Shown here: positions 1 through 32,176 of the stretch, piece after piece | Numbering within the stretch: position 1 is the first letter of the stretch | Layout of the letters: each line of letters begins with the position of its first letter | Position numbers and translations under genes: made by a program | Virus record (IMG/VR): IMGVR_UViG_3300045541_000097 | Coordinates: 1 to 32,176 of that record | DNA length: 32,176 nt | Source of the DNA: a virus | Strand: one strand, 5' to 3' | The notes under the pieces: model-generated | Databases searched by the model: none | Told to the model about the DNA's origin: nothing | The model's input: the letters and a program-made list of their open reading frames with translations, nothing else

Positions 1-36
1 GAAGATGAACAACCAGACATAGACTGTCCTTTCTGA
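1..36 (+). CDS. C-terminal end of an upstream gene, SSB-like acidic tail (partial)
   Basis: Only the last 11 codons lie in the window; they read EDEQPDIDCPF and end at TGA 34-36, which overlaps the ATG at 36. An acidic tail ending in Pro-Phe is the hallmark of bacterial and phage single-stranded DNA-binding proteins, where it recruits recombination and replication partners. The three nucleases that follow fit a recombination or repair operon. The body of the protein is outside the window, so the SSB assignment is inference from the tail and context only. Confidence 0.4.
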   Translation, partial: EDEQPDIDCPF

Positions 37-413
37 TGGCACTGAACTTACCAAAGCGAATGCAAGGTCTCGGTAACACGCATGACCGATCTAAAGTCCA
101 AGAATCCAGAGTCGCAAAAGACTTGGGAGGCAGGACTACTATCGGGTCTGGAAACAAGACCGAGAAGGCTGATGTTCGTGTTCCCGGCTTCGTAAGGATT
201 GAGTGCAAGAACACCAAAGACACTGGATACCGAGTCACTGGTGAGGCTATCCGAAAACTTGAACAGGCTGCTGTCGGTGCTAACGAGATTCCGATTATGC
301 AGGTCGAGGTCGAGGTTGGGCCAGATGGCAAAGCAGGGGCGGCGTTTTGTGTCATGCCCATTATGTTCATGGAGATCGTCAAGGAGATTGCTATGCGGCT
401 AAACGAAAAATGA
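36..413 (+). CDS. Hjc-like PD-(D/E)XK Holliday junction resolvase
   Basis: A 125-residue protein with the small archaeal/phage resolvase layout: a basic N-terminus, Glu23 in ESRVAKDLGGR, Asp46 (KADVRV) and Glu56-Cys-Lys58 (RIECKN), together giving the E...D...ExK nuclease core. Such enzymes cut branched DNA in recombination and before packaging. The start overlaps the previous stop (TGATG), and the end overlaps the next start by ATGA, so it is translationally coupled on both sides. The fold assignment is from motif spacing. A related PD-(D/E)XK endonuclease of another specificity is the main alternative. Confidence 0.6.
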   Translation: MALNLPKRMQGLGNTHDRSKVQESRVAKDLGGRTTIGSGNKTEKADVRVPGFVRIECKNTKDTGYRVTGEAIRKLEQAAVGANEIPIMQVEVEVGPDGKAGAAFCVMPIMFMEIVKEIAMRLNEK

Positions 414-1396
414 GTTCACTAGCATCCAGAATCCTTTCTATTGGCAAGAGCGTTGGAAGCACCAACGAAGCTCAGTTGCAACCGGTTGCAAAACCTGTTA
501 TCTCGTCTATTACGGAAAGGGTAACATTCAGCGAAGATCGACCATTTGACTTTGGCAGTCGTCAACTGCATGAGGTTGTCATGGGCGAAGACTATCTCGA
601 CACGAATGAGCCTACAAGACACAACGATCACTTTATCCATGTATCGGACCTGAAAACATTGTGTCCGAGAGCGTATGTTCTGGCTGTGCGGCATAAGGCT
701 AAGGTATTCAAGACCGACTACTTGAAGCGTGTCTATTCTGCATCTACCAAAGTAACGTGGGTTCAAGGCAGAGCAACCGAACAACACATCCGTTCTCAGT
801 TCATAAAGCGATTCGCAAAGCAGGTCTATGGAACATGGGAGTGCCCGTGCCAGAATAGCAGATACGTTGGATTCTTCAACCCTGATATATCTTGCGGGCG
901 GTGCGGTAAAGACCACATTTTCTTCGAGACTCCAATCTACGACCTCGATAAGCGAATAGTCGGGACGGCTGACTTGCCCGTTGTTGACTCCACTGGACTT
1001 GTGTTCGTGGAGTTGAAGTCAATGAAGAAAGATGACTTCGTTAATCTCGAAGCCCCACTGCCAGAGCACATCACTCAAGCACTGACCTATCGAGACATGG
1101 CAATACGCAACCAATTTATTCGCGGGCCTATCTCGAAGTATATCTGTGTCCTGTATGCTGCGAAAGAATTTGTCCTTGACAAGTCCGCCTACAAGGAATT
1201 TCGCATTGATACTGAATCAGACGATTACGACTTTGCTAGAGCTACCATGAACATTTGGTATAGCCGAGCGGAAGTTGTTCGGCAGGCACTTAGAAATGGA
1301 ACACTCCCGCCGTTGATTAAAGCGTGCTCTGGCACTAAGATTACCACTCAGATGAAGGAGTGCCCGCTATACGTCAACTGCATGTCACTACGATGA
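410..1396 (+). CDS. Cas4/RecB-like PD-(D/E)XK exonuclease with zinc ribbon
   Basis: A 328-residue protein; the start at 410 is chosen because it forms ATGA with the preceding stop. The nuclease core is Asp188 (GTADLP), Glu201-Leu-Lys203 (VELKS) and Gln223 (ITQAL), typical of RecB-family nucleases. Cys85 in the LCPRAY motif plus Cys306, Cys318 and Cys324 near the C-terminus could hold a Cas4/AddB-type iron-sulfur cluster. An extra CPC...CGRC group (Cys145, 147, 162, 165) looks like an inserted zinc ribbon. It probably processes DNA ends in phage recombination. An exact copy of the window's 16-bp palindrome is embedded in frame and encodes residues 23-28 (LQPVAK), in a weakly structured N-terminal region. 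Confidence 0.65.
   Translation: MSSLASRILSIGKSVGSTNEAQLQPVAKPVISSITERVTFSEDRPFDFGSRQLHEVVMGEDYLDTNEPTRHNDHFIHVSDLKTLCPRAYVLAVRHKAKVFKTDYLKRVYSASTKVTWVQGRATEQHIRSQFIKRFAKQVYGTWECPCQNSRYVGFFNPDISCGRCGKDHIFFETPIYDLDKRIVGTADLPVVDSTGLVFVELKSMKKDDFVNLEAPLPEHITQALTYRDMAIRNQFIRGPISKYICVLYAAKEFVLDKSAYKEFRIDTESDDYDFARATMNIWYSRAEVVRQALRNGTLPPLIKACSGTKITTQMKECPLYVNCMSLR
476..491. repeat. 16-bp palindrome, exact copy (intragenic)
   Basis: TTGCAACCGGTTGCAA inside the Cas4-like nuclease gene, read in frame as LQPVAK near the N-terminus. Confidence 0.9.
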
Positions 1397-1968
1397 AAAT
1401 TCTTGGACTAGACTTATCACTGAGAGAAACCGGATGGTGCTGCTCTACAAACGAAGCGGCAGGGAATCGCGGGTTTATCTCATCCAGTAAAGCGGCATTC
1501 TCGGGGCCGGGGGAGTTGATAAGGAGAATCCACATGATAACTACTCAGATTGTGCAGGTTGTCGATAATGAGGAACCCGATGCAATCATCATCGAAGGTG
1601 CTGCTATGCAAGGCAAAGGCAGGGTTCTCGATCTTGCGGAGCTAGGTGGCAACGTGAAGCAAGCTCTCTATTATCATGTCACCCCTAGAGGGTCCAAGCC
1701 CGCTCTATTGGTTTGTGCTCCTAGCTCACTCAAAGCATTCGCAGGACACGGAAAAGCCGACAAAGCCATGATGAAGGGGTTCGCCGCAGAGTATGGCCAG
1801 ATTATTGAAAATGACAATATCTGTGATGCTTTTCTCTTGACTTTAGCAGGACTCTGTTACTTTAACTATGAATTTTCAAGTTACACTTGGTCTAACCGCC
1901 AACGCAAACTCGCAGATAACATTGATCTCCTCAAGGGCATTGAACGTGTCCGCGTTAGAAATCAGTGA
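1393..1968 (+). CDS. RuvC-like Holliday junction resolvase
   Basis: A 191-residue RNase H-fold nuclease. It opens with ILGLDLSLRETGW, whose Asp7 is the first metal ligand of RuvC-type resolvases; Glu68 in AIIIEG is the second acidic motif, and NDNICDAFLL (Asp145) supplies the C-terminal acid. The length fits RuvC and related phage resolvases. The start at 1393 forms ATGA with the nuclease stop. A second resolvase beside the Hjc-like one suggests either division of labour or one acting as a debranching enzyme before packaging. Confidence 0.7.
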   Translation: MKILGLDLSLRETGWCCSTNEAAGNRGFISSSKAAFSGPGELIRRIHMITTQIVQVVDNEEPDAIIIEGAAMQGKGRVLDLAELGGNVKQALYYHVTPRGSKPALLVCAPSSLKAFAGHGKADKAMMKGFAAEYGQIIENDNICDAFLLTLAGLCYFNYEFSSYTWSNRQRKLADNIDLLKGIERVRVRNQ

Positions 1969-1987
1969 AACCAGTTGCAAGTTTTTG

Positions 1988-2015
1988 TTGCGTCAAAGCA
2001 GATTAGGTGTATAAT
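1988..2015 (+). promoter_or_regulatory. Strong sigma70-type promoter with degenerate palindrome upstream
   Basis: TTGCGT (1988-1993), a 16-bp spacer and a perfect TATAAT (2010-2015) followed by GACA. A degenerate palindrome half, AACCAGTTGCAA, lies just upstream at 1969-1980. The same TATAATGACA occurs at 12658. The transcript would carry a roughly 55-nt A/C-rich leader before the gene at 2078. Confidence 0.6.
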
Positions 2016-2077
2016 GACAATGCGCTGAGGGAATCCCAAAGCAATCCAAACCCAAACCCAAAACACATCAAACTACC

Positions 2078-3211
2078 ATGAGCGACACCGCCCAACCCCA
2101 AGTTGCAGCCGAGGCTGCTAAGAACGTCTTCGCAGTCGGCCAGACCGTGAAGTTCACCAAATACGCCGTCCCTGTCGAAGCTGGCAAGGATGTCTTCAAA
2201 GAAGGCGACATCCTGCGCCTCGAAAAGCCCGGCTCCGACCCGAGCGCCGAAAGCTACGAAGCTGTCCGTCTCTCCGACGGCACCTCCAGCACGGTGTTCT
2301 TCGATGAAGTCGAGTCCTACACCCCTCCTGCCGAAGCGGCTCCGCCCGCCGAGAAGAAGAAGGCCAAGGCCAAGAAGACCGATGAAGAGAAGGCTGCTGA
2401 GGCCAAGGCCAAGGCCGAAGCCAAGGCCAAGAAGGACGCCGAAGCTGCTGCCAAGAAGGCCGCTGCCGAAGCCGAAGCCAACAAGCCTCTCGTCCTCACC
2501 GACTCCGTGAAGTCTCTCGTCTCCGACGACGCCGTGAAGACCATCGAAGCCGCTGAAACCCTCAGCAAGCAGATCGACACGAACGAGTTCATCCTCGGCG
2601 GCGTGCTGGCTGTCGTGCGCCGCGAGAAGGCGTATCTCAAGCTCGCTGATGGCGAGGGCAAACCCCTCTTCACCGATGACAAGGACGGCTTCGAGAACTA
2701 CATCAACACCCGCCTCTCCTGCGGCTACCGCAAGGCGATGTATCTCATCCAGATGTATGAGAAATACAGCGCCCTCGGTGTCACCGAGGAAGAGATCGCC
2801 AAGATCGGCTGGTCCAAAGCGGTTCTCATGCTCAACACCGTCACCGCCGAGAACAAGGGCGAAATGCTCGAATACGCGGCGAACCACACCAAGTCCGAGG
2901 TCGAGGCGCACGTCAAGAGCGTCCGCACCAACGCTGGCTCTCAGGGCAACACCAATCCTCGCGGTGTCCGCCACGCCTTCGCGTTCAACCTCTACAACAA
3001 CGACGGTGAGACCGCCAAGGCGATTCTGGAGCAGGCCAAGGCCCGCCTGTCGCCTGAGCAGCGCAAGGATGAGAAGGCCGCTCTCAATGCTGCCTTCCAG
3101 CTCATCCTGACCGAGTGGAGCCAGCTCGCTGCGGCTTCTCAGGCCACGGCTGCTGCTGCTCCTGCTGAGGCTGCTGCTCCTGCCGCTGCCGAAGCCCCTG
3201 CCGCTGCCTAA
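2078..3211 (+). CDS. Abundant Ala/Lys-rich protein with helix-turn-helix-like core
   Basis: A 377-residue protein not matched to a named family. Residues about 1-75 form a small beta-rich domain, about 85-145 are an Ala/Lys/Glu-rich helical linker reminiscent of histone H1-like tails, about 165-245 form a helical domain (FENYINTRLSCGYRKAMYL region) like a DNA-binding core, and the tail is almost pure Ala/Pro/Glu. Codons end nearly always in C or G (GCC, AAG, CTC, ATC), unlike the neighbours, which with the TATAAT promoter and the terminator directly downstream suggests an abundant monocistronic product. A nucleoid or regulatory protein is a plausible but unproven role. The long reverse-strand frame here is a by-product of the codon bias. 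Confidence 0.8.
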   Translation: MSDTAQPQVAAEAAKNVFAVGQTVKFTKYAVPVEAGKDVFKEGDILRLEKPGSDPSAESYEAVRLSDGTSSTVFFDEVESYTPPAEAAPPAEKKKAKAKKTDEEKAAEAKAKAEAKAKKDAEAAAKKAAAEAEANKPLVLTDSVKSLVSDDAVKTIEAAETLSKQIDTNEFILGGVLAVVRREKAYLKLADGEGKPLFTDDKDGFENYINTRLSCGYRKAMYLIQMYEKYSALGVTEEEIAKIGWSKAVLMLNTVTAENKGEMLEYAANHTKSEVEAHVKSVRTNAGSQGNTNPRGVRHAFAFNLYNNDGETAKAILEQAKARLSPEQRKDEKAALNAAFQLILTEWSQLAAASQATAAAAPAEAAAPAAAEAPAAA

Positions 3212-3238
3212 TCGGTAAGCAGGTCGGTATAACAATCA

Positions 3239-3271
3239 GCCGGGAAGGGCGACAATCCTTCCCGGCTTTTT
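3239..3271 (+). terminator. Intrinsic terminator after the 2078 gene
   Basis: A 10-bp perfect stem, GCCGGGAAGG (3239-3248) with CCTTCCCGGC (3257-3266), an 8-nt loop and five T residues. Confidence 0.9.
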
Positions 3272-3306
3272 GTTGCCCAAATTGTTAAAGTTTTCTATAA
3301 AAATAC

Positions 3307-3334
3307 TTGAACTTTATTCCTGCGAGGTTATATT
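3307..3334 (+). promoter_or_regulatory. Promoter for the 3361 gene cluster
   Basis: TTGAAC (3307-3312), a 16-bp spacer and TATATT (3329-3334), directly after a terminator, as expected for a new transcription unit. The leader before ATG 3361 is about 20 nt and A/C-rich without a Shine-Dalgarno site. Confidence 0.5.
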
Positions 3335-3360
3335 CTTTAAGCATCCAACAAACCGCTCTT

Positions 3361-3708
3361 ATGGCTAACGAAAAACCCGCTGCCGCTTTTATCGGCAAAT
3401 ACCTATTCTTCTACACCCCTCTGTTCCCGAAGGTGCCTCAGTTCATTAGCTTGGTTCCTGCGAAGGTGACATCGGCAAAGGCTGATCGGCAAATGTTCTT
3501 GGAGCCTGCTATCGCCGGGACCACTCTGGAAAAGGGATTCACTCGGGTTGGCGATCATATTGCCAAAGTGTGCGATAACCTTGCACAGTGCGAAGCATTC
3601 CTCTCAAAGCTCAATCAATACCAAACGCAGCTTTCTGCGATGAACACAGAACTCATGGCTGACCCCGCACCGTCGCAAGTTCGTGTGAGGACAGTTGTCA
3701 CCCCTTAA
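3361..3708 (+). CDS. Hypothetical protein
   Basis: A 115-residue protein beginning MANEKPAAAF. It has an aromatic, Pro-rich N-terminal third (YLFFYTPLFPKVPQF) and a helical C-terminal half (about 65-100) that could form a coiled coil. I do not recognise the family. The start at 3361 is favoured over an in-frame TTG upstream because the predicted promoter -10 lies between them. It is the first gene of a unit continuing into the holin-like genes, separated from the next gene only by an exact palindrome. Confidence 0.6.
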   Translation: MANEKPAAAFIGKYLFFYTPLFPKVPQFISLVPAKVTSAKADRQMFLEPAIAGTTLEKGFTRVGDHIAKVCDNLAQCEAFLSKLNQYQTQLSAMNTELMADPAPSQVRVRTVVTP

Positions 3709-3709
3709 C

Positions 3710-3725
3710 TTGCAACCGGTTGCAA
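3710..3725. repeat. 16-bp palindrome, exact copy (fills gene junction)
   Basis: Starts 1 nt after the stop of the 3361 gene and ends 2 nt before ATG 3728, so it makes up nearly the whole intergenic gap and replaces any ribosome-binding site. Confidence 0.95.
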
Positions 3726-3727
3726 AC

Positions 3728-4312
3728 ATGGAAGACACATCGACAATCAAAAGAGTGCAGGGTCGCCTTGGCGTCAAAGATGACGGCGTTCCCGGCAAGG
3801 AAACATTCACCGCTCTATCCCTTGCGGTAGGCGTCGAACCCGGCAAATACACCCGCGAGGAACTTGTCCTTGCTATCCAGCAAAAGGCTGGACTCGAAGT
3901 GAATGGCATCGCTGATGCTATCTTCTGGAACGAACTCCTGAACTTCCTTGACCGTAAGGATGCTGAGGGGATCGACGACGCTGGCGAGTTTTACACGCTG
4001 GAAATCCCGAAAGCACGCGGCACGATTGCAGACAGCGCCCCGCTTATGAAGCTGGCCGTTATGCTTTGCGGTCCTTTGCTGGCAAAGCTGCGCGGTGGAT
4101 TGAAATCCAAAGGAACTTTCACCACAGGCATGACCAGTCTTGTTGGGGGCGTTGCCCTCCTCTGGAAAGGTCTCATGTTTGATGACGCCGAAATGAGCAC
4201 CACAATGGTCATCGGCGGCGTCACTGCCATCATTCAAGGCATTGGCCTTATGATGGCACGCGATACAAATGTCTCGGACGAACAGGCCGGGGCCAAGAAA
4301 CTGAAACTCTAA
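3728..4312 (+). CDS. Peptidoglycan-binding domain fused to holin-like membrane segments
   Basis: A 194-residue protein. Residues about 6-60 match the PG_binding_1 pattern (VQGRLGVKDDGVPGKETFTAL), normally found on endolysins. Residues about 110-130, 138-160 and 167-187 are hydrophobic, the last two separated by a short acidic turn (FDDAEMS), giving a membrane hairpin ending MMARDTNVSDEQAG, a tail I associate with small phage holin-like proteins. The likely role is in lysis: forming or gating the membrane lesion while binding cell wall. No muramidase or amidase domain is present. The next gene also looks like a lysis accessory. Confidence 0.6.
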   Translation: MEDTSTIKRVQGRLGVKDDGVPGKETFTALSLAVGVEPGKYTREELVLAIQQKAGLEVNGIADAIFWNELLNFLDRKDAEGIDDAGEFYTLEIPKARGTIADSAPLMKLAVMLCGPLLAKLRGGLKSKGTFTTGMTSLVGGVALLWKGLMFDDAEMSTTMVIGGVTAIIQGIGLMMARDTNVSDEQAGAKKLKL

Positions 4313-4324
4313 CCACACAAACAC

Positions 4325-4654
4325 ATGTTCAAGAAGTTCCTTAGCTTCCTCGGAAGCATCATTCGTCGGCCCGAAGCTCGGGCTATCCTCTCGTCTTGGG
4401 AGCGCGTGTTCAACGAACAGCGTTCTCAACTCCTCATCGAAATGGCTGTCAAGGCCAAGCCGATGATTACCGCCCTCATCGCTGACAAGCAGAAGTCCGG
4501 CTCTGAAAAACGTGCCGTGGTTGTCGATGAACTCACAAAAATCTTCTCGACCCATACTGCCGCCCTGAAAGCTGGCATCACGGAAGCCACCCTGAAAGAC
4601 ATTGCTCTGCTGGCCACCCAGCAACAGTATGTCGTTCTGAAACTCGACAAGTGA
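4325..4654 (+). CDS. Small holin-associated-like protein
   Basis: A 109-residue, mostly helical protein starting MFKKFLSFLGSIIRRP, an amphipathic membrane-associating helix. The remainder (EKRAVVVDELTKIF, then ITEATLKDIALLATQQQ) has the spacing of the Phage_holin_LLH type family, where a helix is followed by two short amphipathic helices. There is no strong transmembrane segment beyond the N-terminus, so it could equally be a peripheral partner of the upstream membrane protein. The leader AACCACACAAACAC is A/C-rich with no Shine-Dalgarno site. Confidence 0.5.
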   Translation: MFKKFLSFLGSIIRRPEARAILSSWERVFNEQRSQLLIEMAVKAKPMITALIADKQKSGSEKRAVVVDELTKIFSTHTAALKAGITEATLKDIALLATQQQYVVLKLDK

Positions 4655-4657
4655 TTC

Positions 4658-4673
4658 TTGCAACCGGTTGCAA
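4658..4673. repeat. 16-bp palindrome, exact copy (fills gene junction)
   Basis: Begins 3 nt after the previous stop and ends 1 nt before ATG 4675. Confidence 0.95.
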
Positions 4674-4674
4674 T

Positions 4675-5502
4675 ATGACTGATACTGTCAAAACTTTCCC
4701 AAAAATCGTTGGCCTCAAGGTCGTAAGGAAACGATTGACCGATCTCCTATTTCACCCGGAGAACCCGCGCATTCACCCACCAAAAGGGACTCCTGAGTGG
4801 AATACACTTCGGGAGTCCCTTCTTGATGATTACTTCGATCCTATCATCTGGAATCGACGCAACGGTATGCTCGTTGGTGGGCATTACCGAGTTAAAATCT
4901 TCCAAGACGAAGGCGTTCAGGAAGTCGATGTCGTCGAAGTTGATTACGACAACGAAACGCACCTTGCTCGTTTGTTTGCTGCGAACAAGGCTCTTGGTAT
5001 TGATGACCAAGATAAGCGAAGAGAGCTTTTCCTTCGTTTGCATGAGATACCTGACTTCAAGGTATCTCTGACAGGTTTCACTACCGAAGAGTTTAATCGA
5101 GTCTGCCTTAATGATGGAGTCAATACTGACGAACTCACTGGACGAGACACCGATGACGAAAAAACTCCAAGGGACTCCACGAAGCTGAACGCCGTGCTTG
5201 CTACTTGCGTCGTTGGCAACATTACTGTCAAAGAGGGGGAGAAGTGGGTTCTCGGCAGACACATCCTATTCTGCGGACCCCTTACTACCACCCGATTCGA
5301 GGACGAGCTTGCAACTCAGCGAGCCAACAATGAGCCGACTGGAATGACGGTTCTTTTCATTCCATGTCCTGATCCTTACATGGCTCTGACTAACCGCGAG
5401 GATGTCATCCTTGTTATGCTTCAACCTGACGAATTCGTCGCATCGCACATCGTCAGCAATTTCGCAATCACCCACCCTGACGAACAGTGCCAGAAACTAT
5501 AA
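4675..5502 (+). CDS. ParB/Srx-like domain protein with eroded DNA methylase tail
   Basis: A 275-residue protein. Residues about 15-105 form a ParB N-terminal-like domain (HPENPRIHPP, then MLVGGHYRVKIFQDEG). About residues 175-200 contain the linker VKEGEKWVLGRHILFCGP, which in ParB-methylase fusions immediately precedes the catalytic TDPPY motif of an adenine or cytosine methyltransferase. Here the expected position reads PCPDPYMAL and no SAM-binding FxGxG segment follows; the protein ends about 75 residues later. It therefore looks like a fusion whose methylase half is truncated or degenerated, perhaps made redundant by the base-modification genes downstream. It overlaps the next start by 16 nt. 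Confidence 0.65.
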   Translation: MTDTVKTFPKIVGLKVVRKRLTDLLFHPENPRIHPPKGTPEWNTLRESLLDDYFDPIIWNRRNGMLVGGHYRVKIFQDEGVQEVDVVEVDYDNETHLARLFAANKALGIDDQDKRRELFLRLHEIPDFKVSLTGFTTEEFNRVCLNDGVNTDELTGRDTDDEKTPRDSTKLNAVLATCVVGNITVKEGEKWVLGRHILFCGPLTTTRFEDELATQRANNEPTGMTVLFIPCPDPYMALTNREDVILVMLQPDEFVASHIVSNFAITHPDEQCQKL

Positions 5503-6380
5503 AGAAAACAGGGGGCGGAGCATTCGACCCCGAGCTACAAGGGCTTCACTTCTTTGCTACTGGTCTCCAGTGGCATCTTCGCGTTTCTGGTGCTGGACAC
5601 AAGAGTTACCTTGTTGCAGTGAACCACATCAGCGAGGGGAAGAAAGGAAACGATGAAATTGAACTCCTGCTCACTATCCCTGATGTTCGCGTGTTTCTTG
5701 ACTCTGGCATCTTTACGCTTTGCGCTGACTACGCTCGAAAGAACGGTCTCCAGCTAGAAGAGGTTTTCGGATACCAACCTGAACAAGTCGATGGCTACGA
5801 AAAGCTCAAGAGCAGATACATTGACCTGATTCGCAGATACGGTGATCGCTTGTGGGGGTATGTCGAGCTTGACATGGGAGGGACGGAAACAAAGATTCGT
5901 GTTCGGTCAGAGCTTGAAGCCATTGGCATCCGTCCTATTCCTGTGTTCCATCCGATGCACGATTCATGGGATTACTATGAAATGCTGCTCAGGCAGTATG
6001 ACCGAATCTGCATCGGTAACATTGTCAATGCGTCACCGAAGACACGATCTCTTGTTCTGACTGAGTGCGCTCGCAGAAAGAGGGCTATCAACTCTAACTG
6101 CTTCATTCATATTCTTGGTTCGTCTGCCAACGGACTAATCACTTCGCTCCAATTTGAGTCTTGCGACTCATCTTCTTGGAATAGCAGACTCCGCTTTCCG
6201 GTGCTGAATAATGTTCACCTTGATGGAAACATCGGTGGGCTTCCTTCGTGGTTCTTGTATGAACAGAACGGCGATCCCGGCGTCATTACCAAGGCAGGTC
6301 TTTCCTGCGCGTATCAACATCATCTGTTTAATCTAGGCAGGGGTGCTTACCTTGCTGAGCTAATCGACCACTCACTATAA
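5487..6380 (+). CDS. dpdA: DpdA/TGT-like DNA guanine transglycosylase
   Basis: A 297-residue protein with the signature of the tRNA-guanine transglycosylase superfamily branch found in phages: VRVFLDSGIFTL (about residues 69-80), YVELDMGG (about 129-136), IGIRPIPVFHP, RICIGNIV and a final IHILGSSANG...FESCDSSSW. DpdA swaps guanine in DNA for a 7-deazaguanine such as preQ0 or its derivative. All precursor genes (folE, queD, queE, queC) follow, which strengthens the call. The start used is GTG 5487, overlapping the upstream gene; an internal start is possible because the N-terminal 20 residues look unstructured. The family assignment is from motifs, and the exact base inserted is inferred from the GAT-QueC next door. 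Confidence 0.75.
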   Translation: MPETIKKTGGGAFDPELQGLHFFATGLQWHLRVSGAGHKSYLVAVNHISEGKKGNDEIELLLTIPDVRVFLDSGIFTLCADYARKNGLQLEEVFGYQPEQVDGYEKLKSRYIDLIRRYGDRLWGYVELDMGGTETKIRVRSELEAIGIRPIPVFHPMHDSWDYYEMLLRQYDRICIGNIVNASPKTRSLVLTECARRKRAINSNCFIHILGSSANGLITSLQFESCDSSSWNSRLRFPVLNNVHLDGNIGGLPSWFLYEQNGDPGVITKAGLSCAYQHHLFNLGRGAYLAELIDHSL

Positions 6381-6382
6381 TC

Positions 6383-7654
6383 ATGTGCGCTATCTTTGGA
6401 GCTATCGGTTCTGACAAAAAGATTCCTCTTAATCGAGTCGAATCTCTGGCGGATGCTGCTTCCAGCCGAGGGAGAGACGGAACCCGGTATCAAAAATTTC
6501 AACTCAGAAACGGAAGAGTTGCCTACCTTGGTAATGCAAGGGCAGCACCAACTACTGAACTCGCTCAAGGCCCATTGCAGCCGTATAACGGGGTTGTCCA
6601 CAACGGGACAATCAGCAATGACAAGGAGCTTGGTGCCGAGGCGGGGGAAATTGATAGCATGGTCTTGTCCCGAGTGCTGGACACGATGACGTTCCCGAGA
6701 TTCATCGAGAGCTTGAAAAAGGTCAAGGGTTCCTATGCTTTGGCCTGTGCCAGTGAAAGCACGGTGTATCTAGCGAGGAACTACAAGCCTCTCTATTATG
6801 TCGAAGTGGACAACGTGGTATGGTTTGCATCTATGCCATACATGCTTGAGCAGGTTCTTCTTCTTGGTCTGAGCGGCATCGCTCCTGTGGAAGTCCCTCC
6901 GTATTCTGCTGTCGATCTCAGGTCGTTTCTCACTCTCCCTGTCGATAGCCGACCAGACAACGAGAACAAGGTCATGGTGATTGCATCCGCTGGACTTGAT
7001 TCTACGGCAGTCGCAGCTCACTACGCAGCTCAAGGAAAGGAAGTCACCTTGCTGCACTTCAAATACGGGTGCGTGGCTCAGACCCGTGAAACTGAGTGTA
7101 TCCAGAAGATCGCTCATGCCATTGAGACAAAGTTTGCAACCAGTTGCAAAGTTCGCTTCATGTCCCTCCCGTATGAACAGATCAAATCATCTTCCCCGAT
7201 TTTGGGCGAGGGTGGCACGATTGCGGGGGGCGTAGAAGGCGCAGAATTTGCGTTTGAGTGGGTGCCAGCAAGGAACTTGCTGATGGTAGCGGCAGCAGTG
7301 GCAACGGCTGAGGCGGAAGGCTACGGCATTGTGTCACTTGGGCTTAACATCGAAGAGAGTGGTGCCTACCCTGACAATGAAGAAGCATTCACCCAAGGTC
7401 TGAATGGGATCATGGCCTATGCTGTCTCTACTCAGGCAAAGGTGCGAATCGAGTGTCCGTTTGATCGTTTCACGAAACGGGAGATCGTTAAGCACGGTCT
7501 GGAGATCGGTGCCCCATTCGAGCACACTTGGTCATGCTATCGCGGCGGGGAAATTGCCTGCGGAGAATGCGGGCCTGATTTTATGCGGCAAATGGCGTTT
7601 CATCGCAACGGAGTGAAAGACCCAATCCCATATAAAAAGCCGTTGACCTTCTAG
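6383..7654 (+). CDS. gat-queC: GAT-QueC: class II amidotransferase fused to 7-cyano-7-deazaguanine synthase
   Basis: A 423-residue fusion. Residues 1 to about 190 are a class II glutamine amidotransferase starting MCAIFGAIG, with Cys2 as the N-terminal nucleophile and VVHNGTISN further on. Residues about 195-410 are QueC, with the PP-loop SAGLDS (202-207) and a zinc site Cys385, Cys393, Cys396. GAT-QueC makes archaeosine (G+) from preQ0 in Crenarchaeota and is linked to deoxyarchaeosine in phage 9g DNA, so a similar product is expected here. The fourth zinc Cys is Asp399. The last 29 residues appear to have been replaced by an invading HNH element (see 7568-8270); the displaced original tail keeps the Cys. 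A palindrome variant lies at codons 251-256. Confidence 0.85.
   Translation: MCAIFGAIGSDKKIPLNRVESLADAASSRGRDGTRYQKFQLRNGRVAYLGNARAAPTTELAQGPLQPYNGVVHNGTISNDKELGAEAGEIDSMVLSRVLDTMTFPRFIESLKKVKGSYALACASESTVYLARNYKPLYYVEVDNVVWFASMPYMLEQVLLLGLSGIAPVEVPPYSAVDLRSFLTLPVDSRPDNENKVMVIASAGLDSTAVAAHYAAQGKEVTLLHFKYGCVAQTRETECIQKIAHAIETKFATSCKVRFMSLPYEQIKSSSPILGEGGTIAGGVEGAEFAFEWVPARNLLMVAAAVATAEAEGYGIVSLGLNIEESGAYPDNEEAFTQGLNGIMAYAVSTQAKVRIECPFDRFTKREIVKHGLEIGAPFEHTWSCYRGGEIACGECGPDFMRQMAFHRNGVKDPIPYKKPLTF
7134..7149. repeat. 16-bp palindrome variant, CCAG centre (intragenic)
   Basis: TTGCAACCAGTTGCAA inside gat-queC, read as FATSCK. One substitution from the consensus, in the central CCGG. Confidence 0.8.
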
Positions 7655-7671
7655 TGTGCTCCGTGTAAGGT
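7643..7671 (+). promoter_or_regulatory. Promoter for the HNH gene, near-leaderless
   Basis: TTGACC (7643-7648), a 17-bp spacer and TAAGGT (7666-7671), overlapping the queC stop. Only TGACG separates the -10 from ATG 7677, so transcription would start at or near the A of the start codon. Confidence 0.5.
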
Positions 7672-7676
7672 TGACG

Positions 7677-8267
7677 ATGCCATTCCCAAAAGACCCAATC
7701 AAAGCAGACGCCTATCGTAAGTTACTAAGTGATCGCATGAAGCGATTGATGGCTGAACGCAAAGGCAAGACCTACAAAGAAATCTATGGAGATCGAGCGG
7801 ATGCAGAATCTTCTAAGAGAATAGAAGCCAATAAAGAAACTTGGAAAGTTTTAGGTCAAAGTCCAGAGCATGTCGAAAGAGGACGACAAGCTGCTTTAGC
7901 TCAAAACAGAAAAGGAAAGACTTACGAAGAAATCTACGGAGAAGGAGCAAAAGAACAAAAAAGAATCAGGCAAGAAACTCACAGATCAAAAATTTATCCA
8001 GAGCGTGAAGGCACTAGAGAAAAACATAATTCAGATTTCAGATACGCCGATTGGAGGACAGCCGTATTTGAACGCGATAATTACACTTGTCAGATTCGTT
8101 CGTGCGGTATTCGCGGTGGTTCTTTACATGCTCATCATATTAAAGAGTGGGCAGTATTTCCTCTGTTCAGGTATGAGGTATGGAATGGCATCACCCTATG
8201 CAAAGAATGCCATAAAAAAGTTCACAGCGGAACAGAACAATTACCCCATGAAGCAAATCTATTCTAA
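7677..8267 (+). CDS. HNH homing endonuclease with NUMOD-like repeats
   Basis: A 196-residue protein. The C-terminal part has the full HNH pattern: WRTAVFERDNYTCQ, HAHHIKEW and ITLCKECHKKVH, with Cys pairs binding zinc. The N-terminal part contains two copies of a module, GKTYKEIYG (about 26-34) and GKTYEEIYG (about 80-88), each followed by a basic helix, resembling the DNA-binding modules of phage homing enzymes. Codons are more A/T-rich than in the flanking que genes. It splits queC from the next gene and has its own promoter, so it is an independent mobile gene and not part of base modification. The start at 7677 is set by the promoter and by good codon usage from there on. Confidence 0.85.
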   Translation: MPFPKDPIKADAYRKLLSDRMKRLMAERKGKTYKEIYGDRADAESSKRIEANKETWKVLGQSPEHVERGRQAALAQNRKGKTYEEIYGEGAKEQKRIRQETHRSKIYPEREGTREKHNSDFRYADWRTAVFERDNYTCQIRSCGIRGGSLHAHHIKEWAVFPLFRYEVWNGITLCKECHKKVHSGTEQLPHEANLF

Positions 8268-8270
8268 TTC

Positions 8271-8339
8271 TGCGGACCTTGTTACATGCGGAAAACTGCA
8301 TTCGACAGAAACGGAGCCAAAGACCCTGTGATGCCATGA
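8271..8339 (+). pseudogene. Displaced original 3' end of queC
   Basis: Read from TGC 8271, this frame gives CGPCYMRKTAF followed by a tail matching the end of the intact queC and stops at TGA 8337-8339. It keeps the fourth zinc-binding Cys (CGPC) that the intact queC copy lacks (CGPD). Its stop overlaps the ATG at 8336, the ATGA coupling used throughout this genome, which shows it was once the real end of queC in the operon. It starts 3 nt after the HNH stop and has no start of its own. Confidence 0.75.
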
Positions 8340-8557
8340 GCAAACCAAGCGATATTCAAGTGGGTGGAGACCACTACAAGAAATTCAAAATCCAGCCATA
8401 CGAATTCATTACTCTCAACGGCATTGGTTTCCTTGAGGGTTGTGTCATTAAGCGTATGTGCCGACACGGCAGCAAGAATGGACTCGAAGACTTGCTAAAA
8501 GCCAAACACGAAATTGATCTTCTCATCCAAACAAAATACCCCGATCAAGCAACATGA
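8336..8557 (+). CDS. DUF3310 (SaV-like) protein
   Basis: A 73-residue protein matching DUF3310 throughout: GGDHYKKFKIQPYEFI, FLEGCVIKRMCRHGSKNG and LEDLLKAKHEIDLLI. Small proteins of this family are common in tailed phages near nucleotide metabolism genes; their biochemical role is not settled. The ATG overlaps the stop of the displaced queC tail, and its own stop overlaps queD by ATGA, so it was originally embedded in the que operon. Confidence 0.8.
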   Translation: MSKPSDIQVGGDHYKKFKIQPYEFITLNGIGFLEGCVIKRMCRHGSKNGLEDLLKAKHEIDLLIQTKYPDQAT

Positions 8558-9006
8558 AAACCTGCTCAAAGACCTACCCCGACTTTCCCTTTGCCCACCG
8601 CCAGCATAAGCACAGCGGACACTGCCGATTCATCCACGGCCACAACTGGACATTCACTTTTGAGTTCGCATGTGACCGCGACAACGGACAAGGATTCGTA
8701 ATCGACTTTGGTCGGTTGAAGTGGCTCAAGGCATGGCTCGAAAAGCACTTCGACCACACCTGCGTTCTCAATCACGATGACCCGCTTGTCGGTCAGTTTC
8801 ATAGCGTCGGCGGGGATGACGCATGGGACATTACTGTCGTTCCTGACGCATCCTGCGAAGGTATTGCTCAGTTCGTGTTCGAGCAGGTCAATGCCCTCCT
8901 CGCCAGCGATCAGGTGCTCGAAGGTGAAGACGTTGGACGGGGCATCCGTGTTGTTTCGCTTGTCGTCTATGAAGACAGCAAAAACTCCGCCAAATACTCA
9001 GAGTGA
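8554..9006 (+). CDS. queD: 6-carboxy-tetrahydropterin synthase QueD
   Basis: A 150-residue protein of the PTPS/QueD family. The zinc histidines are in FAHRQ and HGHNW, the catalytic Cys is in SGHCRFIHGH, and FDHTCVLN and SCEGIAQFVFEQ are the later conserved blocks. QueD turns dihydroneopterin triphosphate, made by FolE, into 6-carboxy-5,6,7,8-tetrahydropterin, the substrate of QueE. It is coupled to the upstream DUF3310 gene by ATGA. The length fits the family. Confidence 0.9.
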   Translation: MKTCSKTYPDFPFAHRQHKHSGHCRFIHGHNWTFTFEFACDRDNGQGFVIDFGRLKWLKAWLEKHFDHTCVLNHDDPLVGQFHSVGGDDAWDITVVPDASCEGIAQFVFEQVNALLASDQVLEGEDVGRGIRVVSLVVYEDSKNSAKYSE

Positions 9007-9113
9007 TCCTCTGGCCTATGCAAAAACTCAATTAGAGGCTTGCCTAGGAACTAAAGTTGAAGTATATTCTCTACCAACCCCGGAAGGGGAGCTACCCCTT
9101 GATTTCACAATTT
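9007..9113 (+). other. Spacer between queD and queE with protein-like frame
   Basis: This 107-bp gap is unusual among otherwise overlapping genes. The +1 frame relative to queD stays open across it and reads like protein (DPLAYAKTQLEACLG, then VEVYSLPTPEGELPL) into queE, but it has no ATG, GTG or TTG start of its own. It may be a gene remnant or a queD extension lost by frameshift. Confidence 0.35.
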
Positions 9114-9833
9114 ATGAAGACGTATCCAGTCAACGAAATGTTCTACACATGGCAGGGTGAAGGTATTCACGCTGGCCGTGCTGCATTTTTTGTTCGTCTG
9201 CATGGATGCCCCATCAAGTGCCCTTGGTGTGACTCTGCCGGGACTTGGCATCCTAAATACGTCCCATCAAACGTGACGAGGATGACTGCCGCAGAGATCG
9301 GCAAAGCAGCCAGAGAGACGGATGCTCAATTTGTGGTGGTGACTGGCGGTGAGCCTACAATTCACGATCTCCGTGACTTGACTGCCTGCTTGTCCGAGAG
9401 TCAGGACGAATCGCACGCTTCAAGGATTCTTCCATGTCATCTCGAAACGAGCGGAGCCTTTGAGATCAAGGGCGATTTCTCTTTCATTACGGTGTCGCCT
9501 AAGCGGGAGCGCCTGCCCCTTGACGAGAATCTGGAAAAGGCGAGTGAGATCAAGCTCATCATTGACAGTCCAGAAGCGTTCACTGAATGGGACGCATACC
9601 TCGACAATCACTATTTCAAAAAGGCCAAGCAGTTCTGTTCTGTTTGGCTGCACCCTGAGTGGTCAAAGCGGGCTGACAAGGAAGTCCTTACCACTATCAG
9701 CAACGCGGTGAAGCGTTACCCGGCTCTGTATCGAGCGGGCTGGCAGCTTCACAAACTGTATCAAGTGGACAGCTTGGACGCACGCTCCCGTCCTATTGTT
9801 CCACTTGGCGGCGACATCAACAAAGGATATTGA
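9114..9833 (+). CDS. queE: 7-carboxy-7-deazaguanine synthase QueE (radical SAM)
   Basis: A 239-residue radical SAM enzyme. The iron-sulfur motif GCPIKCPWC places Cys at 32, 36 and 39 when counted from ATG 9114; FYTWQGEG precedes it as in all QueE proteins, and VVVTGGEPT follows at about 77-85. It converts 6-carboxytetrahydropterin to 7-carboxy-7-deazaguanine for QueC. ATG 9114 is preferred to an in-frame upstream start because the conserved sequence begins at MKTYPVNEMFYTWQ. Confidence 0.9.
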   Translation: MKTYPVNEMFYTWQGEGIHAGRAAFFVRLHGCPIKCPWCDSAGTWHPKYVPSNVTRMTAAEIGKAARETDAQFVVVTGGEPTIHDLRDLTACLSESQDESHASRILPCHLETSGAFEIKGDFSFITVSPKRERLPLDENLEKASEIKLIIDSPEAFTEWDAYLDNHYFKKAKQFCSVWLHPEWSKRADKEVLTTISNAVKRYPALYRAGWQLHKLYQVDSLDARSRPIVPLGGDINKGY

Positions 9834-9837
9834 CCAC

Positions 9838-10446
9838 ATGAGCAGAGACCTAAACAACCTCCCAACAAAGCAAATCGAAGAAGTGCTCGCATTCCTTGGC
9901 GAAAAGCCTAGGGCGGGTATGGCTGACACTCCAAAGCGTTTTCTCAAAGCCTTGCTCGAAATGACGGCAGGCTATGACGAAGACCCAGCCGAGCATCTCC
10001 GCAAAGAGTTTCAACTCAGTGACTCGGAGGATAACACGGTCAAGCCATACGACCAGATCATCCTATCCGGTGGAATTGACTTTGTGAGTATGTGCGAACA
10101 TCACATGCTCCCATTCGAGGGGATTATCCACATTGGTTATCTCCCGAATGCTGAATCTTCCGACTCCAAGGTTGTCGGTCTCTCGAAGTTTGCTCGCATG
10201 GCCGAAGGGTTTGCTCGACGGTTTCAAGTGCAAGAGCGACTGACACAACAAATCGCAGACACTATTCAGGAAGTTGTTCGGCCTGCTGGCGTTGGCGTTG
10301 TCGTAAAAGCTCGACACACATGCCAGTGCTATCGCGGCGTCAAGAAGAGGGGGTGGATGATTACATCCTCGATGACCGGACTGTTCCGTGAAGAAGCTCA
10401 GACCAGAATGGAGTTCTTGAAACTCATCGAAATCGGAGACAAATGA
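9838..10446 (+). CDS. folE: GTP cyclohydrolase I FolE
   Basis: A 202-residue protein with the family's zinc and catalytic signatures: SMCEHHMLPFEG, KFARMAEGFARRFQVQERLT and KARHTCQCYRGV. It makes 7,8-dihydroneopterin triphosphate from GTP, the first step toward preQ0. With QueD, QueE, GAT-QueC and the DpdA-like protein it completes a self-sufficient route from GTP to a modified DNA base. The stop overlaps the terminase small subunit start by ATGA, linking base modification and packaging genes in one operon. Confidence 0.93.
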   Translation: MSRDLNNLPTKQIEEVLAFLGEKPRAGMADTPKRFLKALLEMTAGYDEDPAEHLRKEFQLSDSEDNTVKPYDQIILSGGIDFVSMCEHHMLPFEGIIHIGYLPNAESSDSKVVGLSKFARMAEGFARRFQVQERLTQQIADTIQEVVRPAGVGVVVKARHTCQCYRGVKKRGWMITSSMTGLFREEAQTRMEFLKLIEIGDK

Positions 10447-11072
10447 CCGAGACACCCACAGTTCAACCTCGCCGCCGCGTGCGGACAGAGCGCCTTGAGG
10501 TAACAGTGAATCCAGAAGAACAAAAACTGGATCACGTTGCGGAGCGTATTCGTCTGCAAAAGGAGACGTTCGTGCGCGAACTGAAAAGCCGCCTAGGTCT
10601 GATGATGATGACATGCGAGGCCATGAACATCTCCTATGAGACTGTTCGTGGTTGGGCAAAGTCTGATCCTGATTTCCTTGCTCAAATCAGTGGCGTGCAG
10701 GAATACACTCTTGACGTAGTTGAGCAGAGATTCCTGAAAAAGATTGTCGATGAGGGGGACACCACGGCGATGATCTTCTATCTCAAGACAAAGGGCAAGG
10801 GTCGCGGATTCTCTACCCGAGTCGAACTCACTGGTGCTAACGGTGGACCAATCGAGTCTGAGAGCACGATTAAGGTGTCTGAGATTCAGAAGGAGCTTCC
10901 TGCCGATGTGCTGGATGCTATCATCCTAAGCTCGACCGCGAACATTGTGCAACCGGTTGCAAATCCGCACCTGACCCAGCCTGTCTTGGAGGCTGTCGTG
11001 AAGGAGTCCAGCCCGAACGGGTATGAAATGGAAGACGAATTCGATGACGAAGAAGAAGAAGAAATCGAATGA
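10443..11072 (+). CDS. terS: Terminase small subunit
   Basis: A 209-residue protein. A helix-turn-helix lies at about 50-80 (MTCEAMNISYETVRGWAKSDPDF), followed by GDTTAMIFYLKTKGKGRGF, a block typical of phage TerS proteins, and a very acidic C-terminus (EDEFDDEEEEEIE). TerS recognises the packaging site and stimulates the large subunit encoded immediately downstream, with which it overlaps by ATGA. A near-exact palindrome copy sits at codons 169-174 (VQPVAN), in a region likely to be a disordered linker. Confidence 0.85.
   Translation: MTETPTVQPRRRVRTERLEVTVNPEEQKLDHVAERIRLQKETFVRELKSRLGLMMMTCEAMNISYETVRGWAKSDPDFLAQISGVQEYTLDVVEQRFLKKIVDEGDTTAMIFYLKTKGKGRGFSTRVELTGANGGPIESESTIKVSEIQKELPADVLDAIILSSTANIVQPVANPHLTQPVLEAVVKESSPNGYEMEDEFDDEEEEEIE
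10947..10962. repeat. 16-bp palindrome, 15/16 match (intragenic)
   Basis: GTGCAACCGGTTGCAA inside terS, read in frame as VQPVAN; only the first base differs. Confidence 0.85.
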
Positions 11073-12610
11073 ATGAAGTAGCCTACAAGGATAAGCTGAT
11101 CCATGCGATCCAGCAAGCAAGGCAGAACCTATTTGCGTTCTGTCTCTTGATTTATCCGCCTGTGACCACAGCGTTCATTTGGAGCAAGCTGCACATCTTC
11201 CTGATGAACAGGGTGCAGTCTGTTTACGAAGGCAAGTCCAAGAAAAAGCAGACTGTCTCGGTTCCTCCTCAGCACGGTAAATCGCAGGTGCTATCTAAGA
11301 TCGCAGTGGCTTGGATGCTCGGAGCTAGGCCGGGGATTACCATTGCGATTACTGGCTTCTCTCACACCCTTGTAACGAAGTTCTCGAAGGAGGTTAAGAG
11401 CATCGTATCGTCGAAGATGTATCAAATGATCTTCCCGAATACGACTCAGGTGTATGGTTCCGACAAAGCAGAGGAATGGGAACTCACAAACGGAAGCTGC
11501 CTGATTGCTAAGTCCGCTGGATCAAAGCTCACTGGACGCCGCGTTGATTGGCTCATTATTGACGACCCTCATGCTGGTCGTGAAGAAGCCGAATCGGTGA
11601 CGATGCGTAAGAAGGTTCAGCAATGGTATTTCGCTGACTGCGTAACTCGTCTATCCCCCGGTGCAGCGGTATTCATCATTGCTACTCGTTGGCACCCCGA
11701 GGATTTGATCGGGTATCTTACTGGCGACGAATACATCGAAGAAATCAAAGCCAGCGGGGTCACTAACATCGAGGATGAAATCTTCGAGGTCACAAACATT
11801 CCCGCTATCTGCGAAGACGAGAACACTGACCCACTAGGCAGAAAGATCGGAGAAGCTGCATTCCCCGAAGTCCGTAACATCGAGTTCTTGGAGGGCATCA
11901 AAGCTACCATCCCGTCGTATGAGTGGCGGTCGCAGTATCAGGGACAGCCTAGGTCTTCGGGTTCGGGGCAGGCTGACATTGACAAGATCAGGTATTGCGA
12001 TTACAAGGATGTTCCGAATCCCGGTCAAGCGATTTGGGTTCGAGGGTGGGACTTGGCTTTGTCAGAGGATCAAGCAGGTGACTTTACCGCTGGCCCTCTT
12101 ATCGCATTCGACAAAGAGCAGAGAGTCCTTTACCTTGTGGAAATGTTCCGAAAACGGCAGGCATGGGTAAAGCTCAAGGACACTATGATCGGGACCGTTG
12201 AAATGGACATCACACGCGGAGTCCACGGAGAAGGTATCGAAGCTGTTGCTGGTTTCGGGGCTGTCTATTCTGAAATCAAGCAGCATTTCCTTGGTCGAAT
12301 GAAAGTCGTTAAAAGGAACCCGAAGCGGTGCGGTAAACTCTTGCGTGCTACTTGGTGGTTCAACTTGATTGAGAAAGGCAACTTTGTCATGGTGAGAGCA
12401 CCTTGGAACAAGGATTTCATCGACGAGCTATCTACCTTCCCTGATGGCAACAATGATGACCAGATTGACGGCGTATCTGTTGCAACGGAAGTGATTCCGA
12501 AAAAATACCGTATGACAAAGCGCAAGAAGGAGGAAGTTCAGGGGGATGGCACTCGACGACCAACTACAAGCGCCAGACCAAAGAGCAGGACTCGTGTCAT
12601 GGCATTTTAA
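11069..12610 (+). CDS. terL: Terminase large subunit
   Basis: A 513-residue packaging motor. Walker A is PPQHGKS (66-72), Walker B is WLIIDDPHA (161-169), and the coupling motif region is IIATRWHPED. The C-terminal RNase H-like nuclease shows VRGWDLALSEDQAGD (first Asp) and FPDGNNDDQIDGVSVA (last Asp). It drives DNA into the procapsid and cuts the concatemer. Its start overlaps terS by ATGA. Instead of portal and head genes, an RNA gene region follows, so the structural genes must lie elsewhere. Confidence 0.95.
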   Translation: MNEVAYKDKLIHAIQQARQNLFAFCLLIYPPVTTAFIWSKLHIFLMNRVQSVYEGKSKKKQTVSVPPQHGKSQVLSKIAVAWMLGARPGITIAITGFSHTLVTKFSKEVKSIVSSKMYQMIFPNTTQVYGSDKAEEWELTNGSCLIAKSAGSKLTGRRVDWLIIDDPHAGREEAESVTMRKKVQQWYFADCVTRLSPGAAVFIIATRWHPEDLIGYLTGDEYIEEIKASGVTNIEDEIFEVTNIPAICEDENTDPLGRKIGEAAFPEVRNIEFLEGIKATIPSYEWRSQYQGQPRSSGSGQADIDKIRYCDYKDVPNPGQAIWVRGWDLALSEDQAGDFTAGPLIAFDKEQRVLYLVEMFRKRQAWVKLKDTMIGTVEMDITRGVHGEGIEAVAGFGAVYSEIKQHFLGRMKVVKRNPKRCGKLLRATWWFNLIEKGNFVMVRAPWNKDFIDELSTFPDGNNDDQIDGVSVATEVIPKKYRMTKRKKEEVQGDGTRRPTTSARPKSRTRVMAF

Positions 12611-12635
12611 TCAGAAAAATTGTTGATGAAACTGG

Positions 12636-12663
12636 TTGCAATCTTGTTAAACTATGGTATAAT
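12636..12663 (+). promoter_or_regulatory. Strong promoter heading the RNA gene region; -35 is a palindrome half-site
   Basis: TTGCAA (12636-12641), a 16-bp spacer, TATAAT (12658-12663) and then GACAATG. TTGCAA is the right arm of a degenerate palindrome at 12626-12641, so a protein bound there would cover the -35 box. It likely drives the tRNA and tmRNA region. Confidence 0.65.
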
Positions 12664-12923
12664 GACAATGTTGAAGGAAGGAACGAAAAGCTCCGACTGA
12701 CAACTAAGCCCGAAGGGGCTAAACAAGTTTCTCCGTTCTTTGACAACTTCTACGACAATTTCTTGAGGCTGATCGGCCAGCAATGGTCCAGCCGAGAGCA
12801 AACCAGCGGGAAAGTCCCCCCATGAGTATCGCTGCGTAATCCAAGGGGGTATGCAGTTCGTGGCTAACTAAACGGGAGTTTCTAGGAGTCCTCCCAAAAC
12901 ACCGATAAATTACTCCACCAAAT
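12664..12923 (+). ncRNA. Structured leader of the RNA gene region
   Basis: No convincing gene. Likely hairpins: AGCCC/GGGCT around a GAAG-type loop, GGCTG/CAGCC enclosing GGCC/GGTC, CCCCC/GGGGG, and GGGAG/CTCCC close to the tRNA. A 10-codon frame from ATG 12668 is probably incidental. It may be a structured RNA or simply a precursor leader. Confidence 0.4.
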
Positions 12924-12999
12924 TGCGGGATGGAGCAGATGGTAGCTCGGCTGGCTCATAACCAGTAGGTCGTTGGTTCGAGTCCAACTCCCGCAACCA
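12924..12999 (+). tRNA. Initiator-type tRNA-Met (CAT), CCA encoded
   Basis: A 76-nt cloverleaf: acceptor TGCGGGA/TCCCGCA, D stem GAGC/GCTC, anticodon arm GCTGG-CTCATAA-CCAGT, T arm GTTGG-TTCGAGT-CCAAC, discriminator A, CCA encoded. TGGAGC after the acceptor, giving the A11:U24 pair, and overall similarity to bacterial fMet tRNA mark it as initiator-type. Two hallmarks are weakened: position 1:72 is a T:A pair, not a mismatch, and the anticodon stem has only two of the three consecutive G:C pairs. Confidence 0.85.
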
Positions 13000-13401
13000 A
13001 ATGGGCATCGAGCGGCGTTCGGACTCACAAGGTTTCTTATGCGTGATCTGCGAAAAGCTAAAAGCCAAGCAGAGTGCCCGCCTTGGTTGCAAAGTTCGGG
13101 TTTCGTAATAGCGATAAAACAAGCGAAGCGGTCAAAGTATAAGTCCAATGTGCATCAGACCCTAGTAGCCTGCGACACTTCCGCCGAGACTTACGAAGCT
13201 CGAACTTTGCAACCGGTTGCAAAAAGTTTAGTCATAGATGGCAGCAAGTGGATGGCAGTGATGATTCTGAAACATGGGACTGGATGCAGTCGTTGTAATT
13301 CCAGCAGTTAGCTCACTGACGCTTCTTCGGTTCAACGTAAACGCCACGCGGGGCTTTGAATTCCGCTTGTTGCCGTCTGTGACTCGTTACAGACAATTTT
13401 C
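13000..13401 (+). other. Non-coding stretch between tRNA-Met and tmRNA
   Basis: About 400 bp without a convincing gene or tRNA. GGGCA just after the tRNA can pair with TGCCC at about 13076-13080, closing a hairpin domain; the motif GGCATCGAG recurs just after tRNA-Lys. An exact palindrome lies at 13207-13222. It may be transcript spacer or part of another structured RNA. Confidence 0.4.
13207..13222. repeat. 16-bp palindrome, exact copy (RNA gene region)
   Basis: TTGCAACCGGTTGCAA in the non-coding stretch 180 bp upstream of the tmRNA. Confidence 0.95.
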
Positions 13402-13814
13402 GGGGCCGTCTTGGTTTCGACTTTGTTGGTTAATTGGTAAGTGCATGTCCGAGAAGTCTAGTTGGCTCGGTTATCAATCTGGACAAAACACTAAATGGCA
13501 ACGATTCTGACATCGACAGCCTCATCGCTCAAGCTGAGTCCATCAAGGACAACGCCGACGCGGTGCTTGCAAAGTTCGCTGCGAAAAGCCGCAAGGCTGA
13601 TCTCCAGCTTGCCTAAGCAAGAGGTTTGGCAGTTCTCCTACTCTTGAACTGCTTCTGCTTGAAAAGCTGCCCTTACGGAGTTTGCGTGTCTCCTCTATTA
13701 AGGTAAGACGAAGACCTGCTACGCGCCACCAGCTTAATAATCGGTGGAAAACATGTGTAGAATTTGCCAGTGTGCTAATAGAGGACAGGGGTTCAACTCC
13801 CCTCGGCTCCCCCA
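13402..13814 (+). ncRNA. ssrA: tmRNA with a predicted 39-codon tag
   Basis: The 5' end GGGGCCG plus TCTTGGTTTCGACT is the conserved tmRNA start, and the 3' end has a T arm AGGGG-TTCAACT-CCCCT, the acceptor strand CGGCTCC and an encoded CCA. The seven acceptor pairs close perfectly with a G3:U70 wobble, the alanine identity element. Pseudoknot 1 is visible: CCGAG/CTCGG (13449-13453, 13466-13470) with GTCTAG/CTGGAC (13456-13461, 13479-13484). About 12 nt later the tag frame begins GGC AAC GAT (GND, 13497) and runs 39 codons to TAA 13614-13616, ending ADLQLA. Typical tags are about 10 residues ending in LAA. The discriminator is C where A is usual. tmRNA rescues stalled ribosomes and marks the products for proteolysis. 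Confidence 0.85.
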
Positions 13815-13834
13815 CTCCACAAAAAACAAATCAT

Positions 13835-13862
13835 TTGACATGTGACTTGTTTCTGCTAACGT
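13835..13862 (+). promoter_or_regulatory. Promoter for the second HNH gene, near-leaderless
   Basis: A consensus TTGACA (13835-13840), a 16-bp spacer and TAACGT (13857-13862), then AAGAC and ATG 13868. The architecture is the same as that of the HNH gene at 7677. Confidence 0.55.
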
Positions 13863-13867
13863 AAGAC

Positions 13868-14371
13868 ATGTCTAAATCTCTTGCTAAAGCAGTTTTTGAA
13901 AAAGGTTATCGAGTTACTGAGCTTGGTAATGTCTTAAATAGTAAAGGGGTTCCACTTTCTCTTAGAGAAAGCCCAGAGGGTTACTATACGTTCAGTGTTA
14001 GAAAACTTAATGGGGTTGTAACTCCAATGAGAGTTTGCCAATTAGCAGCTTACCAAAAGTTTGGTGACTCCTATATGGTCGATGGAGTAGTAGCAAGGCA
14101 TCTTGACGATGATTCTCTAAACGATGCTCTCGACAATATAGGGATTGGAACTCAGGGGCAGAATGCAATGGATCGACCAGAAATTGATCGCAGAGAGCAC
14201 GCAGCAAAAGGAAATCAGAAGCATAGCCCTGAGTTCATTGCTTTGCTGAAAGCAGATCGAGAGCAGGGAATGTCTTATAAAGAGTTGTGCGAAAAGCACG
14301 GAATCTGCAAAGCAACCTGCTCCTATTATCTTAGTAACAGTGCGAAGCGCAAGTCATTCACATTTTCTTAA
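13868..14371 (+). CDS. HNH-type homing endonuclease with C-terminal helix-turn-helix
   Basis: A 167-residue protein. The central part (LAAYQKFGDSYMVD, RHLDDDSLNDALDNI, GTQGQNAMD) follows the HNH_3/AP2-like homing endonuclease pattern of a His-Asp turn, an Asn-rich turn and a GT..N helix. The C-terminal 40 residues (MSYKELCEKHGICKATCSYYL) form a helix-turn-helix that would bind the target. Codons are A/T-rich compared with neighbours. It lies immediately behind the tmRNA in an otherwise gene-free RNA region and brings its own promoter, like the HNH gene in queC. The HNH core is less canonical than in that gene, so activity is uncertain. Confidence 0.65.
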   Translation: MSKSLAKAVFEKGYRVTELGNVLNSKGVPLSLRESPEGYYTFSVRKLNGVVTPMRVCQLAAYQKFGDSYMVDGVVARHLDDDSLNDALDNIGIGTQGQNAMDRPEIDRREHAAKGNQKHSPEFIALLKADREQGMSYKELCEKHGICKATCSYYLSNSAKRKSFTFS

Positions 14372-14533
14372 TTTCCACCAATTTAGGATGAAAAGAACGG
14401 CATTCTAGTGAGATCGCATCAAGCCTAGTGCTTATGGGGCGCAACCCCTACCGTAAACTGTCCTTTAATCCCTTGTGCGTATGATGAGCGCCCATCCCGT
14501 GAGCACCAGTCCTGAGCGGGAGGGATCAATTTC
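14372..14533 (+). other. Non-coding spacer before tRNA-Lys
   Basis: No gene. It contains hairpins GGGG-CGCAA-CCCC (around 14436) and CATCCCG pairing with CGGGAGGGAT (around 14492-14525). TTTCCACCA directly after the upstream stop resembles a tRNA or tmRNA 3' end and could be a displaced remnant, but it is too short to be sure. Confidence 0.35.
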
Positions 14534-14609
14534 GCAGGCGTAGCTCAGTGGTAGAGCAGCGGAGCTTTAATCCGTTGGTCGTTGGTTCGAGTCCAGCCGA
14601 CCTGCACCA
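14534..14609 (+). tRNA. tRNA-Lys (TTT)-like, atypical
   Basis: Acceptor GCAGGCG, D arm GCTCAGTGGTAGAGC, anticodon arm GCGGA-GCTTTAA-TCCGT, T arm GTTGG-TTCGAGT-CCAGC and encoded ACCA. Compared with a normal tRNA-Lys it has C instead of the universal U at position 33 (and G32), and the 3' acceptor strand CGACCTGC carries one extra A that must bulge for the stem to close. The TTT anticodon follows from loop position. It may be a decaying or functionally altered tRNA. Confidence 0.7.
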
Positions 14610-15376
14610 ATTTGAAGGCATCGAGTAAAGGCATACGGCCCGAGGATGCTATTCTGTGCCGCTCGTCCGACGGCAGAAAAAGGGTGCAAACCCCATTGGA
14701 CAGTTACCGTGCAGGGTGAAGAAATTCAGTCCACAGTAATTTGCCGCAAGGTGAACCGAGTTGGAACTACTCAGGAAAAAAGGTTCGCGGCGAAAGCCAG
14801 CGCGGGTGCAATGCTCACGGGTAGCTCCGTTAATAAGTAGAAAGTGAAGCCCATAGAGACCTCAATCGCAGATGAATCCTTCGTGGACCCCGTATGACTT
14901 CACAATCGTAACCTCGACCAGTTTCGGCTGTCCGTTTTCGAGGCATGTAGCTAAAAGGTAGGCTGCAATCTAATTCGGCTGTTAGAATACCCCTGAGCGT
15001 GGGGTTCCGAAAAGACTGGACTATCCAACGGGCCGGTTCTCGAAAGAGGGCGTCTGTGTTCCCAAGTAGATCGGACCTGCGTTTAACGTCCAGATTCCCG
15101 AAAGGGATGACGTAGGAAAGAGATTCGCAAACTCTCGATTCAGCCTATACACTTCTCGGCTTGCCGAGTCTCTCAAAGTGGTATGTCGATAAGAGTAACT
15201 CGACAACTTTATTCTGGTTGTGGCATCAAGTAACGCTCGAAGGCTGTTATGATAGCTAATCAAATTCGAGGACCAAAAGTTTAGCAGTATTGAGATTCGC
15301 TGCGGCCAAGATGGTCGAATCCAGTAAGTGTCCTAAAGCCGCTCGGAGCAGACTTACCAACTGCCTGCTATGATCT
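14610..15376 (+). ncRNA. Candidate large structured RNA
   Basis: About 770 nt without a plausible gene but dense in stable hairpins, several with GNRA tetraloops: GGC-GAAA-GCC (14789-14798), TTCTC-GAAA-GAGGG (15037-15050), and a two-part arm ACGTC...TCCC-GAAA-GGGA...GACGT (15086-15113). Also ACCCC/GGGGT near 14990-15006, CTCGGC/GCCGAG near 15155, and AAAGT...GTCGA...TCGAC...ACTTT (15175-15210). Large ornate RNAs such as GOLLD and ROOL are known from phages, often next to tRNAs, and this region fits that setting and scale. I cannot claim homology from sequence alone; exact ends are unknown and may include 15377-15500. Confidence 0.5.
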
Positions 15377-15500
15377 CCACCGGTAGTGTTAATGGTCGCA
15401 CAGCACAAATAGAGTGAGTCGCCCATTCGCTTCACAGCACGAACTCACTTGAAACACCTTCTAGGGGCGAGTGATGGTTCGAGTCCATCTCGGTGGGCCA
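15377..15500 (+). tRNA. tRNA-like domain, expanded or interrupted
   Basis: CCACCGG-TA followed by a D-arm-like GTGT...GCAC pairs over all seven positions with TCGGTGG at the other end; a perfect T arm GATGG-TTCGAGT-CCATC, discriminator G and encoded CCA complete the 3' half. The span is 124 nt, and no normal anticodon arm can be folded; alternative internal stems are AGTGAGT/ACTCACT and TCGCCC/GGGCGA. Options are a tRNA with an insertion, a degenerate tRNA, or a tRNA-like 3' domain of the adjoining large RNA. No amino acid can be assigned. Confidence 0.5.
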
Positions 15501-15516
15501 ATGCAACCGGTTGCAA
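15501..15516. repeat. 16-bp palindrome, 15/16 match (3' of tRNA-like CCA)
   Basis: ATGCAACCGGTTGCAA begins at the base after the CCA of the tRNA-like element. Its left arm ATGCAA lies 18 bp from a TATGCT (15525-15530), a possible promoter for the small RNA that follows. Confidence 0.85.
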
Positions 15517-15533
15517 AACTGTGCTATGCTCTT

Positions 15534-15625
15534 GCAGACTGATAGCCATAACCAAAACGTCTGCATGGTGGAGGACGCAAACCGCGTCCCTAAAGCCGGG
15601 AGTCCTAACACGACTCCCGGCTTTT
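15534..15625 (+). ncRNA. Candidate small RNA of three hairpins
   Basis: Three consecutive perfect stems: GCAGAC/GTCTGC (15534-15539, 15559-15564), GGACGC/GCGTCC (15573-15578, 15584-15589) and a terminator (15592-15624). There is no gene in this interval, and a possible -10 (TATGCT) lies directly upstream. It could be a free small RNA or the 3' end of the large RNA transcript. Confidence 0.5.
15592..15625 (+). terminator. Terminator of the RNA gene region
   Basis: AAAGCCGGGAGT (15592-15603) pairs perfectly with ACTCCCGGCTTT (15613-15624), followed by T and CTCG; it ends the non-coding region just before the next coding gene. Confidence 0.85.
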
Positions 15626-15652
15626 CTCGTTTTCAGCCCTAACCAAAATGCT

Positions 15653-16243
15653 ATGATAATCGGATTCCCACAATACTGCCCACAAGGTATGCCTAGCATG
15701 AACGCTACGCTTACCGATCACCATCAAAAGCTGATCTTCGATCAGTTTTCAGACAAACCAATCGTCGTAGAAGTCGGATCAGGGATCGGACGAGTGACTG
15801 AATTTCTAGCTGGAGTGTGTGCAATGGTTTACGCCATTGACACATGGGAGCACATTGTCGGTCCAGACGAAAGAACGCAACAACTCGACGAAACACCGTT
15901 TGAGACGTTCTGTATCAACTGTTGGGATTCGCGTCTGAAAATTATTCCAGTTCATGCAAAGAGCCTCGTTGGGCTTGAGTTTCTCAAATCCAAGGGCGTT
16001 AAACCACATGCCATCTACCTTGATGGGTCTCATCAATATCAAGGTCTCTTGGATGACATCACCACAGCCAACTCTCTCTTTCCCGGTGTCCCAATCTACG
16101 GCGACGATTTCATGTGGCAGTGCGGCAGCGATATGCCAGTCTATCGAGCTATTGCTAAGGCAATCGCTGATCCCGGATTCACTCTATATACCTATGCCGG
16201 TGGACTCTGGAAACTTTCCAAACAAAGAGTTGGTGCCAGCTAA
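15653..16243 (+). CDS. Class I SAM-dependent methyltransferase (Methyltransf_24-like)
   Basis: A 196-residue protein. The SAM motif VVEVGSGIGRVTEFLA lies at about 33-48, AIDTW follows, and HAIYLDGSHQYQGLLDDI at about 125-142 is the diagnostic block of the methyltransf_24/cephalosporin hydroxylase-like group. The substrate is unknown; such enzymes in phages often act on sugars or small molecules rather than DNA. The start at 15653 is the first ATG after the terminator from which the sequence looks like this family, though an internal Met at about residue 13 is possible. Confidence 0.7.
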   Translation: MIIGFPQYCPQGMPSMNATLTDHHQKLIFDQFSDKPIVVEVGSGIGRVTEFLAGVCAMVYAIDTWEHIVGPDERTQQLDETPFETFCINCWDSRLKIIPVHAKSLVGLEFLKSKGVKPHAIYLDGSHQYQGLLDDITTANSLFPGVPIYGDDFMWQCGSDMPVYRAIAKAIADPGFTLYTYAGGLWKLSKQRVGAS

Positions 16244-16267
16244 AACTTTGGCGTATTATTACAGACT

Positions 16268-16705
16268 ATGATACACTATACCAAAGGAGACGCGACGTTA
16301 CACAGCCCTAACACGATTGTTGCTCACATCTGCAACAATGTCCGAGTTTGGGGTGGTGGGTTTGTTATTGCCATCACCCGAGCACTTGGACCGAAGGCCG
16401 AGCACACTTACCGGAAGCGTGCTGACTCAATCATTCTCGGAACTTTGCAACTGGTTGCAATTCAGTCTGACTTCCGTGTCGCTAACATGGTGGCGCAAAA
16501 GGGGGTGACTGATCGAGGGGATAAGATCGACTATGATGCACTTCGTCGCTGCTTGAAGAAGCTCAAGAATGCAGCTCTCAAGCACAATTCCAAGATTCAC
16601 ATGCCTCGTATCGGCTGCGGTTTGGCTGGTTCATCTTGGGACAAGATCGAACCCCTCCTGCAAGAGATCGCAGGTGAAGTTGAAATTTACGTCCACGACT
16701 TTTAA
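16268..16705 (+). CDS. Macro-domain protein, TARG1/DarG-like ADP-ribosyl hydrolase
   Basis: A 145-residue stand-alone macro domain: YTKGDATLH at the start, VAHICNNVRVWGGGFVIAI (the ADP-ribose-binding loop, about 19-37) and HMPRIGCGLAGSSWDKIEPLL (about 112-132). This arrangement is that of the TARG1/ALC1-like branch, which includes DarG, the antitoxin that removes ADP-ribose from DNA thymidines. A phage copy could undo DarT-type or other ADP-ribosylating defence, or recycle ADP-ribose phosphate. The specific role is inference. A palindrome variant is embedded at codons 60-65. Confidence 0.8.
   Translation: MIHYTKGDATLHSPNTIVAHICNNVRVWGGGFVIAITRALGPKAEHTYRKRADSIILGTLQLVAIQSDFRVANMVAQKGVTDRGDKIDYDALRRCLKKLKNAALKHNSKIHMPRIGCGLAGSSWDKIEPLLQEIAGEVEIYVHDF
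16445..16460. repeat. 16-bp palindrome variant, CTGG centre (intragenic)
   Basis: TTGCAACTGGTTGCAA inside the macro-domain gene, read as LQLVAI. Confidence 0.8.
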
Positions 16706-16709
16706 TCAC

Positions 16710-17534
16710 ATGAAACTCAATCGAATTATTATCATCCAAACCAAGCCCGATGCAGAATCTTTTGCAATGCAGCTTCATGCCAAGCTGGGGCTTGGTGAAT
16801 TGATTGGGCAGAACTACGCCCAGCACCACATCCGGTCATCTCTGTCCGCAATCTTCGACATCGTGGATGTCAGACCGTTCCTTAACGCGCTGGAATGTCC
16901 ATTGAAGGTGATGCGTGACACCTTCCTTATCAGTGAACACAGCTACTCTTTCGCTCTGAACTACAACGAGCGCAAGCACGAGATCATGCGAACTATGGCT
17001 CATTTGATCGCGTGGCGCAAAACGCGAATCACTGGCTCCCCGATGAGTCTCTATGTCGAGGACACTGTGAACATCGACAACGTGACTCCTGCCTTGCTCT
17101 CTATCCCTACCGGCTTCGATGTGTGCTTTGTCGATGACTCGTTCCCGTATGAGGGCAAACCAGAAGGTCTGCCGCAGAAAGTCGGATGGTCACAGAGCAC
17201 CCACAGCAAGAAGTTCTGCTCGGCTTATTACATGACCGCTCTGTCCACGGTGCGACTCATTGAGCACTTTGCCCCGATCTGCTGCACGCTTTGGGAGTTT
17301 GCCGAAGCCTGCTTGAACAAGTCGCACCTCGTCACCGATTACCTGCACACGCAAGACGCTTACAGTCACAGCTCTATTGCGCGGCGGGATATTGTGTTCC
17401 ATTCGTGGCACAACGCATTCAAAGGGCAGCCGATGGATGAATACATCGCTAAGCACGCACCTGTCGCTGTTCTGCCTGAGATTCCTGTCGGTGTCGATCC
17501 GCAGGAACCGCCGGAAGAAGAACCGGAAGAGTAA
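16710..17534 (+). CDS. Possible family 25-like glycosyltransferase
   Basis: A 274-residue protein. The core (ALNYNERKHEIMRTMAHLIAW, then SPMSLYVEDTVNIDNV, then FDVCFVDDSFPYEG) has the order seen in LPS glycosyltransferases of family 25: a conserved HL helix before a strand ending in an acidic pair, then an Asp-rich loop. The canonical EDD is VEDT here, so activity is uncertain. The C-terminus is Pro/Glu-rich (PEIPVGVDPQEPPEEEPEE) and probably disordered. It starts 4 nt after the macro-domain stop. If correct it may decorate virion proteins or modified bases. Confidence 0.6.
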   Translation: MKLNRIIIIQTKPDAESFAMQLHAKLGLGELIGQNYAQHHIRSSLSAIFDIVDVRPFLNALECPLKVMRDTFLISEHSYSFALNYNERKHEIMRTMAHLIAWRKTRITGSPMSLYVEDTVNIDNVTPALLSIPTGFDVCFVDDSFPYEGKPEGLPQKVGWSQSTHSKKFCSAYYMTALSTVRLIEHFAPICCTLWEFAEACLNKSHLVTDYLHTQDAYSHSSIARRDIVFHSWHNAFKGQPMDEYIAKHAPVAVLPEIPVGVDPQEPPEEEPEE

Positions 17535-17564
17535 CCCCATTCTTGACCAGTCAAAACAAAAAAC

Positions 17565-17593
17565 TAGCGCCGCTATAAAATCTATGCTACAAT
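17565..17593 (+). promoter_or_regulatory. Promoter, near-leaderless, for the 17599 gene
   Basis: TAGCGC (17565-17570), a 17-bp spacer and TACAAT (17588-17593), then TAGGA and ATG 17599. The -35 variant TAGCGC recurs at 26045. Confidence 0.4.
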
Positions 17594-17598
17594 TAGGA

Positions 17599-17991
17599 AT
17601 GGACCTAACCGTTTTCTTCTCGAACAAAAATGAACGCATTCACCGTTACAGTTTCACATTAAGCCACACCGCTCTTACTTTGGTGGTCTCTGCCCTCGGT
17701 TACGACATCGTGGACATTGAAGACAAGCCGATGGACATTGCCGAATTGCTGGACAGCATACGGCTTTACCAGACGAGTGAGATGGGTTCAATCGTTGACG
17801 TTGGCAGACCGGCCATTCTGCAATACGGCGGGCAGGTCGAAGGCGTAACCCTACCCGATGGGATTCCCTTCCAGTTTCCAGAGGTCGAAGCTGGATTCAT
17901 TGGAGAGTGGATTGAGACCATTCGACAGTTCGCGGAACGAGCGAAGTCCGAGCACTCCGCTACCCACATCTTCTTACCTTCCGAGCCATGA
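17599..17991 (+). CDS. Hypothetical protein
   Basis: A 130-residue acidic protein starting MDLTVFFSNKN, with a hydrophobic helix (ALTLVVSALGYDIVDI, about 25-40) that seems part of a globular core rather than a membrane segment, and a C-terminal helix (GEWIETIRQFAERAKS). I do not recognise the family. The start at 17599 sits five bases after a -10-like TACAAT, suggesting a leaderless message. It is coupled to the next gene by ATGA. Confidence 0.65.
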   Translation: MDLTVFFSNKNERIHRYSFTLSHTALTLVVSALGYDIVDIEDKPMDIAELLDSIRLYQTSEMGSIVDVGRPAILQYGGQVEGVTLPDGIPFQFPEVEAGFIGEWIETIRQFAERAKSEHSATHIFLPSEP

Positions 17992-18374
17992 ATCAGAGGC
18001 CGTTCAATAGACCCTCGTCTTACGGTGGTCGTTCTTCTTGGAGGAGTCCAAGCAGAAATTCTCAACCTAGAACTCAAAATTCTGGAGTAGGAAACTTGAG
18101 CGGGGCTATCACAACGGCCTCTATTGAAGCTGCGAAAAACCAAGCTCTGAAGGCACAAGCCAACTTGCAGAAGCCTGCAAACATCTACCGAAGAATGTCG
18201 GAAGGTAAATTCCAGTGGGTCAAGGCTTACAGTGATCTGGAGTTAGCGAAGCAGGCCATAGGCAAGATACCGGGTAAACCCGGTGAGGCGTTGGTTATCA
18301 GCATTGTTGGCAAGGTGGATGAAGCCCACTTTCAGTCTCTACGGTTCGATCAAGATTTAGTCAGGTTTATTTAG
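17988..18374 (+). CDS. Hypothetical protein with Arg/Ser-rich N-terminus
   Basis: A 128-residue protein. Residues 1-40 are low-complexity and basic (RPSSYGGRSSWRSPSRN), likely disordered and able to bind nucleic acid; residues about 41-70 are an Ala-rich helix, and about 85-128 look like a small alpha/beta domain (GEALVISIVGKVDEAHF). The family is not recognised. The start overlaps the upstream stop by ATGA. A 273-bp gap follows. Confidence 0.6.
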   Translation: MNQRPFNRPSSYGGRSSWRSPSRNSQPRTQNSGVGNLSGAITTASIEAAKNQALKAQANLQKPANIYRRMSEGKFQWVKAYSDLELAKQAIGKIPGKPGEALVISIVGKVDEAHFQSLRFDQDLVRFI

Positions 18375-18647
18375 CCTACCAGCACAGCAATCTAAGCATC
18401 CCCATCTAGGTCACATTTCTCTGCCTCAATACTAATCCACACTCAACAAAGTCTGGAGTAGTAAACAAGATCAGTTAATGACACCTACATGGGGAATTTC
18501 ATATACAATTTTTCCCCTGCGAAAAAAACCGCTAATCCCCGCACATTACTGTCAGATCAACCCCCTCGGTTGAAAGAATCGCGCTGCCTTTTACTAAAAC
18601 CGGAGAAACAGAAATGTGTTCAGTTCGATCATTAACACCCGCGAAGT
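18375..18647 (+). other. Non-coding gap
   Basis: No gene seen. A hairpin GGGGAA (18491-18496) / TTCCCC (18512-18517) with a T-rich loop lies in the middle. A promoter for the gene at 18648 is expected here, but none is clear. Confidence 0.4.
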
Positions 18648-19601
18648 ATGAGAACAACAATCGAATCAGTTAAGATGGCGTATCGGCTTCTACTTGGCAG
18701 AGAGCCTGAAAACGAAAGTGTCTGCGAACTGAAATGCGAAGACGCACCAACTGTCGATGACTTGTTGAGACAGTTCTTGTCATCGAGAGAGTTTGCGGAG
18801 AAGCACCCTGATCTTGCCAAAGGAGCAGCAGCGGACCATCTGCCTATTGATGTGCAGGTGAGTGTCAGCGAAGATGAATTGTCTAAGCTCTTTGACCATG
18901 TGCAAACAGCATGGAAGCATCTAGGCGACACCGAGCCTCATTGGTCTGTTCTTGTCTCATCCAAGTTCAAGCAGAAAAACATCGAAAAGACTGAGGACGA
19001 GTTCTATGCTTCTGGTGTTCAGCAAGTCGATTCGTTCTTGTTGTCAGCTAAACGCAATGGACTCTCAATCAATCGCGGCAGCGTTATGGATTTCGGGTGC
19101 GGAGTTGGCCGGATTACTCATGCGTTCTCGCCTCATTTCGAGCAGGTGTATGGTGTGGACATCTCAAGCGCACATATTCGAGTTGCTGATGCGTATTATA
19201 ATAGGCAGGCTGGCAGGCTCGATAATGTCGAATCCCTGCACCTTACCAGTATTCTAAAGCTGGACGAACTTCCGATGGTGGACGCAATTTTCACGTTGAT
19301 TGTTCTCCAGCACAATCCACCTCCTGTCATGGCTTACATTCTGGAGAAGCTACTGTCTAAGCTAAAGCCGGGAGGGGTGGCATCATTTCAACTGCCCACT
19401 TATGCACGCGGTTACAGCTTCAACGCATCCTCCTATCTTGCCAATGCTAAGGGCAGAAAGGTTATCGAAATGCACGTTCTCCCTCAGCGTGAAGTGCATG
19501 GTATTATAAGGCAAACAGGGTGCGAAGTTGTCGAAGTCACGAAAGACTTTTCAACTGGAAGTTTCGGATGCTCGTTTCAGTTTCTAGTTCATAAGCCTTA
19601 A
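18648..19601 (+). CDS. SAM methyltransferase with N-terminal DUF4214-like domain
   Basis: A 317-residue protein. Residues about 5-55 (VKMAYRLLLGREPENESV, then LRQFLSSREFAEKHP) match DUF4214, a domain often attached to glycan-modifying enzymes. Residues about 145-260 are a class I methyltransferase: VMDFGCGVGRITHAF (motif I), VYGVDIS (motif II), DAIFTLIVLQHNPP and LLSKLKPGGVASFQLP. Small-molecule or glycan methylation is more likely than DNA methylation. With the methyltransferase at 15653 and the possible glycosyltransferase it suggests a surface or sugar-modification module. Confidence 0.75.
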   Translation: MRTTIESVKMAYRLLLGREPENESVCELKCEDAPTVDDLLRQFLSSREFAEKHPDLAKGAAADHLPIDVQVSVSEDELSKLFDHVQTAWKHLGDTEPHWSVLVSSKFKQKNIEKTEDEFYASGVQQVDSFLLSAKRNGLSINRGSVMDFGCGVGRITHAFSPHFEQVYGVDISSAHIRVADAYYNRQAGRLDNVESLHLTSILKLDELPMVDAIFTLIVLQHNPPPVMAYILEKLLSKLKPGGVASFQLPTYARGYSFNASSYLANAKGRKVIEMHVLPQREVHGIIRQTGCEVVEVTKDFSTGSFGCSFQFLVHKP

Positions 19602-19604
19602 TTC

Positions 19605-19620
19605 TTGCAACCGGTTGCAA
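19605..19620. repeat. 16-bp palindrome, exact copy (after stop)
   Basis: Starts 3 nt after the methyltransferase stop and lies 31 bp upstream of the -35 of the next promoter. Confidence 0.95.
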
Positions 19621-19651
19621 AACGGTTTCACAAAATAGGTTGTTTTTGATG

Positions 19652-19679
19652 TTGCGGCATGGCTGGCGGGTGTTAAGAT
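19652..19679 (+). promoter_or_regulatory. Promoter for the 19738 gene
   Basis: TTGCGG (19652-19657), a 16-bp spacer, TAAGAT (19674-19679) and GACA, the same layout as the promoters at 1988 and 12636. The leader ends AAAACACATCAAA-ACAC-ATG, closely like that of the 2078 gene. Confidence 0.55.
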
Positions 19680-19737
19680 GACAGCAGCAAAGGAGCACGA
19701 CGCTTCCGATGCGAAACAACAAAACACATCAAAACAC

Positions 19738-20412
19738 ATGAAAAAGCACGCCAGCAAGAAGGCCGCTGCCAAGTCCAGCGGAAAGCCCAGCAACAAAACC
19801 ACCGAAGCGCCTGTCGCTGTCATGGAGGCCCCCGCTCCGACTCCGACCCCCGCTCCGGCTCCGGCCCCTGTCTCCAACGTCTCGACCAAGCTCACTGGTG
19901 AGCACTTGATCGGGCAGACCAAGGACGGTCTGATCGACGTGGTGGTCAAGCGCCGCCAGCTCAAGACCGAGAGCAAGGTCGGTCTCATCAAGCGCCTGCT
20001 GATGACTCCCGGCCAAACGAAGGACACGATCTTCGCTGCCGCTCGTCCGATGCACGCCGGTTCCGACAAGTCGCTGGTCAACACGATCAACACGGTTCGC
20101 GCCGACCTCAAGCGTGCCTTGGGCGGTCTGGTGGTCGCTACCGGCTGGAAGACCGACGCCAAGGAAGGCAAGCTCGCCACGGCGGCTGTCGCCAAGCTCC
20201 GCACCCACGAAGTCGGTGTCTCGGCCTTCGCTGCCGGTGTGGTCCCGGTCGAACTCAAGCCCAAAGCTGCCAAGCCGAAGGCTGAGACTCCTGCCACTCC
20301 CGGTGCCCCGTCTGATGCCGAGGTCATGGACATCGACCTCAATCCGGCGAACATCGACGATACCGACGGCGGTGACGACGATTCCGGTGACGACGACGAT
20401 TCCGGCGAATAA
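19738..20412 (+). CDS. Abundant low-complexity protein, basic N-terminus and acidic tail
   Basis: A 224-residue protein. Residues 1-30 are Lys/Ala/Ser-rich (MKKHASKKAAAKSSGKP), 30-50 Pro/Ala-rich, about 52-165 a folded core (TGEHLIGQTKDGLIDVVVKR, SLVNTINTVRADLKRAL), and the end a run of Asp/Ser/Gly. Codons end almost always in C or G, as in the 2078 gene, pointing to high expression. The layout resembles phage nucleoid-like or scaffold proteins but no family is recognised. Start 19738 is preferred over an in-frame ATG at 19678, which overlaps the promoter -10. Confidence 0.75.
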   Translation: MKKHASKKAAAKSSGKPSNKTTEAPVAVMEAPAPTPTPAPAPAPVSNVSTKLTGEHLIGQTKDGLIDVVVKRRQLKTESKVGLIKRLLMTPGQTKDTIFAAARPMHAGSDKSLVNTINTVRADLKRALGGLVVATGWKTDAKEGKLATAAVAKLRTHEVGVSAFAAGVVPVELKPKAAKPKAETPATPGAPSDAEVMDIDLNPANIDDTDGGDDDSGDDDDSGE

Positions 20413-20436
20413 TCCCAACCCCACAACCTGAACCAG

Positions 20437-20468
20437 CGGGGACTGTCTTAACTGGCAGTCCCCGTTTT
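20437..20468 (+). terminator. Intrinsic terminator
   Basis: CGGGGACTG (20437-20445) pairs perfectly with CAGTCCCCG (20456-20464), followed by TTTT. An exact palindrome starts 2 nt later. Confidence 0.9.
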
Positions 20469-20469
20469 C

Positions 20470-20485
20470 TTGCAACCGGTTGCAA
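20470..20485. repeat. 16-bp palindrome, exact copy (between terminator and ATG)
   Basis: Lies directly after a terminator and 3 nt before ATG 20489. Confidence 0.95.
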
Positions 20486-20488
20486 ACC

Positions 20489-20815
20489 ATGAAAACTTAC
20501 CAATATCCACAATCACTTACTGGTGGCTACGGACAACTGTTCGAGCCACACCTCCCGTCAAGAATCGGTGAACCCCTGATGGGTCTTATCATGCGCGGGT
20601 GCAAGACTCAAGACGTTGGTGCGATTGAAGCAGCTATCGACATTCTCTCCAAGCAACACCAAAAGAGGGTTCATCAGCCATACGTCTCCTATAAGGAAGG
20701 CGAATGCGATCATCATACTTGGTGCAAGCCAACTCAAAAGGCTGAGATTCTTATCGAGGAACTGAAAGTCATTAAGAGCACTTTCGGCAATCCGCTTGGT
20801 CTTGATTTAGGCTGA
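20489..20815 (+). CDS. Hypothetical protein
   Basis: A 108-residue protein beginning MKTYQYPQSLTGGYGQLFEP. It has a central helical part (VGAIEAAIDILSKQHQKR) and a short Cys/His patch (ECDHHTWCKP, about 72-81) that could bind a metal. The family is not recognised. The gene lies between a terminator and the promoter of the helicase, with only the palindrome between terminator and start, so its own promoter is unclear; read-through past the terminator is possible. Confidence 0.6.
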   Translation: MKTYQYPQSLTGGYGQLFEPHLPSRIGEPLMGLIMRGCKTQDVGAIEAAIDILSKQHQKRVHQPYVSYKEGECDHHTWCKPTQKAEILIEELKVIKSTFGNPLGLDLG

Positions 20816-20822
20816 AAAAGTA

Positions 20823-20851
20823 TTGGTGCCAGAACTGCGCGTGTATATGAT
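20823..20851 (+). promoter_or_regulatory. Promoter for the helicase leader
   Basis: TTGGTG (20823-20828), a 17-bp spacer, TATGAT (20846-20851) and GACA. Together with 1988, 12636 and 19652 it defines a recurring phage promoter ending ATGACA. Confidence 0.5.
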
Positions 20852-20857
20852 GACAGC

Positions 20858-20908
20858 ATGAACGCGAAGCAAAGCGTTCCGCAAACAACAAACGCATCAA
20901 ACACATGA
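20858..20908 (+). CDS. Leader peptide overlapping the helicase start
   Basis: A 16-codon frame (MNAKQSVPQTTNASNT) starting six bases after the -10 and ending at TGA 20906-20908, which overlaps the helicase ATG (ATGA). The same bases also form the A/C-rich leader shared with the 2078 and 19738 genes, so it may be incidental; if translated, it would couple helicase initiation to an almost leaderless start. Confidence 0.35.
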   Translation: MNAKQSVPQTTNASNT

Positions 20909-22524
20909 TCTGGTCCAAATACCAAACGGCTTTCTTCAAAGCCATCAAAGACAACGAAGCTCTCCATCGTGAGGGTAAACTCCGCCGCAACCTTCAAGTG
21001 GGTGCGGTGGCTGGAAGTGGTAAGTCAACCTGCTGCCTCGAAGGTATCCGAATCGCGGTGGCGGAAATGGCAACGGTGCTCTACTCGATGTTCACCAAGG
21101 ACACGACGGAAGAGTTCAGGCAAAAGATTATCAATGCGGGTCTCGGTGATCGAGTTCGGGTGGAGACTGCTCACGCCCTTGGGTTCGCGGCAATCCGTCG
21201 AGTCCGGCGCAAGGTGAAAGTCGAGGGTCGCAAGGTCGCCAATATCGTCGAAGAGTGGACGAACACTCTGGAAGAGGACGATCCGCAAGCTGCCTATGCT
21301 GGCGGGATCGAGAAGCTGGTCAAGTTCGCAAAGGATCGCGGTATCGGTATCTTCTGCAAGATTGATGACCGCAGCCAATGGCAGGCTATCATTGACCACC
21401 ACGGCATGAGCTTCGGTGAAGAAATCTCGTTCGATGACGAGGGTGACGACGATACCAACGAAGACACGATCTCGTTCATTATCGACAAGTCGATTGAATT
21501 CCTCAAGCGGTCGAACGCTATCCAAGACGTTATCGACTTCTCGGACATGATCTATCAGGCCCTCCTGTTTAACTGCCCGTTCGAGCAGTTCGATTATGTC
21601 TTTGTGGATGAGTCGCAAGACACGAATCCTGTCCGTCGTGAACTGTTCCGCCGCTGCATTGGCTTCGGTGGGTGTCTGGTGGACGTTGGTGATGAGTGTC
21701 AGGCCATCATGGGCTTTACTGGTGCCGACAATGACGCCATGAAGATCATCCGCGACGAGTTTCACTCTCTGGAGCTTCCGCTCTCTATCTGCTACCGGTG
21801 TGACCGAGCTATCATCGAGCACGCTCAAAAGTGGGTGTCACATATCGAGTGTTCACCTACGGCTGGCGAGGGTGAAGTGTCCAGCATGAAATACGAGGAC
21901 TTCATCAAGGAGCCTGAGAAGCTCGGACTCAGCAAGTTCGATGCGATTCTCTGCCGTAAGAATGCACCACTCGCGGCCACTGCATTCTCGCTCATTCGCA
22001 AAGGCATCGGGTGTCGAATCGAAGGACGGGACATCGGGTATTCTTTGGTGGCTCTGGTCAATCGCTGGAAAGTCAGGAATCTGCCCGAGCTTCGTCGCAA
22101 GCTGGATGACTTCCGTGAACGTGAAGTCGAGAAAGCACAGCAAAAGAATCAAGCTGCCAAGATCGAAACGATCAACGATAAGTGCGATACGCTTATGTGC
22201 CTGATCGAGCGTGCGGAGCAAGTCGCACCAACTATCGAGGGACTCAAGAAGATCATCTACGACATGTTCTCGGATGCGAAAGACCCGAAGACTCGCAAAG
22301 ACCTTCTGGTGCTCTCTTCCGTTCACAAAAGCAAGGGTCGGGAATGGGATCGAGTGTTCCTTCTCGGTCGCCAAGATTACATGCCTTCTCCTTGGGCCAA
22401 GCAGCAGTGGGAAAAGGATCAGGAAAATCACCTTATTTATGTGGCCATCACCAGAGCTAAACATACTTTGGTAGAAGTAACCCACATGCCAGACGAGCGC
22501 AAGGACAAGAAGCAAAACGCCTAA
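20905..22524 (+). CDS. UvrD/Rep-like superfamily 1 DNA helicase
   Basis: A 539-residue protein with the SF1A motifs in order: AVAGSGKST (Walker A, Lys40), FVDESQDTN (motif II), VGDECQAIMGFTGAD (III), LSICYRCDRAI (IV), LSSVHKSKGREWDRVFLLG (V) and HLIYVAITRAKHTL (VI). The enzyme unwinds DNA 3'-5' in replication, repair or recombination. It is shorter than UvrD (about 720) because the 2B insertion is reduced, as in other phage members. The mid-section (about 395-430) is a charged coiled coil. Its position next to the abundant low-complexity gene suggests a shared expression class. Confidence 0.92.
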   Translation: MIWSKYQTAFFKAIKDNEALHREGKLRRNLQVGAVAGSGKSTCCLEGIRIAVAEMATVLYSMFTKDTTEEFRQKIINAGLGDRVRVETAHALGFAAIRRVRRKVKVEGRKVANIVEEWTNTLEEDDPQAAYAGGIEKLVKFAKDRGIGIFCKIDDRSQWQAIIDHHGMSFGEEISFDDEGDDDTNEDTISFIIDKSIEFLKRSNAIQDVIDFSDMIYQALLFNCPFEQFDYVFVDESQDTNPVRRELFRRCIGFGGCLVDVGDECQAIMGFTGADNDAMKIIRDEFHSLELPLSICYRCDRAIIEHAQKWVSHIECSPTAGEGEVSSMKYEDFIKEPEKLGLSKFDAILCRKNAPLAATAFSLIRKGIGCRIEGRDIGYSLVALVNRWKVRNLPELRRKLDDFREREVEKAQQKNQAAKIETINDKCDTLMCLIERAEQVAPTIEGLKKIIYDMFSDAKDPKTRKDLLVLSSVHKSKGREWDRVFLLGRQDYMPSPWAKQQWEKDQENHLIYVAITRAKHTLVEVTHMPDERKDKKQNA

Positions 22525-22552
22525 TCAACCAACCCTATCAAACTCATATACA

Positions 22553-22918
22553 ATGGACCCTAGCAATCTCAAAAACGGACTCTACGAACTCGAATACGAG
22601 GGTGGAGGATTCTCACTCGCGGCAGTCGGCAGAGACACCGCAGGAAAAGTCTGGTTCGCTGCGACGAATTGGGCCAATGGTGCTCCGACATTCGTATGGG
22701 CTGATGTCAAATCTGCAAGGCTTCTTCTTGCCGAAAAGGACAGAGGTAAAGGAAAGGAAATCGAGTCTGAGCAGGCCCATTACGATTCTTCCTTTTACAA
22801 AAATCAGAGAGCAGCTCGACTTACCTCAGTGCTGGAAGCACTCAAGAAAACAGACGTTCTTCAGAATATGAATCCAATCATTATCCTGATTGATGACGTT
22901 GAAGGCCAAGGCCGTTAA
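22553..22918 (+). CDS. Hypothetical protein
   Basis: A 121-residue protein starting MDPSNLKNGLYELEYEGGGF. The first half is beta-rich (LAAVGRDTAGKVWFAATNW); the second has a charged helix (LLLAEKDRGKGKEIESEQ) and ends LIDDVEGQGR. The family is not recognised. The leader CAACCCTATCAAACTCATATACA is A/C-rich with no Shine-Dalgarno site. It probably belongs to the helicase transcript. Confidence 0.65.
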   Translation: MDPSNLKNGLYELEYEGGGFSLAAVGRDTAGKVWFAATNWANGAPTFVWADVKSARLLLAEKDRGKGKEIESEQAHYDSSFYKNQRAARLTSVLEALKKTDVLQNMNPIIILIDDVEGQGR

Positions 22919-22945
22919 ATTCAAATAAAAATCTGAAAAAAGTCT

Positions 22946-22973
22946 TTGACGATTTTCTTTCTTCTCGTAACTT
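22946..22973 (+). promoter_or_regulatory. Promoter of the isolated 22996 gene
   Basis: TTGACG (22946-22951), a 16-bp spacer and TAACTT (22968-22973). It is followed by AAGGAGG (22979-22985), 10 nt before ATG 22996, the only textbook Shine-Dalgarno site noticed in the window. Confidence 0.6.
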
Positions 22974-22995
22974 AAACCAAGGAGGTAATCCGACC

Positions 22996-23190
22996 ATGAA
23001 ACTGCATGACAAACTCAAAGCGCAAGCTACCGAACTCGCCGCAAAACTGAACCTGCCCGAAGGTGCGATCAGTCAAATCACTGACGCCCTGCTTGTCGGG
23101 GCAACAGTGGCAATGGAGCACATCACTGCTCCTGAGCCGAAAGTTCAAAAGCGTGAGTTGGTTCTGGTGGGCGATGACGCCGATCTCTAA
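22996..23190 (+). CDS. Small protein in a self-contained transcription unit
   Basis: A 64-residue protein (starts MKLHDKLKAQATELAAKLN), with two helices in the first 45 residues and an acidic end (GDDADL). The family is not recognised. It is bracketed by its own consensus-like promoter, a perfect GGAGG ribosome-binding site and a strong terminator, so it should be made strongly and independently of its neighbours. Small independently expressed phage genes of this kind are often host-takeover or anti-defence factors, but nothing in the sequence proves that. Confidence 0.7.
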   Translation: MKLHDKLKAQATELAAKLNLPEGAISQITDALLVGATVAMEHITAPEPKVQKRELVLVGDDADL

Positions 23191-23214
23191 CCTCCAAAAC
23201 ATCAACACCGAAGA

Positions 23215-23241
23215 GGGTGGGCCGAAAGGCTCACCCTTTTT
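23215..23241 (+). terminator. Intrinsic terminator after the 22996 gene
   Basis: GGGTGGGCC (23215-23223), GAAA loop, GGCTCACCC (23228-23236), nine pairs with one wobble, then TTTTT. Confidence 0.9.
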
Positions 23242-23247
23242 GTTTGT

Positions 23248-23469
23248 ATGCTCTACGCATTTGCAGGCGATTTGGCGCGTCGTCAGGCTGGCCCGTGTGG
23301 GGATACTAGGCCCCCGGTTGCGAGGCCCCAAAACGTAAGGAAACGCAAGGAAACAGCAATCATTGAACTGGCAAGGCAACGGCAGAACGGCAACAGAGAA
23401 GCACGCATATACCATGCCATGAAAAAGTTGAACTTGTTGTGGTGTCAGACCCCGGTGCTGGTAGTATAG
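23248..23469 (+). CDS. Doubtful small gene
   Basis: A 73-codon frame. The second half reads like a basic helical protein (IIELARQRQNGNREARIYHA), but the first half (DLARRQAGPCGDTRPPVARP) is high in Arg/Pro, and its DNA can fold into GGCCC/GGGCC-type hairpins. No clear ribosome-binding site or promoter precedes it. The stretch may instead be a structured untranslated region. A TAGTAT at 23462-23467 is a possible -10 for the next gene. Confidence 0.3.
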   Translation: MLYAFAGDLARRQAGPCGDTRPPVARPQNVRKRKETAIIELARQRQNGNREARIYHAMKKLNLLWCQTPVLVV

Positions 23470-23477
23470 AGAAAGAT

Positions 23478-23493
23478 TTGCAACCAGTTGCAA
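23478..23493. repeat. 16-bp palindrome variant, CCAG centre (before ATG)
   Basis: TTGCAACCAGTTGCAA, 24 nt upstream of ATG 23518 and about 10 nt downstream of a possible -10, so it would overlap a transcription start. Confidence 0.85.
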
Positions 23494-23517
23494 ATCAAAA
23501 CCAAAGCAACGAATAAC

Positions 23518-23823
23518 ATGTCCCCTGAACAAATCAAACAACTCAGCAATCTACTTGACGAATTCGTCAACTGGACAACTGACAGAGCATCTATCTTTGG
23601 GCGCAAGATGGATCAGGCGTTGGCCTCCGATCTTCAATCGACCCTTCCCGCATACGGCCTCAAGTTCGACTTGAAGCTCACCCTTTACAACGGGCAGACA
23701 GCATTCAGGCGCGGATACATTACTCGCAATGCTGCGGTTCATGTTGGCAACGGACTCCTCAATACTTGTGGCGAGGATGGCGTTGAATTCACAAGTCAAG
23801 TTGTCAGCTTTGAAGTGGTATGA
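23518..23823 (+). CDS. Hypothetical protein
   Basis: A 101-residue protein (starts MSPEQIKQLSNLLDEFVNW). Its layout, an N-terminal helix followed by strands with paired aromatic or basic residues (FDLKLTLYNGQTAFRRGYIT), resembles the product at 24047 (YVRRYYFTRV) and that at 25399 (RRYRVYRVVG), suggesting related small proteins. The family is not recognised. It follows a palindrome and is coupled to the next gene by ATGA. Confidence 0.65.
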   Translation: MSPEQIKQLSNLLDEFVNWTTDRASIFGRKMDQALASDLQSTLPAYGLKFDLKLTLYNGQTAFRRGYITRNAAVHVGNGLLNTCGEDGVEFTSQVVSFEVV

Positions 23824-24050
23824 TTGCCGCGTGCCGACAGATTGCAACAACACTCCAGCTTGATGATATGACCGAGCGGGAGTTTAACCAAGCCATTTTT
23901 GCTGAGGCTTCTACAACAGAGCCGAGAGGCCCCAGCGATGCGTTCACACTCGAAGAGTTGCTTACTATTTCAAGCAGCAACGTATTCAAGCAATGGGCGT
24001 GGACAACCCGTAGCTGGCTCTACTCAGCAATAGACGCATTATCAGCATGA
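23820..24050 (+). CDS. Hypothetical protein
   Basis: A 76-residue protein (starts MIAACRQIATTLQLDD), mostly helical, with an acidic middle and a Trp-rich end (FKQWAWTTRSWLYSAID). The family is not recognised. It overlaps both neighbours by ATGA, which supports it as a translated gene. Confidence 0.6.
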   Translation: MIAACRQIATTLQLDDMTEREFNQAIFAEASTTEPRGPSDAFTLEELLTISSSNVFKQWAWTTRSWLYSAIDALSA

Positions 24051-24406
24051 AAGCAGACATCCTATCAGACGACCAAATCAGCGCGGTTAAGTCATTGCTG
24101 CGCGAAACTGGCAACCAACTCTTTGTTCGACAAGTGCGCGTGACTGGCAGGTCCACTTATGTTCGACGGTATTACTTCACCCGAGTAGCTGATCCGATAG
24201 GTGGCGAGGGTGAGAAAGTTGTCGAAAACATTACTTGGCTTGTCGCCAAGATGAACGGCAAGAAGCTCACCGATGAAGGAACTGTCAGCATCAACGGCAA
24301 CTACGACGATCTGATGTATTGGGTCAATAAGTGCGTGAAGCTCTATACAGATCGTTCTACGACCTCGGGAGAAGCGCCAAGGGTGTTTGTCGCCAGAGAG
24401 ATTTGA
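24047..24406 (+). CDS. Hypothetical protein, possibly paralogous to 23518 and 25399
   Basis: A 119-residue protein (starts MKADILSDDQISAVKSLLRE). A helical start is followed by a beta region with RSTYVRRYYFTRVADPI, then VVENITWLVAKMNGKKLTDEGTVSINGNYDDL, resembling the beta layout of the 25399 product (YRVYRVVGEFIEDVTQTVAAL, NNMSVEGDCNTV). The family is not recognised. It is the last gene of the 23518 unit. Confidence 0.65.
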   Translation: MKADILSDDQISAVKSLLRETGNQLFVRQVRVTGRSTYVRRYYFTRVADPIGGEGEKVVENITWLVAKMNGKKLTDEGTVSINGNYDDLMYWVNKCVKLYTDRSTTSGEAPRVFVAREI

Positions 24407-24528
24407 AATAGTTCAACAATCAAATAAAATAGTTTAACTAACCACACAATATGGCTGGTGCCAACGGATAGTTGAATTAAATTGATTGCGTTGAAGGACA
24501 CTTCGACATCAACAAAGCAACAAACAAC

Positions 24529-24831
24529 ATGAGAACGATCAAGCTCGAAACAATAATTGCAACCAGTTGCACGGCGAACAGTATCACCGGAAAGGTCGAT
24601 GACCTTGACGTTGAACTCACAAGAGGGCTGGACGGGTGGACCCCTTGCATCTTCGTCAGCATAAATGGTATCCGCATGGACACCAGAACTGCCACCCCGG
24701 AACTGATTGCCGCGTGGCACAAACTTCAAGGCGAGGCTGGCAATCGGATGAGCGATAATCGTGATCGCGCCCGCCTTGACATCATGGCATCCTCCGGCTT
24801 CAAGAAACTCTTCGACATCCAAAAAGCATGA
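24529..24831 (+). CDS. Hypothetical protein
   Basis: A 100-residue protein (starts MRTIKLETIIATSC), with a beta-rich first half and helical second half. A palindrome variant overlaps codons 10-15. The leader ACAAAGCAACAAACAAC is A/C-rich without a Shine-Dalgarno site; the 122-bp gap before it holds AT-rich inverted repeats (TAGTTCAAC, GTTGAATTA) that may carry the promoter. It is the first of five genes each overlapping the next by ATGA. Confidence 0.65.
   Translation: MRTIKLETIIATSCTANSITGKVDDLDVELTRGLDGWTPCIFVSINGIRMDTRTATPELIAAWHKLQGEAGNRMSDNRDRARLDIMASSGFKKLFDIQKA
24557..24572. repeat. 16-bp palindrome variant, two substitutions (intragenic)
   Basis: TTGCAACCAGTTGCAC at codons 10-15 of the 24529 gene; the centre and last base differ from consensus. 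Confidence 0.6.
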
Positions 24832-25043
24832 CTATCAAACTCAGCACAGTCGAAGTTGCCTCTCTCAAGCGGCATGTTCTCAATGGCGAACTCTCAGTGA
24901 TGCTCAAGGCACGCGGTTCGACTATTCCAGTTGTTCGTGGGGTTCTTGGGCCTGACGGTATTATCATTACCTCCAACAGCGCCAGCGCCAGCGAGAAAGA
25001 GATTCTCAAGGCGATGAAGCGCAAAATGTCCACAACGCCATGA
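24828..25043 (+). CDS. Hypothetical protein
   Basis: A 71-residue protein (starts MTIKLSTVEVASLKRHVL), with an alternating strand and helix pattern and a basic helical end (EKEILKAMKRKMS). The family is not recognised. ATGA overlaps on both sides support translation. Confidence 0.6.
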   Translation: MTIKLSTVEVASLKRHVLNGELSVMLKARGSTIPVVRGVLGPDGIIITSNSASASEKEILKAMKRKMSTTP

Positions 25044-25402
25044 AGCTCATCGACCTGCCAACAGGCACCGTGCCAAAAACCACCCACACTTACGCCTACG
25101 ACAAGGGCGTGAGTGTTCATGGGTGGGTCGTGGGGGTTAATCCGTTCAACGAGGATGAACTCTTGTTCTTGCAGCGGAATGGCGATATGGCTGTCGTCCA
25201 CAAAGGGATCGTCAAAGAGAAGGAGGCTAACGCTGGCCCTGTTATCATTAGCGGCAAATTCAACGTCGCTATTTTCAATGGGCTAATCAAGAACATTACC
25301 GGGCTGTCTCCAGCCACGCGGGACTATCATCCCGGCATTGGTGCTGGTATGCTCAACACCCTGATCGACTACGCACGGCAACTCAAACAGGCAACCGAAT
25401 GA
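25040..25402 (+). CDS. Hypothetical protein
   Basis: A 120-residue protein (starts MKLIDLPTGTVPKTTHTYAY). The first 75 residues look like a beta barrel (VHGWVVGVNPFNEDELLFLQ), followed by FNGLIKNITGLSPATRDYHPG and a C-terminal helix. The family is not recognised. ATGA overlaps on both sides. Confidence 0.65.
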   Translation: MKLIDLPTGTVPKTTHTYAYDKGVSVHGWVVGVNPFNEDELLFLQRNGDMAVVHKGIVKEKEANAGPVIISGKFNVAIFNGLIKNITGLSPATRDYHPGIGAGMLNTLIDYARQLKQATE

Positions 25403-25776
25403 AAAAAGACCCACTCAAGCTGTCTCCGACCGATATTCAGCGAATGCGGAAGCTCGTTGATGGGTGCCACAAGCTCGGATTCTTGTTCAACACTCTGAGC
25501 GACTGCGGAAGGTTCAGACGATACCGTGTCTATCGAGTAGTCGGGGAGTTCATCGAGGACGTTACCCAAACTGTCGCAGCACTGGCACAGGTGCGATTCA
25601 CCTCGTCGAACAACATGAGTGTCGAGGGTGATTGCAACACTGTCATTGAGTTACTGAATGAGCGCCTGCAAGTGTTTTTGAACCAAGCTGACGGTTACGT
25701 CACAATGGCGCAAAAATTTACCGACATTCAGGCTAAAGTGGACCGCACAATCAAATTCGAGCACTACCCATTATGA
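25399..25776 (+). CDS. Hypothetical protein, possibly paralogous to 24047
   Basis: A 125-residue protein (starts MKKDPLKLSPTDIQRMRKLV), a helix followed by beta strands with RRYRVYRVVGEFIEDV, then a helix. The order of elements matches the 24047 product and in part the 23518 product. The family is not recognised. ATGA overlaps on both sides. Confidence 0.65.
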   Translation: MKKDPLKLSPTDIQRMRKLVDGCHKLGFLFNTLSDCGRFRRYRVYRVVGEFIEDVTQTVAALAQVRFTSSNNMSVEGDCNTVIELLNERLQVFLNQADGYVTMAQKFTDIQAKVDRTIKFEHYPL

Positions 25777-26012
25777 TTAGCCTAAATCGACATTTGTCAT
25801 GGAAGTGCTGGCGTCTGATTTGCTGCATCTTCGGCAAGCACAAGTATCGTCCTGCGTATGAGAGTCGAATGTGGTTCTGGAAGCACAACGGAAAGCTCGC
25901 CAAGAAAGAGAGCGCCTATACCTGTATTCACTGTCACTGCCGAACCAAGTGGATGACCAAAAAGCAGCGTGTCGCGTTTGAGAAGCGAGAGAAACCATCA
26001 TGGAGCAACTGA
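25773..26012 (+). CDS. Small zinc-ribbon protein, DUF1660-like
   Basis: A 79-residue basic, Trp/Cys-rich protein. CCIFGKHKYRP near residue 18 and CIHCHCRTKW near residue 50 give the two metal-binding knuckles of small phage zinc-ribbon proteins of the DUF1660 type (C..GHkw...C.rC). The role is unknown; binding to nucleic acid is plausible. It is the last of the ATGA-linked chain, and its stop is followed after 2 nt by an exact palindrome. Confidence 0.6.
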   Translation: MISLNRHLSWKCWRLICCIFGKHKYRPAYESRMWFWKHNGKLAKKESAYTCIHCHCRTKWMTKKQRVAFEKREKPSWSN

Positions 26013-26014
26013 TT

Positions 26015-26030
26015 TTGCAACCGGTTGCAA
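26015..26030. repeat. 16-bp palindrome, exact copy (after cluster stop)
   Basis: Starts 2 nt after the end of a five-gene overlapping chain and ends 14 bp upstream of the -35 of the next promoter. Confidence 0.95.
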
Positions 26031-26044
26031 TCACAAAAAAGATG

Positions 26045-26072
26045 TAGCGCCAACCCTAGTAGTGGATAAGAT
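26045..26072 (+). promoter_or_regulatory. Promoter, near-leaderless, for the 26078 gene
   Basis: TAGCGC (26045-26050), a 16-bp spacer and TAAGAT (26067-26072), then ACAGC and ATG 26078. The -35 matches the one at 17565. Confidence 0.45.
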
Positions 26073-26077
26073 ACAGC

Positions 26078-26338
26078 ATGGACATGAACAAACCACTCCA
26101 CTGCTCCGAGGAAGACATCGAACTCTGGTCCTACTTCTCGGACGTTTTCAAGGACCGCGAGGGTGTCCGCCCTCGTTTCTTCCTCACTAAAGCACAGGTT
26201 CAGGCTTCTCTGGATCAGTATCTCGAAGATGACCGGCGTGAGCGGGAAGAAGCCGAGGAAGAACTCTCTATCCGCAACGGAACCCACAAAGCCCTTCAAC
26301 CCTCGCCTGCGGGATTCAGCATGGCATTCGCATTCTAA
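26078..26338 (+). CDS. Hypothetical acidic protein
   Basis: An 86-residue protein (starts MDMNKPLHCSEEDIELW). A highly charged helix (DQYLEDDRREREEAEEELS, about 46-64) is probably a coiled coil; the end is SPAGFSMAFAF. The family is not recognised. The start lies five bases after a -10-like TAAGAT, as for the HNH genes. Confidence 0.65.
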   Translation: MDMNKPLHCSEEDIELWSYFSDVFKDREGVRPRFFLTKAQVQASLDQYLEDDRREREEAEEELSIRNGTHKALQPSPAGFSMAFAF

Positions 26339-26350
26339 CACACGCCTACT

Positions 26351-26659
26351 ATGTCAACCATTGAACTCCACCTCGCTATTGAGCCAGTCTTTCGAGACGA
26401 TACTCAAGTCCTCCGCAAATTCTCATTCGCTTACGAGTGCGAAGCCGAGGGAGAAGAAGCCGCAGAACTGGCTTTTCATATCACCAACGCACCCTCCGAG
26501 ATTCTGAACGCTGCTCAACGTGAGATTGAGCGCAAGTTTCGAGCAGAAGGTATTCGCCCGCGTTGCCTGTCCGTGGGAGATAGCGTGGTGGTTATCAAAG
26601 ACGGGGTTCGCAAAGAGTTTCTGTGCAAAGGTCAAGGATGGGAGGAACTCGCAGCATGA
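26351..26659 (+). CDS. Hypothetical protein
   Basis: A 102-residue protein (starts MSTIELHLAIEPVFRDDTQV). The C-terminal block, RCLSVGDSVVVIKDGVRKEF then CKGQGWEEL, follows the pattern SxGDxVxV...C...GW seen in many small phage proteins of unknown role. The N-terminal half is an acidic helical region. It is coupled to the next gene by ATGA. Confidence 0.65.
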   Translation: MSTIELHLAIEPVFRDDTQVLRKFSFAYECEAEGEEAAELAFHITNAPSEILNAAQREIERKFRAEGIRPRCLSVGDSVVVIKDGVRKEFLCKGQGWEELAA

Positions 26660-26874
26660 GCACTCCGACACCAAAGAATATCGAGGTCAAGTTCACCTGT
26701 AACCAAGTGGCCATCCAATACTACGCACGCGAAGAAGGTGCCGAAAAGTGGACGCTGGTCACTATGATTAAGTGGAAGCCGGGTGTCAGCTTTGATACTG
26801 TCTGCGACCTTGAAGTGGGGAAACTCATTGACAAAGGATTCAACCCAACAAAAGTCATCCGTGAGCGAGCTTAA
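26656..26874 (+). CDS. Hypothetical protein
   Basis: A 72-residue protein (starts MSTPTPKNIEVKFTCNQVAI), with a beta-rich first half (IQYYAREEGAEKWTLVTMIK) and a short helix. The family is not recognised. The start at 26656 is set by the ATGA overlap; the end overlaps the GTG start of the next gene. Confidence 0.6.
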   Translation: MSTPTPKNIEVKFTCNQVAIQYYAREEGAEKWTLVTMIKWKPGVSFDTVCDLEVGKLIDKGFNPTKVIRERA

Positions 26875-27190
26875 ACAACTGTTTCAAGAAATGGCAGAAC
26901 TGACTTTGCCTAAGTGCAAAGCATGTCCTGTTCCGATGTCGTGCTGCGATCCTATGTATTGTGAGATCGCAGAGCAGTATTCAAATCAGCAGGCTTATGA
27001 CCTGCCAAAAAAGGAGGCAGGGAAATTGCCTTGGATGAGTGCAACTGGTTGCAAACTTGCTCCGCACATGCGCCCACTCTGCACCCTGCATGTCTGCTCT
27101 ATCAACAGCTTGGGGTTTGATCCTAAAGACCCTGAGTTTACTGAGAAATACTTCAAACTGCGAGAACAAATCGAAACACTGCATGGATAA
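26861..27190 (+). CDS. Cys-rich YkgJ-like metal-binding protein
   Basis: A 109-residue protein with a GTG start at 26861. Cysteines are arranged CKACPVPMSCCDPMYC, then GCKLAPHMRPLCTLHVC, matching the CxxC...CC...GC...RP.xC....C pattern of the YkgJ/Fe-S or zinc cluster family. The function of that family is not well defined. A palindrome variant forms the codons for the conserved GCK (SATGCK, about 60-65). The C-terminal 30 residues are a charged helix. Confidence 0.6.
   Translation: MSELKQLFQEMAELTLPKCKACPVPMSCCDPMYCEIAEQYSNQQAYDLPKKEAGKLPWMSATGCKLAPHMRPLCTLHVCSINSLGFDPKDPEFTEKYFKLREQIETLHG
27039..27054. repeat. 16-bp palindrome variant, two substitutions (intragenic)
   Basis: GTGCAACTGGTTGCAA in the YkgJ-like gene, overlapping codons for conserved Gly-Cys. 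Confidence 0.65.
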
Positions 27191-27575
27191 ACCACTTTTA
27201 CTTACCGAGCACCGCCATGAGGTAATGCAAGTCATTCGGCTTGTTGCCAAGTTGAGGCACTTAGCCAAGCAGCATAACATCGCTTTTATGATGGGGCCTG
27301 CCCCCAATGCGAAGCGATCAAAGATGGATAATTTCGGAGGTATGAGTCTGCATGGATCGCAAACAGGCAGAATCTACCTGAATCACGGAACGATTATCGA
27401 ATCAGTAGAAAGACGGGCACCTCGTCGGGTGCAGTTCAAGATTCTAAAGGCACGCGGGGTCGGACCTATTAAACCCCAAGTGTTCGAGATTGATTTGGCT
27501 AAAGCCGAAGAACAAATCATGTCGTGGGTAGTCAAAAACTGCCCTGAATCAATTCCGAAGATTGTTGAAGAATAG
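27183..27575 (+). CDS. Fragment-like relative of family A DNA polymerase
   Basis: A 130-residue protein (starts MDKPLLLTEHRHEVMQ). After a helical region it contains SLHGSQTGRIYLNHG and ERRAPRRVQF, then FEIDLAKAEEQIMSWV near the end. The order TGR..., RR.F..., DLxxAE matches the palm entry of polA-type polymerases (TGRl, then RraF, then motif A DxSxxE), where phage versions read DLSQAEAR. The protein stops after motif A, so the catalytic O-helix and motif C are missing. It cannot be an active polymerase alone; a remnant or a domain with a new use are the options. Similarity is short and could be misleading. Confidence 0.5.
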   Translation: MDKPLLLTEHRHEVMQVIRLVAKLRHLAKQHNIAFMMGPAPNAKRSKMDNFGGMSLHGSQTGRIYLNHGTIIESVERRAPRRVQFKILKARGVGPIKPQVFEIDLAKAEEQIMSWVVKNCPESIPKIVEE

Positions 27576-27576
27576 G

Positions 27577-27604
27577 TTGTATCTCGCTTGAAATGGTGTA
27601 ACTT
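27577..27604 (+). promoter_or_regulatory. Possible near-leaderless promoter for the 27610 cluster
   Basis: TTGTAT (27577-27582), a 16-bp spacer and TAACTT (27599-27604), then ACTAT and ATG 27610. Confidence 0.4.
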
Positions 27605-27609
27605 ACTAT

Positions 27610-27861
27610 ATGCACGAACTGAACCACATCACTGACAACAGATTGATTCCCGACTATGTGAAGCGGGATGTCAACCTGCAAGACGGTGAAATTGTGTTCG
27701 AGTATCGGACGTATTACATTGTGGAGACGATTCATCGTCCGGGGCTGGACAACTGGACAGCATTCAGGGAAGACACCCCGCACATTCAGTATTACACAGA
27801 CTTTTCACTCCAAGGCATCAAGCAACAGATCGACCAAGGATTCAAAGACCACGAAACATGA
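27610..27861 (+). CDS. Hypothetical protein
   Basis: An 83-residue protein (starts MHELNHITDNRLIPDYVK), aromatic-rich and beta-rich (IVFEYRTYYIVETIHRP), ending in a helix (GIKQQIDQGFKD). The family is not recognised. The start is close to a -10-like element; the end overlaps the next gene by ATGA. Confidence 0.65.
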   Translation: MHELNHITDNRLIPDYVKRDVNLQDGEIVFEYRTYYIVETIHRPGLDNWTAFREDTPHIQYYTDFSLQGIKQQIDQGFKDHET

Positions 27862-28148
27862 CAACAACCATGCCACCCCTGACGGAACAGCCTGACCCGC
27901 TGCTTATCACCCCTGCACTGATTCGGTGCATGTTCACAAAAACCCAAAAGGCTCGCTACTCGAAGATTCTCTTCGGCGTGCGCTTCAAGACACAGTTTGC
28001 CAACAACACTTGGCTGCTGACGAAGGAAGTTGCCTACTGGTGGCAAATGGCAATCTACTGGCTCCTGAATGCCATTTGGATTGTCTTGTTCACTGTGACC
28101 GCTGGTGTCGCTCTTTACTTCGCACTCGTTCTCGCTCTATCGCTATGA
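27858..28148 (+). CDS. Small membrane protein
   Basis: A 96-residue protein. Residues about 60-95 are continuously hydrophobic and Trp-rich (AYWWQMAIYWLLNAIWIVLF, then AGVALYFALVLALSL), enough for one long or two short membrane spans at the C-terminus; the N-terminus is soluble and basic. The family is not recognised. It could sit in the host inner membrane as a takeover, exclusion or second holin-type factor. ATGA overlaps on both sides. Confidence 0.65.
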   Translation: MTTTMPPLTEQPDPLLITPALIRCMFTKTQKARYSKILFGVRFKTQFANNTWLLTKEVAYWWQMAIYWLLNAIWIVLFTVTAGVALYFALVLALSL

Positions 28149-28597
28149 TTCTCGATCTCCGAAACTTACCGACTCGCCAAATGACACGCGAGGAAACCGA
28201 AGCGTTCTTGACTCTGATGATGATTACCAAGAACGAGGCAGGGCAAGATTTGCCCGATGGCTCCATCGAGCAGATTCTCGATGGGTTGGTCTCGTTTAAG
28301 ATCATCACTGGAAGACTGAAAGCTATCTATCCAGATGTCAAAGTGGCAACGCACCGCTGTATCTCTATCTGCTGTGCGCTGGCTGATAATCCCGGCATCT
28401 GTGTCATGTGGGCTTACCTGCTTGCTGTCATGCGAAAGGAACTTGGCCGAGCTGTCACGGATGACGACCTTTTCACTTCCGGCCCATTCGGGCTTGGTGT
28501 TCCGTCCAAAGAGTCATTCAGACAGGTGTGGCTGTCACAGAAAGACGGTGGAAGCAACAAACTCAATACCAGAGCACCTTGGCCAATCCTCCCATGA
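28145..28597 (+). CDS. Hypothetical helical protein
   Basis: A 150-residue protein (starts MILDLRNLPTRQMTREETEA). It is mostly helical, with a moderately hydrophobic Cys-rich stretch (HRCISICCALADNPGICVMW, about 64-83) and a Gly-rich end (SGPFGLGVPSKESF). The family is not recognised. ATGA overlaps on both sides place it in the oxygenase unit. Confidence 0.6.
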   Translation: MILDLRNLPTRQMTREETEAFLTLMMITKNEAGQDLPDGSIEQILDGLVSFKIITGRLKAIYPDVKVATHRCISICCALADNPGICVMWAYLLAVMRKELGRAVTDDDLFTSGPFGLGVPSKESFRQVWLSQKDGGSNKLNTRAPWPILP

Positions 28598-29118
28598 ACA
28601 TTTCAGATTTCATTCGCGTTTACGACGACATCGTTCCCGGCGATGTCTGCGACTCTCTTATCGAGTTGTTTGAGTCGAGAACACCCGAGGTTCACGACAC
28701 ACCCGGCTACAAGTTTCATCAGGTCAACTTGATGGCGGGGGATGACATCACCCCCGGCGTTGATCTGGTGCAGCGTGTGATTCCGCTCATTGATCTTTAC
28801 ATGCAGGATGTCGGATTTTACGGCAACCCGCTCCCGCTCACGCACTTCGAGGATGTTCGCATCAAGCGATACACTCCCGGCGGGGAATTCAAGATGCACG
28901 TCGATGTCAACGATCACGCTTCCGCACGTCGAGCATTGATCTTTATTGTGTATCTGAACGACAACGACGGGGATACGTTCTTTCCTCACGGCGGGGTGAG
29001 AGTCCAGCCAAAGAAAGGGCGTGTGGCAATCTTCCCTCCGTTCTGGATGTTTCCACATTCAGGCACACCCCCAACAACCACGAAATACATTGCCATGAGT
29101 GCAGTGCATTACACCTGA
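28594..29118 (+). CDS. 2-oxoglutarate/Fe(II) oxygenase, prolyl 4-hydroxylase-like
   Basis: A 174-residue protein with the full facial triad: His102 and Asp104 (KMHVDVN) and His155 (MFPHSG), and Lys164 (TTTKYI) in the 2-oxoglutarate-binding position. LIFIVYLNDNDGDTFFP and PKKGRVAIFPPFW are conserved family blocks. Phage members hydroxylate proteins or, in some cases, modified bases; the substrate here is unknown. A role in further oxidising a 7-deazaguanine base is conceivable but speculative, as the gene is 18 kb from that cassette. It ends 2 nt before an exact palindrome. Confidence 0.88.
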   Translation: MNISDFIRVYDDIVPGDVCDSLIELFESRTPEVHDTPGYKFHQVNLMAGDDITPGVDLVQRVIPLIDLYMQDVGFYGNPLPLTHFEDVRIKRYTPGGEFKMHVDVNDHASARRALIFIVYLNDNDGDTFFPHGGVRVQPKKGRVAIFPPFWMFPHSGTPPTTTKYIAMSAVHYT

Positions 29119-29120
29119 AT

Positions 29121-29136
29121 TTGCAACCGGTTGCAA
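29121..29136. repeat. 16-bp palindrome, exact copy (fills gene junction)
   Basis: Starts 2 nt after the oxygenase stop; its last base is the A of ATG 29136, so the junction consists of almost nothing else. Confidence 0.95.
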
Positions 29137-29339
29137 TGAGCGCCATACCTTACATAGAACCGTGTCCGGCGAAAGCCCTCCCTATGTGGATGTATCGAGG
29201 GGCTATGACCGTAGTGCAAACAATCCCATACGCTGACAGATATGCTCTACTCTGTCATAAGCTCAGCAAGCAGTGGAACCAGCCCCACCCGCTTGAGTTG
29301 CCAGAAAATAGTGCTGGTGTCGAGTTAAAAGCGGCGTAG
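29136..29339 (+). CDS. Hypothetical protein
   Basis: A 67-residue protein (starts MSAIPYIEPCPAKALPMWMY). It is Pro/Met/Trp-rich at the start with a helix in the middle (YADRYALLCHKLSKQW). The family is not recognised. The start codon shares a base with the palindrome, and there is no Shine-Dalgarno site, so translation must be leader-independent or coupled. Confidence 0.55.
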   Translation: MSAIPYIEPCPAKALPMWMYRGAMTVVQTIPYADRYALLCHKLSKQWNQPHPLELPENSAGVELKAA

Positions 29340-29366
29340 TGTGATGGCGCAACAGAAAACAACGCC

Positions 29367-29705
29367 ATGACTAAAGACGAATACCAACGCTGGATTGCCG
29401 AAACCACCTCCGCTCGCGGAACGTGGAAACTTGACCAAATTCATTCCACCAAGGAGAACTTCCTTGCCTACAAACTGGTGGAAGGCTACGACGGTTTCTT
29501 TATCAGCATCAATAAGGGTCGTATCCATATTGGTGCTTTCAGAGGGGCGATTCCCCACATCGGAGAAGCTCTCTTTCACACCCACGGAGCGTGGGATGTC
29601 AACGCACGCGAGGACCGCGAGCGTTTGATCGAACGCGCTATTCTGCAAGTGGCGGGGGAGGCAATCCATCAAGTCATGTATCCATCAACACACGAACTCG
29701 CATGA
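29367..29705 (+). CDS. Hypothetical protein
   Basis: A 112-residue protein (starts MTKDEYQRWIAETTSARGTW), with an amphipathic helix, then beta strands (LAYKLVEGYDGFFISINKGRIHIG) and a C-terminal helix (EDRERLIERAILQVAGEAI). The family is not recognised. Its leader GCGCAACAGAAAACAAC is almost the same as that of the gene at 31491. It is coupled to the next gene by ATGA. Confidence 0.65.
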   Translation: MTKDEYQRWIAETTSARGTWKLDQIHSTKENFLAYKLVEGYDGFFISINKGRIHIGAFRGAIPHIGEALFHTHGAWDVNAREDRERLIERAILQVAGEAIHQVMYPSTHELA

Positions 29706-29917
29706 AGCTCAAAGCCTACATCACACACGAACTCAAAGCATTTCTGGTCAAGCCAGAGCACTACGATCCCGTGATCGCATCCATGAAGGATTGTCCTTGG
29801 GACAAGCCTGCTGACAGCATCGACAAGCTGGCAGTGCTGGAAGAAGTCAAAGAGAAGGTTCGCCTCCGTCTCGAAAAGACCGATCCAACCAACCCCGTCA
29901 TTGGTCTGCTGAAATGA
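29702..29917 (+). CDS. Hypothetical protein
   Basis: A 71-residue helical protein (starts MKLKAYITHELKAFLVKPEH) with a charged helix (KLAVLEEVKEKVRLRLEK). The family is not recognised. ATGA overlaps on both sides. Confidence 0.6.
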   Translation: MKLKAYITHELKAFLVKPEHYDPVIASMKDCPWDKPADSIDKLAVLEEVKEKVRLRLEKTDPTNPVIGLLK

Positions 29918-30543
29918 ATGCTTACCTCATCGCCATCTTCGACAAAGACCAACGGCTGAACCACGCTGATATTTGGTCAAGCCCCGAGTGGGAGCAAAGC
30001 CGATGCCTTCCTGACAAGTGGGTGTTCGTCGCATATCAGGTTCAAGGAAAGGATTTTGCAGAAGCCAGAAAGGTTCTGCTGGAAACAATCTCAAAACCTG
30101 AATGCCGATACAACTACCTGTGGCATTATCTCCCGTGGGACGAACGTCTGGCACATTTGCCGAAGATGGTTGATGCGGTAACATTCGAGGAAGTGATTGC
30201 CTACTTGGAAACGCAGCCAGATGACAAGCTGCTCAACCTTCAACTTGCAAGCGAAGACCCAGCCACGCTGGCTATCAAAGCGCGGGGGTTTGATGCAGCA
30301 TTCTTCCGAGAGAAATATGTCGAGGCGGGGAAGCTGGCGAAGTTCAAGAAGAACATTCCAGTGCCTCCCCTATACACAGAACTCATGGAGTCCGTGTTCA
30401 GGAACGTGCGGGAAATGCAGAACGACAACCAATACGGTTACTGCCGAGTCTCCGTTCTTTGGATGAAAGGTCTGCTCCAAGCTGTCTTGGCAGAAGAGGA
30501 TTTCTCCTGCTTGCAGTATTTCCTGCCAGAACTCAAAAAGTAG
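29914..30543 (+). CDS. Hypothetical protein
   Basis: A 209-residue protein (starts MNAYLIAIFDKDQRLNHADI), the largest orphan of the right arm. Features are an alpha/beta start, an aromatic middle (YNYLWHYLPWDERLAHLPK) and a helical C-terminal half (TELMESVFRNVREMQ, LWMKGLLQAVLAEEDF). No catalytic motif is recognised. It ends the 29367 unit and is followed by a hairpin and an exact palindrome. Confidence 0.65.
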   Translation: MNAYLIAIFDKDQRLNHADIWSSPEWEQSRCLPDKWVFVAYQVQGKDFAEARKVLLETISKPECRYNYLWHYLPWDERLAHLPKMVDAVTFEEVIAYLETQPDDKLLNLQLASEDPATLAIKARGFDAAFFREKYVEAGKLAKFKKNIPVPPLYTELMESVFRNVREMQNDNQYGYCRVSVLWMKGLLQAVLAEEDFSCLQYFLPELKK

Positions 30544-30578
30544 GGCGGGGTAAAACTACCGCACCATTCGCCATTTAG

Positions 30579-30615
30579 AATGCCCATTCCTTGTTACATG
30601 CAGGGGATGGGCATT
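30579..30615 (+). terminator. Long hairpin, probable transcription end
   Basis: AATGCCCATTCC (30579-30590) pairs with GGGATGGGCATT (30604-30615), 12 pairs with one wobble and a 13-nt loop. The T tract after it is weak (TCGCAT), so termination may be inefficient. A palindrome follows 12 nt later. Confidence 0.55.
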
Positions 30616-30627
30616 TCGCATATACGC

Positions 30628-30643
30628 TTGCAACCGGTTGCAA
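30628..30643. repeat. 16-bp palindrome, exact copy (before long spacer)
   Basis: Lies between the hairpin at 30579 and the 450-bp non-coding spacer. Confidence 0.95.
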
Positions 30644-31098
30644 ACTACCACACCAAGCACCCCACCAACAACCCATTTTCATAACTCTTACCGTAAAGGG
30701 AGAAACAATCTGTTGTCCTATAAAAAGGAGCCAAGGCGGGGGGAAAGGCCGGGAACCATATACCACTAATAGCGTAAGCATACATAAGCCAACACTCCCT
30801 ATACACTCCCCTATACACACTCAGATAACAGATATTCCAAACACAGGCCGGGGAAGACCATACACCATATAAGCACAAATACACATATAACCAATATACA
30901 CAGACAACTACAAAACTACCTATTCACACACATATCTCCTATTGAACGAATTATTCCAAAATATACCCTTTAGTCCAAAATATACACTCCAGTCCAGAAA
31001 CAGCCCACCTAAATCCTGACATTTATTCCCTATAAGGCTATATCAGGCTGGCAATCTCTGTCCACGCATAGTTAAACAATGTTCATGGATGAAAAAAG
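30644..31098. other. Purine-poor non-coding spacer with ATACAC repeats
   Basis: About 455 bp with no gene. The + strand is very low in G and rich in A, C and T. ATACAC occurs at 30801, 30813, 30860, 30879, 30896 and 30982, and TCCAAAATATAC twice near 30954 and 30974. Such skewed, repeat-bearing gaps can be replication origins or regulatory regions. No tRNA or clear promoter was seen. Confidence 0.5.
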
Positions 31099-31111
31099 AT
31101 GAAAATTCATG

Positions 31112-31127
31112 TTGCAACCGGTTGCAA
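31112..31127. repeat. 16-bp palindrome, exact copy (upstream of 31144)
   Basis: Lies 16 nt before ATG 31144; a second exact copy follows 223 bp after its end. Confidence 0.95.
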
Positions 31128-31143
31128 ATCAGGTATATTTACC

Positions 31144-31407
31144 ATGTCGAGAGCACCTGACCAGGTTTCAAAGCGTCGAGACAAGCTAGAATCGAGACTG
31201 GAGAATGACCAAATCTTGAATCTTAGCTCTGAAAGTGGTTCAAAGTCGTCCGTTCTAGCCAGAGGCGAAGCGGCACTACCTGTCATATTAGGAGTTCAGA
31301 TAAGGGAAATGATAGTTCAAATGTCAAAGTTCACCCCACACAAAGTTGCCTTGCAACCGGTTGCAAAAATGCTCCCCGATGTTGCAGGGATTTTCGTTGT
31401 CTGGTGA
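31144..31407 (+). CDS. Small basic protein between two palindromes
   Basis: An 87-residue protein (starts MSRAPDQVSKRRDKLESRLE). A charged N-terminal helix is followed by a Ser-rich stretch and a hydrophobic part (AALPVILGVQIREMIVQM) and ends VAGIFVVW. It has no family match. It carries one exact palindrome just upstream and another inside (31351-31366, read LQPVAK), an arrangement that would suit an autoregulated gene. There is no Shine-Dalgarno site; coding status is moderately supported. Confidence 0.45.
   Translation: MSRAPDQVSKRRDKLESRLENDQILNLSSESGSKSSVLARGEAALPVILGVQIREMIVQMSKFTPHKVALQPVAKMLPDVAGIFVVW
31351..31366. repeat. 16-bp palindrome, exact copy (inside 31144 gene)
   Basis: TTGCAACCGGTTGCAA read in frame as LQPVAK, the same frame as in the nuclease gene at 476. 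Confidence 0.95.
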
Positions 31408-31490
31408 CGGCGTTCACGAAATAGAGGAAAAGAGAGGTTGTGTCTAACGCTGGTGCGTGTAGTATGTAAGCGCAACAGAGAAACAACACC

Positions 31491-31880
31491 ATGAGCACAC
31501 TTGTAAACATCCTCAGAGAAGCAGCACTTCAAAAGCAAGCACAGGCACAGTCCCGCCTCGATAGCAAAGTTCCGCGATCAAAAGCAATCTGCCCCGAACT
31601 GGTTCAGCAGACAAAGTTCTACCGCATTCCTCAAGAGGCTGTGAAGGACTTCACGCAGCAAGCGGCTATTATGAACAGTGGAGACCTCAGCCACGTCACA
31701 GTCAACCACATCGACCACGGAGCTTCCTATCAGTTGTGTAAGCCCACCAACTTCCAAACTGACCACACGAATCAGGAAATGATTATGATCGAGATGCTTT
31801 GGTTCATCAAAGGCACGGAGGCTTGTGAGGGTTTCAAGAGCTTCCTTGATACATTCCGCAGGAACGCTATCCCGCTCTGA
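31491..31880 (+). CDS. Hypothetical protein
   Basis: A 129-residue protein (starts MSTLVNILREAALQKQAQAQ). A Gln-rich helix, a Lys/Arg segment, a middle with His/Asp (NHIDHGASYQLCKPTNFQTD) and a helical end. The family is not recognised. The leader GCGCAACAGAGAAACAAC matches that of the 29367 gene, and a TAGTAT about 30 nt upstream is a likely -10, so both may share one promoter type. Confidence 0.65.
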   Translation: MSTLVNILREAALQKQAQAQSRLDSKVPRSKAICPELVQQTKFYRIPQEAVKDFTQQAAIMNSGDLSHVTVNHIDHGASYQLCKPTNFQTDHTNQEMIMIEMLWFIKGTEACEGFKSFLDTFRRNAIPL

Positions 31881-31894
31881 CTCATACCTTCTAA

Positions 31895-31910
31895 ATGCAA
31901 CCGGTTGCAA
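31895..31910. repeat. 16-bp palindrome, 15/16 match (between genes)
   Basis: ATGCAACCGGTTGCAA, 14 nt after the previous stop and 31 nt before ATG 31942. Confidence 0.85.
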
Positions 31911-31941
31911 AAGAAACCAATTTCCCACGAATCTGAATCCC

Positions 31942-32176
31942 ATGAATCGAAATCCTGAAAAGCTCACTCTGGACGAAGCGATCCGTCGTATCCGTCTGCA
32001 ATGGAAAGGTGCCACGGTTGATAAGCTGTGCCACGGGCGGGTCCGTATCCGTGACTTGTCTGGTGGGCATGTGTCCGAGCGGGTGATGACCTATCACGAA
32101 GCTATTCAATGGGCACAGTTTCTCTCCCGCGATGGTCATACACTGCGAGGGAAAGACCACCCCGCCAAGCGATATG
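31942..32176 (+). CDS. Hypothetical protein (runs off the window)
   Basis: An open frame of 78 codons from ATG 31942 to the window edge without a stop. It starts MNRNPEKLTLDEAIRRIRLQ and continues as a mixed alpha/beta sequence (HGRVRIRDLSGGHVSERVM). Codon use is consistent with neighbouring genes. The family is not recognised and the C-terminus is missing. Confidence 0.6.
   Translation, partial: MNRNPEKLTLDEAIRRIRLQWKGATVDKLCHGRVRIRDLSGGHVSERVMTYHEAIQWAQFLSRDGHTLRGKDHPAKRY

Follow-up and report, generated by a model that had tools for sequence, protein, structure and literature searches.

The viral DNA analysed here (the window: 32,176 nucleotides, IMG/VR record IMGVR_UViG_3300045541_000097) carries the genes for FolE, QueD, QueE and GAT-QueC, together with a divergent DpdA, in one compact operon continuing into the terminase genes TerS and TerL. 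We consider it likely that this operon is a phage DNA modification system making 2'-deoxyarchaeosine (dG+). A sequence-only reading had proposed that these five genes form one operon leading into terminase and encode a complete route from GTP to deoxyarchaeosine-type DNA. Our searches supported the route GTP to preQ0 to (d)G+ gene by gene, with family matches for each step, all five genes present and a TGT fold in the predicted DpdA structure.

Gene content and layout of the operon

The features discussed below are, in order:
4675..5502, +, ParB-like protein (275 aa) ending in a stub of a lost DNA methyltransferase domain (phrog_620, phrog_498)
5233..5331, +, vestige of a methyltransferase start (GEKWVLGRHILFCGPLT, compare GDIWTLGRHRLICGDST), from alignment with a ParB-methyltransferase
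5487..6380, +, DpdA (DNA-guanine transglycosylase), divergent, of the ParB-linked group (phrog_887 2.4e-17; profile and fold)
6383..7654, +, GAT-QueC, a glutamine amidotransferase domain fused to QueC (preQ0 synthase) (Pfam QueC 5e-44, GATase_7 1.5e-9)
7577..7579, +, Asp399 codon, in the position of the fourth zinc Cys (alignments: CGECGPD here, CGxCGPC in the family)
7656..8267, +, HNH endonuclease, classed as homing by its location (Pfam HNH 4e-6; phrog_119 2.7e-14)
8271..8339, +, displaced relic of the earlier 3' end of GAT-QueC (CGPCYMRKTAFDRNGAKDPVMP, then stop), from a six-frame motif scan and alignment
8336..8557, +, DUF3310 protein (Pfam DUF3310 3.8e-7)
8554..9006, +, QueD, 6-carboxytetrahydropterin synthase (Pfam PTPS 1.8e-24; phrog_2389 3.4e-32)
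9114..9833, +, QueE, radical SAM 7-carboxy-7-deazaguanine synthase (phrog_2076 1.7e-30; TIGR04322 2.7e-27)
9838..10446, +, FolE, GTP cyclohydrolase I (Pfam GTP_cyclohydroI 3.5e-57; NF006825 above cut-off)
10443..11072, +, terminase small subunit, TerS (phrog_309 8e-10)
11069..12610, +, terminase large subunit, TerL (phrog_38 2e-77)

Family matches for the five pathway genes were far above chance, and the genes lie at or near the positions first read from the letters. Stop and start codons overlap as ATGA at the DUF3310/QueD, FolE/TerS and TerS/TerL junctions. QueD retains C-x3-H-x-H and QueE retains C-x3-C-x2-C. QueE likely starts at the ATG at 9114 rather than the TTG at 9057, and the ATG at 9838 is the likely start of FolE. 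The DUF3310 gene, absent from the sequence-only reading, also lies within the operon. We rejected the palindrome GCAACCGGTTGC, which precedes the operon, as an operon control site, since copies recur across the entire window and also in unrelated phages.

A divergent DpdA and its ParB-like neighbour

The product of 5487-6380, previously described as an unusual DpdA-like protein, is indeed very divergent, with a top identity of 27% on the tree and a long branch. NCBI equivalog NF041059 (DpdA of bacterial Dpd islands; cut-off 200 bits) found no match in the window, and phage 9g DpdA likewise scores below that cut-off (13.9 bits). A single-sequence scan of IMG/VR returned nothing because the protein is too divergent; the same scan with an alignment query succeeded. 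A profile of 50 relatives matched the DNA preQ0 insertase DpdA 7ui4 at 1.1e-8, the sole solved structure that the sequence profile found. The comparison of a predicted structure with TGT/DpdA, proposed earlier as a check with a mismatch counting as refutation, was also carried out, and the protein passed. The AF2 model (pTM 0.75, last 60 residues modelled at low confidence) adopts the TGT fold, and 7ui4 stood on top among solved structures with a VIA-align Z of 14.6, a value at which it ties with tRNA enzymes (archaeosine TGT 1j2b, also 14.6). The stretches DSGxF, VHGFG and SVDSS align with DCGAF, VHLLG and SIDST of 7ui4, and D72, Y111, D129, H208 and D227 are invariant across the window protein and its 50 relatives. 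A conserved histidine separates DpdA from DpdA2, which is without it (PMC6884629); this residue appears to be kept as H208 in the alignment. Together with the active-site residues D72, D129 and D227 and the modelled TGT fold, these are features of DpdA rather than DpdA2.

These data bear on whether the genes might instead supply preQ0 to host tRNA queuosine as a metabolic gene set. Preq0 genes occur without DpdA in 48 phages (PMC6884629), which might work in this way. The present operon, however, includes DpdA beside a ParB-like gene, and the solved structure that matches this DpdA best is a DNA enzyme (tied in Z with tRNA enzymes, as above, and alone in being found by sequence profile). In addition, family profile searches saw no QueA, QueG or QueF gene in the operon. 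We regard a tRNA role as highly improbable.

Upstream of dpdA, the ParB-like gene starts at the ATG at 4675, and its 3' end overlaps dpdA by 16 bases. Its product matches phrog_620 (ParB-like) at 1.2e-19 and phrog_498 (ParB-methyltransferase) at 1.5e-22, the latter over profile positions 35-224 of 633 only. Consistently, alignment with a true ParB-methyltransferase covers residues 3-190 of that protein and then stops. Nowhere in the window could the remainder of the methylase be detected. A ParB-methyltransferase fusion is marked by a catalytic methylase domain with DPPY, and 4675-5502 has neither; the fusion that had been read here thus does not hold, and the gene encodes a ParB-like protein with a methylase stub only. 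The retained GGHYR motif would correspond to the nucleotide-binding box of ParB/Srx. We also asked whether such a stub is a general trait of DpdA-linked ParB proteins, and rejected this, as the window's is alone among the loci seen.

The pairing itself recurs. A ParB-like ORF lies within 150 bp of DpdA, on either side, in 39 of 113 DpdA clusters, and 41 of the 54 ParB-like ORFs found were within 130 bp of DpdA. ParB linkage is strongly clustered on the DpdA tree (7 changes versus 28 in shuffles), and in many of the loci the stop codon of one gene overlaps the start codon of the next. Shorter length did not cleanly set ParB-linked DpdAs apart, as lengths overlap. Because it abuts DpdA in so many clusters and is clustered on the DpdA tree, the ParB-like protein is a candidate DpdB-like partner of DpdA. 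We tentatively propose that phage DpdAs are of two types: ParB-free enzymes that act alone (9g), and ParB-dependent ones (Rosebush, StAugustine, this phage and many uncultured phages) which may strictly need ParB as a nucleotide-driven partner that loads them onto DNA, much as a phage equivalent of DpdB. Here the ParB would have been taken from a ParB-methyltransferase, the methylase being replaced by DpdA. Alternatively, the ParB-like gene could be merely adjacent and serve partition or replication, or be a methylase remnant. Consistent with this, the NCBI DpdB model NF041060 did not match the window's ParB-like protein, the protein descends from a ParB-methyltransferase, and phage 9g DpdA inserts preQ0 in E. 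coli without an added partner (PMC6884629). The recurrent abutment, the clustering on the tree and the codon overlaps argue against mere adjacency, which we consider rather unlikely.

GAT-QueC and the HNH insertion

As the sequence-only reading had it, a GAT-QueC is present, with both QueC and GATase_7 domains. It matches proteins of phages 9g, MiCath and PaMx25 over its full length (9g: 99% coverage, 36% identity). The GAT-then-QueC domain order, the Cys2 nucleophile, RGRD and HNGT are kept, leaving the GAT catalytic residues intact. The PP-loop (ATP loop) reads SAGLDS, with SAG in place of SGG; SAG is common among its nearest relatives. The four-Cys zinc site CGxCGPC, usual but not formally defining for GAT-QueC, ends here in Asp399, a position matched to Bacillus QueC 3bl5. 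Among relatives this residue is Cys in 77 and Asp in 3, and a scan of the collection found the Asp variant (CGPDFMR) in only four other viral GAT-QueC genes. These four encode full-length GAT-QueC in phage contigs, and all Asp cases are also without the neighbouring His, as if the two changes formed a coherent variant. Because of the Asp and the SAG loop, the predicted GAT-QueC activity is not assured.

The endonuclease insertion noted earlier was borne out and could be placed. The HNH gene (alternative start, ATG at 7677) entered GAT-QueC at what used to be its 3' end; the live gene now closes with a replacement tail carrying Asp. The relic downstream scored 49 when aligned with the live 3' end, whereas none of 500 shuffles scored above 37. 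It carries CGPC, which shows that the pre-insertion GAT-QueC had Cys, and it ends in a TGA (8337-8339) that shares bases with the start codon of the DUF3310 gene (ATG at 8336). The endonuclease gene thus interrupts a conserved coding site, and both portions of its host gene can still be recognised, as in homing insertions. Asp-for-Cys is not always paired with an HNH gene: only one of the four other CGPDFMR genes (L133/L174) has HNH behind it.

The relic is in the HNH reading frame and holds the conserved Cys, as would be expected if a self-splicing intron housed HNH, with splicing of the RNA joining the GAT-QueC ends as exons to restore CGPC. However, the upstream frame stays open across the junction and supplies an entire homologous QueC tail, stop codon included. 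An intron would encode no such tail, and the two tails are homologous copies. Since the upstream copy already encodes a complete tail, we reject the intron reading as scarcely credible.

The altered tail and loop also raise the question of the end product. The operon could be active and yield dPreQ0, dADG or dCDG instead of dG+, with GAT-QueC doing part of its job or none. The Asp occurs in a small minority only, and the relic shows a Cys before insertion. Against this, Asp can ligate zinc, the other Asp genes are full-length and share the missing His, and the GAT residues are intact. Other phages with related gene sets (Dp-1, nt-1) do depart from the prediction and carry dPreQ0, dADG or dPreQ1 (PMC6884629). 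Overall we judge a product other than dG+ unlikely.

Predicted pathway and related systems

FolE, QueD and QueE would convert GTP to 7-carboxy-7-deazaguanine, from which the QueC half of GAT-QueC would make preQ0. DpdA would replace some of the guanines of the phage DNA by preQ0 (or G+). The abutting ParB-like protein, which would bind DNA, probably helps in this step. The GAT half would provide ammonia to turn preQ0 into G+, before or after insertion, and the modified base, which shields phage DNA from host enzymes in other systems, would then block host restriction enzymes. For this phage, the dG+ product, the part played by ParB and the protection are inferences; the exact 7-deazaguanine in the DNA cannot be read from sequence. 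Deoxyarchaeosine is the predicted product because GAT-QueC replaces QueC, as in 9g and Vid5. dG+ was measured in phage 9g DNA, and 9g dpdA plus gat-queC put it into E. coli plasmid DNA (PMC6884629); Vid5, which has both genes, carries 7.55% of G as dG+ (PMC8306585). The operon holds the group 1 set of phage dG+ systems, defined as DpdA or DpdA2 with FolE, QueD, QueE and QueC, plus ArcS, QueF-L or GAT-QueC (Hutinet 2019); here the homologue is DpdA and the amidotransferase is the GAT fused to QueC.

The order ParB-DpdA-QueC-QueD-QueE-FolE-terminase is already known from Rosebush mycobacteriophages (Rosebushvirus, subcluster B2), where it stands at the head of the structural genes; we took this layout from another phage of the same species (Rosebushvirus rosebush). 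On the DpdA tree, the Rosebush and window enzymes both fall within one large ParB-linked region. Whereas Rosebush has plain QueC and dPreQ0 (28% of G; PMC6884629), the window has GAT-QueC, the HNH insertion, DUF3310 and a ParB with a methylase stub. Rhodococcus phage Finch shares the gene order without the terminase, and L106 shares it with GAT-QueC. Mycobacterium phage StAugustine has ParB, DpdA, GAT-QueC, QueD, QueE, FolE and terminase ordered as in the window, but with a DnaQ-like gene between ParB and DpdA and no HNH. Enterobacteria phage 9g (Nonagvirus) and Pantoea phage Vid5 likewise encode a full-length GAT-QueC with DpdA, FolE, QueD and QueE, but in the order QueE-GAT-QueC-QueD-FolE-DpdA-clamp-polymerase and without a ParB-like neighbour, and 9g DpdA lies in a different part of the tree. 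The bacterial Dpd system also encodes a TGT-fold DNA preQ0 insertase (7ui4) beside a ParB-superfamily protein (DpdB); unlike it, the window has no match to the NCBI DpdA and DpdB models, and profile searches found no DpdC or restriction genes in the operon. Phage ParB-methyltransferase fusions (phrog_498) resemble 4675-5502 over the ParB domain and the first methylase residues, but in the window the catalytic domain is gone and dpdA starts where the methylase would be.

The relic by the HNH gene clearly illustrates how an endonuclease has invaded zinc-knuckle codons and still left a pathway gene with a complete, altered tail. The link between ParB and DpdA was previously a one-sentence suggestion (CRB2, PMC6392294); their systematic pairing turns it into a testable claim about how DpdA reaches DNA. 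Finally, with this operon the deoxyarchaeosine pathway comes to include a phage of Rosebush layout, which suggests that layout and final base are chosen independently.

Gene identities and predicted product of the operon

Profile searches identified each of the genes (DpdA-like, GAT-QueC, QueD, QueE and FolE) that the sequence-only reading had placed in one operon ahead of the terminase genes, and its main interpretation, a complete route to deoxyarchaeosine (dG+) in phage DNA, stands as a prediction from sequence.

Genes of the operon (all + strand), with profile-search matches in brackets
4675-5502, ParB-like protein
5487-6380, DpdA (phrog_887, 2.4e-17)
6383-7654, GAT-QueC (Pfam QueC, 5e-44, and a class II glutamine amidotransferase domain)
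7656-8267, HNH protein
8336-8557, DUF3310 protein
8554-9006, QueD (1.8e-24)
9114-9833, QueE (phrog_2076, 1.7e-30; also TIGR04322)
9838-10446, FolE (3.5e-57), followed by TerS and TerL

Overlapping stop and start codons pack several of these genes tightly. GAT-QueC showed 36% identity to the phage 9g protein across 99% of its length and 39% identity to the MiCath protein, and the motifs C-x3-H-x-H of QueD and C-x3-C-x2-C of QueE, read from sequence, are retained. The DpdA, rightly called unusual at the outset, is at most about 30% identical to known phage DpdAs. The single significant solved protein for its profile was the DNA-guanine transglycosylase 7ui4 (1.1e-8). An AlphaFold2 model (pTM 0.75) was confident to about residue 230, with residues 240–297 poorly modelled; significant Foldseek matches were mostly TGTs, and VIA-align ranked 7ui4 top (Z 14.6 across 198 residues), in a tie with archaeal, bacterial and mammalian TGTs. 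The predicted structure thus has a TGT fold, so the outcome that the sequence-only reading had set as its refutation did not arise. Residues D72, G74, Y111, D129, P152, G177, H208, D227 and S228 are invariant in a 50-member DpdA alignment. One histidine distinguishes DpdA from DpdA2 (PMC6884629), and it appears to be present here as H208.

The gene layout is already known: ParB, DpdA, QueC, QueD, QueE, FolE and terminase follow the same order in a phage assigned to Rosebushvirus rosebush, and in the DNA of Rosebush itself dPreQ0 amounts to 28% of G (PMC6884629). StAugustine and the contig L106 share this layout, likewise with GAT-QueC. In contrast, 9g and Vid5, the phages with GAT-QueC and measured dG+ (PMC6884629, PMC8306585), differ in gene order and lack the ParB neighbour. 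Because the Rosebush order is shared and GAT-QueC is present as in 9g and Vid5, the window combines the Rosebush layout with a 9g-type final enzyme, and by analogy dG+ is the predicted product of its operon. By eye, a FolE in the ParB-DpdA-GAT-QueC cassette of L106 (7245-8138) carries an N-terminal extension of ~110 residues resembling a phosphoribosyltransferase domain.

Other features of the window

End repeats are absent from this 32-kb uncultured virus record, which is possibly a fragment. Besides the operon genes, the following features were found.

478 to 31897 (e.g. 3712, 4660, 13209, 20472, 31897), palindrome TTGCAACCGGTTGCAA with 12-mer core GCAACCGGTTGC, in 14 exact copies plus 8 near ones
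12924-12999, tRNA-Met(cat) gene immediately behind the terminase region
16268-16705, macro-domain-like (ADP-ribose binding) ORF beginning MIHYTKGDATLHSPNTIVAHICNN, by eye

The palindrome, which resembles a LacI-family operator, occurred 22 times at ≤2 mismatches, compared with 1.4 expected, often immediately 5' of a start codon and sometimes in-frame within genes, where it encodes LQPVA or QPVA. Two contigs from another metagenome (L178, L192) iterate the identical 16-mer, with 4 copies each in 12–13 kb, and showed no protein similarity to the window. Bacterial genomes with the palindrome were mostly Rhodobacteraceae among the matches listed, with one or two sites per stretch, hinting at an alphaproteobacterial host.

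Pairing of ParB-like proteins with DpdA

The gene 5' of dpdA (ATG at 4675) is ParB-like, as the sequence-only reading had it, and the methylase to which that reading saw it fused is missing. The protein is 35% identical to a phage ParB-methyltransferase over the latter's residues 3 to 190; the alignment takes in the linker (GEKWVLGRHILFCGPLT in the window, GDIWTLGRHRLICGDST in the ParB-methyltransferase) and similarity then stops. Since a search of the window found no remainder of the methylase, this is not an intact fusion. The dpdA start, overlapping the ParB-like gene by 16 bases, occupies the expected place of the methylase.

IMG/VR scans and fetched phage records, centred on DpdA and QueC and with near-copies only partly removed, yielded 151 DpdA loci in 113 clusters at 90% identity. 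A ParB-like ORF lay ≤150 bp from DpdA on the same strand (ParB-linked) in 39 of the 113 clusters, before DpdA in 28 and after it in 11; 41 of the 54 ParB-like ORFs found were ≤130 bp away. Of the 33 ParB-linked clusters with QueC, 32 had DpdA in the middle, flanked by ParB on one side and QueC on the other. The pairing thus persists under inverted block order. On a quick-search tree of 85 DpdAs, with many weakly supported forks, the ParB label changed 7 times versus 28 in shuffles (0/500 as low). The ParB-free part contained 9g and PaMx25; the mostly ParB-linked part contained Rosebushvirus, StAugustine, Finch and also, though its long branch makes this placement uncertain, the window. Some loci of the latter part that are labelled as lacking ParB (L089, L091) have it slightly beyond the distance limit. 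At locus L088, three ParB-like ORFs stand in a row immediately 5' of DpdA (2585-4713).

Bacterial DpdB has been described as a ParB-like ATPase acting with DpdA (PMC12839542), and CRB2 ORF1 was suggested as a possible dpdB homologue (PMC6392294). We propose a DpdB-like role with DpdA for the window protein; DpdB membership is not claimed, since it gave no match to the NCBI DpdB model.

A replaced GAT-QueC tail beside an HNH gene

The endonuclease insertion noted earlier was borne out, and comprises the HNH gene and a replacement tail within the GAT-QueC zinc-knuckle codons, with a relic end downstream. Past the HNH stop at 8267, the unchanged frame gives FCGPCYMRKTAFDRNGAKDPVMP before a stop, as in a typical GAT-QueC C-terminus. 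This relic very probably represents the gene's original 3' terminus, because its TGA overlaps the DUF3310 ATG (8336) as gene ends overlap elsewhere in the operon. The live gene ends at 7654. Its 3' end resembles the relic at the DNA level, aligning with a score of 49 versus ≤37 in shuffles, so that the ~703-bp inserted unit, bounded by TGCGG copies at 7568 and 8271, consists of the replacement tail and the HNH gene. An element may have homed into the conserved zinc knuckle, with the tail co-converted from the donor. The live tail is nearest to an Asp-type relative, L090 (69%), whereas the GAT-QueC body is nearer to Cys-type L091 and L101 (52%) than to L090 (48%). This contrast is weakly consistent with donor co-conversion, as the tails of Cys-type L101 and L107 score almost as high as that of L090.

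GAT-QueC of the window carries Asp in place of the fourth zinc cysteine of the family motif, CGxCGPC; this site aligns with cysteine four in QueC from Bacillus (3bl5). Scanning the viral collection for CGPDFMR retrieved four other GAT-QueC genes, a recurrence that makes the variant look viable; one of them (L133/L174) likewise has an HNH gene behind GAT-QueC. The His before the second Cys is missing in all Asp cases versus 4 of 107 Cys cases (motif table, near-copies counted). GAT-QueC C-termini of L107, L108 and L135 also lack this His and retain the fourth Cys (AC or PC contexts), and are possible intermediates toward the Asp variant. By eye, L109 encodes a separate second QueC-like protein (3761-4576) 5' of its Asp-type GAT-QueC gene.

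Collectively, this is a phage DNA modification operon of ordinary type but unusual build, in which the ParB-DpdA partnership and the replaced GAT-QueC tail next to an endonuclease are worth following.

Follow-up and report, generated by a model that had tools for sequence, protein, structure and literature searches.

The window, that is, the whole 32,176-nt stretch of DNA analysed here, is a virus contig with a terminase, and it carries a tmRNA (ssrA) gene whose 39-residue tag contains a peptide core that recurs in dozens of phage contigs of IMG/VR, again within tmRNA tags. The initial annotation had taken this tag for an isolated peculiarity, but it is one member of a recurrent class. Sequence comparison identifies 13402-13814 as a tmRNA, and we consider it very probable that this is a real tmRNA carrying a long tag selected as a peptide. 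The best reading, to which we give a probability of roughly 0.6, is that of a functional phage tmRNA whose tag places a selected helical module ahead of a C-terminal degron.

Searching the window with Rfam covariance models (cmscan, Rfam 15), the check proposed with the initial annotation, confirmed the tmRNA at full length: RF00023 (tmRNA) matched the + strand at 13402-13814 over model positions 1-374 of 374, with 94 bits (E 1.2e-35) against a gathering score of 47 bits. The acceptor with G3:U70, the T arm and pseudoknot 1 (PK1) named beforehand can all be read directly in the sequence (Table 1). The tRNA-like domain comprises a 7-bp acceptor with G3.U70 and a T arm, and both PK1 stems are present (CCGAG/CTCGG and GTCTAG/CTGGAC). 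The PK2-4 region aligned weakly to RF00023 in the window match, the MFE of the whole RNA was only slightly better than that of shuffles (z -1.76), and predicted folding of the stop-codon hairpin (13608-13621) was no better than that of shuffles. The discriminator base is A in 28 of the 30 aligned rows, T in one and C in the window; C73 is atypical, A73 being typical of tmRNA without defining it, and the substitution could mean weaker alanylation or a sequence error.

Table 1. Features of the tmRNA locus, in positions of the window
Feature	Position	Strand	Basis
Phage tmRNA (ssrA) gene, 413 nt	13402..13814	+	RF00023, full length
Acceptor stem 5' strand GGGGCCG, with G3 of G3.U70	13402..13408	+	7/7 pairs with 13804-13810
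P2 5' strand, partner 13775-13783	13421..13429	+	30-row alignment
Pseudoknot 1	13449..13484	+	stem 1 13449-13453/13466-13470; stem 2 13456-13461/13479-13484
Tag reading frame, 39 codons	13497..13613	+	translation; frame and boundaries kept in relatives
Conserved tag core, 17 codons, LIAQAESIKDNADAVLA	13521..13571	+	pN/pS test, leave-one-out profile
Hairpin CTTGC-CTAA-GCAAG, H5-like, tag stop TAA (13614-13616) in loop	13608..13621	+	sequence, predicted fold
P2 3' strand	13775..13783	+	30-row alignment
T arm AGGGG-TTCAACT-CCCCT	13787..13803	+	RF00023 alignment, direct reading
Acceptor 3' strand CGGCTCC, discriminator C73, encoded CCA	13804..13814	+	direct sequence reading
HNH endonuclease gene, directly downstream of the tmRNA	13868..14371	+	PHROG phrog_59, E 2e-16

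Across an alignment of 30 RNA rows, the stop codon in register, the A at -4 and the G3.U70 pair were each present in 30/30 rows, and the resume codon was GCN or GGC in 29, the remaining row being gapped. The named structure was paired in 81.7% of cells, as opposed to 44-57% for slid versions, with double changes at 23 of the 32 tested pairs and a covariation score of 0.388 vs 0.126 in shuffles, none of which (0/500) scored as high. Pairing reached 100% of cells in the T-arm helix, 96% in PK1 stem 1, with double changes, and 81.9% in P2, where double changes occurred in 8 of the 9 pairs. PK1 stem 2 was paired in just 31.8% of cells, the rows being gapped and poorly aligned there.

The tag frame opens at the resume codon GGC (13497-13499), with an A at -4, and closes at the TAA at 13614-13616, giving the 39-residue peptide GNDSDIDSLIAQAESIKDNADAVLAKFAAKSRKADLQLA. 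The frame originally described, of 39 codons beginning GND and ending ADLQLA, is thereby upheld, and the covariance model, which might have placed the resume codon elsewhere and given a short tag, sets it at the same GGC (13497). At its C-terminus (..KADLQLA) the window tag ends in QLA, whereas textbook tags end in LAA and the usual ending is ..LLAA. The tag appears to be laid out as a short polar start (GND..), a conserved helical module ([LI][LI]A[QE]AExIx[ND]NADxxL) and a hydrophobic C-terminus. AlphaFold2, run on the 30-row alignment, returned a single helix over tag residues 3-38 (mean pLDDT 85), which is weak evidence because the tag is a lone peptide, and AlphaFold commonly models such peptides as helices. 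Amphipathicity as a common theme of the tags fails for the window tag, 65% of whose own shuffles were equally amphipathic; compared with shuffles, 12 of 55 tags fell below 0.05.

We define class A as phage tmRNAs with a tag of ~31-45 residues and the core [LI][LI]A[QE]AExIx[ND]NAD. A scan of viral contigs with a tmRNA 5'-end pattern recovered, among others, a 444-nt tmRNA in L145 that ARAGORN had missed, and LxAQAExIxxNADxxL occurs both in its tag and in that of the window. Scanning for AQAE-x4-NAD returned at least 119 stretches and yielded further contigs with the motif inside a tmRNA. The pattern A[EQ]AEYIxNNA hit viral contigs at 101 sites, of which a script with a strict rule assigned 69 to a tmRNA context and 10 to the ends of loci, leaving 22 unbinned. 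When the last 45 residues were viewed, the 69 were all of the tag type; none of the 32 edge and other rows had an open frame longer than 54 residues, and at all 22 unbinned sites the tag pattern lay within a short open frame. In one of these 22 (L474), reading by eye showed an acceptor of tmRNA type and an odd T loop, with a tag of 45 residues. The 45-residue class-A tags of L474 and L473 are the longest found, and the T-loop sequence of these tmRNAs is unusual. Two further sequences (L352 and L348) are class-A-like and fall outside the regular expression used for collecting the class.

Two tag-blind scans, combining TGGTTTCGAC, a spacer of 356-417 and GGGTTCRANTCCC, gave 66 and 58 stretches, and with a script run over the loci they yielded 107 loci with 7/7 acceptor pairs, corresponding to 87 distinct RNAs, the window included. 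This sample is biased toward long RNAs by design, so that the share of tags with at least 28 residues (54 of 75) is length-biased; short tags, such as ANDNVEFEYALAA, occur in it as well. Besides class A, further long tags recur in it: class B (..APSVxEADAILAxxGYxx..LAA), class C (AKxITNAVxSVKSFVTNxAESxFxxEDELCLMAA), class D (GNILxKIxNKVKSLF..) and class E (GDxSLxGLxIDWHLA...YAYA). The class E tags, of 35-38 residues and without the class-A core, were seen in L341, L350, L351, L359, L369, L370 and L422.

The window belongs to class A by tag length and core, as seen in both the alignment and a leave-one-out profile: built from the 29 other tags and searched against the six-frame open frames of the window, the profile found the window tag at E 1.2e-7 and its next match at 0.91. 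The best BLOSUM62 score of the window tag to the family was 67, and the maximum over 1000 shuffles 45. Its core is identical at 12-13 of 17 positions to the two nearest relatives and at 6-10 of 17 to the others, the nearest of all (L316; 13 of 17) having a tag of 41 residues. Residues A13, I16, N19 and A20 (window tag numbering) are nearly fixed. At 413 nt the window RNA is shorter than most relatives, those compared measuring 442-446 nt, yet its tag is longer. All 25 class-A records, the window included, have an RF00023 match above the cut-off, and each has a single tag match, lying within that RF00023 match. Self-mimicry, in which the tag would copy a phage protein, thus gained no support, the tmRNA being the sole match in 25/25 records.

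Among 32 distinct class-A cores, pN/pS was 0.23 in the tag frame, the two shifted frames giving 1.0 and 1.9, and 0 of 20,000 permutations reached the observed excess of variation at third positions. Because class A was gathered partly via a peptide motif, which favours low pN, we ran the test again with the RNAs from the tag-blind scans, a step that removes the bias only in part. Here a tag was called in 90 of the 107 loci (17 were dropped, having no tag by the rule), the 75 distinct RNAs were paired, each pair was assigned to a bin according to its RNA identity outside the tag, and the tags themselves were aligned as DNA. For pairs that share ancestry and are thus not independent, pN/pS was 0.59 at 55-65% RNA identity (1780 pairs), 0.39 at 65-75% (202 pairs), 0.38 at 75-90% (57 pairs) and 0.20 at 90-99.5% (15 pairs), vs 1.0-1.8 in shifted frames. 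By these comparisons, the tag core is under purifying selection as a peptide across phages of differing lineages, and the earlier description of the tag as unusually long and coding-like gains strength from both the relatives and the selection on the peptide.

Patterns of the class-A motif had no match in genome_contigs (84,980 species, contigs of at least 3 kb). Against 50,697 GenBank phage records, tblastn with the tags found none bar one chance match (E 9), short peptides limiting this method; the class-B tag search gave no match, and neither the window nor the tmRNA DNA matched GenBank phages. Three terminase relatives (L001-L003, 47-48% identity) had no tmRNA in the stretches examined. 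No common phage lineage emerged for class A: a relative of the window terminase occurs in 0 of the 24 other class-A records, while 11 of all 25 contain a T4-type capsid, and the tag is therefore present in different phage lineages.

Candidate partner genes were sought in the same records. An SmpB gene was found in 0 of 32 long-tag phage records (15 class-A, including the window, and 17 other), many of them fragments. As to the earlier suggestion that the phage could rescue ribosomes on its own terms, it therefore most likely depends on the SmpB, AlaRS and ribosomes of its host. None of the 25 class-A records, several of which are fragments, contained a phage SspB-like adaptor (PF04386), though the host may have an SspB, and a ClpP family member was present in only 3 of 15 class-A records, many again being fragments. 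No shared neighbour gene emerged as tag partner, the best recurrence near the tmRNA being 13 of 72 loci. A Pfam search with the tag returned no family, and its PDB matches (a designed TIM barrel, E 0.0028, and a protease, 0.69) were taken as chance.

We propose that the tmRNA would be expressed in infection. If it works as known tmRNAs do, it would be charged with alanine and would serve, together with the SmpB and ribosomes of the host, in the rescue of stalled ribosomes. The C-terminus of the tag would then be a degron of the ClpXP type. The middle part may act as a docking element from which an adaptor or protease, of host or phage, takes over tagged proteins, much as SspB reads the E. coli tag, through another motif. 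Being conserved in many environmental phages that are otherwise unrelated, this middle part probably does more than the usual degradation signal. A docking role, making the tag a composite degron, would be the most likely of several readings, and we place it a little short of an even chance; the explanation as a whole, combining a tmRNA, a selected long tag and docking, is mildly favoured. The initial proposal of "extra degradation or targeting information" is supported only in so far as the additional residues are kept at the protein level. More tentatively, these may be a distinct kind of trans-translation tag, shared by T4-like and unrelated phages, in which a conserved helical module between the tag start and the C-terminal degron is read by a dedicated host or phage partner, rerouting rescued chains in infection. 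If true, standard annotation misses a distinct kind of tag, since ARAGORN does not report such long ones. A core that is conserved over many phages, selected at the peptide level and without a match in the bacterial genome collection indicates that phage tmRNAs carry extra information, and the question of why phages have tmRNA becomes testable.

Two alternatives accept the tmRNA and explain its tag differently. Tag length, rather than a partner, may be what matters. The ribosome exit tunnel holds 30-40 residues, and a tag of 31-45 residues would roughly fill it and provide a long protease handle, clearing stuck chains and letting unfolding start, with the core keeping a helix or a tunnel-compatible path. 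Such a role would fit the 31-45 residues to which class-A tags hold, the length of other tag-blind classes and the prediction of one helix, but length alone does not predict near-fixed A13, I16, N19 and A20, and we consider it rather unlikely. Less likely again, the tag could be mainly a phage effector or sorting label, with tagged host fragments, or the peptide by itself, acting on a host factor, for example by occupying a host adaptor or protease or by redirecting products. The motif is conserved as a peptide and was found in phage contigs only, with no match in genome_contigs, and some tags lack an LAA end (..QLA in the window, ..LLT and ..MFV in others), all of which an effector would accommodate. 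Most class-A tags, however, end hydrophobic and in A, as proteolysis tags do, and the peptide is accounted for neither by a Pfam family nor by a convincing sequence match in the PDB.

Two further alternatives question whether the tag, or the RNA, is functional at all. An open frame arising by chance, with a short real tag and a coincidental likeness to other tags, could be argued from the 39 codons, which exceed the 8-35 residues quoted for known tags in the excerpted text of a review (PMC8012679). This is contradicted by the alignment, in which stop and resume codons are in register in relatives, by the leave-one-out profile (E 1.2e-7) and by the frame-specific selection, and its probability is very small. 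A decayed or passenger tmRNA, drifting as a relic in this phage, would account for C73, a loose 3' half, an untypical tag end, the 413 nt set against 442-446 in relatives and the silence of ARAGORN. Yet the RF00023 match is full-length, the acceptor, T arm and PK1 are intact, the 39-codon frame is open and tag length accounts for the ARAGORN miss, leaving a relic improbable.

The favoured reading, a functional tmRNA with a selected module ahead of a degron, can be set beside systems already described. The one-piece tmRNA of bacteria (RF00023), of which E. coli ssrA is an example, shares with the window RNA the tRNA-like domain with G3.U70, PK1, a resume codon after an A at -4, an in-frame stop and a hydrophobic C-terminus. 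The E. coli tag, (A)ANDENYALAA, has 10 residues vs 39 in the window, which also has a conserved internal module and C73; unlike bacterial tmRNA, the window RNA is phage-borne, and the search of long-tag records found no SmpB gene. Actinophage tmRNAs, namely those of the Mycobacterium phage Bxz1 group, with a 25-residue tag, and of Gordonia phage GodonK (AEADVVVSDSDIAEIEAYANEAALV, 25 residues), are likewise phage-borne with an acidic tag longer than usual, but their tags are shorter than that of the window and, by eye, without the LLAxAExI..NAD core. The GodonK tmRNA is an unannotated 529-nt match (90.3 bits) at 206-734 of L465 (MK620899.1), a span within which the record annotates a tRNA-His. 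Another unannotated match, of cyanobacterial type (128 bits), lies in an annotation gap of Synechococcus phage S-CAM1 at 657-925 of L464 (HQ634177.1).

Methylophage Melnitz also encodes a tmRNA, which according to the excerpts of its description is permuted and two-piece, unlike that of the window, and for which the authors propose host-protein tagging in infection; a long-tag class is not described in those excerpts (PMC9004378). Pseudomonas phage pf16, in the passages of its report that we drew on, encodes an SspB adaptor (PMC5587285) and so also acts on the ssrA-tag proteolysis pathway. It does so through an adaptor protein, with no phage tmRNA; in the present case a phage tmRNA is there and the search for SspB found none. 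More generally, a conserved long-tag class is not described in the excerpts of the open-licence PMC literature on phage tmRNA (PMC4131195, PMC9004378, PMC12656738, PMC9569102, PMC5587285).

ARAGORN reported no tmRNA in the window, and its matches there from another run were artefacts of circular or permuted mode. In a benchmark of 81 distinct RNAs, where we may have called some tags wrongly in the middle bins, ARAGORN gave the same tag for 7 of 11 RNAs with tags of at most 20 residues, 4 of 11 with 21-29, 5 of 6 with 30-31 and 7 of 14 with 32-33, and the correct tag for 0 of 39 with at least 34. It appears to limit tag length, and genes with tags of 34 or more codons therefore escape annotation. 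A published phage tmRNA survey names ARAGORN in its excerpted text (PMC9004378), and as the program fails on long-tag RNAs, phage tmRNAs are probably under-counted.

Elsewhere on the contig, cmscan places a tRNA-Met at 12924, and a tRNA-like RF00005 match (14535-14605, +, 46.5 bits) not reported by ARAGORN has a loop, GCUUUAA, in which, by eye, UUU would be the anticodon and C would occupy position 33. Genes at 5487-10446 resemble a queuine tRNA-ribosyltransferase, QueC and GTP cyclohydrolase, which suggests 7-deazaguanine DNA modification. A palindrome, TTGCAACCGGTTGCAA, recurs at 19 sites between 476 and 31910 with at most 2 mismatches (11 perfect; 0.01 expected by chance), spaced every 0.2-4 kb over the contig in an arrangement resembling a set of phage operators or stoperators. 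One site (13207-13222) lies 180 nt upstream of the tmRNA, and an inverted repeat at 13085-13214, also upstream (24 nt, 92% complementary, 82 nt apart), contains half and full palindrome sites in its arms.

Follow-up and report, generated by a model that had tools for sequence, protein, structure and literature searches.

The stretch that lies between a tRNA-Lys gene and a terminator hairpin in this phage raises the question of what RNA is encoded there and whether it belongs to a known family. The window referred to below is the whole stretch of DNA analyzed, 32,176 nucleotides of virus record IMGVR_UViG_3300045541_000097. The first-pass annotation described positions 14610-15500 as a candidate large structured RNA among tRNAs, either related to GOLLD or ROOL or a new class. 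To our knowledge, GOLLD and ROOL are abundant large phage RNAs that are found by tRNAs and form RNA-only cages, and their function is not known. If an RNA of another origin occupies the tRNA-side niche as well, the niche extends past these two families.

The locus is part of a putative RNA operon on the + strand. A promoter-like site (TTGCAA-16-TATAAT, positions 12636-12663) is located right after the terminase gene, matches the consensus at 10 of 12 positions, has a TG before the -10, and is the presumed start of the operon. It is followed by tRNA-Met(CAU) (12924-12999), the sole tRNA called by ARAGORN in the window, a phage tmRNA (13402-13814; Rfam RF00023, 94 bits), and an ORF resembling an HNH endonuclease (13868-14371; phrog_59, 2e-16). 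A tRNA-Lys(UUU) with an encoded CCA and a C at position 33 (14534-14609; Rfam tRNA match at 14535-14605) forms the 5’ boundary of the RNA studied here, which is 767 nucleotides in length (14610-15376). The 3’ boundary is a tRNA-like element of 124 nucleotides (15377-15500). Beyond it are a copy of a dispersed palindrome (TGCAACCGGTTGCAAAA, 15502-15518), probably a phage operator, and a strong terminator hairpin (15592-15624) that matches the consensus and is the presumed end of the operon.

Several other features of the operon were recorded. Two further gene-free stretches are present at 12664-12923 and 13000-13401 (260 and 402 nucleotides), and the first of these contains 2 tetraloop hairpins versus 0.26 expected (P 0.04). 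The tag frame of the phage tmRNA (13497-13616) encodes GNDSDIDSLIAQAESIKDNADAVLAKFAAKSRKADLQLA, which at 39 residues is unusually long, and its resume codon is Gly by alignment. Three stacked hairpins are located at 15526-15624, after the operator copy. The last of the three is the terminator, and the group may be a separate small RNA.

The span first assigned to the unexplained RNA was 14610-15500. This assignment remains for 14610-15376, and the last 124 nucleotides are excluded because 15377-15500 is a separate tRNA-like element. The element contains an acceptor stem of 7 base pairs (CCACCGG/UCGGUGG) and a T arm (GAUGG-UUCGAGU-CCAUC), both of them perfect, together with a D-like arm and a GCCA end. 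When tested as a tRNA, the acceptor stem, the T arm, and the CCA end were all found. Its anticodon and variable part is enlarged, with approximately 45 extra nucleotides between the D and T arms. A normal anticodon arm with U33 is absent, ARAGORN made no call, and the only match was a weak one to tRNA-Sec (16.5 bits).

Similar elements exist in other phages. The T-arm stretch of this element (23 nucleotides) recurs without change in Vibrio phage VCO139, where it falls in a gap that carries no annotation (L085:2501-2523), and VCO139 likewise has a tRNA-like element of approximately 110 nucleotides. In the relative phage G012 (L180, minus strand, approximately 8630-8773 of the reverse complement), a tRNA whose acceptor, D, and T arms are canonical has approximately 70 extra nucleotides in the anticodon arm. 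Is this a natural tRNA scaffold with another hairpin?

The segment does not have the codon usage of a gene. All frames of 14610-15376 are within noise, with a best value of +0.03 bits per codon (14616-14840), whereas most genes in the window score 0.06-0.5 bits per codon by the same measure. A gene-free stretch of about 0.8-0.9 kb, as originally described, is thus confirmed by codon usage for 14610-15376. A 64-residue ORF at 14646-14840 was considered as a gene and rejected, as it has no codon signal and the homology search gave no credible relative.

Hairpins were counted as GNRA, UNCG, or CUUG loops on stems of at least 4 pairs and compared with dinucleotide shuffles. The + strand of 14610-15376 contains 7 tetraloop hairpins versus 0.8 expected, a count reached in 0 of 300 shuffles, and the minus strand contains 1. 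Over 14610-15440, the count is 7 versus 0.88 in the shuffles, and 0 of 1000 reach it. GAAA loops are located at 14721, 14792 (on a stem of 3 pairs), 15042, and 15100, GCAA loops at 14686 and 14746, a UUCG loop at 14923, and a CUUG loop at 15160. This test is partly post hoc because the loops first drew the attention of the reader of the sequence. As a guard against such selection, the region was compared with both strands of the entire window, in which it is the densest 831-nucleotide stretch, with 8 tetraloop hairpins versus a mean of 1.26.

The first-pass annotation had counted at least six strong hairpins, some with GAAA caps, and the present counts agree. The multi-part arms that it placed at 15086-15113 and 15175-15210 are present at exactly those positions. 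Two-part arms number 6 in the segment versus 3.6 expected (P 0.115), which is not a significant excess. The same annotation took the number of GNRA loops to suggest tertiary docking. This is unsupported, as the 11-nucleotide GAAA receptor sequence is absent from the region.

Folding energy gave no further signal. The energy of the + strand of the segment is not lower than that of shuffles (z +0.72), and fewer high-probability local pairs occur in it than in shuffles. Both measures are uninformative for the segment because a genuine ROOL RNA, that of plasmid pMP118 as located by its own model, likewise scores z 0.1.

Comparison with Rfam over the segment, both at the gathering cut-off and at E ≤ 10, identified no known family and only the flanking tRNA. 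Fragments of rRNA were sought within the segment, and none were found beyond chance. The membership in GOLLD or ROOL that had been proposed is not borne out, as neither model matches even at E ≤ 10. The ROOL model (RF03087) gave no match to the segment at this threshold, either in a scan of 2.2 kb or when run as a single model, and the same model found the pMP118 ROOL at 130 bits as a positive control. The GOLLD model (RF02032), which covers the conserved 3’ region, also gave no match at E ≤ 10 in the 2.2-kb scan or alone, with no positive control for this model here.

Resemblances to both families exist at the level of size and place. GOLLD is a phage non-coding RNA of the 0.8-kb class that is encoded near tRNAs, and ROOL is a large RNA of phages and plasmids that is often found by tRNA islands. 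GOLLD forms a homo-oligomeric (14-mer) nanocage, and ROOL a homo-octameric one. A very divergent GOLLD or ROOL that is invisible to the Rfam models would fit the size and location of the segment (767-1015 nucleotides among phage tRNAs). The linker of GOLLD sometimes holds tRNAs (PMC12286853). We consider such a relationship very unlikely. Unlike GOLLD, the segment shows no match in sequence or structure to the GOLLD model, and the ROOL model that fails to match it does detect a real ROOL. The genuine ROOL also lacks a tetraloop excess, with 0 tetraloop hairpins in the pMP118 RNA by the test used here versus 7 in this RNA.

A self-splicing or other catalytic RNA (a group I or II intron, or an RNase P-like RNA) interrupting the RNA operon is also very unlikely. 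The many GNRA loops and the nearby HNH ORF would be consistent with it. However, the group I intron core (RF00028, Intron_gpI, P3-P8) gave no match at E ≤ 10, and no other intron or ribozyme in Rfam matched. The position of the segment also argues against it. The tRNA-Lys at 14534-14609 is intact, 14610-15376 splits no gene, and the HNH ORF is located outside the segment.

Another large RNA of similar setting is known from phage ICP1, where an unclassified non-coding transcript of ~800 nucleotides, the most abundant transcript of the phage, is located in an ORF-less gap of ~1 kb (PMC7567579). Both are large unclassified phage RNAs in an ORF-less gap. ICP1 differs in that it has no tRNAs, and its RNA has 3 tetraloop hairpins versus 1 expected. 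There is no credible similarity between the ICP1 RNA and the segment, the best being a 43-nucleotide match with an E of 0.06 among many comparisons.

Relatives of the phage were collected through the terminase. A terminase profile (A2) recovered about 30 relatives at 44-52% identity, and none of the collections searched contains a closely related phage. A first terminase scan gave relatives at 48% identity, all of which lack the RNA, and scans with the methyltransferase and the helicase found no relatives. A blastn search in ‘distant’ mode of phages and plasmids with the segment returned tRNA or chance matches only. Stop-free frames of the RNA, used as queries against viral and genome contigs, gave no match, and neither did one exact 18-mer.

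One relative, G004 (81 kb, terminase 51% identical), shares sequence with the segment. A 16-nucleotide exact match, AAAAGGGTGCAAACCC, has an E of 0.06 within that 81-kb record and is weak alone. A second block of 9 nucleotides, ATACGGCCC, is located upstream of it at 14633-14641 (L141:7839-7847 in G004), and the spacing between the blocks is nearly equal in both phages. Among 33 12-mers shared between the RNA and all relatives, the G004 pair has both the longest main match (16 versus at most 14) and the longest second block (9 versus at most 7). The conserved 5’ domain so defined is approximately 95 nucleotides in length (14612-14706; L141:7815-7914). In G004, this element is also in a gene-free RNA cluster and is followed by tRNA-like elements.

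A covariance model of the 5’ domain, run over relatives and controls totaling 0.86 Mb, found no third copy. The gapped two-block pattern has 25 matches in genome contigs, and in 0 of the 25 do the flanking helices show the expected geometry. These matches therefore serve as an unplanned null set.

The 5’ domain forms an H-type pseudoknot in both phages. In this phage, helix H2 (14657-14661 with 14671-14675) closes a 9-nucleotide loop, which is composed of 3 nucleotides and the 6-nucleotide first strand of the pseudoknot helix (PK). A linker and a hairpin, GGGU-GCAA-ACCC (14682-14693), follow, and 1-2 nucleotides later the second PK strand completes the pairing (14665-14670, GUCCGA, with 14696-14701, UUGGAC). 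The GCAA hairpin is thereby enclosed, and the 3-nucleotide loop, the 6-base-pair PK, and the lack of a gap are common to both phages. The hairpin is invariant between this phage and G004, and the linker before it is A-rich in both (GAAAAA and GUAAAA). The sequences of the helices are almost wholly different between the two, with the pairing kept.

Covariation was measured on an ordinary MAFFT alignment made without reference to the structure, with two sequences (this phage and G004), the minimum for such a comparison. In this alignment, 96.6% of the cells pair and 6 pairs are changed on both sides. With the partner slid by 1-3 columns as a control, 28-45% of the cells pair and 0-1 pairs are changed on both sides. 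When the geometry is read by hand, both partners differ in 7 of the 11 pairs of H2 and PK, a single partner differs in 3, and 1 pair is unchanged. When the flanks were dinucleotide-shuffled around the same hairpin, the pseudoknot formed in 0.025% of cases for this phage and 0.09% for G004, and in both at once in 0 of 20,000. This two-member domain thus contains both spaced conserved blocks and compensatory changes in H2 and PK. Given these compensatory changes, and since no shuffle of the flanks produced the pseudoknot in the two phages together, we regard the 5’ domain as a genuine RNA structure that has been conserved.

Pseudoknots of related layout occur elsewhere. The preQ1-II riboswitch is an H-type pseudoknot with an embedded hairpin, and in pseudoknots of this type, as here, the loop of one hairpin pairs with a downstream strand and a second hairpin is enclosed. 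The segment differs in having no Rfam match and in being inside an RNA operon rather than in a 5’ leader. The antitoxin ToxI is an RNA pseudoknot that neutralizes ToxN (PMC5772629). The conserved pseudoknot in this phage could be an antitoxin mimic that sequesters an RNA-binding toxin of the host, as phage escape forms of ToxI do (type III toxin-antitoxin), a function that we consider very unlikely. ToxI works as tandem repeats, whereas none were seen in the segment and a descriptor of the pseudoknot found only one copy on the + strand.

The remainder of the RNA (14706-15376, approximately 670 nucleotides) is different. No relatives beyond 14706 were found in 50,697 phages, plasmids, three frame-based viral-contig scans, and one genome-contig scan. 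The G004 cluster (L141:7815-8040) shares with the segment a pseudoknot domain that is homologous and then has tRNA-like elements, but it contains no counterpart of the remaining ~670 nucleotides. It is possible, at a probability well below even, that only the first ~95-100 nucleotides are functional, as a small pseudoknot element, and that the other ~670 are spacer or decayed RNA genes. The end of homology at approximately 14706, the total length of the G004 cluster (only ~410 nucleotides), and the lack of a folding-energy signal are in agreement with this. The explanation remains serious because about 670 of the 767 nucleotides have no relative. Against it, the remainder contains 6 further tetraloop hairpins versus 0.76 expected (0 of 2000 shuffles), and the excess is on the + strand only. 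The remainder probably forms further arms capped by GNRA, UUCG, and CUUG loops, for which the statistical excess of hairpins is the sole support.

Covariation had been named at the outset as a check on the RNA, and it holds for the first ~95 nucleotides against G004 (6 double-changed pairs). The original description as a large structured RNA is retained in part. The segment is non-coding, has a structured 5’ domain, and is located among tRNAs, and the whole 0.77 kb may be one structured RNA.

The reading that we favor, somewhat more readily than we doubt it, is that the segment is a phage non-coding RNA of a stable-RNA operon, which is released by tRNA processing, has a pseudoknot at its 5’ end and likely further capped arms, and may have a role in translation. 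From a promoter at approximately 12636, the operon would run through tRNA-Met, the tmRNA, the HNH ORF, tRNA-Lys, the RNA, and the tRNA-like element to the terminator at 15592, and the segment would be co-transcribed with the tmRNA and tRNAs. Since the segment sits directly between two tRNA bodies, tRNA processing would free the RNA. The 3’ trimming of tRNA-Lys and the 5’ cleavage of the tRNA-like element would release a molecule of ~0.77 kb. Its first ~95 nucleotides fold as the H-type pseudoknot around the GCAA hairpin, after the A-rich linker, as the conserved sequence and the compensatory changes show, and the RNA may take up a compact fold.

Within this favored reading, the role is more tentative. 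The likeliest role, at a probability well below even, is that during infection the RNA targets the translation machinery, either structurally or as a decoy. This suggestion is drawn from the neighbors (a tmRNA, tRNAs, and tRNA-like elements) and from a 23S-like stretch in the relative phage G017. Ribosome binding has been reported for GOLLD in pull-downs (PMC12286853). Slightly more doubtful again is a new class of large structured phage RNAs, based on a pseudoknot domain, of which this RNA would be the founding member. Within this phage clade, islands with tmRNA, tRNAs, and tRNA-shaped RNAs whose anticodon arms are enlarged would then supply RNAs that imitate ribosome parts or bind to them. 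The covarying domain is small, short enough for expression and probing, and could offer a tractable handle on the effect of such RNAs on host translation.

The RNA cluster of G017 contains two tRNAs, tRNA-like elements, and the 23S-like stretch. The latter (L142:1440-1488) is identical at 29 of 32 nucleotides (91%) to positions 1057-1088 of E. coli 23S rRNA, in the GTPase-associated center, and has an Rfam LSU match with an E of 0.002. The CAU tRNAs of G017 (L142, approximately 2044-2052 and 2128-2138) have a C in place of the near-universal U33, as does the tRNA-Lys of this phage (14565-14571).

The dispersed palindrome, TTGCAACCGGTTGCAA, has copies at 4656-4675, 10945-10964, 13205-13224, 15502-15518, 19603-19622, 20468-20487, and 31110-31129. 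Its half sites, GGTTGCAAAA, with at most 1 mismatch, number 24 versus 3 expected, with an overlap with the -35 at 12636. Similar palindromes, TTTGAAAAGTTTTCAAA and TTTGAAACTGTTGCAAA, are present in relatives. The element is probably the operator of a phage regulator. Elsewhere in the window, the protein encoded at 6383-7651 combines a QueC-like part with a glutamine-amidotransferase part, which points to 7-deazaguanine modification of DNA.
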